From IMG/VR virus record IMGVR_UViG_3300045738_000193, positions 1-46,265 of that record: 46,265 bases of DNA, one strand, 5' to 3'. Below, in pieces: positions 1-46,265 of the stretch. Source of the stretch: a virus. The notes beneath the pieces were generated by a model. The model searched no databases, was not told the DNA's origin, and saw only the letters and a list, made by a program, of their open reading frames with translations. Both the position numbers and the translations under genes were made by a program. The first letter of the stretch is position 1; the number at the start of each line of letters is the position of its first letter.

Positions 1-414
1 GCTTCCAAAGCTAAAGCTGCTGCCGATGCAAGAGCTAGGATACGAGCTGCTGATGCAAAAGCTAAGGCTGCTGCCGCTGCTTCCAAAGCTAAAGCTGCTG
101 CCGATGCAAAAGCTAAGGCTGCTGCCGCTGCAAGGGCTAGGATCCGAGCTGCAGATGCAAGAGCTAAAGCTGCCGCCGATGCAAAAGCTAAGGCTGCTGC
201 CGCTGCTTCCAAAGCTAAGGCTGAAGCTGATGCAAGAGCTAAAGCTGCTGCCGCCGCTTCCAAAGCTAAGGCTGCTTCCGATGCAAGGGCTAAGGCTGCT
301 GCCGATGCAAGGGCTAGGATCCGAGCTGCAGATGCAAGAGCTAAAGCTGCCGCTGATGCAAAAGCTAAGGCTGCTGCCGCTGCAAAAGCTAAGGCTGAAG
401 CTGATGCAAGGGCT
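1..414 (+). repeat. Ala-Lys/Arg-Asp coding repeat tract
   Basis: Degenerate short repeats built from gct-aaa/aag-gct-gct-gcc-gat-gca-style codons. In frame they give Ala/Lys-rich peptide with occasional Arg-Ile-Arg-Ala. Variants of one roughly 60-120 base block recur several times, which is typical of slippage or unequal recombination. Confidence 0.85.
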
Positions 415-2865
415 AAACTTGTAGCTAAACCTACGCCTAAGCGTCCTTCGAAGCCAGCTGAAATTGCTGGAGATTGGACTGCAGCGCCATCTAAACCTAA
501 GCCTGTAGCTGCGCCCATTGCTCCACCTAGACCAAACATTGCTGACGGTAGGCCCATTGCTAAACCTAAACCTATCGTTGCACCTAGACCAAACATTGCT
601 GACGGTAGGCCCATTGCTAAACCTAAACCTATCGTTGCACCTAGACCAAACATTGCTGACGGTAGACCCATTGTTAAACCTAAACCTATAGCTGCACCTA
701 GACCAAACATTGCTGACGGTAGACCCATTGTTAAACCTAAACCTATAGCTGCACCTAGACCAAACATTGCTGACGGTAGACCCATTGTTAAACCTATAGC
801 TGCGCCCACACCTGTAGCTGAACCTACCCCTAATAAGAAACCTGGAGACGGCTACATGCCTGTATCTGTCTCTGCTAAGAACCCTGGAGACGGCAACATG
901 AGTAGACTATCTGACTGGTGGAATAAAATTACTGGCCGTAAGCCCAAAGCACCCATTGTAGTTAACAAAGGTCCCGCCCCCTTACAGAGGCCTCCTAGTG
1001 TAGCAATAAAACACCCTAAACCTACAAAAGTAGTGCCTAGACCCAGTCCTGGGCAATATCGGAATCCGCCCGTTTCGATGCCTGCCACGACTGCTACATT
1101 ACCTACAGAGCCTGCAGATCCTGTACTCACCCCTGAGCCTATAGTCGAACCGCAGCCCGAACCAACTATACCTGTAGATCCTGAAATAGCAGCAGCTGCC
1201 GCTGCCGCAGAAGCAGGCAAACGAGCCCTAGTTACACAAGCACTGACGGACCCAGCAGGTCTAGCAACAAAAGCTGATGTAACTATGGTAGACCCAAGCA
1301 CAGCAGGTACTACAGTAGAAGCTGGAACTGGTCAAATAGCTGGCCCTGCACCTGTAGCTGTGGGTTCTACACTGGCTCAGACTGCAACTACCGAAATACC
1401 TGTAGGATACACCCCCGCTAACATAGCTGCGGCAACCTCTACAGGAGCTACCATAGCCGCTACAGAGGGTATGCAAGCTGCTCAGGGCCAGGTGGGTAGC
1501 CAAGCGCAGGTAGAGGCTGCTACAGTAGACCCTATGAGCACTGGTGTATCTAATCTACAAGCACAGCAAGGCACCGCCGTACTAGTTAACAGCCCTGTGC
1601 AGAGACAGATACAGGCTGGAGAGATTATTTCAGGGCAGGCAGACGCAGCTACTGCGGCAGCTTTCAATGAACAGATACAGGCAGCCCAGGCTACGCCATC
1701 CACACGGGCTACTGTTAAGGGCCAGCTAGACACTATGATGGCTGACTTTGAGGGTGGTGACACTCCCGCATGGGCAGCAGGTGCTCTACGCAATGCTACT
1801 GCACAGATGTTGGCACGTGGATTGGGTGCTTCCTCTATGGCTGGACAAGCCTTAGTACAGGCAGCGATGGAGTCTGCCCTACCTATAGCTATGGCTGATG
1901 CTAAGACTATTGCAGCATTTGAGGCTCAGAACCTATCTAATAGACAGCAGCGTTCTATGCTAGCTGCACAACAACGTGCCACCTTTATGGGTATGGAGTT
2001 TGACCAAGCCTTCCAATCTCGTGTGCATAACGCATCTAAGATTGCTGATGTAGCTAACATGAACTTCACCTCTGAGCAACAGATTGCCTTAGAGAACTCC
2101 CGTTCAGCTAACACTATGAACCTGTCAAACCTAACTAATAGACAATCTATGGTTATGGCTCAGGCTGCATCCATCTCTTCCCTAGAGCAACAGAACTTAT
2201 CTAATGTTCAACAGGCAGCAGTAGAGAACGCACAGGCTTTCCTACAAATGGATATGGCTAACCTGTCTAGTAGACAGCAGACTGAGGTATTTAAGTCACA
2301 GTCTATTATCCAGTCTATCTTTACAGATACCGCCGCTGAGAATGCGGCTAAGCAGTTTAATGCTACGTCTGAGAACCAGACTAATCAGTTTATGACTACC
2401 CTGAGAAACCAAGCTAATCAGTTTAATGCTGCACAATCTAACGGCATGGCTCAGTTTGAGACTTCTGAAGTTAATGCGTTAGTTAAATTTAATACAGACC
2501 TAAAGAACCAGAGAGATCAGTTTAATGCTAATAACCAGTTAGTCATAGCACAGGCTAATGCCCAGTGGAGACAGAATGTATCAGTAGCTAATACAGCGGC
2601 CATTAATAAAGCTAGTATGGAGGCAGCACAGGCAGCTAATGCGTTTACCGCCACTACTATGGACACTATATGGCAAAGAGAAAGGGACATCCTATCTTTT
2701 GCATGGAAGTCTGGCGAGTCTGTCACTGATAGAATCCATGCTATTACGATAGCCCACTTAGGTATAGAAGCTTCAAAAGAAGAGACAGCGTTGGCAATTA
2801 AGGCAGAGAATGATAGGGCCATAGGTGGTGCTTGGTTCAAACTACTTACTGGTTGGGCCCTTTGA
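1..2865 (+). CDS. Internal virion protein, 5' partial, with repetitive Ala/Lys and Pro-rich N-terminal part
   Basis: The frame is open from the first base to the stop at 2865 (954 residues visible), so the ATG at 856 is internal and the true start lies outside the window. Residues 1-140 are Ala/Lys/Arg/Asp repeats resembling histone H1-type tails. Residues about 176-268 are five copies of a 19-residue Pro-rich repeat. A Pro/Thr/Ala-rich linker follows. From about residue 550 to the end there is a long Gln/Asn/Ala-rich helical region with recurring NLSNxQQ and QFNA motifs, probably coiled coil. Large Ala/Gln-rich helical proteins in this position, downstream of the tail genes, are typical internal or ejected virion proteins of marine podoviruses. 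The basic repeats suggest DNA contact, which is inference. The exact virion role is unknown. Confidence 0.75.
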   Translation, partial: ASKAKAAADARARIRAADAKAKAAAAASKAKAAADAKAKAAAAARARIRAADARAKAAADAKAKAAAAASKAKAEADARAKAAAAASKAKAASDARAKAAADARARIRAADARAKAAADAKAKAAAAAKAKAEADARAKLVAKPTPKRPSKPAEIAGDWTAAPSKPKPVAAPIAPPRPNIADGRPIAKPKPIVAPRPNIADGRPIAKPKPIVAPRPNIADGRPIVKPKPIAAPRPNIADGRPIVKPKPIAAPRPNIADGRPIVKPIAAPTPVAEPTPNKKPGDGYMPVSVSAKNPGDGNMSRLSDWWNKITGRKPKAPIVVNKGPAPLQRPPSVAIKHPKPTKVVPRPSPGQYRNPPVSMPATTATLPTEPADPVLTPEPIVEPQPEPTIPVDPEIAAAAAAAEAGKRALVTQALTDPAGLATKADVTMVDPSTAGTTVEAGTGQIAGPAPVAVGSTLAQTATTEIPVGYTPANIAAATSTGATIAATEGMQAAQGQVGSQAQVEAATVDPMSTGVSNLQAQQGTAVLVNSPVQRQIQAGEIISGQADAATAAAFNEQIQAAQATPSTRATVKGQLDTMMADFEGGDTPAWAAGALRNATAQMLARGLGASSMAGQALVQAAMESALPIAMADAKTIAAFEAQNLSNRQQRSMLAAQQRATFMGMEFDQAFQSRVHNASKIADVANMNFTSEQQIALENSRSANTMNLSNLTNRQSMVMAQAASISSLEQQNLSNVQQAAVENAQAFLQMDMANLSSRQQTEVFKSQSIIQSIFTDTAAENAAKQFNATSENQTNQFMTTLRNQANQFNAAQSNGMAQFETSEVNALVKFNTDLKNQRDQFNANNQLVIAQANAQWRQNVSVANTAAINKASMEAAQAANAFTATTMDTIWQRERDILSFAWKSGESVTDRIHAITIAHLGIEASKEETALAIKAENDRAIGGAWFKLLTGWAL
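526..804 (+). repeat. Five tandem copies of a 57-bp coding repeat
   Basis: Copies begin at 526, 583, 640, 697 and 754, and the last is shortened. Each encodes a 19-residue unit that starts PRPNIADGRPI and ends in Lys-Pro rich sequence. Copies differ by a few synonymous or conservative changes. The exact codon-multiple period keeps the reading frame. Confidence 0.95.
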
Positions 2866-2883
2866 CTATGAGGAAAATGTACT

Positions 2884-3843
2884 ATGAATTATGACACAGG
2901 CTACGGGAGCGATCTAGTAGATTCTATACAGGCAGAGGCTACTATTGAGTCCAATACTGTTGGTGGATACGGCTTAGGTGCAATGTCCCCTGAATTGTAC
3001 AAGGATAGGGCCCACCGTGCCGTCTATAATGTACAACAAGGCTTGCGTCGAGCGTCGGAGACAGTTGATAAGATAACAAGCAAGGTGTCCTCTGACAAGA
3101 TACAGCAGGACATGCGATTGTGGAAAGAACTACAGGTAGAAAATGCTGCAACCCCGCCAGTAGACACAAATATAATGGTTACGGGCAGCGGTGGGGGGGA
3201 CAGCCCATGGACTACTGTTGGTTCTCAAGGGGCCACAATACAGCCCCTAATGGCCTCCAGAGAGTCTGGTGCACAGGGGTATGATGCTATATGGGGCGCA
3301 GCTAGAGCAGATTCAGCCTTCGCTACGATCAAACCTACAGAAATGACTGTACGTGAAGTACTAGCCTTCCAGCAAGAAAGAGGCGAGGGCTCCTATGCAG
3401 CATTTGTTAAGGCCACTAACAATGATGTCCTGTCTACTCCCGTGGGTGCCTATCAGTACGTTGGTACTACATTAGCTGAGGAAGTCAAGCGGCAGGGCAT
3501 TGACATGGATGCTAAGTTCTCTCCAGAGTTACAGAACCAGATATTTTATACACATGCGGCCCGTCTACTAAGGGGTCAGAGTACACAGTCAGGTAAGTTT
3601 GCTGTACTTAAGCGTAAATGGGATGGACTTAACAGCCCTGGGGTAACTCATTCTGATATGCAGGATCTTGTGACTAGTATAGAACAGTATCTTCCTGGCC
3701 CACCAGTACAGCGTAGACCAGAGCAGGGTACTACCCCAGCCTTTAGTACTACATCTGCCGCATCTGTAGCACTTACTATGGGAGAGATTTCCATTGGTGA
3801 CATTATAATTATTGACGGTAGGCGTCATACGGTAGAGGAGTAG
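2884..3843 (+). CDS. Virion-associated lysozyme / transglycosylase-like protein
   Basis: 319 residues, probably a peptidoglycan hydrolase that opens the cell wall during genome entry or lysis. Residues about 120-235 resemble phage lysozyme-like domains: a Ser-Arg-Glu-Ser-Gly motif (E127 the likely catalytic acid), an MTVREVLAFQ segment, a PVGAYQY segment and an SPELQNQIFYTHAARLL segment. These match the order ESG, TVGEVLxLQ, xxGRYQ and TPELQDxLA seen in that family. The N-terminal 110 residues and the C-terminal tail are unrecognised. Its place between two internal-protein genes suggests a virion component rather than a free endolysin, and no separate holin gene lies beside it. The start has an AGGA-type site 11 bases upstream. 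Confidence 0.65.
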   Translation: MNYDTGYGSDLVDSIQAEATIESNTVGGYGLGAMSPELYKDRAHRAVYNVQQGLRRASETVDKITSKVSSDKIQQDMRLWKELQVENAATPPVDTNIMVTGSGGGDSPWTTVGSQGATIQPLMASRESGAQGYDAIWGAARADSAFATIKPTEMTVREVLAFQQERGEGSYAAFVKATNNDVLSTPVGAYQYVGTTLAEEVKRQGIDMDAKFSPELQNQIFYTHAARLLRGQSTQSGKFAVLKRKWDGLNSPGVTHSDMQDLVTSIEQYLPGPPVQRRPEQGTTPAFSTTSAASVALTMGEISIGDIIIIDGRRHTVEE

Positions 3844-3849
3844 TCTGAT

Positions 3850-4620
3850 ATGGCTAAGTTTACGCCTGTAACTAGTGCCCCTGTACCTAGTCCAGGGGAT
3901 ACAACGCTGTTCCATCTAGACGATGGTTCCATTATAGATACTGCAGGGGATGCTTCGTGGCTATCTCAACTAGGACTTATGCAGATGGCTGACAAGCCTG
4001 GAAGGGCAGTACCAGCCGTCAAAGGAAGTCGTGGCGTTTTCTGGGGGACAAATGTTCCAGATTCCCAGCTCACCCCAAAAGCCTTTTCATATCAGGAAGA
4101 GATGGACGATTTTGGCCTCCCCCGATTTAGTCTGGGGGACATAGGTATATATGGTGGTAAGGACCTAGGGAAGAATCCCACTACCGTCTCCCATGAGCTA
4201 ACTCACGCAGCTTTCTTCTCGATGAAGCACGGGGAGAATCGCCCCTCTTCGTATGATAAGCGGGTGTATGACTTTCTTTGGGGTCCAGAGGATGGAACAT
4301 TAAGTACAAACTACGGACATAATCAACATGCCTTCATTCAGAGAGAGCAGATGGATCAATATGCACGTTTAATTGACCAAAAATATACCGAGGAGTTGAC
4401 CCCAGAACAGCTTGAAGAATTAGAAATTGTTACACCCCTACTTCTAGGTCTGGCTGCACAAATGATTAGGGACATGGGCGGTATCCCGTGGACACTCCCA
4501 GAAGGCGCAAGAAATGAAGTTAAGCGTATGCGTATGCGTCTGACCCCTTCTGTTGAGAAAGACAAGAGAGGGTGGATGACTCGTTTTGTTGACCACCTAG
4601 AAAAAGTCTTCAGAGATTAA
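3850..4620 (+). CDS. Putative HExxH zinc-metallopeptidase-like protein
   Basis: 256 residues. A clear HExxH zinc-binding motif (HELTH, residues 115-119) sits in SHELTHAAFF, the usual helix context of zincin metallopeptidases. H157, H160 or E166 could supply the third zinc ligand. The rest is not recognised. It lies 6 bases after the lysozyme-like gene with a GAGGAG site 9 bases before the start, inside the structural module, so it may be a virion-borne protease acting on host or phage proteins, or a decayed enzyme kept for structure. The motif is seen directly. The activity is inference, because five-residue motifs can occur by chance. Confidence 0.5.
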   Translation: MAKFTPVTSAPVPSPGDTTLFHLDDGSIIDTAGDASWLSQLGLMQMADKPGRAVPAVKGSRGVFWGTNVPDSQLTPKAFSYQEEMDDFGLPRFSLGDIGIYGGKDLGKNPTTVSHELTHAAFFSMKHGENRPSSYDKRVYDFLWGPEDGTLSTNYGHNQHAFIQREQMDQYARLIDQKYTEELTPEQLEELEIVTPLLLGLAAQMIRDMGGIPWTLPEGARNEVKRMRMRLTPSVEKDKRGWMTRFVDHLEKVFRD

Positions 4621-4656
4621 GAACAGACTATCAGTAATGAAAGAGAGTAAATAATC

Positions 4657-5235
4657 ATGGCATTTATAGCCCCTATTCCTGGTCAGTCCCTAACCGATGA
4701 ACCAGGGAATGCAGCGTGGGAACGCCCACCTAAGATTACAGACCCTAATGAAGCCGTCATGTTCCACCTAGATAAGCTTTCAAATCGCAAGGTTACCGAT
4801 GCGGCCTTGTACCTAATGGACTTCGGGTATCCTGTAGATACCTTAACCAAATCTATTCTGACAGGGGCAGTAGGGGAAGGCATGCATACGGTAGATATTA
4901 GTATGTTGATTGCTCCTATAATTGAGCAGGAGCTCATCTATATGGGCACTACGGCAGGTATTGATGTTGTAACTACCCTATCAGACGATGACATAGACGA
5001 TGCTGAGCAGGAGAATAAACTTAAGAGTCTACTAGTGAAGAAGATCGGTGACGGTATAGCTAAGCTAGACACTGAGTTTGTTAAGGAGACGGTGGCTGCT
5101 CTAGGGGAGAACGGTACCGATACACCAGATAAATATACTGGCCCCCCTACTAGCCTAGAAGATATTGCCTCTGAGGAGACGGTGCCACAAACACCTATAG
5201 AAGAATCTATGGGCCTTATGAGTAGGGGTATATAA
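4657..5235 (+). CDS. Conserved structural-module protein of unknown function
   Basis: 192 residues, acidic. The start reads MAFIAPIPGQSLTDEPGNAAW, an opening I associate loosely with small proteins in other marine phage virion modules, but I cannot assign a function. The middle (residues 30-95) is helical and hydrophobic (VDISMLIAPIIEQELI). The C-terminal third is rich in Asp, Glu, Thr and Pro and probably disordered. There is no signal peptide or catalytic motif. It follows the HExxH gene by 36 bases and ends one base before the next gene, so it is co-transcribed with the late module. Confidence 0.6.
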   Translation: MAFIAPIPGQSLTDEPGNAAWERPPKITDPNEAVMFHLDKLSNRKVTDAALYLMDFGYPVDTLTKSILTGAVGEGMHTVDISMLIAPIIEQELIYMGTTAGIDVVTTLSDDDIDDAEQENKLKSLLVKKIGDGIAKLDTEFVKETVAALGENGTDTPDKYTGPPTSLEDIASEETVPQTPIEESMGLMSRGI

Positions 5236-5236
5236 A

Positions 5237-6520
5237 ATGAGTAGTTTTCTAGCGGGTTTTGCTTCAGCTTTCAGTGAAGAATACGATGATCGCAAAAAAT
5301 ACCTACGAGATAAAAGGGCAGCTACTAGAGAATACCTAATGACATATGGTACTAACGCAGTACTTGAGGTACGGAAACGTGCCAACAATGCAATAGCTGT
5401 AGCTAGTAGCCTAAGAACTTGGGGTATTAAGGACAGTACACTTAACTACGTTGTACAGAAGCATGGCCCACAAGCTCTCACACATATATACAATGAAGTT
5501 AAGGATATTGACAAATCCCTTTTTGGAGATAGTGGTCTGGATGCCTTTATCGTTCGGGCAGATGAATACAAACCTGACGGAAAAACATGGCAAGAGATGA
5601 TTAATGAGTCCTTTGGCTTATATAGTGAAGCCAATCCTAAGACCCCAGACGAGTCAGAGGAGGTCAGCTTCTGGTCGCTTTTGGGAATGTCTGCCAACCA
5701 AGAGTCACAGGATCTCTACATGGGTGGGAAATTTACAGAAGAAGATATGCGCCGAATTGCAGGTACAGGCACACCTGCTATGCGGGGAGCACTTGAGTTC
5801 AACAGGGATGCATTACCGAAAGAACACACCGTGCAGGAACAAGGTCGGATATTCGATGCCGCCAAACTGAACCTTATTAATGATCTTACTGCGAAGGTAC
5901 CTACCTTATCATCCGATAAACTAACCGAGCTATCCACTAGTGATAGAGAAGAGTACTATCGTGTTAAACTTCTTGTAGACTTAGCGCTGGACGGGAATGT
6001 AAAGGGTCTGGCAGATGAGTTCCCAGGGGTAGCAGTAGAATCCCTAACACAATTTAATGAAAGGGTTAATGGTGCTCTACTAACTAATAATTACGCCTTC
6101 GCTGCTTCGTCGATGTATAAAATACTTAATCCTACACAGGATGAGGATGTAACTGTGGATGAGGATGTAACTGTGGATGAGGATGTAACTGTGGATGAGG
6201 ATGGAACTGTGGGCAATGGCTTGGGTACCATCGAAGAGGTGTATGAAAAACTAAAAATCGAGCAGGGTGGTAACATTCCAGATTTAGAAGACATACTTGA
6301 ATACGATAGTAGAGAAGAAATACCAGTCGGTGTGGCATGGGCCATAGTGGGAAATGAGTTTATTTATAATCCAGAGGCGGTGAACGAGACCTTCAGTCCC
6401 CCGAGCATCACCGTGACGCCTGGTGATATGCGAAAGGGTACTAACCCGTCAATTAACATTAATCCGGCAACGGGGATAAACCTGTTTGAAAGAAGCAGAA
6501 GAAGACAGGGAAATAACTGA
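5237..6520 (+). CDS. Hypothetical late protein with DEDVTV repeats
   Basis: 427 residues, unrecognised. The N-terminus is helical and charged (FSEEYDDRKKYLRDKRAATREYL style). Residues about 302-325 are four copies of an acidic hexapeptide DEDVTV. The C-terminus is polar and Asn/Pro-rich. It starts one base after the upstream stop, and its stop overlaps the next ATG by one base (TGATG), so translation is probably coupled to the 1188-residue internal protein. Placement suggests a virion or ejection protein. Nothing in the sequence gives a biochemical function. Confidence 0.6.
   Translation: MSSFLAGFASAFSEEYDDRKKYLRDKRAATREYLMTYGTNAVLEVRKRANNAIAVASSLRTWGIKDSTLNYVVQKHGPQALTHIYNEVKDIDKSLFGDSGLDAFIVRADEYKPDGKTWQEMINESFGLYSEANPKTPDESEEVSFWSLLGMSANQESQDLYMGGKFTEEDMRRIAGTGTPAMRGALEFNRDALPKEHTVQEQGRIFDAAKLNLINDLTAKVPTLSSDKLTELSTSDREEYYRVKLLVDLALDGNVKGLADEFPGVAVESLTQFNERVNGALLTNNYAFAASSMYKILNPTQDEDVTVDEDVTVDEDVTVDEDGTVGNGLGTIEEVYEKLKIEQGGNIPDLEDILEYDSREEIPVGVAWAIVGNEFIYNPEAVNETFSPPSITVTPGDMRKGTNPSININPATGINLFERSRRRQGNN
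6140..6211 (+). repeat. Four tandem 18-bp coding repeats
   Basis: Copies begin at 6140, 6158, 6176 and 6194. The first three are identical and the fourth has one T-to-G change. Each encodes Asp-Glu-Asp-Val/Gly-Thr-Val, an acidic spacer. Confidence 0.95.
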
Positions 6521-9500
6521 TGGACAATACAGAAAACATCTTACAGGAAGAAGGCCTGCCTGAAGGCGTAGTCTCTTATGCCTTTAGTTCCCCTAGTAGC
6601 TCACGGGAAGAGGACCTGCCTGAAGGCGTAGTCTCTTATGCCTTTAATGCCCCTAGTATCTTACAGCCTACAACAAGCCTGCCCGACTACGCTGCGTCAG
6701 ACAGGGGCACTAATTACGCTATAAACTACCATAACCTAGAAGAGGATGGTGCCTTTCAAGACGTTGAGAGGTATATGCAGTGGCGAAACGGGATGAATAC
6801 AGGCGACTTCTCCAGAGAAGAGATCGTAGACTCCTTTGTAAAGCACATGCGTAAGTTTTCCTTTGGGCAGTCTGTCGTTACAGCGGGGGAGCTGGCCAAG
6901 CTTAGTGTTGCTAACCAATCAGAAAGGGATGTGGCGGGTGTAGCATATTCATTATTTGATAATATGGCAGGGGCCTTCTCTGATGAGTACACCCTAGGGG
7001 AGAGGGGTGGCGCAGTATTAGACTATGCAAGGGCACTAATTGTAGACCCAATAAATATAGTAAGTCTGGGCGTTGGTAAGTTAGTATCTGGTGGAGCCAC
7101 TAGGGCAGCAGCTACGGTAGCTAAAGAGGCTGTTAAGCGAGCTATACTTAAGGAGCTTGGGCAGGCAGCTATTTCAGGTAGCGCTTCTAAGGCAGCACAG
7201 GCAACCGCTCAGCAGATTGAACGACGCATTATTGGTAGGATAATTAAGGGCGAGGCAGTTGAAGGTGTTGCTAAGGGTGCATTTGAAGCTTCTATGAAAA
7301 ACGTACTAGGCAGAGACATTTTAGCTACTGTAGCGTTTGATACTACAGCAGCAGTAGGTATCGACTATTTATATCAGTCCTCTAGAATCTACACAGGTAT
7401 ACAGAGTGACTATGATGTCCTTCAGGGTGCTATTACTGGCGTATCTGGTGTAGCTATGGGTGGTGCAGCCTACGGATTACACCTACTTAGTAAGGGTGTG
7501 CGTAAGGGTAGTAAGAACGTACTGCCTCTGTACATTAAATCTTTAGATGACGCTAAGGTGGCCGAGGCCGCAGCAATTAAGGCTATGCGTGAAGGTCGAT
7601 TTTCCAGTAATGCAAAAGCACTTGAGAATCTCGACACTGAAGCATTTACTACACTAGTTAAAGAATCTATAGATAGAGCTAAGGTGTGGGCAGATAAGGT
7701 ACTACGTGGTGATACATCTATCAGGGGAACCGCCGCTGAACCTAGGGATGATGTATTCCTTAAGGCTTTCTTACTGGGGGATGCTGATGGGGGCTTTAAG
7801 GGTATCGTTGATATATTCGGAGACCACGGTATTGAATTTGCTAATGAAATGCCAGGCTATGAGAACTTTACAGACTTCTTAACAGATCAAATCAGAGTAC
7901 TCCCACCTAGGATTAAGTCTGTAGTAGAAGAACTGTATGAGGAGACCCTCAAGCATGCCCCAGCCTTTGCTGATAAGAGTCTAGATGAGGCCACTGATGA
8001 ACTGGCTAGTATGGCTAGCCAGGCAGGTAGAATACTTAATTCATTTAGCCAGATTGTTTCCGCCCTTAAGTTACGTAGTGGTACCTCCCTTTTTAAAATA
8101 AACAATCTAACTGAGGAGGTTCTAGACGTAGTACCAAAGAGCATGCGGGATAAAATACAAGATGCAACTGAGGAGGGCACCGCTAAGCTACAGCAAAACC
8201 TCATACGTATGCTTATCACACACCCAGGTACTACTGCACTCAATGTGGTTGGGTGGACACACGCTTCTGCCTTGCAATCTACTTCTGACATTATACGTGG
8301 TACTCTCTATGGTGGAAGGGCTGCTGTTGAAGGGCTGATAGGCAGGGGCACTAGTGCCGCTAAGTATGCGAAGATGTCGAAGCTCATGCTAAGCTTACAA
8401 CGACAAAAGATTGCAAATCTTGTAGACCCCTTCTCTACTAAGCAAGCGGCATTAGACTTCCTATCAGCTAACCCTCATACCCAGAAAGAATTATTTAGGT
8501 ACATCTCTGGCGGTATTGAGCTTGATGATGTATACAAAGAGCTAGGGATACATATCGGAGATGAGGTGAAGGAGGGTGCCATAGAAAAGGCTATGAGCTT
8601 TATGCAGACTGTGTATGGAGTTAAGGCCCAGGACATCTTTACTAAGACGCAGGAGTTTATGTATTCAATAGATAAACAGATGCGTCTACGGTATGGTAAG
8701 ACATACTCTGAGGTGCTAACTGATGGTGATCTCTGGCGTAAGATGCGAAGTGATGAGTGGCTTGAGTTACAAACAGTTGCGGTTGATGATGCCCTACGTA
8801 ATGTGTACGCTAAGTCCTATGGTAAAGACCCAAAGGGTTTGCTAACATATACAGCTAAAATACTAGAAGACATGCGTAATCATCTGGGCATTGGTGCTAT
8901 GGTACCATTTGGTCAGTTCTTTAACAATACACTTGGACACATGTTTGACTACTCAGGCATAAGCTATGCTCATAAATACGTGGCCCGTACTAATAGAGAC
9001 CCTATAGATCTAATAACTAAAGCAGCTGCAGGCTGGACGTTAGTAGGCGTCACAGCAGCACGAGAAATAGACAACCTTAAAGAGGGCTTAGCTTGGTATG
9101 AGGAGAGACATAGTGATGGCTCTATCAGGGACCGTAGGTATGACTTCCCGTACAGCTACTATAAGGCTATGGGTAGGTTCTACGCTCATGTTAGTCGTGA
9201 TGATTCCATACCTAAAGACCTTGTTAAGGATATAGTCAGAACCTTTGGGCCAGAAAACTTGACTAGACAGCTAGGTGACTCCTCCAAAATGCTGTACGAC
9301 CTAATGATTGATTTAACTTCAGGTGAGGAAGAGGATGCAATCCAGGCATTAAAAGATATAGTGGTTAGCACTGTGTCTATGTACACTAGCGGTTACAGTA
9401 GGCCCCTAGACCCAGTGAATCAAGTAGTGGGCCTCATGCGAGGTGAAAAGTATGCAGCAGTGGATAGGAAGCAGGGCAAGCAGTGGGTAAACAAGTCTAT

Positions 9501-10086
9501 GCGCTACGTAGACCAGATATTCTCAGCACTATCGGGGGAGAATATTGCCCCTGAGAAGTTCAGCGCAATTACAGATGTTCGTACCCCTAGCCCCATTGGT
9601 AATATCTTTGGGTACAGGGAGAGGGCTGGTCAGACGCACATACAGCAGATGTTCAATGAGGTAGGCAAACCCCAATGGAGGACTGAGATAGTATCTAGTA
9701 TCCCAGAGGTACAGAATGATTTGAACCGCCTCATATTCCACTTCCTTGATAGTGGGGCTGAGAAGGTAGTAGAATCCCCTGCGTGGAGATCCGCCTCACA
9801 TGAAATACGAAGGGGAATGCTGTCGGGGGTTACTAGGATAGCTAAGGAGAAGTTAGTGGCAGTGTTAAAAGCCAGTACAGACCCGAATGATACTGCGTTA
9901 TTAACTCTGTATGATCTTAGCAAGAAAGGGGGTAAGGTATCTAGGAGTGAGTTAACTTCTGCCCTAAAGGACCTAAACCTAGGGAAAGAAGTCTCAGACC
10001 TGTCCCAGGAGCAGCTAAACTTCCTTGTACACTACATAGAACTTCGCAAGGAAGAGGCGGGTGCGGCTGTAGACCAGGCACTTTAA
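6520..10086 (+). CDS. Large internal virion (ejection) protein
   Basis: 1188 residues, the largest intact protein here. It is the last gene of the late module, the position where podoviruses encode the big internal core protein ejected into the cell (T7 gp16-like by position, not by recognisable sequence). A 20-residue unit with LPEGVVSYAF is duplicated at residues 8-47. Residues 170-330 are Ala/Gly-rich and amphipathic, with hydrophobic stretches such as TGVSGVAMGGAAYGLHLL, and could enter a membrane. The remainder is mixed helical. I see no transglycosylase Glu motif, and the lysozyme-like domain is instead in the gene at 2884. The function is inferred from size, place and composition. Confidence 0.65.
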   Translation: MDNTENILQEEGLPEGVVSYAFSSPSSSREEDLPEGVVSYAFNAPSILQPTTSLPDYAASDRGTNYAINYHNLEEDGAFQDVERYMQWRNGMNTGDFSREEIVDSFVKHMRKFSFGQSVVTAGELAKLSVANQSERDVAGVAYSLFDNMAGAFSDEYTLGERGGAVLDYARALIVDPINIVSLGVGKLVSGGATRAAATVAKEAVKRAILKELGQAAISGSASKAAQATAQQIERRIIGRIIKGEAVEGVAKGAFEASMKNVLGRDILATVAFDTTAAVGIDYLYQSSRIYTGIQSDYDVLQGAITGVSGVAMGGAAYGLHLLSKGVRKGSKNVLPLYIKSLDDAKVAEAAAIKAMREGRFSSNAKALENLDTEAFTTLVKESIDRAKVWADKVLRGDTSIRGTAAEPRDDVFLKAFLLGDADGGFKGIVDIFGDHGIEFANEMPGYENFTDFLTDQIRVLPPRIKSVVEELYEETLKHAPAFADKSLDEATDELASMASQAGRILNSFSQIVSALKLRSGTSLFKINNLTEEVLDVVPKSMRDKIQDATEEGTAKLQQNLIRMLITHPGTTALNVVGWTHASALQSTSDIIRGTLYGGRAAVEGLIGRGTSAAKYAKMSKLMLSLQRQKIANLVDPFSTKQAALDFLSANPHTQKELFRYISGGIELDDVYKELGIHIGDEVKEGAIEKAMSFMQTVYGVKAQDIFTKTQEFMYSIDKQMRLRYGKTYSEVLTDGDLWRKMRSDEWLELQTVAVDDALRNVYAKSYGKDPKGLLTYTAKILEDMRNHLGIGAMVPFGQFFNNTLGHMFDYSGISYAHKYVARTNRDPIDLITKAAAGWTLVGVTAAREIDNLKEGLAWYEERHSDGSIRDRRYDFPYSYYKAMGRFYAHVSRDDSIPKDLVKDIVRTFGPENLTRQLGDSSKMLYDLMIDLTSGEEEDAIQALKDIVVSTVSMYTSGYSRPLDPVNQVVGLMRGEKYAAVDRKQGKQWVNKSMRYVDQIFSALSGENIAPEKFSAITDVRTPSPIGNIFGYRERAGQTHIQQMFNEVGKPQWRTEIVSSIPEVQNDLNRLIFHFLDSGAEKVVESPAWRSASHEIRRGMLSGVTRIAKEKLVAVLKASTDPNDTALLTLYDLSKKGGKVSRSELTSALKDLNLGKEVSDLSQEQLNFLVHYIELRKEEAGAAVDQAL
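6541..6660 (+). repeat. 60-bp tandem coding duplication
   Basis: Positions 6541-6600 and 6601-6660 are near-identical, including an unbroken identical stretch from the gcctgaaggc part through gcctttaa/g. The result is a duplicated 20-residue segment at the N-terminus of the internal virion protein. Confidence 0.95.
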
Positions 10087-10115
10087 TTAATATATACATA
10101 TAGTAGATACACTAA

Positions 10116-10143
10116 AGGGGGCACTTAGGCCCCCTCTTTTTTT
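10116..10143 (+). terminator. Rho-independent terminator between convergent modules
   Basis: AGGGGGC, a six-base loop, GCCCCCT, then a pyrimidine run with seven consecutive T (10137-10143). It lies 30 bases after the last late gene and 20 bases before the end of the opposing early region. Read on the minus strand the same stem is followed by only three T, so it may also work, more weakly, for early transcripts. Confidence 0.9.
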
Positions 10144-10162
10144 GTCTAGTAGTATACGATTA

Positions 10163-10543
10163 CTATCTGGTGTCTCCTGATCCTTGTATAGTATCGGCCT
10201 CCTTGCGTAACCGTAACTTATCTAGGTTTTGCACAGCTATTATGCTTAGTGATAGACCCAAATCATTTGCTAGTGCCGCACAATACCATAATACATCACC
10301 AAGCTCAGACGCTATGTCCTGACGCCATTCACTGGGCCTACGATCTGGCCCATCTCGGATTAGCTTCTTAACCTTATTAGCCACCTCCCCTGCTTCCCCA
10401 GCTAACCCAAGGGCGGGGTACAATATTTTATGCTGGCTGGGGTACACAGCAGTAGTGCTGGCCTCCCTCTGGTAGTCATCTAGGCTTGTCATGCCATACT
10501 TCTCCTGCAAGAATGCGTGTACTTCATCGTGTAACTTCTCCAT
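10163..10543 (-). CDS. mazG: MazG-like nucleotide pyrophosphohydrolase
   Basis: 126 residues. All-alpha NTP pyrophosphohydrolase fold: GLAGEAGEVANKVKK supplies the ExxxE metal-binding pair, and ASELGDVLWYCAALA supplies the second ExxD motif. These enzymes hydrolyse (d)NTPs to monophosphates, and phage copies have been proposed to adjust the nucleotide pool or alarmone signalling. The single-domain length fits phage MazG. It is the last gene of the early strand, downstream of RNR and tRNA, so it belongs to the nucleotide-metabolism end of the region. The substrate cannot be told from sequence. Confidence 0.85.
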   Translation of the reverse strand: MEKLHDEVHAFLQEKYGMTSLDDYQREASTTAVYPSQHKILYPALGLAGEAGEVANKVKKLIRDGPDRRPSEWRQDIASELGDVLWYCAALANDLGLSLSIIAVQNLDKLRLRKEADTIQGSGDTR

Positions 10544-10592
10544 AGCTATAGTGTATCCCTTGCTGGGGCTAGGCTAGCACAGCAGGCCTAGG

Positions 10593-11039
10593 TTATAGTG
10601 TAACTAGTTCTGCTTCTTCATAGGGTATGTGAAAGAAAAGTTCGCCTTGCTGTATGTTACGGCCCTTAGCAATGCGTAGACTATCCTTAGTTAGTAGTGT
10701 ATCCTTAATACGCCATGCCTGCTTCAGGTCCTTTCTAAAGATGTAGAAGTTTAGTACACCACTACCCGCATCATATTTATCTAGTAGTCGCTGCTTACGC
10801 TCAGGGATACGAATCTCTAACCAGTGCTTCGGCCACTCCTCTGTCCATCCCACTTTAACCTCGGCCTCGTTGAGGTATGTCAGTCCGTGCTTGTGTGACA
10901 CAACATCTACGTAGTAATCTTCGGTAGTGTTAATGTCTGTATGCCCAGTACTCTCTAGGTGGGCTACCAATGCATCCTTAGCTTTCTCGTCATAGGCTGC
11001 ATATAGGGCTGGGTTAAAGGCCTTACGTATAGGTTTCAT
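10593..11039 (-). CDS. Hypothetical protein, possible PD-(D/E)XK-type nuclease fold
   Basis: 148 residues. The central part reads DYYVDVVSH, then NEAEVKVGW, then WLEIRIPERKQRLL. An Asp followed by Glu-x-Lys in adjacent strands, with basic helices after it, is compatible with a small restriction-endonuclease-like core. The motif is weak and I do not claim activity. The last four bases of the upstream gene overlap its start (ATGA), so the two are translationally coupled. Related small proteins seem common in marine phage nucleotide modules, which is memory and not a search. Confidence 0.5.
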   Translation of the reverse strand: MKPIRKAFNPALYAAYDEKAKDALVAHLESTGHTDINTTEDYYVDVVSHKHGLTYLNEAEVKVGWTEEWPKHWLEIRIPERKQRLLDKYDAGSGVLNFYIFRKDLKQAWRIKDTLLTKDSLRIAKGRNIQQGELFFHIPYEEAELVTL

Positions 11040-11263
11040 GGTGTCTCCTCGTCTGCTGCATGCTGCTCTAGTAGTGTGAATGCATCCTCTATAGATATGT
11101 TTAGTGAGTTACAATACAATAAAAACTTAGCGCCTAGACTAATTATATGTACTGCTGAATCACTATCTAGGTCAACTCTAACCTCTCTAATCTCCTTAGC
11201 CTTTTCCTTTTCCTTAGTTAGCTTTTCCTTATTTGCTAGCTTCTCATAGCTTTTACGTTGCAT
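11036..11263 (-). CDS. Small charged hypothetical protein
   Basis: 75 residues. I place the start at the second ATG (MQRKSYEKL) because a perfect AGGAGG lies nine bases before it, whereas the first ATG (11272) abuts the ribosome site. The N-terminus is very Lys/Glu-rich (residues 1-25) and probably helical. The C-terminal half is ordinary (VHIISLGAKFLLYCNSLNISIEDAFTLLEQ reads as helix-turn-helix-sized but has no clear motif). Unknown function. It sits between the tRNA and the nuclease-like gene. Confidence 0.6.
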   Translation of the reverse strand: MQRKSYEKLANKEKLTKEKEKAKEIREVRVDLDSDSAVHIISLGAKFLLYCNSLNISIEDAFTLLEQHAADEETP

Positions 11264-11272
11264 GTAGTACAT

Positions 11273-11278
11273 CCTCCT
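11273..11278 (-). promoter_or_regulatory. AGGAGG ribosome binding site fixing the start at 11263
   Basis: Perfect Shine-Dalgarno sequence on the minus strand, nine bases before ATG 11263 and directly against ATG 11272. This favours the inner start. Confidence 0.7.
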
Positions 11279-11285
11279 ACGTTTG

Positions 11286-11362
11286 TGGTGTCCCCGATAG
11301 GACTCGAACCTATGGCCTGTTGATTAGAAGTCAACTGCTCTATCCATCTGAGCTACGGAGAC
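11286..11362 (-). tRNA. tRNA-Arg (anticodon UCU), CCA encoded
   Basis: On the minus strand the sequence folds into a full cloverleaf: 7-bp acceptor stem (GTCTCCG with CGGGGAC, one G-U), D arm GCTC/GAGC, anticodon arm GTTGA-CTTCTAA-TCAAC with anticodon TCT, five-base variable loop, T arm ATAGG-TTCGAGT-CCTAT, discriminator A and genomically encoded CCA. It decodes AGA and AGG, which are frequent in the phage structural genes (for example in the portal). The gene looks intact and functional. It could alternatively mark an attachment site for the integrase, but that gene is 11 kb away. Confidence 0.95.
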
Positions 11363-11379
11363 TACCCTAGGTGTAGTTA

Positions 11380-11493
11380 TTACGAAGGGGGGGAACTTCC
11401 ACCAAACAGAATTGATACAACTACAATAAACGCAATGGCGACTAGCACTACATTACGTGGCTTGCTAAAGAATTGTTCTAGTTTATCTTTCAT
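11380..11493 (-). CDS. 37-residue single-span membrane protein
   Basis: The short frame starts ATG AAA GAT and ends TAA at 11380. It has a strong ribosome site (AGGAG, 9 bases before the start) that lies over the stop of the RNR gene. Residues 1-13 are polar and basic (MKDKLEQFFSKPR), residues 14-30 form one hydrophobic helix (VVLVAIAFIVVVSILF), and the tail is GGSSPPS. The layout suggests an inner-membrane peptide with a cytoplasmic N-terminus. The function is unknown. Small single-span phage proteins include holins, antiholins and exclusion proteins, and nothing here chooses between them. Confidence 0.65.
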   Translation of the reverse strand: MKDKLEQFFSKPRNVVLVAIAFIVVVSILFGGSSPPS

Positions 11494-11505
11494 ATTTATT
11501 TACTC

Positions 11506-13419
11506 CTACTGTTGTGCTGTAATATCTACTAGTTCGCAGCTGTCTCCGCTACAGGCCATAGTCTGTGACCCACTAGTATTATCCTCTTTTTCATATTCTG
11601 ATAGTCTATCCCAGTCTATTGAACTGGGCATGGCCTTTATAGCATCGTTATATTCCCCCCTAGTTATCTCATTATATACTGCTTGTTGGTACATCATATC
11701 GGAGTGTGGCAAAAATGACACACCTGACATGCTGTCGAAGTTCTCGTAAACAAAGTTGCCCACCTCAAGCCATTCATGGTCACGAACTGTTACTGTAATA
11801 GATGGCTTATGCTCACACCAATGATTTTGATAAAGTAACCACAGTTCTAGTTGCTCAATAGCTGCCATGTCGTTTCTAGTTACAGCCCCTTTAGGAGCAG
11901 CTACAGGGAAACTAAACACTGTAGTACTCTCTGGTTTCATTACGTCTGGCTCGTTAGGTACTCCACTGTCAGCCATGAAACGTGTAAGTGGGTCTTTATT
12001 ATCTCCTCGAACAGTTCTGATGTAATAAATAGAATGCCTAGGATGAATACCAGAAGCGGAATCAACCAGTTGAGAAACAGTCCCGCTCGGCTTAACACAG
12101 GTGACAGCAACACTAGGATTAACACCAATACTTCTAGCATAACTAGCATTAACATAAACAGCAACATCTCGTAAAGCCTCCAAAGTTTTTGGTAGCCCCT
12201 TATTCTTTGTAGTCATCAAGGGGTTGTCCATGATACCTGTAAGTGACACGCCAAGTAGGCTCTCCTCTTTAGTGTTGTTGAACCATACCTTCCGTAGGTA
12301 CGGGAACTTAAGGTAGGAGCTTTGAACTGTGCCAAGGATAGCCGCTAGACGAACCTTCTTCTTCAGACTATCAAAGTCGTCACTTTTTCGTACTACAACC
12401 TCAGTTAGATTACAGAACTGTGCAGACCTAAGAGAAATCTCTGAGCAAGGGTTAGTACCGAATGGATATGTTGGGTTTCTACGGCCATGCTTAGCTGCTA
12501 CGGCCTGACAAGCCTTACGGTTAAAGATACCACGTTCACCTGACTTACTCTCAATCAATGCAATCCACTCACGCAGGAACCCTTCCATGTCAGGTTTATC
12601 TGTGTAGCAAACAGAGTTGTTAGCTAGCGCACGATGTGGAGTAAGCTCAGACCAGTTGCCACTCTTAGCGTGACGCATACGGTCATCAGAGAGGTTACTT
12701 AAAGAGATCATAGCACTACGTCTAACGCCTCCTACAACTACTACCTCACCAATCTTACACATCAGGTCATGGCAGTCGATGGAGGTAAGTTTACCACCAG
12801 CGTTGTTCTTAAATATGGCTACAGTAAAGTTAAACAGGCCAACTAGGGGTGCAGGGCCAGATGCTCTACCTCCAAATGTCTTTAACCTAGCGCCAGAGGG
12901 GCGTACCTTAGACACATCCCACTTAGGAATCTCGCCAGCCCACAACAGGGCTAGCACCTGACGAAAGGCTTTAGCCCATCCTTCCTTACTGTCGCTTACT
13001 ACTACGGTAGTCTGGCTGTCGAACAGAGTGTCGGGAATATCTGGTAGCTTAGCGATAAACTGGCGCTCAACTGAGAACCCTACCCCTGTGCCGCACAGCA
13101 ACACAAACATAGCCTCGTCAAACGCTTTAGGATCGTCCACAGCAACGTAGCTACAGTTGTACATACAGGTGTTGTCACGTTTAGCCGCAGCACCCGCCGT
13201 CATAAGTGAGCGCATAGATGGCATTACTTGTAGGTTAAGTATAGCCTCTTCAATGTCTTTATAGTCCTTAGGGGGTACCATATCGCCTACTACGTTTACC
13301 ATGTAGCGGTCTACAGTTTCAGCCCAAGTCTCCCTGCGACCCTCTTCCTCAAGCCAACGGGCATAACGAGAGGTAGCAATAAATGTTTGGTAGTCCGTAG
13401 GTAATAAATTACTTGACAT
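11506..13419 (-). CDS. nrdJ: Adenosylcobalamin-dependent (class II, monomeric) ribonucleotide reductase
   Basis: 637 residues, the size class of the monomeric B12-dependent reductase (Lactobacillus RTPR is 739). It reduces ribonucleoside triphosphates to deoxynucleotides for phage replication. Catalytic signatures are present: NPCSE with radical Cys325 and Glu327; Cys336 eleven residues later, the same spacing as C408/C419 in RTPR; the probable N-terminal partner in NTCMYNCSY (C85 or C89); and a C-terminal CxxxxC redox pair (C623, C628) for re-reduction. No partner beta subunit gene exists, which fits class II. It shares the early strand with the polymerase genes. Activity depends on host or imported cobalamin. 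I see no intein. Confidence 0.93.
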   Translation of the reverse strand: MSSNLLPTDYQTFIATSRYARWLEEEGRRETWAETVDRYMVNVVGDMVPPKDYKDIEEAILNLQVMPSMRSLMTAGAAAKRDNTCMYNCSYVAVDDPKAFDEAMFVLLCGTGVGFSVERQFIAKLPDIPDTLFDSQTTVVVSDSKEGWAKAFRQVLALLWAGEIPKWDVSKVRPSGARLKTFGGRASGPAPLVGLFNFTVAIFKNNAGGKLTSIDCHDLMCKIGEVVVVGGVRRSAMISLSNLSDDRMRHAKSGNWSELTPHRALANNSVCYTDKPDMEGFLREWIALIESKSGERGIFNRKACQAVAAKHGRRNPTYPFGTNPCSEISLRSAQFCNLTEVVVRKSDDFDSLKKKVRLAAILGTVQSSYLKFPYLRKVWFNNTKEESLLGVSLTGIMDNPLMTTKNKGLPKTLEALRDVAVYVNASYARSIGVNPSVAVTCVKPSGTVSQLVDSASGIHPRHSIYYIRTVRGDNKDPLTRFMADSGVPNEPDVMKPESTTVFSFPVAAPKGAVTRNDMAAIEQLELWLLYQNHWCEHKPSITVTVRDHEWLEVGNFVYENFDSMSGVSFLPHSDMMYQQAVYNEITRGEYNDAIKAMPSSIDWDRLSEYEKEDNTSGSQTMACSGDSCELVDITAQQ

Positions 13420-13431
13420 TATTTGTGTCCT

Positions 13432-13599
13432 CTAAGGTGCGTCATTAATAGTAATGTTAGTAACTGTAATCCCATCTAGTTCATACAACAGGCCATGCAA
13501 TAATTCTGACAGGTCTTCAAGTACCTTGCCGTCTGTGGGTGTGGGGTATTCATATTCGTCTAATATACACTGTACAGACATAGTAAGCTTATGTATCAT
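13432..13599 (-). CDS. Small hypothetical protein (55 aa)
   Basis: The frame begins MIHKLTMSVQ and ends NITINDAP, and it is acidic. A strong GGAGGGG ribosome site lies six bases before the ATG, inside the end of the DUF3310 gene, and the two genes overlap by 11 bases. The stop is 12 bases before the RNR start. The packing and the ribosome site make it a convincing gene. No family is recognised. Confidence 0.65.
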   Translation of the reverse strand: MIHKLTMSVQCILDEYEYPTPTDGKVLEDLSELLHGLLYELDGITVTNITINDAP

Positions 13600-13831
13600 T
13601 GGTCCCCTCCAATACAGATGAGGCTCTGGTCAGGTACCACGTAGCTTTGGCTATGTCCTCAGCAGGGTTTCCTTTATATCCTACTCTATGTTGGTACTTC
13701 ATAGCGTTTCCTCGACAGTAGGCTATGAAGCCATCATCACCTAGCACTTGATGAATGTACTCAATACACTCTATAGTACCAAAGTTATAGTGTGGGGGCT
13801 TGTGTACTGCATCATATGTAGTGTTACTCAA
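13589..13831 (-). CDS. DUF3310-family protein
   Basis: 80 residues. It matches the pattern of DUF3310 proteins found in many phages: KPPHYNFGTIECIEYIHQVL, then GFIAYCRGNAMKYQHRVGYKG, then a GNPAEDIAKATWYL ending. The family is often annotated loosely as nucleotide kinase-like, but its biochemical role is not established. It overlaps the upstream gene stop by four bases and lies between endonuclease and RNR genes, consistent with nucleotide or DNA metabolism. Confidence 0.85.
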   Translation of the reverse strand: MSNTTYDAVHKPPHYNFGTIECIEYIHQVLGDDGFIAYCRGNAMKYQHRVGYKGNPAEDIAKATWYLTRASSVLEGTNDT

Positions 13832-14163
13832 TGCAAATCCCTCCGCAGTTGTACTATGTTATCTGGTAGTTCCTTGTCTACAGATACGTCATCGCTACCC
13901 TCCCCCATGTCTGTAGGGCTATTCTCTACAAGGTAGTTAATTAGTCGGTTTCGTACATACTCATCCACTTCTAGAACAGGGAGGGAGGATGCCACCAAGG
14001 ACATCAGGTATGCTATCTGTTCGTTATCCTCTTCATGCATAGTATTCTTATTGGACACACTAAGGGCCATAGACACACCCCCAGACCAGCATCCATCCTC
14101 GTCTAGATGTGGTACTAGTGATAATATGTAAGCGTTGTGCATTTCTTTGTCGTCGATGTCCAT
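13828..14163 (-). CDS. Hypothetical acidic protein
   Basis: 111 residues, acidic, no recognised domain. It begins MDIDDKEMHNAYILSLV and contains a similar YLMSLV segment near residue 53, so the two halves may be a weak internal duplication (AYILSLVPHL against AYLMSLVASSLP). It overlaps the DUF3310 start by four bases and follows endonuclease I by eight bases. A GAGGA site precedes the start. Confidence 0.6.
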   Translation of the reverse strand: MDIDDKEMHNAYILSLVPHLDEDGCWSGGVSMALSVSNKNTMHEEDNEQIAYLMSLVASSLPVLEVDEYVRNRLINYLVENSPTDMGEGSDDVSVDKELPDNIVQLRRDLH

Positions 14164-14171
14164 TATGTATA

Positions 14172-14630
14172 TTATCCTCTTGTAAGCTTACCAAATGGCA
14201 GTTTGATTAGTGCGGGGTGGCTGATGTCACCCTTCTCTTTAATCCACGCTGTAGGTATTGTCTTATCACTGTATAGAAATCCATGCTTATCACACCAATC
14301 CCCATACCTACTCTTAGCACCCTTACTGAGCCTACTCCTACTGTTAGTAAATACAAACCGTATGTCTAGGTCTGGATGCTGCTCTTTAACTGCTAGGTGT
14401 TTCTTCCTATCAGCGGCTATAAACAATCCCTTAGTCTCTATTATAATACCGTTAGGTAGTATGAAGTCCGGTGTATACTTCCTGTATGTTAAGTCCTCCC
14501 ACTCAATCTTAGTACTCTCGTAGAGAAAGGCAATGCCTTGGGAAGAAAGAGTATAACTAACCTTCTCCTCCAAGCCACTACGGTATCCTTTCGTGTGTGT
14601 TACCTTTCTACGGCGGTAGTTTTTCCTCAT
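14172..14630 (-). CDS. Endonuclease I, Holliday junction resolvase (T7 gp3-like)
   Basis: 152 residues, very close in length to T7 gp3 (149). It cleaves branched DNA, resolving recombination and replication junctions and helping degrade host DNA. SGLEEKVSYTL carries the first acidic residue (E21), YTPDFILPNG carries D55, and IIETKG carries E65 and K67, almost the same numbering as T7 E20, D55, E65 and K67. The C-terminal DLDIRFVFTNS and YGDWCDKHGF segments also match the family. The neighbouring exonuclease completes a T7-style recombination set. Confidence 0.93.
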   Translation of the reverse strand: MRKNYRRRKVTHTKGYRSGLEEKVSYTLSSQGIAFLYESTKIEWEDLTYRKYTPDFILPNGIIIETKGLFIAADRKKHLAVKEQHPDLDIRFVFTNSRSRLSKGAKSRYGDWCDKHGFLYSDKTIPTAWIKEKGDISHPALIKLPFGKLTRG

Positions 14631-14635
14631 GTTAA

Positions 14636-15490
14636 CTACGCAGCTTCCACGAGGTACTGAACTGTGGGTGGCACCTTAGCTTTAGACATACGAGAGGGTT
14701 CCTCCCTTAGATTCGGCCAGCATTCAAAGCGATAGTCACAAAACCTACAATTACTGTTAAGTATAGTATTACCTGTAGGCTTGCTCCTAAAAGTCTCCTC
14801 CACGGGCTCGAAGCATCGTTCAAATTCATTTGAGTCCACTTTCTTTATTGTTGCTTCAATCTTAGATACTTCAGCACCTACGTCAATGCCTGTAGTATCT
14901 ACGTACTTCATATGGCCGTTGGCTTTATTAACTACCCACCAACCCCCAACCTTTTTACCTGCGGCTTTAGCATAGCCTACCAGTTGTGCTACATAGCCGA
15001 AGGAATCCCCCTTGTGTAGGTCACCAAAGGAACGGAACTTATTGTCGTATGACCACGCACTAGCAGATTTAACATCATCAATAGCCCCATCCATCTCTAG
15101 GTCGTATGACCCCTTGATAGTATGGCCACCAATATCCAGGGTAACGAAGTTGTCGTCGTCACTGTAGGCTACACCCGCCTCTTTAAGAATGCCTTTGAAT
15201 ACTGCCTCAACAATATCCCCTAGCATCATGTTCATTACGAAGTGTGTAGGTTTAGGTAGCGCCGTCTCTGGCTTGTGTTTAGCAAACCATAGCTGACATG
15301 TAGGGCGTCCTATATTAGACATGCGAAGTCTGAAGGGACCCTGTCTGCTACTACCTGAACCAAACTGGCGTTGCAAGGCAGCTGATACATCTTGTGAGAC
15401 CTGTTTAATAGTCTCTTTTGACATATAAGATTTGCCATTGGCTGCATCAGTCATGTACCTATGCAACGCCATTTCAGCAGGGTGGTTCAT
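14636..15490 (-). CDS. RecB/Cas4-like PD-(D/E)XK exonuclease
   Basis: 284 residues. The nuclease core is seen as D130, then IDDVKSAS (D139-x-K141) in the PD-(D/E)XK order, followed by a GYVAQLVGYAKA helix resembling the QxxxY motif. Cys65 plus three C-terminal cysteines in NSNCRFCDYRFEC match the four-Cys iron-sulphur arrangement of Cas4/AddB-type nucleases. It probably acts as the phage 5'-3' exonuclease in place of T7 gp6. Its start overlaps the stop of the SSB-like gene by one base, and endonuclease I follows by five bases. Confidence 0.85.
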   Translation of the reverse strand: MNHPAEMALHRYMTDAANGKSYMSKETIKQVSQDVSAALQRQFGSGSSRQGPFRLRMSNIGRPTCQLWFAKHKPETALPKPTHFVMNMMLGDIVEAVFKGILKEAGVAYSDDDNFVTLDIGGHTIKGSYDLEMDGAIDDVKSASAWSYDNKFRSFGDLHKGDSFGYVAQLVGYAKAAGKKVGGWWVVNKANGHMKYVDTTGIDVGAEVSKIEATIKKVDSNEFERCFEPVEETFRSKPTGNTILNSNCRFCDYRFECWPNLREEPSRMSKAKVPPTVQYLVEAA

Positions 15491-16365
15491 TACGCCACCT
15501 CGGCTACGTCAACCTCAATAAAACCTTCTGCAAGGTTGACGTCCTCCTCGCTAGACCCTCGACTAGATAACCACAACTCCATGATATACTCATTGTAACT
15601 TGCAATCCAATCAAGGAAGTTAGTGAGGTGCTCCTGTGTAGCCTCATCTAGAGGTAGCACATTACCCTTATCAAGAGTTGCCTTAGGTAGATAAAATACA
15701 TCTCCGTTAGGAAGTGCCTGCTCCACCGTATCTATCTCTATGTTGTGCTCGGGAAGTAGTGACCTTCGAGAGGCAATGGAGTTTAGTACACCGCCCAAGG
15801 TCTTGAAAGCGTCACGATTGTGTATCTCCCAAATGAATGGTGTGGCTTCTAGTTCTACTGGATTTCCCGTTGCATCTACTGGGTTAAGCATCTCAATAGT
15901 ACCAAATAGTACACGTGTACGTTTTGTCTGAATAATAAGGTCACGAGTTGCTTGTGGAAGTGCCTTAAAGTCTTCAATCCAACCGGATGGTTTACCACAG
16001 TTCATAGTACCATTATTATCTTTTAGGTCTCCATACATATCTGTAGACATAATGGTTTTAATAAACATGTTTGAGGTACGACCCGTTCCCATAACGAACC
16101 TCTTAAACATATATCGCTGGACAAATGGACGTACCAATGCGGTAGCCGCATAGTATGTAGGCCCGTTAGGAATCTCTAGTTTGTATGCTCCACCAGCTAC
16201 AGCTTCCACCTTTACCTTCTTACCCTTAATTTCCTCAGTGGACATGATAGGTTTGTGATGTATGTTTAGTCGGGGGAGAGTGGAGCTTTTTGGCTTATCT
16301 GTAATTCCCATTAGCTTTGACATCTCTGCGAAGTTATCTTTGTTTAGTGTTGTAACGTCATTCAT
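15490..16365 (-). CDS. Probable single-stranded DNA-binding-like replication protein
   Basis: 291 residues from the ATG at 16365, which has a perfect AGGAGG six bases upstream. An in-frame ATG at 16404 would add a basic stretch but lies upstream of that site and close to the promoter, so I reject it. The protein has basic and aromatic middle segments and an acidic, hydrophobic C-terminal tail (GFIEVDVAEVA), as in T7 gp2.5-type SSBs. It lies between DNA polymerase and exonuclease, where an SSB is expected. No fold motif is diagnostic, so the call rests on position and tail. Confidence 0.5.
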   Translation of the reverse strand: MNDVTTLNKDNFAEMSKLMGITDKPKSSTLPRLNIHHKPIMSTEEIKGKKVKVEAVAGGAYKLEIPNGPTYYAATALVRPFVQRYMFKRFVMGTGRTSNMFIKTIMSTDMYGDLKDNNGTMNCGKPSGWIEDFKALPQATRDLIIQTKRTRVLFGTIEMLNPVDATGNPVELEATPFIWEIHNRDAFKTLGGVLNSIASRRSLLPEHNIEIDTVEQALPNGDVFYLPKATLDKGNVLPLDEATQEHLTNFLDWIASYNEYIMELWLSSRGSSEEDVNLAEGFIEVDVAEVA

Positions 16366-16371
16366 TTTATG

Positions 16372-16377
16372 CCTCCT
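16372..16377 (-). promoter_or_regulatory. AGGAGG ribosome binding site fixing the start at 16365
   Basis: Perfect Shine-Dalgarno sequence six bases before ATG 16365 on the minus strand. It shows that the longer frame from 16404 is not the main start. Confidence 0.8.
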
Positions 16378-16408
16378 ACGGCGCTTTCTTTTTATGCTAT
16401 ACATATAG

Positions 16409-16437
16409 TATATATCACACTATATCCTTCGTGTCAA
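16409..16437 (-). promoter_or_regulatory. Sigma70-like promoter for the SSB-like / nuclease genes
   Basis: On the minus strand TTGACA (16432-16437), a 17-base spacer, then TATATA (16409-16414). The -35 lies in the last codons of the polymerase gene. Transcription would start about 35-40 bases before the gene at 16365. Confidence 0.65.
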
Positions 16438-18463
16438 GCCAATTCGGACCTATCTTAGCTTCTAATAATAAGGGTACGTTAAAGTCAACCCCCCACCTAG
16501 TATTGATTAAGGGTACCATGTTGTCACTTGTAGTATTTATTATCCTCATTACAGTGCTCTCCTCGTCTGGATGAATATCTATAACTACACTATCGTGTAC
16601 CGTATTAACAATGCAACTCTTTAACTTATTGGCTAGTAGCATCTTGTCTATGTAGATAAAGGCTAGCGGTACAATGTCAGCAGTTGCAAAGGACTGTACT
16701 GGGTAGTTCTTTATCTGTGTAAAGTACGAGATAGTACCATTTCTTTTACGAGCTACATATGGGAAGGAGAACTCCCTACCTGACGGGGTAGTTATACGTG
16801 TGGTGTTTACTGCCTCATCCGCTAGTTTAGCATGCCACTTAGCTATACCCTTATACTTATCTAAGAAGTGTGTGTAGTAGGTAGCTTCCGCAGGGGTCTT
16901 ACCAAAGCCTGAAGCTCCGTATAAGGGTGCAAAAGTGTGTTCCTTGGCCTCCTGCCTAGCCATAGGCTGACCAGCGTCAGTGATGACCTTAGCTGTGTAG
17001 GCATGTACATCGAAGCCGTTAGCTACCTCGGCTACAGCTACCGCATCTTGGGATAGAAATGCGGCCACACGAAACTCAAGCTGTGCAAAGTCAGCCTCCA
17101 AAATCTTCCCGCCCCCCCATCGAGATTTAAACACTCGCTTGACTGGGAACGTACCACCCCGTGGCATGTTCTGCATGTTAGGTTCAGCACCTGACAGTCT
17201 GCCTGTTCCTGTACGGTGCTGTAATAACCGTACATGTAGTTTGCCATCAGCCTTAGTAAACACAGATATACCATTAATAAAGCTTGATAGGTACACGTCT
17301 ACAGCAGAGAGCCTGCGTACTTTCCGTAAGAAGTCTTCTGAATCTGTCATACCTCTGTTACGTGCTATGCCCTCAAGGAAGGTCAGGTTATCCTTACCTA
17401 CACCAAAGCCATTGGCACTGACCCATGTTTTAGACGGGGCTGAAAACATAAGGCCAGCTACATCCTTACGATTAATAAAAATATAACCACTAGAGCCACA
17501 GACAGTGCACTTATTAGTGCGGGAGTAAGGTGTTCCATTCTTTTTTGTCTTTCTTATCTGGCCTGTACCACTACAGGACTTACATTGCTTGGCATATTGT
17601 TTGAATAGTACTTCTGAGTGTTTATCACGAAGGCCTCTGTATAAAGATGGAGACATACGTTTTTCAAATGTATCAGCCCATGACCTCTTATCCCTAGGCT
17701 TTCTACTGAAGATCACCCACGACAGTTGCTCAGGGCTATTGAGGTTAATAGGCCTATCGCCCATGAGGCGTTGTGTGTGCACTGTTAGTGCTTTCTGTAG
17801 ATCCGAACGCTCAGCTTCATAGTCAGCACGAACAGCCTCCAATGCAGCTAGGTCTACAGAGAAACCTCGCTGGTACATCCTTGATAGATGTATACACAAT
17901 TGATTAGTGAGTGCTAGGGTACCCTGTAAGCCCTTGTCTTTGTTGCAATATCTATATTGAAGTTTATCGAAGAGCTGCCTTGTGGCACCTAGGTCGCCTG
18001 ATAGGTATTCTGACAGTTCTTCGTGGGGTATGTCACGTGTGGAGTATCCCTTCTTGAAGTATTCCTTTAGGGTATCCTGCTTCTGTGTCTCTAATACGTA
18101 TCGTTTTGCACATGCATCCAGTGATAGGGGTTCCTTCTGCCCCCTCTGTAGTATATACTCGGCTAGCATAGTGTCGTAGACGGGGCCGTCATATGTAAAC
18201 CCCGACTCCCATAGCCACATTAAATCATGTGTTATGTTGTGTCCTACTAATACAGATGCACCATCCAATGCGGATTGAACAATGAACTGGCCATTAGGGG
18301 TAGGTCTCTTGTCTTCGTGATCGAATGTTACAATTGTTTCATTATTGTGTTCGTCTAGTAGGCCTACCATAACCAAGGTATTCTCAGGCTCAAAGGGGTC
18401 CAAGTGCATCTTACCACCACGATGCGTGACAGTATTTTCCACGTCTAGTGTTAGTATTGTCAT
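16415..18463 (-). CDS. Family A DNA polymerase with 3'-5' exonuclease and DnaJ-like zinc-finger insert
   Basis: 682 residues, the replicative polymerase. The exonuclease domain shows D7/E9 (LDVEN), N76-x3-D80 and Y153-x3-D157. Between exonuclease and polymerase, residues 294-326 contain CKSCSGTGQ and CTVCGSSG, two CxxCxxxG knuckles like half of the DnaJ zinc domain. A polymerase of this build is what I recall for HMO-2011-type phages. Polymerase motif A is EADFAQLEFR (D458), motif B is R503-x3-K507-x3-F511-x3-Y515-G, and motif C is TVHDSVVID, with Ser where most family members have Glu. Phe511 occupies the E. coli Phe762 position. A GGAGG site lies 10 bases before the start. Confidence 0.95.
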   Translation of the reverse strand: MTILTLDVENTVTHRGGKMHLDPFEPENTLVMVGLLDEHNNETIVTFDHEDKRPTPNGQFIVQSALDGASVLVGHNITHDLMWLWESGFTYDGPVYDTMLAEYILQRGQKEPLSLDACAKRYVLETQKQDTLKEYFKKGYSTRDIPHEELSEYLSGDLGATRQLFDKLQYRYCNKDKGLQGTLALTNQLCIHLSRMYQRGFSVDLAALEAVRADYEAERSDLQKALTVHTQRLMGDRPINLNSPEQLSWVIFSRKPRDKRSWADTFEKRMSPSLYRGLRDKHSEVLFKQYAKQCKSCSGTGQIRKTKKNGTPYSRTNKCTVCGSSGYIFINRKDVAGLMFSAPSKTWVSANGFGVGKDNLTFLEGIARNRGMTDSEDFLRKVRRLSAVDVYLSSFINGISVFTKADGKLHVRLLQHRTGTGRLSGAEPNMQNMPRGGTFPVKRVFKSRWGGGKILEADFAQLEFRVAAFLSQDAVAVAEVANGFDVHAYTAKVITDAGQPMARQEAKEHTFAPLYGASGFGKTPAEATYYTHFLDKYKGIAKWHAKLADEAVNTTRITTPSGREFSFPYVARKRNGTISYFTQIKNYPVQSFATADIVPLAFIYIDKMLLANKLKSCIVNTVHDSVVIDIHPDEESTVMRIINTTSDNMVPLINTRWGVDFNVPLLLEAKIGPNWLDTKDIV

Positions 18464-18493
18464 TCTATTTTACCTCCGCTCATCTATGGGGGG

Positions 18494-18661
18494 TTAATTA
18501 TTTAGTGTGTTTGTATTTAGTATGCTAGCTACCTCCTCCTCTGCATCCATCTTATCACTTATGGTACTCGTGGGCTCTACCTCATCTATAATAGTATCCT
18601 TTAGCGTATAGTACAGGCTCCCATATAAAATATCTTCTATACTAACTTTCATTACTGTCAT
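18494..18661 (-). CDS. Small acidic hypothetical protein (55 aa)
   Basis: Frame MTVMKVSIEDILYGSLYYTL... ending NTLNN, acidic in the second half. It begins three bases after the stop of the SbmA-like gene and ends 30 bases before the polymerase start. A GGAGAG site precedes the first ATG, and the fourth codon is also ATG. It fills a gap in an otherwise tightly packed operon. No family is recognised. Confidence 0.5.
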   Translation of the reverse strand: MTVMKVSIEDILYGSLYYTLKDTIIDEVEPTSTISDKMDAEEEVASILNTNTLNN

Positions 18662-18663
18662 AA

Positions 18664-19683
18664 TTACTTACTCTCCGATTCTGTTAAGGCTCTGTCGAAC
18701 TCTCTTATACGTTTAATAACTGACAAGAAGTCGACAATTGTAGGCCACCTATCAATAAAGAAGGTCATCGAACTTTCAACACGTCCGAAGGCATTTAACA
18801 CTTGGAACAACACACCCATTGTAATTAACTGTTGAAAATAGGAAGGCGCTAAGGCTAGTAGGGCAAGGTTCCCAATGACAAAGCCGAAGGCTTGTTGCCA
18901 AACACTAAAGCCCATGTACCAGTTGAACAGACGGTAGTAGTTCTTTCGTACAGCCTCAAACATTGGGAATAGATCTGCAACAGCACGTTGTGCGAAGTCA
19001 TCCTCTGAATGGACTAGGCGCTTACGGAACCTTGCCTCCACTACTTGGTTGGCGTACTCCAGTGATGGTAGCTTCCAGCCCAATATAACAGACACGAACG
19101 TACCGCCTAGTGACATGGTTAGTGCCACCCACACTAAGAACCCTGGGACAAACTCCCCGTTCCAGATGGGCAGACCCTCACTAAGCTCCCACAGGATAGG
19201 AAGGAAGGCCACGAGAACCAGAACCTTGGTTACAATACCAGCGATAAGACCCTGTAATGTCTTACCATATACCATGAGGTCTTCTTGAATACGCTGGCTT
19301 GAGCCTTCAATCTTAGCATCACACCCCTCCCACCGCTTGAGGTAGTAGTGCGTGTTAGCTTGACGCCACTTGAACACATACCGTTGTGTCTGCCATACGC
19401 CATACGTTGTGATGGGTACGTAGGTTGCGAGTATCTCTATGAATGACGGAATTGTATTCTCACGCAGCGTGTATAGCTGATAGAGACGTTCAGCATCCCA
19501 GCCGAGGAAGAGCATCCAGAATCGCTCCTCTTGCAGTGATTGGATGCTGTCCATCATCTCACGGTTCCACTTATTATAGAACACCAGTATCTCAACACCA
19601 TACCATAGTGTGAAGAGTATAATACCACCTACAAACCAAGCGTAGGGGCCGTACTCCTTGCTTAAAAAGAATGACTTTAACAT
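18664..19683 (-). CDS. SbmA/BacA-like inner-membrane peptide transporter
   Basis: 339 residues, polytopic. Family signatures appear in the order of E. coli SbmA (406 residues): the MLKSFF start, QRYVFKWRQANTHYYLKRW, KIEGSSQRIQEDLM, LVAFLPILWELS, GWKLPSLEYANQVVEARFRKRLV, HSEDDFAQRA, VRKNYYRLFNWYMGF and a WPTIVDFLSVIKRIREF ending. Compared with SbmA it lacks about 60 residues near the N-terminus. Family members are proton-driven importers of peptides such as microcins, bleomycin and host defence peptides, and the related domain of mycobacterial Rv1819c imports cobalamin. It sits one base after the ClpP-like gene. Arg codons are mostly CGN, unlike the AGA/AGG-rich phage structural genes, which suggests transfer. 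The purpose in a phage is unknown. Confidence 0.9.
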   Translation of the reverse strand: MLKSFFLSKEYGPYAWFVGGIILFTLWYGVEILVFYNKWNREMMDSIQSLQEERFWMLFLGWDAERLYQLYTLRENTIPSFIEILATYVPITTYGVWQTQRYVFKWRQANTHYYLKRWEGCDAKIEGSSQRIQEDLMVYGKTLQGLIAGIVTKVLVLVAFLPILWELSEGLPIWNGEFVPGFLVWVALTMSLGGTFVSVILGWKLPSLEYANQVVEARFRKRLVHSEDDFAQRAVADLFPMFEAVRKNYYRLFNWYMGFSVWQQAFGFVIGNLALLALAPSYFQQLITMGVLFQVLNAFGRVESSMTFFIDRWPTIVDFLSVIKRIREFDRALTESESK

Positions 19684-19684
19684 A

Positions 19685-20455
19685 CTATCCTCCTACACTA
19701 CCCATTGGGTTTTCGGCTGTGAGGCCACGAAAATTAATGTAATTCGTAGCTAACGTGATTAGTGTTGGCATGGACCCAAAGTCTATAGGGTTGAGCCAGT
19801 ACATAGTGCTTGCAGGAATACGGATAAACAATAACCGTAGTGCCTCGTCGATGACACCCAAGTCCTTTAGCAGATCAAGAACTGACGCTGCTGTACGGTA
19901 AGCACTAGCCTCCAACGCTGCTGGGGACATAGCGTCAGGATTAGCTGTACGTGGCCCGTGTATACCAAACCAAACGTCACCGATTAGGTACCGCATGTCT
20001 CCTCCAAGAAACATAAGGGAACATGCTGAAGCACATACAACCCGACCATCACCATCAGCGTCGGGCTGATATAGGGTGTTACCGTCCTCGTCAAGCACAG
20101 CTGTGGTACGCACTACAGTCACAACACTACGTATCTTTAGGTGTGCGGCTAGGCAAGCACCATCATGTAGGCTACCACCAGGGCTCTCAAGTATGACGAC
20201 GAATGTACCCCTTGTTGGCAGTAGTGGCATAATTTTTTCACAGTCGCCAACACCAACCTCACCTGTCATAGAGTAGAGAGTCTCAGTCAACTTAGTAAAC
20301 ACTAGTCCACTACCTTCCTCCTCATCCTCTTCTGTGTCCGTGAAGCTGCTACCTACGTAGAGCATAGTCCCCACTAGGGAGACAGTAACTACTAGCAGGA
20401 TAGCCAGCATGTAACGTATCTCCATGAAGATTGTCTTAAAACTATTTAGTATCAT
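19685..20455 (-). CDS. Membrane-anchored ClpP-fold serine protease-like protein
   Basis: 256 residues. One N-terminal transmembrane helix (about 15-35) is followed by an acidic linker. The domain then shows the ClpP/crotonase pattern seen in predicted periplasmic proteins of the COG3904 type: LESPGGSLHDGACLAAHL (oxyanion Gly pair), VVCASACSLMFLGG with nucleophile Ser143, and GIHGPR with His166. The Ser-His distance (23) is close to that of ClpP (25). C141 and C145 flank the Ser and C72 and C101 could form disulphides, fitting an extracytoplasmic domain. AGGAG lies seven bases before the start. It is co-transcribed with the SbmA-like transporter. Confidence 0.8.
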   Translation of the reverse strand: MILNSFKTIFMEIRYMLAILLVVTVSLVGTMLYVGSSFTDTEEDEEEGSGLVFTKLTETLYSMTGEVGVGDCEKIMPLLPTRGTFVVILESPGGSLHDGACLAAHLKIRSVVTVVRTTAVLDEDGNTLYQPDADGDGRVVCASACSLMFLGGDMRYLIGDVWFGIHGPRTANPDAMSPAALEASAYRTAASVLDLLKDLGVIDEALRLLFIRIPASTMYWLNPIDFGSMPTLITLATNYINFRGLTAENPMGSVGG

Positions 20456-20498
20456 TACCCTATCTCCTATTATCTTGCGTAGCTTAGATCTGCTTTGT

Positions 20499-20520
20499 TA
20501 GGTCCCATGTAGGACTTAAT
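20499..20520. promoter_or_regulatory. Palindromic GTCC-N6-GGAC element, copy A
   Basis: TAGGTCCCATGTAGGACTTAAT lies between the helicase stop and the ClpP-like gene. On the minus strand it reads AAGTCCTACATGGGACCTA, so it is inverted relative to the other three copies. It starts about 50 bases downstream of an extended -10. Confidence 0.7.
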
Positions 20521-20521
20521 A

Positions 20522-21748
20522 TTAGGCGGTATACCTAGCTATTTTATACTCTAGGTTACATGTAATCATACCATGCCAGCCTGTAAGCTTATTCTTAGCT
20601 ACAGTAATGTGCCTCTGCTTATCTTCTTCTTCATTAGAACCCTCACATACAGGGTTGCGGCTTAGTAGTAGCATCAGGTCTGTCTCGGATGCCTTGCCTG
20701 TCTTTGACCCTTCAAGCATTCCTTGGTTAAGATAGATCTTACCTTCAGCCTCTGCTGATAGCTGCGATATATAAATTAGTGCACAATCATGCTCCTTAGC
20801 TATCTGCCTAGCATAAATAGCGTTAGCCTTAAGTGCTTCATCTGGTCGAGTGTATCCTCGCATGTCAGCAAACTTATCACCCATATCTAAAATAACAACG
20901 TCGGGCTTGTACGTCTTACATACAGACTCAACCCACGCCATGTCTCTGCCTGTAGCATCTTTAATTAACAGGTTATCAGATACTTTGGAGTATATACTTA
21001 ATGCCCTGGCCTTGTCAAGTTGTATCTCATCACGTGTCATGCCCGTTGCTGCCGATGCGTATCGTAGTCCAAGGCGATGGTACGCCTCCTCATTACATAA
21101 CACAATAACCCTTGCGCCCTGATCTACAAATCCATCAGGTCCAGCTACAATAGAGGCTTGAAAGGATGACTTGCCTACATTAGATCTAGCCCCAAGCATA
21201 ATTAAATGGCCCCCATTTATACCGCCCACCTTACGACTTAAGGTAGCTAGGTTAAATTTCCATCGGGTTTCATCACCTGTCATCTCAAGGATAGTATCTA
21301 ATGAAATGTCTTCCCACTCTATATTTAGATCAGGGGTGAAGTCATCTCCGTAGTGCTCCAGTAAATTGTGAAGAGGTTGCAGATTATTCTCGACACCATT
21401 GATATAATCAAATCCGAGGTTAGCTACTTCTTCACCTACTACCTGTCGAAATAGTTTTGAGAGTACATCCTGTGCTATGTCTGACCCCATAGCAGCCTCA
21501 CTCTTAATACGAGTAAATAAACCTGTGTATGCCTCCTTCTGTGCACTAGTAAGGGTAGGATTACCCGCCAAGAATAGCGCCTCAATTTCCTGCGGTGTTA
21601 CATCACGGTGGTACATATCCATAGCTGTGTCTAGGGAACTCTTTATCTTTCGTACATCCTTACTGAATAATTTATCGGGGCATCGTGACCCTCGGTGTGC
21701 ATCGTAAAACTCTTTATCCATTAGGCTACGGATTAAGGCTAGCTCCAT
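20522..21748 (-). CDS. Replicative DNA helicase (DnaB / T7 gp4-helicase-like)
   Basis: 408 residues, a RecA-fold hexameric helicase of superfamily 4. Residues 179-195 read GGHLIMLGARSNVGKSS, the Walker A loop in the DnaB-type context. VVILDMGDKF (about 285-294) is Walker B. ALIYISQLSAEAEG is the DnaB-type sensor segment with Gln, and an SKTGKASETDLMLLL segment fits the arginine-finger region. The N-terminal 140 residues are helical, as expected for a linker or primase-contact domain. The primase gene ends where this one starts (shared base at 21748), so the two T7 gp4 functions are split here into separate genes. Confidence 0.9.
   Translation of the reverse strand: MELALIRSLMDKEFYDAHRGSRCPDKLFSKDVRKIKSSLDTAMDMYHRDVTPQEIEALFLAGNPTLTSAQKEAYTGLFTRIKSEAAMGSDIAQDVLSKLFRQVVGEEVANLGFDYINGVENNLQPLHNLLEHYGDDFTPDLNIEWEDISLDTILEMTGDETRWKFNLATLSRKVGGINGGHLIMLGARSNVGKSSFQASIVAGPDGFVDQGARVIVLCNEEAYHRLGLRYASAATGMTRDEIQLDKARALSIYSKVSDNLLIKDATGRDMAWVESVCKTYKPDVVILDMGDKFADMRGYTRPDEALKANAIYARQIAKEHDCALIYISQLSAEAEGKIYLNQGMLEGSKTGKASETDLMLLLSRNPVCEGSNEEEDKQRHITVAKNKLTGWHGMITCNLEYKIARYTA
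20565..20573 (-). promoter_or_regulatory. Candidate extended -10 promoter for the ClpP-like/SbmA pair
   Basis: On the minus strand TG-G-TATGAT, inside the 3' end of the helicase gene. No good -35 is seen. It lies about 50 bases upstream of the palindromic element, the same distance as at two other early promoters. Confidence 0.4.
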
Positions 21749-22530
21749 TAGGTAATCCCTTTCATATTTGCTACGCTCAAAAGCTTATCTATATCTGCAG
21801 TAATCCTGTACTTAAGGTCGTCGTATATGCGTAGCACCTGAACATCTTTTACGTGACCACGTAACTCCTTAGCTATCTGTATTGTTTTAGGTAGAGCATC
21901 AGGGTCAAGCGCAATGATAGCCCTATCATACTTAGACAGGTAATTTCTATGCGCTAGGGATAGGGAGGTACCTAGTAGTGCTACACCTACTATACCCTCA
22001 TACTCTCCAACCGCTGCTGCACTTATGCAATCCTCTACTACTACAGCTACAGTACCAACACCGGAGGTATACGGATAGGCACCTGCGCCATATCTGCGCC
22101 ACTTAGGCATACGATTATTTAAGCTTCTTCCTACAGCATCAATCATTAGGGCTGTACCGTCACGTTCTATAGGGAATACAACCCTGTCGTCCTTAACATC
22201 ATACAGTAATCCTAGTGCTACAGTGTCCAGCCTCCACCTATCACCGAAGTCAGCTATAGGTACAGAGTTATACACTAGCCATTCAGGCTTATCAAATATA
22301 ATATCCTGTGTAGCAGTAGGGGCTAACGTCTTACGTATATCTGCTGCACTTAGGTGGACACGTGTACCACCCGACACATCACAACCAGCCTTGTAACAAT
22401 TCCATATAAGGGAACCCATGTTATTAGTAACGCTGAATGTCTTATTACCCCTGCACGAGGGGCAGTCTATTCTTTTACTATCACCTACGGATAGCTCAAG
22501 GCCTTCTACATATTCTTTTATAGTAGACAT
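21748..22530 (-). CDS. DNA primase (zinc-finger and Toprim)
   Basis: 260 residues from the ATG at 22530 (MSTIKEY), which has AGGA eight bases upstream. The first ATG at 22539 is inside that ribosome site. The N-terminal zinc ribbon reads CPSCRGNKTF and WNCYKAGC, four cysteines as in T7 gp4 primase. The Toprim core is AVVVEDCISAAAVG (catalytic Glu) and IIALDPDALPKT (DxD). It makes RNA primers for lagging-strand synthesis with the helicase encoded next. Strand and spacing suggest translational coupling. Confidence 0.9.
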   Translation of the reverse strand: MSTIKEYVEGLELSVGDSKRIDCPSCRGNKTFSVTNNMGSLIWNCYKAGCDVSGGTRVHLSAADIRKTLAPTATQDIIFDKPEWLVYNSVPIADFGDRWRLDTVALGLLYDVKDDRVVFPIERDGTALMIDAVGRSLNNRMPKWRRYGAGAYPYTSGVGTVAVVVEDCISAAAVGEYEGIVGVALLGTSLSLAHRNYLSKYDRAIIALDPDALPKTIQIAKELRGHVKDVQVLRIYDDLKYRITADIDKLLSVANMKGIT

Positions 22531-22539
22531 GTTATACAT

Positions 22540-22628
22540 CCTATATTATAAGATCACTTGTAAGTGTTTTTTAATTATAATAATAAACACCTATTGCTAT
22601 TACTCCCTACACTCGATTATACACACAT
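22540..22628. other. AT-rich spacer between integrase and primase
   Basis: 89 bases with no open gene. It contains the -10 of a strong minus-strand promoter and, on the plus strand, CACTTGTAAGTG followed by six T, a very small hairpin with a T-run. It is a reasonable place to look for attP because it lies beside the integrase gene, but no tRNA-like core is visible. Confidence 0.5.
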
Positions 22629-22643
22629 CTATTCCTTTGTCAA
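22616..22643 (-). promoter_or_regulatory. Strong sigma70-like promoter for primase-helicase
   Basis: On the minus strand TTGACA (22638-22643), a 16-base spacer, TATAAT (22616-22621): both hexamers are perfect consensus. The -35 lies in the last codons of the integrase gene, so primase transcription can be independent of integrase transcription. Confidence 0.75.
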
Positions 22644-23729
22644 GGACTTTGTGTTACGTAGCTCTAATGCTGTACAAGCACCCTTATATGTATTGGTCAT
22701 GTAAGGAGTAACAGATGCTGGAGAACTGTGCCCTGTCACCTGCATAATAGATGCTACATCTGCACCATTCTCTACCATCTGCGTCACTCCTGTTCTTCGT
22801 AGGTCTAGTAGCTGCAATTCAAGAGGTATGCCTGTAGCTCTCTGTATGCGCTTAGAGGCACTCCTTAGGCTTCCCTTGGTGTAGGGTACATAAGAACCTC
22901 CAACGGGCCTTGGAGAGGGCGCTACGTAGCTCTGAAAGCCTAGGTCCTCCTTCTGCTGCATTAGGACACCGTACATCTCATCACTAATAGGTAGGTATAC
23001 TACTGCACTACGCTTGCTCTGATTAACTGTGACCATGCGCTTATCTAAATCAACATCCTCCCAAGTTAACTCACGCATATCGCCTACCCTCTGACACCAT
23101 TCGTATGCCATTTGAACTATGATACCTACACTACGATATTTGAAGTGGCTGTATGCATAGTCTAAGAAGGTCACTACATCCTGATGGGGCCATACAACCC
23201 TACGGCGAGGAGTAGACTTGCGCCGAACTTTAGTGAAGGGGTTTAGTAGCATCCTACCCATGTATACAGCATGGTTGAAGGCTATACTAGTGTAAGATAG
23301 GGCATGGTTAGCGTGGCCTACACCTGTAGATGTCCAACGATCATAGATATGCCGTGCACGTATAGGGTTAATGCTAGACCACCTAAGCTTACCTATGTCC
23401 TTAACTATACGGTCCATCATGTAGCTGTAATCATGTTGAGTTTCATCTCGTAGTCTATTGAAATCTCTAGACATACGATAGTAATCGAATACATCTTGGA
23501 CAGTACCGTCAGCACCTAAGTCCTCAATCCTAGATTGTTCCTCCATCCATGCATCAATAGGTATAGTTAGGGCGGCAGCTAGGGGCCGTGCCCTACGTAT
23601 ATCGTTGCCGAGTTCCTGACGTACAGCCACCCCTGCCTTGATAACTTTGGCAGGGGGGTTGAACCTGTACTTAATTCTACCATTACGTGCAACTCGCTTT
23701 CCTACGTAACGGGGGAGTCTGTTACTCAT
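22629..23729 (-). CDS. int: Tyrosine recombinase (phage integrase)
   Basis: 366 residues. N-terminal arm and SAM-like core-binding region (about 75-165), then the catalytic domain: R214 in YEWCQRVGDMRELTW (first Arg), a VNQSKRSAVVYLPIS strand pair with the likely Lys (K239), LLDLRRTGVTQM with R312 in the HxxR box but Asp309 where His is usual, GH (H334) in MQVTGHSS, and Y343 in TPYMTN as the likely nucleophile. It would integrate phage DNA at attB or resolve multimers. Its ATG overlaps the stop of the DUF932-like gene by four bases (ATGA), so it is translated as part of the early operon. A recognisable CI-type repressor is not present in the window. Confidence 0.9.
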   Translation of the reverse strand: MSNRLPRYVGKRVARNGRIKYRFNPPAKVIKAGVAVRQELGNDIRRARPLAAALTIPIDAWMEEQSRIEDLGADGTVQDVFDYYRMSRDFNRLRDETQHDYSYMMDRIVKDIGKLRWSSINPIRARHIYDRWTSTGVGHANHALSYTSIAFNHAVYMGRMLLNPFTKVRRKSTPRRRVVWPHQDVVTFLDYAYSHFKYRSVGIIVQMAYEWCQRVGDMRELTWEDVDLDKRMVTVNQSKRSAVVYLPISDEMYGVLMQQKEDLGFQSYVAPSPRPVGGSYVPYTKGSLRSASKRIQRATGIPLELQLLDLRRTGVTQMVENGADVASIMQVTGHSSPASVTPYMTNTYKGACTALELRNTKSLTKE

Positions 23730-24598
23730 ACCAATTCGCCAGCAGGTCTAAGGTCTGTATACTGTAGGTCTACAAAGTGTGCATCACTAACCCACTTGCT
23801 CACCTCCTGCTCACGGCCCCACATATTAATAGCACCAGTGTCCTTACCTGTATCACGAAGGGAGAATCCGTTGCGTTCGTCTGCCCAAGAAGCATAGTTA
23901 GTAAAGGCACTGTACAAAGCCCACTTATTATGGCCACGGACACGGGCCTCATCGTTATACAAGTTATACATCAAGGCACTCTTACGCTTAGATGTAATCA
24001 TGTCATCTAGTAAGGTCTTAATGTCTACATGTACAGTTGAAGTGTTGGCCCATACCTGCATCTTAGCAGCCTGATCGTAGAAATCAGTACGGGCATTGTG
24101 TAGCTCATGGATGAAGCTATCCAATCTGAAGTTGGTGGTATTCTTACGGCGTATTGTATCATAACTACCCGAAATCATACCATTAGTGCAGAAGAAATCA
24201 ATGGCTCCAAAGATAACTGTGTTGGAACACGACCCATCAATACCATGTAGTGCTACAATACGGTTGCCGATGTCTACCTCGTGCTTCTCTGTACTAATCT
24301 TAGTTGTCATATCAGGTAGCTGTAGGTCAAGCATAGTCCATGCCCCATTACGAGCCTGTCGCCACACCAATCTAGCATTGGCTATATCATCAGGTTCCAA
24401 TTCCTCTGTTACTGTACTGAGAACGCCTCGGAAGAAGTCACCATGTGATGCACAGTTAAACCCAGAACCTACGATGCCTAGGTAGTCACCCGTGGTCTCA
24501 TTGATTACATACTTCTTATCGTCCACCCTAGTATCTTCAAAAGCTACAGGGAAATCTAGGTGCTCTGGTATGTCGAAGTTGTCATTCATAATACTCAT
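23726..24598 (-). CDS. DUF932-like phage/plasmid protein
   Basis: 290 residues. The pattern KYVINETTGDYLGIVGSGF, then GNRIVALHGIDGSCSNTVIFGAIDFFCTNGM, then IRRKNTTNFRLDS resembles the DUF932 family of phage and plasmid proteins: a query about the gene's own version of a bound ligand (YxxVGxxF), a strand pair around xNSHDGSxA, and a CxNG motif. The biochemical role of the family is not settled. It sits immediately upstream of the integrase with a four-base overlap and five bases after a 46-residue gene. Confidence 0.65.
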   Translation of the reverse strand: MSIMNDNFDIPEHLDFPVAFEDTRVDDKKYVINETTGDYLGIVGSGFNCASHGDFFRGVLSTVTEELEPDDIANARLVWRQARNGAWTMLDLQLPDMTTKISTEKHEVDIGNRIVALHGIDGSCSNTVIFGAIDFFCTNGMISGSYDTIRRKNTTNFRLDSFIHELHNARTDFYDQAAKMQVWANTSTVHVDIKTLLDDMITSKRKSALMYNLYNDEARVRGHNKWALYSAFTNYASWADERNGFSLRDTGKDTGAINMWGREQEVSKWVSDAHFVDLQYTDLRPAGELV

Positions 24599-24599
24599 G

Positions 24600-24740
24600 T
24601 CATTTGTCCTTTTCAGTTGAGGTTAATGCTGCACGAATGTCAGCCAATAGAGTAATCATCTTCTTATTGTTGTGCTTAGTTGTGTTGGGCAGTAGAGACT
24701 CACACATTTTTAAGACACGTAGTTCCAGTTCTTTATTCAT
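24600..24740 (-). CDS. Small hypothetical protein (46 aa)
   Basis: Frame MNKELELRVLKMCESLLPNT... ending TSTEKDK, probably one or two helices with a Lys/Asn-rich turn. AGGA lies about 10-12 bases before the ATG, and the TGA is just before the ATG of the DUF932-like gene (TGACATG). Too short for a family call, but the packing supports a real gene. Confidence 0.55.
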   Translation of the reverse strand: MNKELELRVLKMCESLLPNTTKHNNKKMITLLADIRAALTSTEKDK

Positions 24741-24765
24741 AGTATTATATCCTATCGTTTACGAA

Positions 24766-25035
24766 TTAGTAGTCGCTACTATTGGATTGTATATTCCATA
24801 CAACCCAGCTTTCCATGCAGTGATGCTCACCTACTATGAAGTCGATATATCTTACTAGGTTATGCTTGCCATCACGTTTCCTCTGCCAACTCCGAGCACT
24901 TAGGGTCTGGTATGCATGACCCCCCGCCATTACGCTTAGTAGGATACTCATGGCCAGCCCTACCCTTAGTAGGTAGCGGGGTATAGGACCAGTCATCGCA
25001 TGGGTCATCTGTTGTTTCAGGTTTACTATCCACAT
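24766..25035 (-). CDS. Small membrane-associated hypothetical protein
   Basis: 89 residues. Residues about 19-40 (PRYLLRVGLAMSILLSVMAGG) form one hydrophobic segment after a short polar N-terminus, followed by a basic then mixed C-terminal part with two His and one Cys (EHHCMESW). An excellent ribosome site (GGAGGAG five bases before the ATG) lies in the 3' end of the upstream gene, which it overlaps by 10 bases. Unknown function, and the topology is not certain. Confidence 0.6.
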   Translation of the reverse strand: MWIVNLKQQMTHAMTGPIPRYLLRVGLAMSILLSVMAGGHAYQTLSARSWQRKRDGKHNLVRYIDFIVGEHHCMESWVVWNIQSNSSDY

Positions 25036-25205
25036 TTGTACTCCTCCACACTTAGTAGTTCAACTCGTTTTGTTTGCCCGTCTTGGTGTAATGATATAGC
25101 CCACTCAGCTGCATCAATCCATCCATCTGGGATTCTAGGGTGTGGGTCAACCGTGCATTTACGCACGGTATCCCCTGCCATCACAGACACTATGTATCTA
25201 ACCAT
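25026..25205 (-). CDS. Small hypothetical protein (59 aa)
   Basis: I place the start at ATG 25205 (MVRYIVSVMAGD), seven bases after the stop of the upstream gene. The longer frame from TTG 25262 would run back into that gene. It is a mixed beta-like sequence with DGWIDAAEWAISLHQDG, a pattern seen in small DNA-metabolism or regulatory phage proteins but not diagnostic. The ribosome site is weak (GGGTGATGGG). No function assigned. Confidence 0.5.
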   Translation of the reverse strand: MVRYIVSVMAGDTVRKCTVDPHPRIPDGWIDAAEWAISLHQDGQTKRVELLSVEEYKCG

Positions 25206-25212
25206 ATGCCCA

Positions 25213-25434
25213 TCACCCAGCAAAGTGGTGTAGCTGCTTAGGCTTGCTATGCTTGTGCTCAATGTAGAGAGAGCGTAAGCCTAGGTGGTAGCCTGTCATA
25301 ACTGAACCCTTGGATACATTAAACCTACGCTTGATGGTACTACGCCTACGGTACAGTCCCTTCTTGCCTAGGAAGTTGAAGCGGAACCCTTTGGTCTTAT
25401 CATTCAGGGGCTTAGTTGTGATACATATAAACAT
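25213..25434 (-). CDS. Small basic hypothetical protein (73 aa)
   Basis: Start at ATG 25434 (MFICITTKPL), with AAAGGA about nine bases upstream. The longer frame would begin in a (GTT)n tract and encode poly-Asn, so I reject it. The protein is very basic (GFRFNFLGKKGLYRRRSTIKRRF), compatible with nucleic-acid binding. It is the first gene after the promoter at 25547-25575 and the palindromic element at 25481. Confidence 0.6.
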   Translation of the reverse strand: MFICITTKPLNDKTKGFRFNFLGKKGLYRRRSTIKRRFNVSKGSVMTGYHLGLRSLYIEHKHSKPKQLHHFAG

Positions 25435-25480
25435 GGTATGTGTATTCCTTTCAGTTGTGTTGTTGTTGTTGTTGTTAAAA

Positions 25481-25504
25481 TTAAGTCCCACATAGGACCT
25501 ATTT
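25481..25504. promoter_or_regulatory. Palindromic GTCC-N6-GGAC element, copy B
   Basis: TTAAGTCCCACATAGGACCTATTT, core 25485-25498, in the leader between the -10 at 25547 and the gene starting at 25434. It is followed on the gene side by a GTT repeat. Identical to copy D over more than 20 bases. Confidence 0.8.
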
Positions 25505-25546
25505 AATTTGTATTCTACTATACGTGCTTAGTAGTATTACTACCCC

Positions 25547-25575
25547 CTTATAGGGCATCCTTAGCATCCTGTCAA
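25547..25575 (-). promoter_or_regulatory. Sigma70-like early promoter
   Basis: On the minus strand TTGACA (25570-25575), a 17-base spacer, TATAAG (25547-25552), in the gene-free stretch after the peptidase gene. It would drive the small genes, integrase and beyond. Confidence 0.75.
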
Positions 25576-25609
25576 GGGGCATATTAAATTTAGGTAGGGA
25601 TTGTAATAA

Positions 25610-26512
25610 TCATACTGCCTCCTGCAAAAAGTATGGGTCATCCAAGGCCAGTTCTTCGAGGATAGAAGTGTAACTGAGGCCATAGGACCGAAGAAGGTCA
25701 GCCACCTCGCTAGGGTTATTCTTAATCAAGTCAGTCATAGGGTCGCTGTAGTAATCATCATCATCAGAGTATTGATCCCACCACCAGCTAGTCTTGTAAT
25801 CGGCAGGGTCACGAGCAATAACTATCTTAGACCAATCAGCCGCAACCAGTGCGTCTCTAAGCTGAATAGCAAAGTAAAAATCCTGCTCTTCCTTATTCGT
25901 ATGCTGGCTATAGTAACCAACGCTTATGTTGGTACACTCAGCAACCACCGCAGCGTACTCATTTGAGTCCGTGTATGATCCACCAGCGTCAGCCTCCATA
26001 GTCATACCAGTGGCTTCAGCGAAGGATAGGGCGAACTTCTCGGAAGCTGTTCGAACCCCCATCTGGTGCGTTATGATCGACTTTGTACCCTTACGATCAA
26101 AGGAGATCGCAGCTTCAATCCGTTCAAGCCACTTAGGGTTGCCTAGGACAAGCGCCGTTGAACCTTGACACCCTAGTTCCTCGGCGGCGTGAACCACGTA
26201 GATACCAGGAACCCTAGCTTCAATCATCTCAAGGATTAACCATACGCCTGTTGTACAGTCGGCCCCAAGACAGTTAGCGTCAGATGTGATGAAGCCATTC
26301 TTGGATACGATCACCTTCTGGAACCCGCCCATCCTATGAACGGTGTCGTGGTGAGCCATGAAAGCGAGGGTGCTCCCCTCACCTACCTCAAGGATGTAGT
26401 TACCGTGGATGTCAGGATCACCGAAGACAGGATCAAGATACTTCTCGCAAAACAAGTCTTGTTCGAGTGAGCCTTCGGGGCGACAGTATGTTAACATTTC
26501 AAGCAGCTTCAT
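25610..26512 (-). CDS. M20/M28-type zinc metallopeptidase-like protein
   Basis: 300 residues. The di-zinc peptidase pattern is complete in order: FMAHHDTVH (H54 or H55 and D56), CLGADCTTGV (D85 in the position of the bridging Asp), VVHAAEELGCQG (E111 general base, E112 ligand), AISFDRKG (D139) and GYYSQHTNKEE (H204). It probably removes amino acids from peptides in the cytoplasm, as no signal peptide is seen. The C-terminal 70 residues are Asp/Tyr-rich and extra to the fold. GGGAGG lies six bases before the start inside the upstream gene, which overlaps it by 14 bases. Codon and base use (many GAT/GAC, CGC, GATC) differ from the flanking phage genes. Confidence 0.8.
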   Translation of the reverse strand: MKLLEMLTYCRPEGSLEQDLFCEKYLDPVFGDPDIHGNYILEVGEGSTLAFMAHHDTVHRMGGFQKVIVSKNGFITSDANCLGADCTTGVWLILEMIEARVPGIYVVHAAEELGCQGSTALVLGNPKWLERIEAAISFDRKGTKSIITHQMGVRTASEKFALSFAEATGMTMEADAGGSYTDSNEYAAVVAECTNISVGYYSQHTNKEEQDFYFAIQLRDALVAADWSKIVIARDPADYKTSWWWDQYSDDDDYYSDPMTDLIKNNPSEVADLLRSYGLSYTSILEELALDDPYFLQEAV

Positions 26513-27869
26513 TGAGTGCCTCCCATTCAGATGTTTCAGTATTTTCTATGAGGCCAGCATCTTCAGCTTGCCCTTGTGTACACACGCCACCATCGGCGAG
26601 TACAACCATGTCGTCATTATGATAGATCTTATTGTCATAATCAGAGATGAAGTAGTCTTCCTCGAACTGCTTCGTAGTGATGTAGGACTTGTCGGGTAAC
26701 TGCTCAGTGTTAGGCAAGCACCATAACGAACCATCCTTAACCAAGACAGCGTTAGCCTCTACGGCAGCGTCACACCAATACTCTGTGCTGCGCATACCAC
26801 GCCAATCCACAAAAACTTCGTTACGCTCACTGTTGTGATAGTATTCCTCGTAATACTCACAGTGGAAGTAGTTAGTATTAAAGCAGTCTTCACAGTAAGT
26901 GTCCTCAGTGTCAGGGCCGAACAGAACGGAATCGTGATCCATCCCACTACCACAGTCACAGCAACAAAAAGGCGTACCGTTGAGAAGCCCTTCGTAATCA
27001 CAGGCCGAGATCGCACCATCTTCTAAGATAACGAGATGCTTACCGACGTGTTCCACCCTCCGTGGTTCAAGGTCGAGGTAAGGTGCATAGTATGCGCCCT
27101 TACCATTTTCATGAGCGTTTAACTTAGCACCTATCCACCCATTATCTGCAGATGCACCATATATTGCCCCCCGTTTCTTTAGTTCAGCCTCAAGGACATT
27201 CATGGCCCCCTCGGACACTCCATAGATAAAGGAAGCAACACAGGGGTCATTGCGGATGACGCAGCGAGAAGCAATACGTCCATCCGAAGTCTCAGTCCAA
27301 AGCATTGTGAAGTCACCGCTTGCATAACAAGCTACGGGGTGGACATCGAGATGTTCGAAGTCATAGCGCATACAAGAAGAGCTAGAAGACTTCCTCCACC
27401 AAGTAGTGTTTGGGTTAGCCATAGGTGCTTGTTCATGTGAATAGGCTCGAATGAAGTCACCAGCTTTGGACCCTGAATACAACGTGTATGCGTCACTAGT
27501 TGTAATGTAGGTTTCACGGTAGTAATCCACGAGTACTTCGAGTTGGTGACTTGCCAACCAAGGGAACATACGCATGAGCATACGACCTGGCTTGCCCCGC
27601 AACCGCTTCCTCGGGCCTTGGTCAAAGCATTTACGATCAGGGTATATTGAGAGCATCTCTGGCTTTTCTGTAGAGGGCCGTGGGGCATACATCATACAGA
27701 TCACTGCATCGGCATTAAACATCTTCACCAGATCGCCGGAGTTCATGGTCTCAGTCATGGTCCAATGTGGAAGCGTCTTCATAAGATAGTGTTCAAAGTC
27801 ATGGATTTTTCGAGCAAAAGACGGGGTGTCCCCCCACGCCTTAATGATTTCTTCCCTAGATTTAGTCAT
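26499..27869 (-). CDS. Large hypothetical protein with Cys-rich zinc-binding segment
   Basis: 456 residues from the ATG at 27869, chosen because AAGGAG lies six bases upstream; the frame is open back to 27917. The N-terminal 120 residues are basic and helical (RKRLRGKPGRMLMRMFPWL). The middle holds SEGAMNVLEAELKKRGA-type helices. Around residues 305-345 are eight cysteines (FCCCDCGSG, YCEDCF, FHCEYYEEYYH), probably a treble-clef or double zinc ribbon. A second acidic Tyr/Asp-rich half follows. The family is not recognised. It is coupled by a 14-base overlap to the metallopeptidase and shares its distinct base composition, so the two probably entered together. Confidence 0.6.
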   Translation of the reverse strand: MTKSREEIIKAWGDTPSFARKIHDFEHYLMKTLPHWTMTETMNSGDLVKMFNADAVICMMYAPRPSTEKPEMLSIYPDRKCFDQGPRKRLRGKPGRMLMRMFPWLASHQLEVLVDYYRETYITTSDAYTLYSGSKAGDFIRAYSHEQAPMANPNTTWWRKSSSSSCMRYDFEHLDVHPVACYASGDFTMLWTETSDGRIASRCVIRNDPCVASFIYGVSEGAMNVLEAELKKRGAIYGASADNGWIGAKLNAHENGKGAYYAPYLDLEPRRVEHVGKHLVILEDGAISACDYEGLLNGTPFCCCDCGSGMDHDSVLFGPDTEDTYCEDCFNTNYFHCEYYEEYYHNSERNEVFVDWRGMRSTEYWCDAAVEANAVLVKDGSLWCLPNTEQLPDKSYITTKQFEEDYFISDYDNKIYHNDDMVVLADGGVCTQGQAEDAGLIENTETSEWEALNEAA

Positions 27870-28233
27870 GATAAACTCCTTCCAAATACCTAAAGCCCTC
27901 ATGGACCTCATAAACATCCAAAAATACTACTTCTACACCTATTCGAAGTAGGTAATCCCTGTCATGCTCACCAGAATACTGGGGTAGCTTCTCTAATTTC
28001 CAACGCCGTGCAACAAAGGCTAGAATGTTTTCCCTGCCCTTGTGATCTTCAAATTCTATCTCGCCGCCGCCGTCGTAAGTTTCTGACCAGTACGCATGGT
28101 TCCTACCATCATACCTCACTATAAAATTGGCCCCATCTATAATAAAGTGCACATCCTCCGTCTCTAGTACTCCCTCTCGACTTTGCCAATTACATAAAAA
28201 GCGCATGCCATCAGGGCCAATTTTAATAGTCAT
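27862..28233 (-). CDS. Hypothetical protein
   Basis: 123 residues, acidic and aromatic, predicted mainly beta strand in the first 75 residues (GVLETEDVHFIIDGANFIVRYD) then helical. No motif is recognised. GGAG eight bases before the ATG supports the start. Its stop overlaps the start of the Cys-rich gene by eight bases, so it is part of the same transcript. Confidence 0.6.
   Translation of the reverse strand: MTIKIGPDGMRFLCNWQSREGVLETEDVHFIIDGANFIVRYDGRNHAYWSETYDGGGEIEFEDHKGRENILAFVARRWKLEKLPQYSGEHDRDYLLRIGVEVVFLDVYEVHEGFRYLEGVYHD
27876..27881 (-). promoter_or_regulatory. AAGGAG ribosome binding site fixing the start at 27869
   Basis: AAGGAG six bases before ATG 27869 on the minus strand. 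It argues against the in-frame upstream start codons at 27911 and 27917. Confidence 0.7.
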
Positions 28234-28268
28234 CGCATTTCTCCATTTCTGTTTTACAGGGTTGGGGT

Positions 28269-28433
28269 TTATTGGGGTGTGAATAAAGTCACTGTTACTT
28301 CGTGACCCTCTTCTCTAGCTTCATATGCAAGAGCCAGATCTTCACTGGCCTCCTCGCTTCCTTTTTCAGAGGTCCACACTGTTGGTAGCTCCCCTATGTA
28401 GTGTATCTCAACTACTTGCATTACTGCTGACAT
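28269..28433 (-). CDS. Small acidic hypothetical protein (54 aa)
   Basis: Frame MSAVMQVVEIHYIGELPTVW... ending TVTLFTPQ, with a Glu/Ala-rich helix in the middle and strand-like ends. It begins three bases after the upstream stop (TGAAAAATG) with AGGA about 10 bases before the ATG. Unrecognised. Confidence 0.6.
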   Translation of the reverse strand: MSAVMQVVEIHYIGELPTVWTSEKGSEEASEDLALAYEAREEGHEVTVTLFTPQ

Positions 28434-28436
28434 TTT

Positions 28437-28619
28437 TCAATTTTCCTCTTCGATAAGGTCATTACACAAAGTCATTACATCTTCTATCGAGTACGCAGCT
28501 TCCTCGTGTCTATTGCAAGCAATCATAAGCATTGCAAACTCTATCTTGAATTTGATACGCTCCGCCTTGCTCTTAACCTGCTCTTTATACGAGGCCATTC
28601 TTATTTTTTCTTTAGACAT
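28437..28619 (-). CDS. Small helical hypothetical protein (60 aa)
   Basis: Start at ATG 28619 (MSKEKIRMASYK) because GGGAG lies eight bases upstream. The frame is open back to 28724 but that part overlaps the end of the upstream gene. Lys-rich N-terminus, then FKIEFAMLMIACNRHEEAAYSIEDVMTLCNDLIEEEN, two amphipathic helices. It resembles in layout the C-terminal half of the 75-residue protein at 11036 (SLNISIEDAFTLLEQ), so the two may be distant paralogues. Function unknown. Confidence 0.6.
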   Translation of the reverse strand: MSKEKIRMASYKEQVKSKAERIKFKIEFAMLMIACNRHEEAAYSIEDVMTLCNDLIEEEN

Positions 28620-28632
28620 TTGGTATCTCCCT

Positions 28633-29094
28633 TCATGGTTGTAGTTTTTTATACGGTTCAGATGGCTGGTAGTAGTGGTATGGCTTAGGCCTAGCAATAA
28701 AGTATATCCCTCGCTCAATATCATACGTCCAGCTATTTTTTTCCATCGCTACGTGGGCAGGTGCTTCTTGAAGCAGTCCTAGGTATTCCTCAGGCCTGTC
28801 ATCTGCATAGGTCAGGACTGCACTACTGTAATTCGAATCACTGAATTGCATAAAACAATCTTGTTTATCTACATAACCCGCAGGGACTACAAGGGAATCA
28901 AAATCACGTGTAAGCAGGCAGTATGAATTTTCTAGGTGAACACGTCCTGTCACACTATCACGCCATGAACCTATATAGTGGCGCATCTTACTGTCAATTT
29001 TACCCATGTTCTTATAGTTATCTACGAGACGCAAGAACCGTTTCACTGTACCAGTATCATGTGAATTGTCGATAGCGAAGATTGTATATTTCAT
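28633..29094 (-). CDS. Hypothetical protein
   Basis: 153 residues, mixed alpha/beta, Tyr-rich C-terminus ending in a PKPYHYYQPSEPYKKLQP-type tail. No family recognised. AAGGA lies 10 bases before the ATG. It follows a 130-base leader with a promoter and one copy of the palindromic element, so it heads its own transcription segment. Confidence 0.6.
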   Translation of the reverse strand: MKYTIFAIDNSHDTGTVKRFLRLVDNYKNMGKIDSKMRHYIGSWRDSVTGRVHLENSYCLLTRDFDSLVVPAGYVDKQDCFMQFSDSNYSSAVLTYADDRPEEYLGLLQEAPAHVAMEKNSWTYDIERGIYFIARPKPYHYYQPSEPYKKLQP

Positions 29095-29127
29095 AGCCTA
29101 GTTTCCTTGTATGTTTTAGTTGAAAAG

Positions 29128-29153
29128 TTAAGTCCTATATGGGACCTATTTTT
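29128..29153. promoter_or_regulatory. Palindromic GTCC-N6-GGAC element, copy C
   Basis: TTAAGTCCTATATGGGACC followed by a T-rich run, core 29132-29145, about 35 bases before the start of the gene at 29094 and 50 bases after the candidate -10 at 29195. Confidence 0.75.
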
Positions 29154-29194
29154 AATCTCAATTTCATCACATCAATTTCATGTGTATATACCCT

Positions 29195-29223
29195 ACATTA
29201 AATCAGAGAATCAGGTCTGTCAA
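29195..29223 (-). promoter_or_regulatory. Candidate sigma70-like early promoter
   Basis: On the minus strand TTGACA (29218-29223), a 17-base spacer, TAATGT (29195-29200). Perfect -35 with a poor -10. It lies at the end of the gene at 29229 and upstream of the gene at 29094. Confidence 0.45.
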
Positions 29224-29228
29224 CCCTG

Positions 29229-29435
29229 TCACTTTAAAGTTTTTAATCTGAAAACATTCGGGCTTCTATCAATACTTTTAGCATTGCGTAGAGCCTCCAC
29301 ACGCCTATGTAGGGCGGCGAGTCTATGTTTTGTGGGTAGGTATACCTTGGGCTTACGCATAGCAGCTTGTAGCGCAGGTATAGACACATAAACATTCTTT
29401 ATTGACATGCGTATAGGTGTCCATGATTTTTGCAT
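29229..29435 (-). CDS. Small basic hypothetical protein (68 aa)
   Basis: Start at ATG 29435 (MQKSWTPIRMSIKNV), with GAGG about 10 bases upstream; an in-frame start at 29474 lacks a ribosome site. The protein is basic and helical (HRLAALHRRVEALRNAKSIDRS), possibly nucleic-acid binding. Function unknown. Confidence 0.55.
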   Translation of the reverse strand: MQKSWTPIRMSIKNVYVSIPALQAAMRKPKVYLPTKHRLAALHRRVEALRNAKSIDRSPNVFRLKTLK

Positions 29436-29480
29436 AACAAAAGTCCTCTGATGTATATATTTATATATAAGCATAACTTT

Positions 29481-29506
29481 AGAGACACTGCGGATACAGT
29501 GCCTCT
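29481..29506. terminator. Hairpin after the first early gene
   Basis: AGAGACACTG, a six-base loop, CAGTGCCTCT: a 10-bp stem with one mismatch or wobble. No T-run follows on either strand (an AT-rich stretch lies on the minus side), so it may be an attenuator, a factor-dependent terminator or an RNA-processing site. Confidence 0.4.
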
Positions 29507-29532
29507 ATATGTTCATAGCTATGTGCTACCCT

Positions 29533-30171
29533 TTAGGCAGCTTTTGCTGCACGGTATGCGTCCGCTTCTGCTTTGGTTTGTTTAGCTTTAGCGGTGGACT
29601 CAGTAGCTTGTTCTTGGCTGCGAAGCAAGATTTCTACCACGTCCATGATGTCCACGTTTGCAGTTTTACATGCTACAGACACGGCGGCAGCGATTTGTGT
29701 AGGTGTTTGCAATTTCGCTGCCTGTTGTTTGGCAACCTGTTCTTTGACTGCCTTAGGTGCATAATTTGGTTCTTCCCCTGTAGCATCTGCAACAGCTTTG
29801 CTGGCCTCACGCATTGCATTTTGCAGTGCACATATTGAAGTAATCTTTTTGCCAGTAGACTTCACGAATTCAACAGCCTCATCACGGTTATCGGAGAGCC
29901 ATAGAGCCTCAGCCCTACGGCGCTTATCTATGACATTTAGACCGCAAGCTTTTAGGCGAGGCGATGTTATACGACTTTTCCCTTCAGGAAGTTCTGCACG
30001 TAGAGTTTGCAAGAGTTGGCCTAACCGATAGTCGAACCCGCCCTCAGCTATGCTGACTTTAGTGCGCTTCACGTCGGCAGACTGCATTCGGTTGTACATG
30101 GTTGCCAAGGCCTTGCCTTCGGATTCAGCGGATGTATCAGATTTAACGGATGTTTTGGATTGCGTGGTCAT
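29533..30171 (-). CDS. First early gene: Ala/Lys-rich, possible DNA-binding protein
   Basis: 212 residues from ATG 30171 (MTTQSKTSVKSD), chosen for AAGGA nine bases upstream; the frame is open to 30258. The N-terminal 45 residues are Ser/Thr/Lys-rich. The middle (RLGQLLQTLRAELPEGKSRITSPRLKACGLNVIDKRRRAEALWL) reads as several helices with a basic turn. The C-terminus is Ala/Lys/Gln-rich and probably coiled coil (EQATESTAKAKQTKAEADAYRAAKAA). It is the gene nearest the divergent control region and so is probably expressed first. It could be a regulator or a host-takeover protein. No family recognised. Confidence 0.6.
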   Translation of the reverse strand: MTTQSKTSVKSDTSAESEGKALATMYNRMQSADVKRTKVSIAEGGFDYRLGQLLQTLRAELPEGKSRITSPRLKACGLNVIDKRRRAEALWLSDNRDEAVEFVKSTGKKITSICALQNAMREASKAVADATGEEPNYAPKAVKEQVAKQQAAKLQTPTQIAAAVSVACKTANVDIMDVVEILLRSQEQATESTAKAKQTKAEADAYRAAKAA

Positions 30172-30305
30172 TGTGTTTATCCTTCGGATTTTTACAGGTT
30201 CAAGGGATTTGACCCGTTTCGATTCCCTAGTTCTTTCATGGCTGGATTTGATTGTCAAGTAAATAATTTTTTATAGGTCCGAATTAATATTTACCCCTTA
30301 GGGTA

Positions 30306-30329
30306 TTAAGTCCCACATAGGACCTATTT
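30306..30329. promoter_or_regulatory. Palindromic GTCC-N6-GGAC element, copy D
   Basis: TTAAGTCCCACATAGGACC followed by ATTTT, core 30310-30323, in the leader of the first early gene. It matches copy B exactly through TTAAGTCCCACATAGGACCT. No promoter is visible at the 50-base distance seen for B and C. Confidence 0.8.
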
Positions 30330-30350
30330 TTTTGTATTGCCTCGTGATGC

Positions 30351-30456
30351 ATGCTTGTGAGCACATGTGCCTAGGCAAGTGCATGTTTGTGAGCACATAT
30401 GACCATGTAATTGATGGGGGTGTATATGCATAAAAATGCTTGTGAGCACAAATATG
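30351..30456. repeat. Three phased TTGTGAGCACA direct repeats
   Basis: ATGCTTGTGAGCACATGTG (30351), ATGTTTGTGAGCACATATG (30383) and ATGCTTGTGAGCACAAATATG (30436). Spacings are 32 and 53 bases, near whole numbers of helical turns, so bound proteins would lie on one face. Each core TGTGAGCACA is itself nearly palindromic. Confidence 0.8.
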
Positions 30457-30480
30457 TAAAACCGTCCGGTCAGTCGGTCA

Positions 30481-30508
30481 ATTATGGCGGCAACACATAG
30501 CGTATCAA
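30481..30508 (-). promoter_or_regulatory. Candidate early promoter
   Basis: On the minus strand TTGATA (30503-30508), a 16-base spacer, CATAAT (30481-30486). The three phased repeats begin about 25 bases downstream, as expected for operators of this promoter. Confidence 0.4.
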
Positions 30509-30936
30509 TTGCACTATACACTTAAGTGACTGTTATACATGTGCAATATATGTGCGTGGTGTACGTTATGTATACGCATGTGCACACCTTACCCAATTAT
30601 GCATGTGTGTTTTGTTGCGTGAGGGGTGCGAGGGCCACTGGGGGCCTGGGGGTACGTATATACACAACCCTACACAGATTAGAAATATGCACTGTTAACC
30701 AATATTGTTTAGACTGGGTATTGTTAACCCCAAAACACATGTAGACTACATACATGTATAGGGATCGTGTATCACAGCACATAAGCGGCGTGGTATTTAC
30801 AGTATTTAAGCGTAGACAACTGCCTAGATCCCCCCTATAGGAGCTGCGGCCTACACTATATGTGATATAATTGCAACACTATAGTATAATAATAGAAATG
30901 GGTGATAACTTTTTGTTACATTATAGTATTTAGTGC

Positions 30937-30965
30937 TTGACAGAAGTGAAAAAGTATGGTATAAC
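30937..30965 (+). promoter_or_regulatory. Sigma70-like promoter toward the late strand
   Basis: TTGACA (30937-30942), a 17-base spacer, TATAAC (30960-30965). The same hexamers with TATAACTAT context recur before the capsid gene. The leader to the first gene would include both 80-bp repeats. Confidence 0.7.
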
Positions 30966-31000
30966 TATTACTATAAGTAAGTAATTATAAGTTCTTCACT

Positions 31001-31160
31001 ATAATAATATCACTTGTAAATAAAAAACACTATAAGTATTACAGTAAGTATTATAATAAGTATTATAGTGTTCTTTATTTATAATAATATCACTTGTAAA
31101 TAAAAAACACTATAAGTATTACAGTAAGTACTACAGTAAGTATTATAATAAGTATTATAG
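31001..31160 (+). repeat. AT-rich 80-bp tandem repeat (candidate origin)
   Basis: 31001-31080 and 31081 onward are near-identical; the second copy carries an extra 12-base CTACAGTAAGTA. Within each copy the short unit AAGTATTA recurs and AACACTATAA pairs with TTATAGTGTT ten base pairs long across a 27-base loop (31026-31072). Extremely AT-rich, as in a DNA unwinding element. Confidence 0.85.
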
Positions 31161-31285
31161 TACCCCCCTCCCTTCCATTACCCGTACCTATTAAGTGTTC
31201 CTACGTAGAGTGTGCACTCTATGTGTAATAGACATAGATCAATTCGTAATTAATTTATACATTCTTGTAATAAAAGGCTCGGACA

Positions 31286-31504
31286 ATGGCTAAGAAATCT
31301 GTAAAAATATATACAGACAATGTTTTAGAAGAGTTCTACTCCCGCCTCGTCGACGGCAAGTCCACTAAAGATATTCATATTCCTCACAGCGATGTATTCT
31401 ATGTACGTGCTGCTGTAGAGGCCCACTATGGCAGATCCTTTACTTTAGAGCACGTAGAACGTAGCATGAAGTTAGAGGGTTGGCTAGACTCACACGAAAG
31501 GTAG
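31286..31504 (+). CDS. Small hypothetical protein, first late gene
   Basis: 72 residues, charged (SVKIYTDNVLEEFYSRLVDGKSTKDIHIP...HVERSMKLEGWLDSHER). A pattern of helix, DGKSTKDI turn and helix could be a small helix-turn-helix, as in some terminase-associated or regulatory proteins, but this is weak. AAAGG lies nine bases before the ATG. It heads the late transcript. Confidence 0.6.
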   Translation: MAKKSVKIYTDNVLEEFYSRLVDGKSTKDIHIPHSDVFYVRAAVEAHYGRSFTLEHVERSMKLEGWLDSHER

Positions 31505-31512
31505 CCTACACA

Positions 31513-32208
31513 ATGGCATCGTATAAAGACTATAAGACTATTGCAGCGGCTAGACGTGCGGGTTCTATTTACTATGTAGACCGTAAAGGTAATAAGATGC
31601 TAGCTGTAACTAAGGGAACCTTAGATAAATGGAAAGCTAAGAATAAGGGTTCCTTCAAGGGTTCAGCCCTGACAGCCTGGGCAAATATGAAGGGTAAAGA
31701 TTTTTCTGCTATTGGAAAACGTACATCTGGAGCTGTACTTACGACTAGTCGGCCTGTACAAAGACGCAGTACAGAAGTAAGCCCCTTGCCCGCATTCAAT
31801 CGGTCGGAGATTACAGAGACTAGCCTAACTGATGAGTATGTAAAAAAGATTAAGAGTACACTGGACGCAGTTGCTAAAGAAAAAAGGGAAACTGTAACAA
31901 CACCAGAGGAACGGGCAGCTGTTGGGCCAGCCGTTAAAAGTTCACTAGAGCACTTTCAGCTAACGGAAGAGCTAAATTTTAGCCAAGCTAAAGTTCGAAG
32001 TACGTTTGGCCGTTTCTGGAGAAAGTTTCTATCTGAGCTGCGGGGAGGGGATACTAAGATGCCTAGTGCTAGGACCCGTGTAGATGGCCCTAATGGCCGC
32101 AAACCTATACACTCGTTATATAATAAGGGTGGCTCTGTGCCAAATCTCAAATATAAGATTGCTAATTGTGGTGCCTCGGTACCTGCACATAAAGGCAAGA
32201 GAAAGTAG
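31513..32208 (+). CDS. Basic late protein sharing a linker with the gene at 38947
   Basis: 231 residues from ATG 31513 (MASYKDYK); the frame opens further upstream only through a TTG inside the previous gene. Strongly basic, with Lys-rich N-terminus (MASYKDYKTIAAARRAGSIYY), a middle segment DFSAIGKRTSGAVLTTSRPV and a helical part. The C-terminus (IHSLYNKGGSVPNLKYKIAN) has a glycine-rich end. The middle segment is almost the same as one in the unrelated protein encoded at 38947. Probably a virion or packaging-associated protein. No catalytic motif seen. Confidence 0.6.
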   Translation: MASYKDYKTIAAARRAGSIYYVDRKGNKMLAVTKGTLDKWKAKNKGSFKGSALTAWANMKGKDFSAIGKRTSGAVLTTSRPVQRRSTEVSPLPAFNRSEITETSLTDEYVKKIKSTLDAVAKEKRETVTTPEERAAVGPAVKSSLEHFQLTEELNFSQAKVRSTFGRFWRKFLSELRGGDTKMPSARTRVDGPNGRKPIHSLYNKGGSVPNLKYKIANCGASVPAHKGKRK

Positions 32209-32224
32209 CGAGAGTGCCCATCTT

Positions 32225-32581
32225 ATGCAAGATAAAGTCAAGTATAACATTGCTGCTACAGTTGTCACGTCTACATCGTCAGGGGCGTCGGCAGACGTCC
32301 TCTACACGTGCCCCCCGTTTTACATGGGGAAGGTCGTAACGATACATGTGTGTGTAGGTAGTGGGGCTAACAAGAAACTGTCAATACAAAGGTTCAACAG
32401 CACATCCAATACGTATTCATATCTGTTAGAAGAAACGGAGCACGCAGCTAATACCTACTCCAGTGTATTAACAGACAGTACAATCTTCATATTAAATGCA
32501 GGGGATAAACTTGTAGCTAGTATGCAGTCAGGTGGTGTGTTCACTATTACTACCTGCGCAGAAGAGACTATATACGTATAA
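32225..32581 (+). CDS. Small beta-rich late protein
   Basis: 118 residues from ATG 32225 (MQDKVKYNIAATVVTSTSSG); the frame is open further back but overlaps the previous gene. Thr/Ser/Val-rich alternating strands (GKVVTIHVCVGSGANKKLSIQRF, GDKLVASMQSGGVFTITTCAEET), consistent with a beta-sandwich such as a head or tail decoration protein. That is inference from composition. The ribosome site is weak. Confidence 0.55.
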   Translation: MQDKVKYNIAATVVTSTSSGASADVLYTCPPFYMGKVVTIHVCVGSGANKKLSIQRFNSTSNTYSYLLEETEHAANTYSSVLTDSTIFILNAGDKLVASMQSGGVFTITTCAEETIYV

Positions 32582-32623
32582 TACGATAAGCTTTGTATAA
32601 TTTTATTGAGAAAGAAGAAATGG

Positions 32624-33031
32624 ATGGCCAGTAGACAGCTAACTGAAAAGCAGCAGAAGTTTCTAGACGCCCTCTTTGAGGGTGCCAACGGGGACGTAGG
32701 CCAAGCAGTTAAGATGGCTGGCTATTCTGGTAATACCACCACTACAGAAGTAGTACGTAGCTTAAAGGATGAAATCCTGGAGGTTACACAGATGTATCTA
32801 GCCCGTAATGCTCCTAAGGCAGCCCAGGCCATGGTGGGGGCGTTAAATAATCCTACCGAGTTAGGTATTAGGGATAAGATGGCAGCGTCTAAAGAACTGC
32901 TAGATCGTATTGGAATAGTTAAGACTGACAAGATTAGTGTGGTGGCCTCTGGTGGAGTTATACTCCTTCCTCCTAAGCAGGTAGAGAGGGCCAATGTGCG
33001 TCTAAAGATGGATGACATAGCAGATGAATAG
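32624..33031 (+). CDS. terS: Terminase small subunit
   Basis: 135 residues from ATG 32624 (MASRQLTEKQQKFLDALFEG). The N-terminus has the usual small-terminase helix-turn-helix: LTEKQQKFLDALFE, then NGDVGQAVKMAGYSG, then TTTEVVRSLKDEI. A helical oligomerisation region follows. It binds the packaging site and delivers DNA to the large subunit encoded 300 bases downstream. Its stop overlaps the next gene by eight bases. Confidence 0.85.
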   Translation: MASRQLTEKQQKFLDALFEGANGDVGQAVKMAGYSGNTTTTEVVRSLKDEILEVTQMYLARNAPKAAQAMVGALNNPTELGIRDKMAASKELLDRIGIVKTDKISVVASGGVILLPPKQVERANVRLKMDDIADE

Positions 33032-33458
33032 CGAAGAGTACCCTTTTCAGAGAAAGATTACTTATCATAAAGGTACCCCGTATGCGTTACCGCAGCCCCT
33101 AGGCATGCAAGATGAGGGTAAGTGGCTTCCGATAGCTCGTATTGCTAGGACCATTCCGTATGGATATATGCAGGACCCAGAGGACGACCTTGTACTGCAA
33201 CCAATTCAAATAGAGCTGGACTCACTAGAGACAGCTAAGAACCACCTAAAGCAGTACTCTTATAGAGAAGTGGCGCACTGGCTGTCTAACGAGGCGGATA
33301 GGTACATCTCGCATGTAGGGCTAATGAAGAGAGTAAAGAATGAAAAAAAGCGTATCAGAGACGCTACAAGCATCCGCAGATGGGCCGAGTATGCGAAAGC
33401 GGCGTTCGCCAAAGCGGAAGAGCTCGAAAAAAGGCAACTCAGTAAGCAGGAAGAGTAG
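33024..33458 (+). CDS. Terminase-associated hypothetical protein
   Basis: 144 residues. It lies between the small and large terminase genes and overlaps both, the latter by 119 bases. The C-terminal half is helical and basic (SYREVAHWLSNEADRYISHVGLMKRVKNEKKRIRDATSIRRWAEYAKAAF). SYREVAHWL could be the start of a DNA-binding helix-turn-helix. Probably a packaging accessory factor, by position only. Confidence 0.6.
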   Translation: MNSEEYPFQRKITYHKGTPYALPQPLGMQDEGKWLPIARIARTIPYGYMQDPEDDLVLQPIQIELDSLETAKNHLKQYSYREVAHWLSNEADRYISHVGLMKRVKNEKKRIRDATSIRRWAEYAKAAFAKAEELEKRQLSKQEE

Positions 33459-34980
33459 GCGTATTGCCATAACTGAGGAGCAGATAAAGCTGCTACCCCC
33501 TGTTGAGAATTCTGTACCTCCGGTATATGGCCCTATTAAACTAGGTAAAGAGGAACTAAAAGAACAAGAACAGCTAGAAGAATCCCATAATATAATCTTC
33601 AGGCCTAATGCAGGCCCACAGACAGAGTTTCTAGCTGCTGGAGAAAGAGAAGTACTATATGGTGGTTCAGCAGGTGGGGGTAAGTCCTACGCTATGCTAG
33701 CTGACCCGCTACGATACATGGGGCACCCTGACTTTTCAGGGCTTCTCCTAAGGCACACCACTGAAGAGCTCCGTGAGCTAGTCTTTAAGTCTAAGGAGAT
33801 ATACCCAAAAATCTGGCCAGGTATAAAATGGTCAGAGAGGAAGATGCAGTGGACCGCACCGTCAGGTGCACGACTATGGATGTCATACCTAGATAAAGAG
33901 GATGACGTACTGCGCTACCAAGGTTTAGCGTTTAGCTGGATTGGCTTTGATGAGTTAACACAGTGGCCTACACCGTTTGCGTGGAACTTTATGAGATCTC
34001 GTTTGAGGTCCACTGCGCCTGACTTGCCTGTGTTTATGCGAGCTACTACAAACCCTGGAGGCAGAGGCCACAGTTGGGTTAAGAAAATGTTTATCGATCC
34101 TGCACCTACCAATGTAGCCTTCGCAGCAACTAATATTGAGACAGGGGAAGTACTAACCTACCCAGCAGGGCATAAGAGAGCAGGTAATTACTTATTTGAT
34201 CGTAGGTTTATACCAGCAAGACTAAGCGATAATCCTTATCTAGCCAGGCAGGGCGACTATGAGGCTATGCTTTTATCCCTACCCGATCAGCAAAGACGAC
34301 AGCTACTAGATGGTGACTGGGATATTAAAGAGGGCGCAGCATTTACAGAGTTTAATCGCAATATACACGTAGTAGACCCGTTTGATATACCTAATAATTG
34401 GGTAAGGTTTAGATCTTGTGATTATGGATATGGTTCTCATAGTGCTGTAGTTTGGTTTGCAGTTACACCAAGTGAGCAATTAGTTGTATATAGGGAGCTA
34501 TATGTAAGTAAGGTACTAGCTACCGACCTAGCTGACATGGTTCTAGAGCTTGAGGCTGGAGATGGAAGCATACGGTACGGGGTACTCGATAGCTCTCTAT
34601 GGCATAAGAGGGGCGATACAGGACCTAGCCTAGCAGAACAAATGATTATGAGAGGCTGTAGATGGAGGCCCTCAGATAGGTCTAAAGGCTCCCGTGTAGC
34701 AGGTAAGAATGAAGTACACAGAAGATTACAAGTAGATGAGTTCACAGAGGAACCCCGTATGGTATTTTTCTCTAGTTGTACTAACACAATAGCTCAGCTA
34801 CCTGCGTTACCTATAGATAAGAAAAACCCTGAGGATGTAGATACCACCTCAGAGGACCATATATACGATGCTTTACGCTACGGAATTATGTCCCGCCCCC
34901 GTTTTAGCATATTTGACCAGAGCTCAACGTCGAATACCAATTCAGGTATGCAAATTGCAGATAACACGTTTGGATATTAA
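33340..34980 (+). CDS. terL: Terminase large subunit
   Basis: 546 residues, the packaging motor. ATPase: Walker A YGGSAGGGKS (107-116), Walker B SWIGFDELTQ (D204, E205), coupling motif ATTNPGG. RNase H-like nuclease: D361 in SCDYGYGS, the Asp of GVLDSSL, and DHIYDALRYG near the end. The Lys/Arg/Ser-rich N-terminal 45 residues overlap the upstream gene in another frame for 119 bases. The start at 33340 has a GAGAG-type site; an inner ATG at 33391 also overlaps. The motif set is complete, so it is probably active. Confidence 0.93.
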   Translation: MKKSVSETLQASADGPSMRKRRSPKRKSSKKGNSVSRKSRRIAITEEQIKLLPPVENSVPPVYGPIKLGKEELKEQEQLEESHNIIFRPNAGPQTEFLAAGEREVLYGGSAGGGKSYAMLADPLRYMGHPDFSGLLLRHTTEELRELVFKSKEIYPKIWPGIKWSERKMQWTAPSGARLWMSYLDKEDDVLRYQGLAFSWIGFDELTQWPTPFAWNFMRSRLRSTAPDLPVFMRATTNPGGRGHSWVKKMFIDPAPTNVAFAATNIETGEVLTYPAGHKRAGNYLFDRRFIPARLSDNPYLARQGDYEAMLLSLPDQQRRQLLDGDWDIKEGAAFTEFNRNIHVVDPFDIPNNWVRFRSCDYGYGSHSAVVWFAVTPSEQLVVYRELYVSKVLATDLADMVLELEAGDGSIRYGVLDSSLWHKRGDTGPSLAEQMIMRGCRWRPSDRSKGSRVAGKNEVHRRLQVDEFTEEPRMVFFSSCTNTIAQLPALPIDKKNPEDVDTTSEDHIYDALRYGIMSRPRFSIFDQSSTSNTNSGMQIADNTFGY

Positions 34981-34982
34981 GC

Positions 34983-37124
34983 ATGAACCCTACAGACTTT
35001 GATGATAACTACCAAGAGAACATTGAAACAGCAGAGTCTACTGCGCTGGATGATATAGAAGATGGGGATTCAGGTATTGACACCTCGTCGGGTAGTATTG
35101 TCAGTTTTGTGCAGGAGAAACTGCATAAGGCGGAAGATGCACGTAGAGTTGATGAGAATCGCTGGATGCAAGCCTATAGAAATTATAGAGGTTTGTATAG
35201 TCCTGAAGTGCGGTTTACTGAGGCTGAGAGATCACGTATATTCGTTAAGGTAACTAAGACTAAGACACTGGCTGCCTACGGACAGATTGTAGATGTGATG
35301 TTTAGCGGCCAAAAGTTCCCTATCTCTGTAGATGCTACTACACTACCAGATGGTGTAGTTGAGTCAGTACACGCCCCTATATCCCCAGAAGCTGAGCCAG
35401 CTATAGATGCCCTGAAAGAGGCGTTCAGTCCCTTCTCAGGTGAGGAGGATAGTATGCTTCGCCCTGGTGAAACTATGCCACAGCTAACAGAGAGACTTGG
35501 TGGATTAACTAAGAGACTTGAACCTCTTAAGGAAAAACTAATAGAGGGCGTTGGTGCTACACCCACAGATATTACCTTCTATCCTGCAGAAATAGCTGCC
35601 AAGAAGATGCAGAAGAAGATACATGACCAATTAGAAGAGAGCGGGGCTACTAAACAGCTCCGACTTACTGCATTTGAGACTGCTCTATTTGGTACAGGTA
35701 TTATGAAGGGTCCCTTTGCAGTAAACAAAGAGTACCCTAAATGGGATGATTCAGGTGACTACACCCCAAAGATTAAGGTAGTCCCTTCTACTAGCCATGT
35801 GTCTATATGGAACTTCTATCCAGACCCCGACGCTGCTAACATGGACGATGCTGAGTATGTAATCGAGAGGCATAAGATGTCTCGCTCTCAGCTTCGGGCG
35901 CTTAAGGGTAGGCCCTTCTTCCGTGACGGAGCCATTGATACAGCCCTATCCCTTGGAGAGTCCTACGTTAAGAAGTGGTGGGAACAGGCTATGGAAGATG
36001 ATGGTCAAGGATCTACTGCTGAGAGATACGAAGTTAAGGAGTTCTGGGGCTATGTAGATACAGAGGTACTAGAGCTACACGATATTGATATACCAGAAGA
36101 GTTAGTAAGTGCAGCACAAGTAAATGTAAATATATGGGTGTGTAACGGCCAGGTATTACGCCTAGTTATGAACCCGTTCAAGCCAGCCCTTATTCCGTAC
36201 TATGCTGTGCCCTACGAAATTAATCCTTATAGCTTCTTTGGTGTAGGTATCGCTGAGAACATGGATGACACACAGACCCTGATGAATGGGTTTATGCGTA
36301 TGGCTGTAGATAATGCTGTTCTATCAGGAAACCTCCTAATTGAAGTAGATGAGACTAACCTAGTGCCTGGACAGGATCTATCTGTATACCCAGGTAAGGT
36401 ATTCCGCAGGCAGGGTGGGGCTCCAGGGCAGGCTATTTTTGGTACTAAGTTTCCAAATGTAGCAAGTGAGAACATGCAGCTATTTGACAAGGCTAGAGTA
36501 CTAGCTGACGAGAGTACAGGATTCCCTAGCTTCGCACACGGACAGACAGGCGTTACAGGTGTGGGTAGAACCGCTTCAGGCATCTCTATGCTTATGTCTG
36601 CGGCTAACGGAAGCATTAAGAATGTAATTAAGAACATCGATGATTATCTACTTGCCCCATTAGGTAAGGCATTCTTTAGCTTCAATATGCAGTTTGACTA
36701 CGACCCTGAGATAAAGGGTGATCTTGAGGTATCAGCACGTGGTACGTCTAGCTTGATGGCTAATGAAGTACGCAGCCAGAGACTAATGCAGTTCTTACAA
36801 GTTATACAGAATCCAGTGCTAGCACCCTTTGCTAAGATGGACTATCTTATTAGAGAGATTGCTACAAGTATGGAGCTAGATCCTGAGAAGGTTACAAACT
36901 CTCTACAAGACGCAGCTATTCAAGCAGAAATACTTAAGGGATTTAAGGCACCTACACCTCCACCAGGAGTAGGCCCAGATGGTTCCGCTCTTCCTGCCCC
37001 TACTGAAGAAGCGGCAGCAGGTCCACCAGGACCGCAGGACACATCGGGCGGCGGCGGTGGCAATATAGGCATGGGCTCTGCGCCAGCCCCTACTGAGCCT
37101 GGCTTTAGTGGAAATATACAGTAA
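34983..37124 (+). CDS. Portal protein
   Basis: 713 residues, the size of podovirus portals. It forms the dodecameric vertex ring through which DNA is packaged. The central region (IWNFYPDPDAANMDDAEYVIERHKMSRSQLR) and ENMDDTQTLMNGFMRMAVDNAVLSGN resemble portal core sequences. GFPSFAHGQTGVTGVGRTASGISMLMSAANGSIKNVIKNIDD is the helix-loop of the family. The C-terminus is Pro/Gly-rich (PGVGPDG, SGGGGGNIG), like a disordered barrel end. It follows terL by two bases, and its stop overlaps the next ATG. Confidence 0.9.
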   Translation: MNPTDFDDNYQENIETAESTALDDIEDGDSGIDTSSGSIVSFVQEKLHKAEDARRVDENRWMQAYRNYRGLYSPEVRFTEAERSRIFVKVTKTKTLAAYGQIVDVMFSGQKFPISVDATTLPDGVVESVHAPISPEAEPAIDALKEAFSPFSGEEDSMLRPGETMPQLTERLGGLTKRLEPLKEKLIEGVGATPTDITFYPAEIAAKKMQKKIHDQLEESGATKQLRLTAFETALFGTGIMKGPFAVNKEYPKWDDSGDYTPKIKVVPSTSHVSIWNFYPDPDAANMDDAEYVIERHKMSRSQLRALKGRPFFRDGAIDTALSLGESYVKKWWEQAMEDDGQGSTAERYEVKEFWGYVDTEVLELHDIDIPEELVSAAQVNVNIWVCNGQVLRLVMNPFKPALIPYYAVPYEINPYSFFGVGIAENMDDTQTLMNGFMRMAVDNAVLSGNLLIEVDETNLVPGQDLSVYPGKVFRRQGGAPGQAIFGTKFPNVASENMQLFDKARVLADESTGFPSFAHGQTGVTGVGRTASGISMLMSAANGSIKNVIKNIDDYLLAPLGKAFFSFNMQFDYDPEIKGDLEVSARGTSSLMANEVRSQRLMQFLQVIQNPVLAPFAKMDYLIREIATSMELDPEKVTNSLQDAAIQAEILKGFKAPTPPPGVGPDGSALPAPTEEAAAGPPGPQDTSGGGGGNIGMGSAPAPTEPGFSGNIQ

Positions 37125-38725
37125 TGGCGCAGCTAGGGAGAATGTTATCAGAAATACTGCGGGAAGAATTCGCAGACGCCCTAGCTAAAAAGGGAAATAA
37201 GTCTGCAGGAGTTATTGACAATCCTAAGTTTAACCCTCCATTTCGGGAGGGAAATCTTGCCCCTGACCGATACATTGCCAGAAACCCTAGTGTGCCATTC
37301 TATAGCCCTATTGAGTCAGCTATTGAGAATGCTCCTATTAGTGCCTCAGGAACTCGTGGAGAGAACATTGAAGCATTTGTTAGAAAACGAGCACCTAAGA
37401 TTGAGCAGTCTGAATTAGACTTTAGCGGCTTATCTCTGGAGCCTAGAACTAAATATACTAGGGCGGAGGCCCTAGGGTCGCTAGGGGATACGGGCAGGGC
37501 TGAAGCACATGTTTTATCTGGGTATGAGCTAGAAGGTACACAACGAATAGACCTGAGGTTCAGCCATAAGTCGCTGATACGTCTGGTCCAGCGACAACTT
37601 GCTAAGAAGAAGTTGCCGCCCATTTACTGGGAGATGGCAATAGATTATTCGAAGATGATAGGGGATGGCACCCAGAAGACCCACTACACTCCGAATACCA
37701 TCGCCCATGCTAGGTACTCTAAACTAGATACGGGGGACCTAGACTTAGTAACAATGAATTACCGTTCTAAGGACGTACCAAGTACAGTTCGTACAGATGA
37801 CGCCAAGATCCTTTTAGTAGAAGAGCTACAGTCTGATATTACGCAGCATCTGGCCACCACAAAGTTAGAGGCGCAAGGTGTTAACAGGGCAGCCAATCTA
37901 CCGGAGTTGGATATACTTTCGTTGCGTGATATAAGTAAACAGCTACAGGATAGCCGCTACTTAGTTGACGAGATTATAGACACCCCAGAAGGTGCTGTAG
38001 CTGATAGTCTACTTAAAGCAGTAGAGGATAGTATAGATGCGTATCAATCGCTAGAAACTAGAACCCCTAGTAATATTATACTCTTAAATAACACTATATA
38101 TGATGTCTTGTTAGAAAGGGTACCAAAAAAAGTACTATACAATGTATCCTTTGATCCAACTAGACCAGAGGCTATAACTGAGTATGCTATAGATTCTCTT
38201 GCAGCTGGGCTAGACTATTTCAAATCTTCAGCTAAAATACGGGGTAGTATTGGCGATATAGGAGACGCACTGTATTTTTTGTCCGCAGAGATACGGGATG
38301 CAACACACCAAGCTGCCCCAAGGACTATACCAAAGATAGACCCATCAAAAACACCCATAACTAAAACATCAACATATGTACGGCAACTACTACAAGCACT
38401 ATTTGTACAAGCTAAGGATAAGGGACTTACAGAAGTAGTTATCCCCCCTGTACAGGCTTTTGCTGACGTGCGGGAGGGCATAAGTAATGTATCTAAGGGT
38501 AGTGCCTTTCATAATACATATGTTACGGCCCTAAACAAGGCTATTAAGATGCTAAAGGGTGAGTTAGGTGACCAGATCACTGTAGGAAAGAGATTGTTAG
38601 GGGAGACCCATGATGGTAAGCCCATGATAGGTACATCTATTAATATAGAAAAGTTAGATATTGACCCTAGAAATGTAGCAGCCAGATTTTATAAAGGTGG
38701 CTTAATGCAAAGAAGTACACAGTGA
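37124..38725 (+). CDS. Polyvalent-protein-like domain protein, head module
   Basis: 533 residues. Two segments resemble conserved parts of phage/plasmid polyvalent proteins: HARYSKL...ILLVEELQSDITQ (usual form HxRxxER...LFIEEIQSDW) and TYVRQLLQALFVQAKDKGLTEVVIPP (usual form ALKRALRxAAExGYDRxAW). An N-terminal YTRAEALGSLGDTGRAEAHVLSGYELE segment is also typical of such proteins. Their activity is not known, and they are thought to be packaged and injected. Translation is coupled to the portal (TAATG). The copy is divergent, so the call is moderate. Confidence 0.55.
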   Translation: MAQLGRMLSEILREEFADALAKKGNKSAGVIDNPKFNPPFREGNLAPDRYIARNPSVPFYSPIESAIENAPISASGTRGENIEAFVRKRAPKIEQSELDFSGLSLEPRTKYTRAEALGSLGDTGRAEAHVLSGYELEGTQRIDLRFSHKSLIRLVQRQLAKKKLPPIYWEMAIDYSKMIGDGTQKTHYTPNTIAHARYSKLDTGDLDLVTMNYRSKDVPSTVRTDDAKILLVEELQSDITQHLATTKLEAQGVNRAANLPELDILSLRDISKQLQDSRYLVDEIIDTPEGAVADSLLKAVEDSIDAYQSLETRTPSNIILLNNTIYDVLLERVPKKVLYNVSFDPTRPEAITEYAIDSLAAGLDYFKSSAKIRGSIGDIGDALYFLSAEIRDATHQAAPRTIPKIDPSKTPITKTSTYVRQLLQALFVQAKDKGLTEVVIPPVQAFADVREGISNVSKGSAFHNTYVTALNKAIKMLKGELGDQITVGKRLLGETHDGKPMIGTSINIEKLDIDPRNVAARFYKGGLMQRSTQ

Positions 38726-38931
38726 TAAAGAAGCTAGTAAATGACAAGCCCCTGTGGGATGTGTTTTGTAAAGTATTAGATGAAAATATAGCTCAGGTAC
38801 ACAGGCAGATGGAGCAGGAGACTTCTGTAAAGGATGTATACAGATGCCAGGGTGAAATACAAGCTCTCCGTAAGCTGTATTTTTTAAGAGATAAAGTAAA
38901 CGGGCCAGTACCGCACAAAGCTAAGAGATAA
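38722..38931 (+). CDS. Small helical late protein, GTG start
   Basis: 69 residues. GTG start overlaps the previous stop by four bases (GTGA). All-helical and charged (NDKPLWDVFCKVLDENIAQVHRQMEQETSVKDVYRCQGEIQALRKLYFLRDKV), as for small head-assembly or portal-associated proteins. No ATG alternative exists near the overlap. Function unknown. Confidence 0.6.
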   Translation: MIKKLVNDKPLWDVFCKVLDENIAQVHRQMEQETSVKDVYRCQGEIQALRKLYFLRDKVNGPVPHKAKR

Positions 38932-38933
38932 TT

Positions 38934-38938
38934 GGAGG
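38934..38938 (+). promoter_or_regulatory. GGAGG ribosome binding site fixing the GTG start at 38947
   Basis: GGAGG eight bases before GTG 38947. The in-frame TTG at 38932 overlaps this site and is therefore not the start. Confidence 0.75.
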
Positions 38939-38946
38939 ATACCCTA

Positions 38947-40167
38947 GTGAGAGAACAAATGGAAGCAGTCCTTGCGATGGACCCAGTAAGTGGCAATGAG
39001 GTGCCTCCAGGGGCCCTGCCAGAAGAGGTTCGTGATGATATTGACGCTCGCCTATCTGAGGGAGAGTACATCGTACCTGCTGATGTAGTTCGATACTTTG
39101 GTGTCAAGTTCTTTGAGGAGTTACGTGATGTAGCTAAGGGTGGCCTACAGCAAATGGATAGTGAGGGTCGTATCGGCGGTGATGAAGCTGCTATGGAAGT
39201 ACCTATGTATGAGGAGGGTGGTGATGTAGTAGTACCAAAAGCCCCTACTTTTAACCCCTACTCACATGGCCTAGGATTCTCTGTATATGGCCCTAATACA
39301 GGTGCTACAGGACCTGCGCCTGCCCTAGAGGGCATGCCTATGGAGTACTACAACCCCCAAACAGATGTAACTATTATTATCATGCACGATGAAGCTACAG
39401 GGATGCCTCTACAGGCTATTCCTGAGGGGTATTATATGGTACCCCCATCAGAAGATGAGGAAGTGGAGGAAGTGATGGAACCTGTGTCACCTAGAAATCC
39501 TACTGTCATGTCAGAAGAAGAAAAGCTACAGCGTAGAAACTCCTGGATGGAAAGCTACGATTACACAGATATGGATGTACTAGCCAAACAAACTATGGAT
39601 ACCCTGAACAAAGAGAGATCTTTACTAGGTAGTATCTTTGGGGGTGGCGTACTAGCTAAGTTTATGGCTGGCTCCACTTTGGCCCAATCCAATGCACATA
39701 TTGAACTTCTAGAGGACCAAGGCTATGATGTATCAGAACTAAAAGCCGCAGCTGCAGAGTTCAAAGCTAATAGAGGCTTAAGCTTAGTACCAGCACCATG
39801 GATTGGTGAAGGACCAGGGAAGAGTAGGTTAGCAGCAGATGTCAGGGAAGCAATCCCTATTTTGTTTGGTGGTACTATTAAACCTACTCCTACAATCAAC
39901 GACGGAGATTTTTCTACCATTGGAGAAGGTACATCTGGAGCCGTACATACGACTAGTCGCCCCGTCCGAAGACCTACTACAAATACAGGTACAATGCTAA
40001 CCGAAGATGATGATCTCCTTCCACCTGCACCTACTACAAATACAGGTACAATGCTAACCGAAGACGATGATCTTCTTGTAGAACCCGTACAAACAGAGAC
40101 AGAAAAGGCGTTAGGCGAATATAAGCCCCCTTCTTACGATGAAGAAATAGGCAAGTGGACCCTGTAA
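38947..40167 (+). CDS. Conserved head-module protein with repeated C-terminal tail
   Basis: 406 residues from GTG 38947. The N-terminus (AMDPVSGNEVPPGALPEEVRDDIDARLSEGEYIVPADVVRYFG, then FFEELRDVAKGGLQQMD) is a module I associate with marine phage structural gene clusters just before the scaffold; its role is unknown. The middle is Pro/Glu-rich. The C-terminus holds DFSTIGEGTSGAVHTTSRPV, shared with the protein encoded at 31513, and two copies of TTNTGTMLTEDDDLL. Likely virion or assembly protein. Confidence 0.6.
   Translation: MREQMEAVLAMDPVSGNEVPPGALPEEVRDDIDARLSEGEYIVPADVVRYFGVKFFEELRDVAKGGLQQMDSEGRIGGDEAAMEVPMYEEGGDVVVPKAPTFNPYSHGLGFSVYGPNTGATGPAPALEGMPMEYYNPQTDVTIIIMHDEATGMPLQAIPEGYYMVPPSEDEEVEEVMEPVSPRNPTVMSEEEKLQRRNSWMESYDYTDMDVLAKQTMDTLNKERSLLGSIFGGGVLAKFMAGSTLAQSNAHIELLEDQGYDVSELKAAAAEFKANRGLSLVPAPWIGEGPGKSRLAADVREAIPILFGGTIKPTPTINDGDFSTIGEGTSGAVHTTSRPVRRPTTNTGTMLTEDDDLLPPAPTTNTGTMLTEDDDLLVEPVQTETEKALGEYKPPSYDEEIGKWTL
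39973..40077 (+). repeat. Two 48-bp coding repeats
   Basis: 39973-40020 and 40030-40077 encode PTTNTGTMLTEDDDLL twice with three synonymous differences, giving a duplicated acidic tail motif. Confidence 0.9.
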
Positions 40168-40211
40168 ACTACTAAAAAAAATAATACAAAACACTACAAC
40201 GATAAGGCTAC

Positions 40212-40227
40212 CCAGTAATAATACTGG
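40212..40227 (+). other. Short hairpin before the scaffold gene
   Basis: CCAGTA-ATAA-TACTGG, a perfect 6-bp inverted repeat in the 87-base gap between two late genes. No T-run follows. It may protect or process mRNA. Confidence 0.4.
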
Positions 40228-40254
40228 CCCCATCAAAAAAGGAATACCCCTAAT

Positions 40255-41136
40255 ATGTCAGAACTATTAACTGTAGAATCACAGAAAACAGCAGGCTTTA
40301 TAAATCCTAATCACGTCAATGCTAATAGAGACCGAGTCCAGAAAGAAGAAGAGGAACTGGAGGAGCTAATAAAGGCTAACGCTGAAGGAGCAGAACCTGA
40401 AGAGGAACTAGCAGAAGCGCCTGCTGAGGACCGTGAGGAAATGGTAGAAGTATCTGGGGAGGAGAGGACCTTTAAGAAGAGGTACAGCGATCTACGGACA
40501 CACTCTAATAAGCAAGTAGAAGAGATAAAGTACCTTAAAGAGCAGCTAGACTCTGTAGTTAATGCCCCTGTCCTGCGCCCCCCTAAGTCTGACGAAGAGA
40601 TTTCAGAGTGGGCCGATCAGTATCCAGATGTTGCTGCTATTGTGGAGACCATAGCTACTAAGAAAGCGCAAGAAAAGTTTGATGAGGCAGACGCCCGACT
40701 TCACGAGATTGACAAAATTACTGCGGAAGCATCCCGTGTTAAACTAGAGAACAAGATTAGGGAGTCTCACTTAGACTTTGATACACTGCGAGATAGTGAT
40801 GAATTTCATGACTGGGCAGGAGAACAGCCTAAGTGGGTACAGGATGCCCTATACGAGAACAGTGATGACCCAGCATCTGTAGTACGTGTCATTGATCTAT
40901 ATAAGATTGATCATGGCATGGAGCTAACAGCTAAGAAAGCAGCAATTAAGAAGGCTGCTAAAGTAGTAGCTACAAAGCGTGGTGCTAAACCTAGCACAGA
41001 CAGTACTGCTGCACACATTAGGGAGTCTCAGGTACACGCAATGACTCCAACAGAGTACGCCGCTAATGCGGAAACTATTGATGAAGCAATCCGCACAGGC
41101 AAATTTGTTTACGACATGTCTGGCGGAGCTAGGTAA
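40255..41136 (+). CDS. Capsid scaffolding protein
   Basis: 293 residues, highly charged and helical. Residues 30-75 are Glu/Ala-rich (EEEELEELIKANAEGAEPEEELAEAPAE), then a coiled-coil region (RYSDLRTHSNKQVEEIKYLKEQLDSV), then a basic C-terminal part (AKKAAIKKAAKVVATKRG) that would contact the capsid. This composition, and its place directly before the capsid gene, match podovirus scaffolds. It guides procapsid assembly and leaves before maturation. Confidence 0.8.
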   Translation: MSELLTVESQKTAGFINPNHVNANRDRVQKEEEELEELIKANAEGAEPEEELAEAPAEDREEMVEVSGEERTFKKRYSDLRTHSNKQVEEIKYLKEQLDSVVNAPVLRPPKSDEEISEWADQYPDVAAIVETIATKKAQEKFDEADARLHEIDKITAEASRVKLENKIRESHLDFDTLRDSDEFHDWAGEQPKWVQDALYENSDDPASVVRVIDLYKIDHGMELTAKKAAIKKAAKVVATKRGAKPSTDSTAAHIRESQVHAMTPTEYAANAETIDEAIRTGKFVYDMSGGAR

Positions 41137-41162
41137 AAAGTAAATAAAAGTAAAGAAACTTG

Positions 41163-41190
41163 TTGACATTTACACATTAATGAGTATAAC
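41163..41190 (+). promoter_or_regulatory. Sigma70-like promoter for the capsid gene
   Basis: TTGACA (41163-41168), a 16-base spacer, TATAAC (41185-41190), followed by TATATATA. It shares hexamers and TATAACTAT context with the promoter at 30937. Confidence 0.7.
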
Positions 41191-41225
41191 TATATATATA
41201 CGTGTAGTTCAACAATTATACTAGT

Positions 41226-41256
41226 AGTATCAGCCCCATGTAGGCTACCTGATACT
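41226..41256 (+). other. Inverted repeat in the capsid leader
   Basis: AGTATCAG (41226-41233) and CTGATACT (41249-41256), an 8-bp perfect stem with a 15-base loop, just after the predicted transcription start. Confidence 0.55.
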
Positions 41257-41334
41257 TCTCCACTACACTATACAACCAAGCCTAAACATACCGTACTAAG
41301 ACTTACCTGTTTAAACATGGGCCCGACACTGTAG

Positions 41335-41348
41335 GACTAGGCCTAGTC
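41335..41348. other. Perfect 14-bp palindrome GACTAGGCCTAGTC
   Basis: Fully self-complementary with no loop, in the untranslated leader about 95 bases before the capsid ATG. It suits a dimeric DNA-binding protein better than an RNA hairpin. Confidence 0.6.
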
Positions 41349-41441
41349 TCTACATAGTTGCACCCCAGTAATGAACAGCCTCTTGATGGGACGTTTTGCT
41401 TATACAATAATAAGCCAACCCAATCTGAGGAGATATATACT

Positions 41442-42515
41442 ATGGCTTTTTCTTCTGCATCAGGTTACACCAACTTGCCAAATGGCAATTTTTCGTCTGT
41501 AATCTATTCAAAAAAGGTACAGCTTGCTTTCCGTAAATCTACGGTTGTAGGTGATGTAACCAACTCTGACTATTTTGGTGAGATTGCCAATCAAGGCGAT
41601 ACCGTTAAAATCATCAAAGAACCCGAGGTTTCCGTTAGCGCATATAAACGTGGTACTACCATTTCTGCGCAAGACCTTACAGACGCCGACTTCTCTCTTG
41701 TTATTGACCGTGCGAACTATTTTGCGTTCAAAGTCGACGACATTGAAGAGGCCCATAGCCATGTAAACTTCCTTGATCTAGCTACAAACCGTGCGGCATT
41801 TCGCCTAGCGGATCAGCATGACCAAGAAGTACTAGGCTACCTGTCCGGCTATAAGCAGTCTGCTTTGCATGGTAACGCTGACACAGTTAATACTACTGTC
41901 AACGGCACTAAGGCAAATTCGTCTGCTGGCTCAGATGAGCTTCTAGCCGCAAACAAACTGAAGAAGAGTTCCTTTGGCAACATCACTACTGCTAGTGCTG
42001 CCGACCACTCTATTCCAGTTTCAGCACGTCTTCCAGGTGCAACAGCACTTCCGACAGCTACTGTTTCTCCAGCCATGTTGGTAGCCCGTATGGGTCGCCT
42101 AATGGATACAGGAAATGTAGACAAGGATGGTCGTTGGGTTATCGTTGACCCAATCCTAATGGAAGTACTAATGGACGAGGATTCTCGCTTCCTTAATGCT
42201 GACTTCGGTGACTCTGGTTCCTTGCGCAATGGTCTAGTGCTTAAGAACTGGAATGGCTTCCGTGTATATGTATCCAACAATCTCCCTGCCGTAGGCACGG
42301 GTGCTGGTACATCAGGAACAGCCAACCAAAATACCAACTATGGTGTTATTGTTGCGGGGCACGACTCCGCAGTAGCAACCGCCGAGCAGATCAACAAAAC
42401 GGAAAACTACCGTGACCCTGATTCGTTCGCTGACATCGTTAGAGGTATGCATCTGTATGGTAGAAAAATTCTACGTCCAGAAGCTATTATTACCGCTAAG
42501 TATAATGTAGCGTAG
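41442..42515 (+). CDS. Major capsid protein
   Basis: 357 residues from ATG 41442 (MAFSSASGYTNLPNGNFS), with GAGGAG about 10 bases upstream; an in-frame upstream opening has no ribosome site. HK97-fold features: an N-arm with VVGDVTNSDYFGEIANQGDTVKIIKEPEVSV, ANYFAFKVDDIEEAHSHVN, a long P-domain-like helix region, VIVDPILMEVLMDEDSRFLNADFGDSGSLRNGLVLKNWNGFRVYVSNNLP and a C-terminal MHLYGRKILRPEAIITAKYNVA. Codon use differs somewhat from its neighbours (more CGT, GGT), as expected for a highly expressed gene. It has its own promoter and is followed by a terminator-like stem. Confidence 0.93.
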   Translation: MAFSSASGYTNLPNGNFSSVIYSKKVQLAFRKSTVVGDVTNSDYFGEIANQGDTVKIIKEPEVSVSAYKRGTTISAQDLTDADFSLVIDRANYFAFKVDDIEEAHSHVNFLDLATNRAAFRLADQHDQEVLGYLSGYKQSALHGNADTVNTTVNGTKANSSAGSDELLAANKLKKSSFGNITTASAADHSIPVSARLPGATALPTATVSPAMLVARMGRLMDTGNVDKDGRWVIVDPILMEVLMDEDSRFLNADFGDSGSLRNGLVLKNWNGFRVYVSNNLPAVGTGAGTSGTANQNTNYGVIVAGHDSAVATAEQINKTENYRDPDSFADIVRGMHLYGRKILRPEAIITAKYNVA

Positions 42516-42527
42516 ATAATAAATTAG

Positions 42528-42551
42528 GGGGCTGGGTAACTGGCCCCCTTA
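42528..42551 (+). terminator. Terminator-like stem after the capsid gene
   Basis: AGGGGGC, 10-base loop, GCCCCCT. The stem arms match those of the terminator at 10116. Only two T follow at once, with a T-run eight bases further, so it probably acts as a partial terminator that lowers expression of the tail genes relative to capsid. Confidence 0.65.
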
Positions 42552-42586
42552 CCTATGTTTTAAAAGACACTCCTGTAGGATAGCAA

Positions 42587-43294
42587 ATGGCATATACATA
42601 TTTAGACATTACCAATGAGGTTATTACCAGATTTAATGAGGTAGTACTCACAGAGTCTGGATTTGCTACATCTAGGGGATTTCAGACACAGTGTAAGAAT
42701 GCTGTGAATGATGCTATTAGTTACATTAACACAAGAGAATATAACTGGCCCTTTAACCACACCGATAAAACAGACGTACTGGTGGCAGATACTGTTAGGT
42801 ATTCTATCCCTAGTAATGCAAAGCATGTAGATTACGACACCTTCAGACTAGTTAAGGACGATTCTTTACAGTGCTCTGGAGGTGCTCTGCGCCTACTTGA
42901 TTATAAAGAGTATATTGATAAGTATATTACGCAAGAAGGTGACACAACAGGCGGGGGAATACCTACACATGTATTTAGGACCCCAGATAATAACTACGGA
43001 TTGTATCCATACCCAGATAAGGCGTATAGCCTAGCATATGAATACTTCACGTACACATCCCCCCTAACTGCAAATACAGATGTACCGTCTATCCCTGAGC
43101 AGTACCGACAAGTTATTGTGGATGGTGCTACCTCCTATGGCTTCCAGTACAGGGGCGAAGTCACACAATACCAACTTAACTTTAGTAGATTTGAAGATGG
43201 CATAAAAAGTATGCAAAGCCTGCTTGCTAATCGTGCTGATTACCTCAGGTCAACAGTGGTAAGTGGTGGCTACAATAGACTTAGGACAGTTTAA
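42587..43294 (+). CDS. Tail tube / head-tail adaptor protein (gp11-like)
   Basis: 235 residues. The opening (YLDITNEVITRFNEVVL), the AVNDAISYINTREYNWPFN segment, VRYSIPSNAKHVDYDTFRLV and PDNNYGLYPYPDKAYSLAYEYF match the tail tubular A/adaptor proteins of podoviruses, which join the portal to the nozzle. AGGA lies seven bases before the start. Its stop overlaps the next ATG by one base. Confidence 0.75.
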   Translation: MAYTYLDITNEVITRFNEVVLTESGFATSRGFQTQCKNAVNDAISYINTREYNWPFNHTDKTDVLVADTVRYSIPSNAKHVDYDTFRLVKDDSLQCSGGALRLLDYKEYIDKYITQEGDTTGGGIPTHVFRTPDNNYGLYPYPDKAYSLAYEYFTYTSPLTANTDVPSIPEQYRQVIVDGATSYGFQYRGEVTQYQLNFSRFEDGIKSMQSLLANRADYLRSTVVSGGYNRLRTV

Positions 43295-45003
43295 TGCCAG
43301 ATGAATCCGGTGTAAATTCTTTTATTTTTCCTTTGGAGGGTGGCTTAGTACTTAACCGCTCTACCTTCTCTATGCATCCAGGCATGGCTTTAGAGTTAGA
43401 AAACTTTGAGCCAGATCCCACAGGTGGATACCGCCGCATTAATGGCTATAATAAGTGGAATAGTAGTGTAGTTCCGTATACTACAGAGGACACAGAGACA
43501 GTCCTTATGTCTGCTATGTATGGTAAAGAAGTCATAGCAGCTAGAGGGGAGGCAGTATACCGTAGCACAAACGCAATAGATAAACTAAGTGCCTCAATAA
43601 GTGCAGTAGCTACTACAATAGCAGTCAGCAGTACTTCTAACTTTAGTAGCACTGGTACCGCCCTTATTGGCTCAGAGCAGATAACCTACACAGGAAAGAC
43701 TCCTGGGTCTTTAACAGGGTGCACTAGAGGGGCTAATTCCACAACAGCAGCCACGCATGCGTCCCTAGATGTAGTATCACAGTATTGGCATGTATTAGAT
43801 ACTGGAAGAACAGGTGCAGGTAAGTATAATACTCGAACGTATAACTTAGGTGGCACAGAGTATATACTATGGGCAGATGGAGTAAACGCTGCGTCGTATT
43901 TTGACGGTACTACAGTGACAGATGTTACAGGTGCATCTTCGCCTAGTGATCCCAAGTATGTAGTAGGCTTTAAAAATACTACTTTTTATGCAGGTATGTC
44001 GGCTACACAACAGGAATTAGTGTTTACAGCGCCCTACACTGTAGATGACTTCTCCGTAGCTAACGGGGCAGGAAGCATCGCTATTGATAGCCCAATAACA
44101 GCCCTTAAGGTTTTTCGTGAGCAGCTTTACATAATCGCTGAAGAACGTATTTATAGGTTATCAGGTAGTTCAGTAGTAGATTTTACTATAGAGCCTGTTA
44201 CCCGTAATATTGGGTGTAAAAATGGGGCTACTGTACAGGAGTTTGGGGGAGACATTGTTTTTCTAGGCCCTGACGGACTTCGTAGTATTGCTGCTACATC
44301 CCGTATTGGTGATGTTGAGCTAGGTACTATCAGCTCCGCTGTGCAGACTAGATTCGATAGCCTAACAGACGTAAGCGCATATGAATCTGTAGTAATTGCA
44401 GATAAGACACAGTACAGAATATTTTTTACAACAGATGGAGCAGCAGAGTCTGCTACTAAAGGTATTATATGTAGTCGTAAGGCAGACGGATATGTATTCT
44501 CTGAGATAAGGGGCATTAAGCCCTCCTGTTCGGATGTATCATCATACCAAGGAGAGTCTTATATTATACACGGTGGCTATGATGGCTATGTGTATAGGCA
44601 AGAGCAGGGAAATACATTTGATGGCACTACCATTATTGGTCGCTATAGAAGTCCTGATATTGTGTCAGAAGACGCAGGTGTTAGAAAAAATTACCATAGA
44701 GTAATTACTAATTACGCACCTACAGGAATAGTTAATGCTGACTTATTAGTTCGCTATGATTATGAGTCGCCTGACACGGCTAGACCTCTACCCTACCGAT
44801 TCGACGTAACTAATGTTGTAGCCCTTTATGGTACAGGTATTTACGGGGGTTCAACATATGGTGGCCAGACTAACCCATTAGTAAGGCAATCCATTGAAGG
44901 ATCAGGCTTTGCTATAGCACTTCGAGTAATAGACACCGCAGTATCTGCTCCGTACACTCTAAAGGGCTTCCAGCTTGAGTTTACAATAGGCGCAAGAAGA
45001 TAG
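43294..45003 (+). CDS. Tail nozzle protein (tail tubular B-like)
   Basis: 569 residues, beta-rich. It starts with FIFPLEGGLVLNRSTFSMHPGMALELENFEPDPTGGYRRINGYNKW, the typical start of podovirus nozzle/stabilisation proteins, followed by repeated strand blocks (GEAVYRST, YILWADGVNAASYFDG, ERIYRLSGSSVVDF, GGDIVFLGPDGLRSI), probably a beta-propeller. An inserted VATTIAVSSTSNFSSTGTALIGSEQITYTGKT segment (about 100-150) resembles carbohydrate-contact loops. It forms the distal tail with the adaptor and fibre. Confidence 0.8.
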   Translation: MPDESGVNSFIFPLEGGLVLNRSTFSMHPGMALELENFEPDPTGGYRRINGYNKWNSSVVPYTTEDTETVLMSAMYGKEVIAARGEAVYRSTNAIDKLSASISAVATTIAVSSTSNFSSTGTALIGSEQITYTGKTPGSLTGCTRGANSTTAATHASLDVVSQYWHVLDTGRTGAGKYNTRTYNLGGTEYILWADGVNAASYFDGTTVTDVTGASSPSDPKYVVGFKNTTFYAGMSATQQELVFTAPYTVDDFSVANGAGSIAIDSPITALKVFREQLYIIAEERIYRLSGSSVVDFTIEPVTRNIGCKNGATVQEFGGDIVFLGPDGLRSIAATSRIGDVELGTISSAVQTRFDSLTDVSAYESVVIADKTQYRIFFTTDGAAESATKGIICSRKADGYVFSEIRGIKPSCSDVSSYQGESYIIHGGYDGYVYRQEQGNTFDGTTIIGRYRSPDIVSEDAGVRKNYHRVITNYAPTGIVNADLLVRYDYESPDTARPLPYRFDVTNVVALYGTGIYGGSTYGGQTNPLVRQSIEGSGFAIALRVIDTAVSAPYTLKGFQLEFTIGARR

Positions 45004-45018
45004 AAAAAGGAATAATTC

Positions 45019-46265
45019 ATGTCCGGTTACACTAGACAATCTACATACGCAGACAGTGATGTTATTCAGGCGTCTGATACTAATGATGAGTTTACTCAGT
45101 TAGTAGCTGCTTTTAATAATGTGTCAGGCCATTCCCATGACGGCACTGCTGCTGAAGGCCCAGTGATAGGCCTTATAGGAGATGAAGGGGTAACATCCCC
45201 GCTGAATAAGATTGTTGTGGATACTACTAATAATCGCATAGGTGTGTTTGTAGATGTTAGTAGTGCAACAGTAGAACAGCTACGCTTCCAGGATGGCGCT
45301 GTAGTACCTGTCACTACTAACGATATTGATCTAGGTACTAGCCTCCTTAAATTTAAGGATGGTTATTTCTCAGGTGATTTAACAGTTGATGGTAATATTA
45401 CTCTGGGAGGCACTATTACCCTAGGTGATGCAGGTACAGATAACATTGTACTTAATGCTGAGATCAACTCTCATGTAATCCCCAATATTGACAATACATA
45501 TGACCTAGGTAGTGCCACTAAAGAATGGCGTAATATATACATAGACGGTACCGCTAACATTGACAGTTTAGTAGCTGACACTGCCGCTATCTCTGGCGGT
45601 ACTATTACAGGTATCACAGACATAGCAGTTGCAGATGGGGGTACAGGAGCCTCTAATACATCAGGTGCTCGTACAAACCTAGGCGTAGTTATCGGCACAG
45701 ATGTTCAGGCATACAGTGCTACATTGTCATCTACTACAGCAAGCTATACTACCGCAGAAGAAAGCAAACTAGCTGCTATTGAAGCTAGTGCTGACGTGAC
45801 TGACACGACTAACGTGACTGCCTCTGGTGCTCTCATGGATAGTGAGCTCACTAGTATTACAGCAGTAAAGGCACTTAACCAAGGGGTAGCTACTACAGAT
45901 ACACCTACCTTTGGTGGTATTGTCACAGCTGGCAATGTAGACGGGAGGGATGTATCAGTAGATGGTACAAAGCTAGACGGCATTGAGACACTAGCTGATG
46001 TAACCGATGTAACAAACGTAACAGCTGCTGGTGCACTTATGGACAGCGAACTTGCTGGCATAGCTGCTGTTAAAGCGACAACAGGAACCTTCCTAACAGC
46101 TGACGAAACCAAACTAGACGGCATTGAAACACTTGCTGACGTAACCGATGTAACTAATGTGACAGCTGCTGGCGCTTTGATGGACAGCGAACTTGCTGGC
46201 ATAGCTGCTGTTAAAGCGACCACAGGAACATTCCTGACGGCAGACCAGACTAAACTAGACGGCAT
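45019..46265 (+). CDS. Tail fibre protein, 3' partial
   Basis: 415 codons visible and open to the window edge. It starts MSGYTRQSTYADSDVIQASDT with AAGG eight bases before the ATG. An N-terminal tail-attachment region with VSGHSHDGTAAEGPVIG (His-Ser-His motif common in marine phage fibres) is followed by DLGTSLLKFKDGYFSGDLTVDG and DLGSATKEWRNIYIDGTA blocks. A series of 47-residue repeats (ADVTDVTNVTAAGALMDSELAG) then begins, giving a trimeric beta-helical shaft. It probably recognises the host receptor; the tip is missing. Confidence 0.85.
   Translation, partial: MSGYTRQSTYADSDVIQASDTNDEFTQLVAAFNNVSGHSHDGTAAEGPVIGLIGDEGVTSPLNKIVVDTTNNRIGVFVDVSSATVEQLRFQDGAVVPVTTNDIDLGTSLLKFKDGYFSGDLTVDGNITLGGTITLGDAGTDNIVLNAEINSHVIPNIDNTYDLGSATKEWRNIYIDGTANIDSLVADTAAISGGTITGITDIAVADGGTGASNTSGARTNLGVVIGTDVQAYSATLSSTTASYTTAEESKLAAIEASADVTDTTNVTASGALMDSELTSITAVKALNQGVATTDTPTFGGIVTAGNVDGRDVSVDGTKLDGIETLADVTDVTNVTAAGALMDSELAGIAAVKATTGTFLTADETKLDGIETLADVTDVTNVTAAGALMDSELAGIAAVKATTGTFLTADQTKLDG
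45979..46265 (+). repeat. 141-bp tandem coding repeats in the tail fibre
   Basis: Units begin at 45979, 46120 and 46261 (cut by the window end). Each encodes a 47-residue shaft repeat, and adjacent copies are nearly identical. An earlier, more diverged unit starts about 45776. Confidence 0.9.

Follow-up and report, generated by a model that had tools for sequence, protein, structure and literature searches.

The auxiliary genes known from phages mostly serve photosynthesis and the supply of phosphate, ammonium and nucleotides. For the locus presented here, the closest described systems are E. coli SbmA and Sinorhizobium BacA for its transporter, ClpP and other SK-clan proteases for its protease, and the ExbB-ExbD, TolQ-TolR and MotA-MotB stators together with ZorAB for genes that recur around the two in other phages. 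The genomic setting is that of the HMO-2011-type phages, which are marked by a family-A DNA polymerase with a partial DnaJ zinc insert (PMC9038755), and the transporter family, SLiPT, is characterized by a ladder of six glutamates, E193, E203, E269, E276, E287 and E378 (PMC13316013). Searches of the open-access literature, preprints excepted and in part with broad queries, found no work in which auxiliary genes of phages are connected with either SbmA or ExbB/ExbD, in agreement with the initial annotation, which knew of no described phage system of this type. For each part of the locus a family or fold is already known; the novelty lies in how the parts are combined.

The window, that is, the whole stretch of 46,265 bases analyzed here, is an IMG/VR virus record. 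By sequence, we assign it to an HMO-2011-type podovirus, as a fragment, because its polymerase carries the DnaJ-type zinc insert (DnaJ_CXXCXGXG at 0.00022, below the Pfam cut-off) and is 65–68% identical to the polymerases of HMO-2011, CRP-1 and CRP-345 (65% to HMO-2011). The genomes of these three phages span ~54–55 kb, so that the window record is probably incomplete. The window shares with these phages the gene order around the helicase-polymerase junction and a class II (RTPR-type) ribonucleotide reductase (RNR), and differs from them in what the junction holds. The gap between helicase and polymerase is a known cargo slot in the cultured relatives: in HMO-2011 helicase and polymerase adjoin directly, with no cargo, whereas thymidylate synthase and small genes occupy the gap in CRP-1 and CRP-345. 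In the window, the slot (18464–20521) is filled by the protease and SbmA open reading frames (Table 1), between a DnaB-type helicase upstream and the family-A DNA polymerase downstream, precisely where the initial annotation had placed the two genes.

Table 1. Features of the protease-SbmA locus and its borders (window coordinates)
Feature	Position	Strand	Basis or remark
Family-A DNA polymerase with DnaJ zinc-motif insert	16415..18463	-	Pfam; downstream border of slot
Small ORF, 55 aa, after sbmA	18494..18661	-	
SbmA/BacA-family (SLiPT) transporter, 339 aa, without TM0, clade v1	18664..19683	-	Pfam, PDB, NCBIfam, tree
Asp318 codon, equivalent of SbmA ladder residue E378	18730..18732	-	Alignment to SbmA
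Gln144 codon, equivalent of SbmA ladder residue E203	19252..19254	-	Alignment to SbmA
Membrane-anchored ClpP-fold serine protease, 256 aa	19685..20455	-	ORF, conservation, AF2 model, Foldseek
Asp225 codon, candidate third triad residue	19781..19783	-	At least 90% of relatives
His166 codon, predicted catalytic His	19958..19960	-	Invariant
Ser143 codon, predicted nucleophile, within C-A-S-x-C	20027..20029	-	Invariant
E90-S-P-G-G94, oxyanion-hole-type motif	20174..20188	-	Invariant; role inferred from ClpP
Protease N-terminal membrane helix, residues 2–45	20321..20452	-	Secondary structure of AF2 model
DnaB-type helicase	20522..21748	-	Upstream border of slot; same slot in HMO-2011, CRP-1, CRP-345

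Both genes are encoded on the minus strand, the protease from 20455 to 19685 and SbmA from 19683 to 18664, and the coordinates confirm the single base that was reported to separate them. The shared promoter proposed along with this arrangement was not recovered: there is no sigma-70-like site in 20456–20522, upstream of the pair, and the region as a whole holds 11 such sites compared to 10.4 in shuffled sequence. Co-transcription of the two genes is suggested by their spacing. The arginine codons of the pair are mostly CGN, as had been noted (25 of 30, compared to 397 of 718 elsewhere in the window; Fisher p=0.002), but the contrast drawn with the phage genes is weak, because several core phage genes of the window are as CGN-rich as the pair. 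For the same reason, and because the G+C content of the pair (0.47–0.48) is close to that of the window (0.45), this bias is weak evidence of recent transfer.

The window protease has no sequence match in Pfam, PHROG or PDB; specifically, a search for membership in PF00574 gave nothing for the window ORF and 0.17 for one relative (L150). Its AF2 model (pLDDT 87.8) consists of one long N-terminal helix and a globular domain, and the top Foldseek matches listed are all ClpP (E~1e-5, probability 1.00, TM-score by target length mostly 0.6–0.7), which agrees with the membrane-anchored ClpP fold recognized originally. Sequence conservation points to a predicted Ser-His-Asp triad and oxyanion glycines G93 and G94: Ser143, His166, the E90-S-P-G-G94 motif and four cysteines are invariant in 24 relatives, so that the proposed Ser/His pair is kept, and Asp225 is found in at least 90% of these sequences, with histidine at the equivalent position in one lineage (L012/L014/L015). 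K7 and R14 precede the membrane helix and an acidic run follows it, suggesting an N-in/C-out orientation. Given the positive charges before the helix, the cysteines and the signal-peptide-like start of L150, the protease domain is predicted to be periplasmic. In the L150 protein (5247–6053 of its record) this start takes the place of the long anchor, making it the sole relative that lacks a membrane anchor; its record contains no SbmA. Thus, the phage protease shares with ClpP and other SK-clan proteases the fold, the Ser/His/Asp candidates and the GG oxyanion motif, but differs from ClpP in having its own N-terminal membrane anchor, four invariant cysteines, no Pfam CLP_protease match and a predicted periplasmic location. 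Among 385 alphaproteobacterial genomes, just five weak partial matches to this protein were found.

The identity of the second gene as an SbmA/BacA-type importer, as first proposed, is firm: the protein matches PF05992 (SbmA_BacA) with E=1.3e-74 over positions 7–314 of 315 and E. coli SbmA structures with E~3e-49 in a PDB sequence search. Its residues 16–333 align to SbmA 86–393; only 15 residues precede this alignment, so that about 70 N-terminal residues, and with them TM0a/TM0b, are missing, and there is no fused ATP-binding domain. It scores 224 bits against the SbmA equivalog PRK11098, below the 492-bit cut-off, and its best NCBIfam match, PRK12369 ('putative transporter'), is likewise below cut-off (281 bits compared to 385). 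PRK12369 describes short bacterial SLiPT proteins of equal length that also lack TM0, and it fits two other viral SbmA lineages described below, v2 and v3, better (478 bits for L107).

The ladder positions of the window transporter are E134, Q144, E209, E216, E227 and D318. The expectation that the transporter glutamates would persist in relatives is therefore borne out for four of the six, which are invariant in the clade to which this protein belongs (v1), and fails for the two others, replaced in nearly the whole clade: the E203 position is Gln in 22 of 24 v1 sequences, compared to Glu in all 43 bacterial sequences and in the 23 viral ones outside v1, and the E378 position is Asp in 20 of the 24. 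With two ladder glutamates replaced, proton coupling in clade v1 may be altered or lost, and proton-driven peptide import by a v1 homodimer, as family membership would imply, is putative. Within the searches made, the sequences of this clade come from viruses only, and for the proton ladder of the SLiPT family it serves as a natural experiment. The closest non-viral SbmA is no more than 40% identical to the window protein, which argues against recent transfer from a bacterium, the one exception being the only close match in GTDB genomes (69%), L059, a MAG contig with T4-like gp55/gp47-type genes beside the pair that is probably a phage. Compared to E. coli SbmA and Sinorhizobium BacA, the window transporter retains PF05992 and four ladder glutamates but lacks TM0a/TM0b, carries E203Q and E378D, belongs to a virus-only clade and has a protease as gene partner.

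Scanning IMG/VR with single queries yielded 36 and 21 loci, and scanning with alignments yielded 65 v1 SbmA loci and 66 protease loci. In every locus that reaches both genes (~65 contigs, related to one another, so that the counts overstate independence), the protease gene directly precedes SbmA on the same strand, at a spacing of −1 to 145 bases. The exceptions are two contigs that start inside sbmA (L036, L097) and L150, which has the protease and no SbmA in a record of 44 kb. Of 50 distinct v1 SbmA genes, 48 adjoin the protease, and the other two are cut by the contig end. The contigs carrying the pair share little else with the window. Many are T4-like, to judge from gp55-, gp47-, UvsW- and clamp-loader-like neighbors seen by sequence inspection, and others are podoviruses. 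The initial annotation had offered a conserved two-gene cassette and a chance pick-up as opposite outcomes; co-occurrence of the pair in fixed order across such different phages rules out the latter. Among the cultured phages in INPHARED, there were four SbmA matches, all weak (S.Kent 1-2-1, Acinetobacter MD-2021a twice, and a fecal record), and we suspect that these are bacterial DNA. The fixed protease-SbmA pair is a feature of many unrelated uncultured marine phages and, convincingly, of no cultured one.

Conserved as it is, the pair is usually part of a larger module and not a stand-alone cassette. Neighbor clustering identified recurrent families around it. c5 is a MotA_ExbB-family (PF01618) membrane protein of ~150 aa (28.2 and 25.2 bits, cut-off 22.9). 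c4 comprises one helix (5–35), with a membrane aspartate, D15, that is invariant in 32 sequences, and a beta domain, predicted to be periplasmic, whose best PDB match is weak (2qng, TM 0.51). c3 is a small membrane protein; our searches assigned no family to it or to c2. c12 is ClpP (PF00574, 5.7e-26), which appears to join the larger cassette sometimes and perhaps often. With A1 for the protease and A2 for SbmA, the gene orders include A1-A2-c5-c4-c3-c12 and c5-c4-c3-c2-A1-A2. The stator lies within six genes of v1 SbmA in 31 of 50 cases, and five large contigs in which the trio is not next to the pair (layout 3: L029, L039, L040, L050, L077) encode c4 elsewhere in the same record. No match to c3, c4, c5 or ClpP was found in the 46-kb window record, and L150 as well as several records with the pair also lack the c5-c4-c3 trio, which may be missing because these records are incomplete.

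The trio is not confined to the neighborhood of the pair. Relatives of c4 were confirmed at no fewer than 481 IMG/VR stretches, and nearly all of the 80 kept contain c5-c4-c3, mostly without the pair. HMM searches also found the trio in the cultured Rhizobium phages 16-3 (p038/p040/p042), RHph_N3_13 and P10VF, where it is annotated as hypothetical; in 16-3 and N3_13 a trypsin-like protease is nearby, but neither SbmA nor a ClpP-fold protease was found in these phages. In bacteria, c4 matches 60 of 385 alphaproteobacterial genomes, and c5, c4 and c3 occur together in all 20 loci read closely, with no constant neighbor in the regions read (gene calls did not recover c4 in several of these). The trio is far commoner than the pair and therefore has some function independent of it. 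It shares with ExbB-ExbD, TolQ-TolR, MotA-MotB and ZorAB the MotA_ExbB match of c5 and the invariant membrane aspartate of c4, but differs from known stators in that c5 is so short and c4 has a beta domain of its own and no TonB, TolA or peptidoglycan domain. Essentially, it is an unnamed stator present in hundreds of viral loci, and its occurrence in cultured Rhizobium phages and alphaproteobacterial chromosomes makes laboratory testing possible now (viral and bacterial loci together: L154 5479–6983, L155–L158, L180–L199, L220–L295).

Marine viral contigs encode two further SbmA lineages, v3 (161 confirmed loci) and v2 (110 confirmed loci), both apparently unreported (L296–L449). In a tree of SbmA sequences, v1 stands alone on a long branch (100/100), with a warning from the program about long branches, whereas v2 and v3 fall among bacterial SbmAs, implying that phages acquired SbmA at least three times. 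A number of v3 and v2 contigs have SbmA placed after the trio, with an HtrA-type protease of trypsin fold (Trypsin_2, 2.7e-26; Do-family, 5.2e-58) within a few genes (L262/L296 for v3, L418 for v2), and HtrA abuts v2 SbmA in two contigs, L106 and L376. The copy in L106 (5128–7262) lacks a recognizable GNSGGP/GDSGGP motif, so that its activity is unsure. In most of the loci L311–L319, ClpS (2.9e-25; e.g., L312 9699–10001) lies between c3 and SbmA, mostly with ClpP close by; NfuA, an Fe-S assembly protein and Hsp20 are encoded in the vicinity. Within six genes of SbmA, the stator was found in 16 of 51 and HtrA in 4 of 51 v3 cases, compared to 2 of 58 and 6 of 58 for v2; these are raw counts, inflated by related contigs. 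SbmA is thus strongly linked to the cassette in v1, moderately in v3 and only weakly in v2.

We tentatively interpret the pair as the protease and importer parts of a phage envelope module that couples periplasmic proteolysis to proton-driven peptide import, a proposal to which we give a little less than an even chance, with peptide scavenging as the best guess for its function. The protease would cut proteins or peptides in the periplasm, SbmA would transport the resulting peptides into the cell by means of the proton gradient, the stator could draw on this gradient too, as a drive or a gate, and ClpP/ClpS or, in the window, an M28-type peptidase (PHROG 4191; 25610–26512) might complete the breakdown to the amino acids needed for making virions. 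Least certain among these steps are the substrate and what the stator does. In favor of the module, the order of protease and SbmA is fixed across unrelated phages, the same roles recur in some contigs with other parts, as stator with v3 and HtrA, stator with v2 and HtrA, and stator with ClpS and SbmA, and the trio lies near a trypsin-type protease in the Rhizobium phages N3_13 and 16-3. Against it count the rarity of v2 SbmA near stator or HtrA, the minority of v3 loci that have them, the replacement of two of six ladder glutamates in v1, the abundance of the trio relative to the pair and the absence of the trio from the window and L150, though both records may be fragments. A supply of peptides and amino acids fits the genes for an ammonium transporter, a Na/Pi cotransporter, and amino-acid and PnrA-like binding proteins in L262 (14359–16934) and L257 (1436–6827); the M28-type peptidase fits it too, though none was found near other carriers of the pair. 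If true, a unit of protease and peptide importer would extend the known repertoire of phage takeover to the supply of peptides (amino acids) or to control of the envelope, and the pair and the motor together suggest an undescribed phage reworking of the infected-cell envelope, perhaps for peptide harvest.

A more elaborate version would have a proton-driven stator drive or gate import through a re-engineered SbmA (E203Q, E378D) next to a periplasmic protease, the whole having been put together more than once by phages, with SbmA lineages of separate origin and with proteases not homologous to one another. In this full form, we regard the proposal as doubtful.

The HtrA, ClpP/ClpS and Hsp20 neighbors and the ExbB/MotA-type stator would also suit protection or stress control of the envelope, with Tol-Pal/HtrA-like quality control or removal of antimicrobial peptides keeping the envelope intact until lysis. 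In rhizobia, uptake of host peptides by BacA is protective, and the trio also forms a stand-alone operon in alphaproteobacterial chromosomes. However, envelope protection does not by itself explain the fixed pairing of importer and protease, and the nearby nutrient genes point elsewhere, so that we consider it unlikely.

Import of cobalamin, raised as a possibility in the initial annotation, would have the SbmA-like protein carry B12 across the inner membrane, as the related Rv1819c does, while the stator energizes uptake across the outer membrane and the cofactor feeds a class II RNR. In enterobacteria, B12 uptake is indeed powered by stators of the ExbBD type, and a class II RNR is encoded in the window and in the records of L027, L033 and L093, directly upstream of protease or stator genes in L033 (6973–8973), L418 (3984–5996) and L282 (1421–3364). 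The fit to the window does not generalize: in large v1 carriers (G005, 342 kb, and the G008, L009 and L021 records) the RNR is of class I and a class II enzyme gave no match, so that a B12-RNR link is not supported as a general rule, and the protease is left without a role. B12 import is kept as a rival, though a quite unlikely one.

Superinfection exclusion or counter-defense, in which the stator would keep out phages that arrive later or would poison a Zorya-like complex of the host while protease and SbmA destroy and clear a periplasmic signal or toxin, appears very unlikely. The best NCBIfam/PADLOC matches of c5 are to ZorA (6.5e-5 and 2.3e-7), but at far below family cut-offs (22 bits for the former, compared to 500), the long tail of ZorA is missing from c5, the general searches brought up no ZorC/D/E, and host chromosomes often carry the trio, away from any defense island seen. 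That the genes are ordinary cargo, unconnected morons traveling together by descent with no joint function, is similarly improbable: the slot does hold thymidylate synthase in CRP-1 and CRP-345 and nothing in HMO-2011, and the carriers are partly related, but the order persists in unrelated phages and at different genome positions, with 45–65% protease identity, and separate SbmA lineages occupy the same slots. Apart from this locus, the window carries low-complexity ORFs with internal repeats at both ends of the record (26–424 and 45744–46265).
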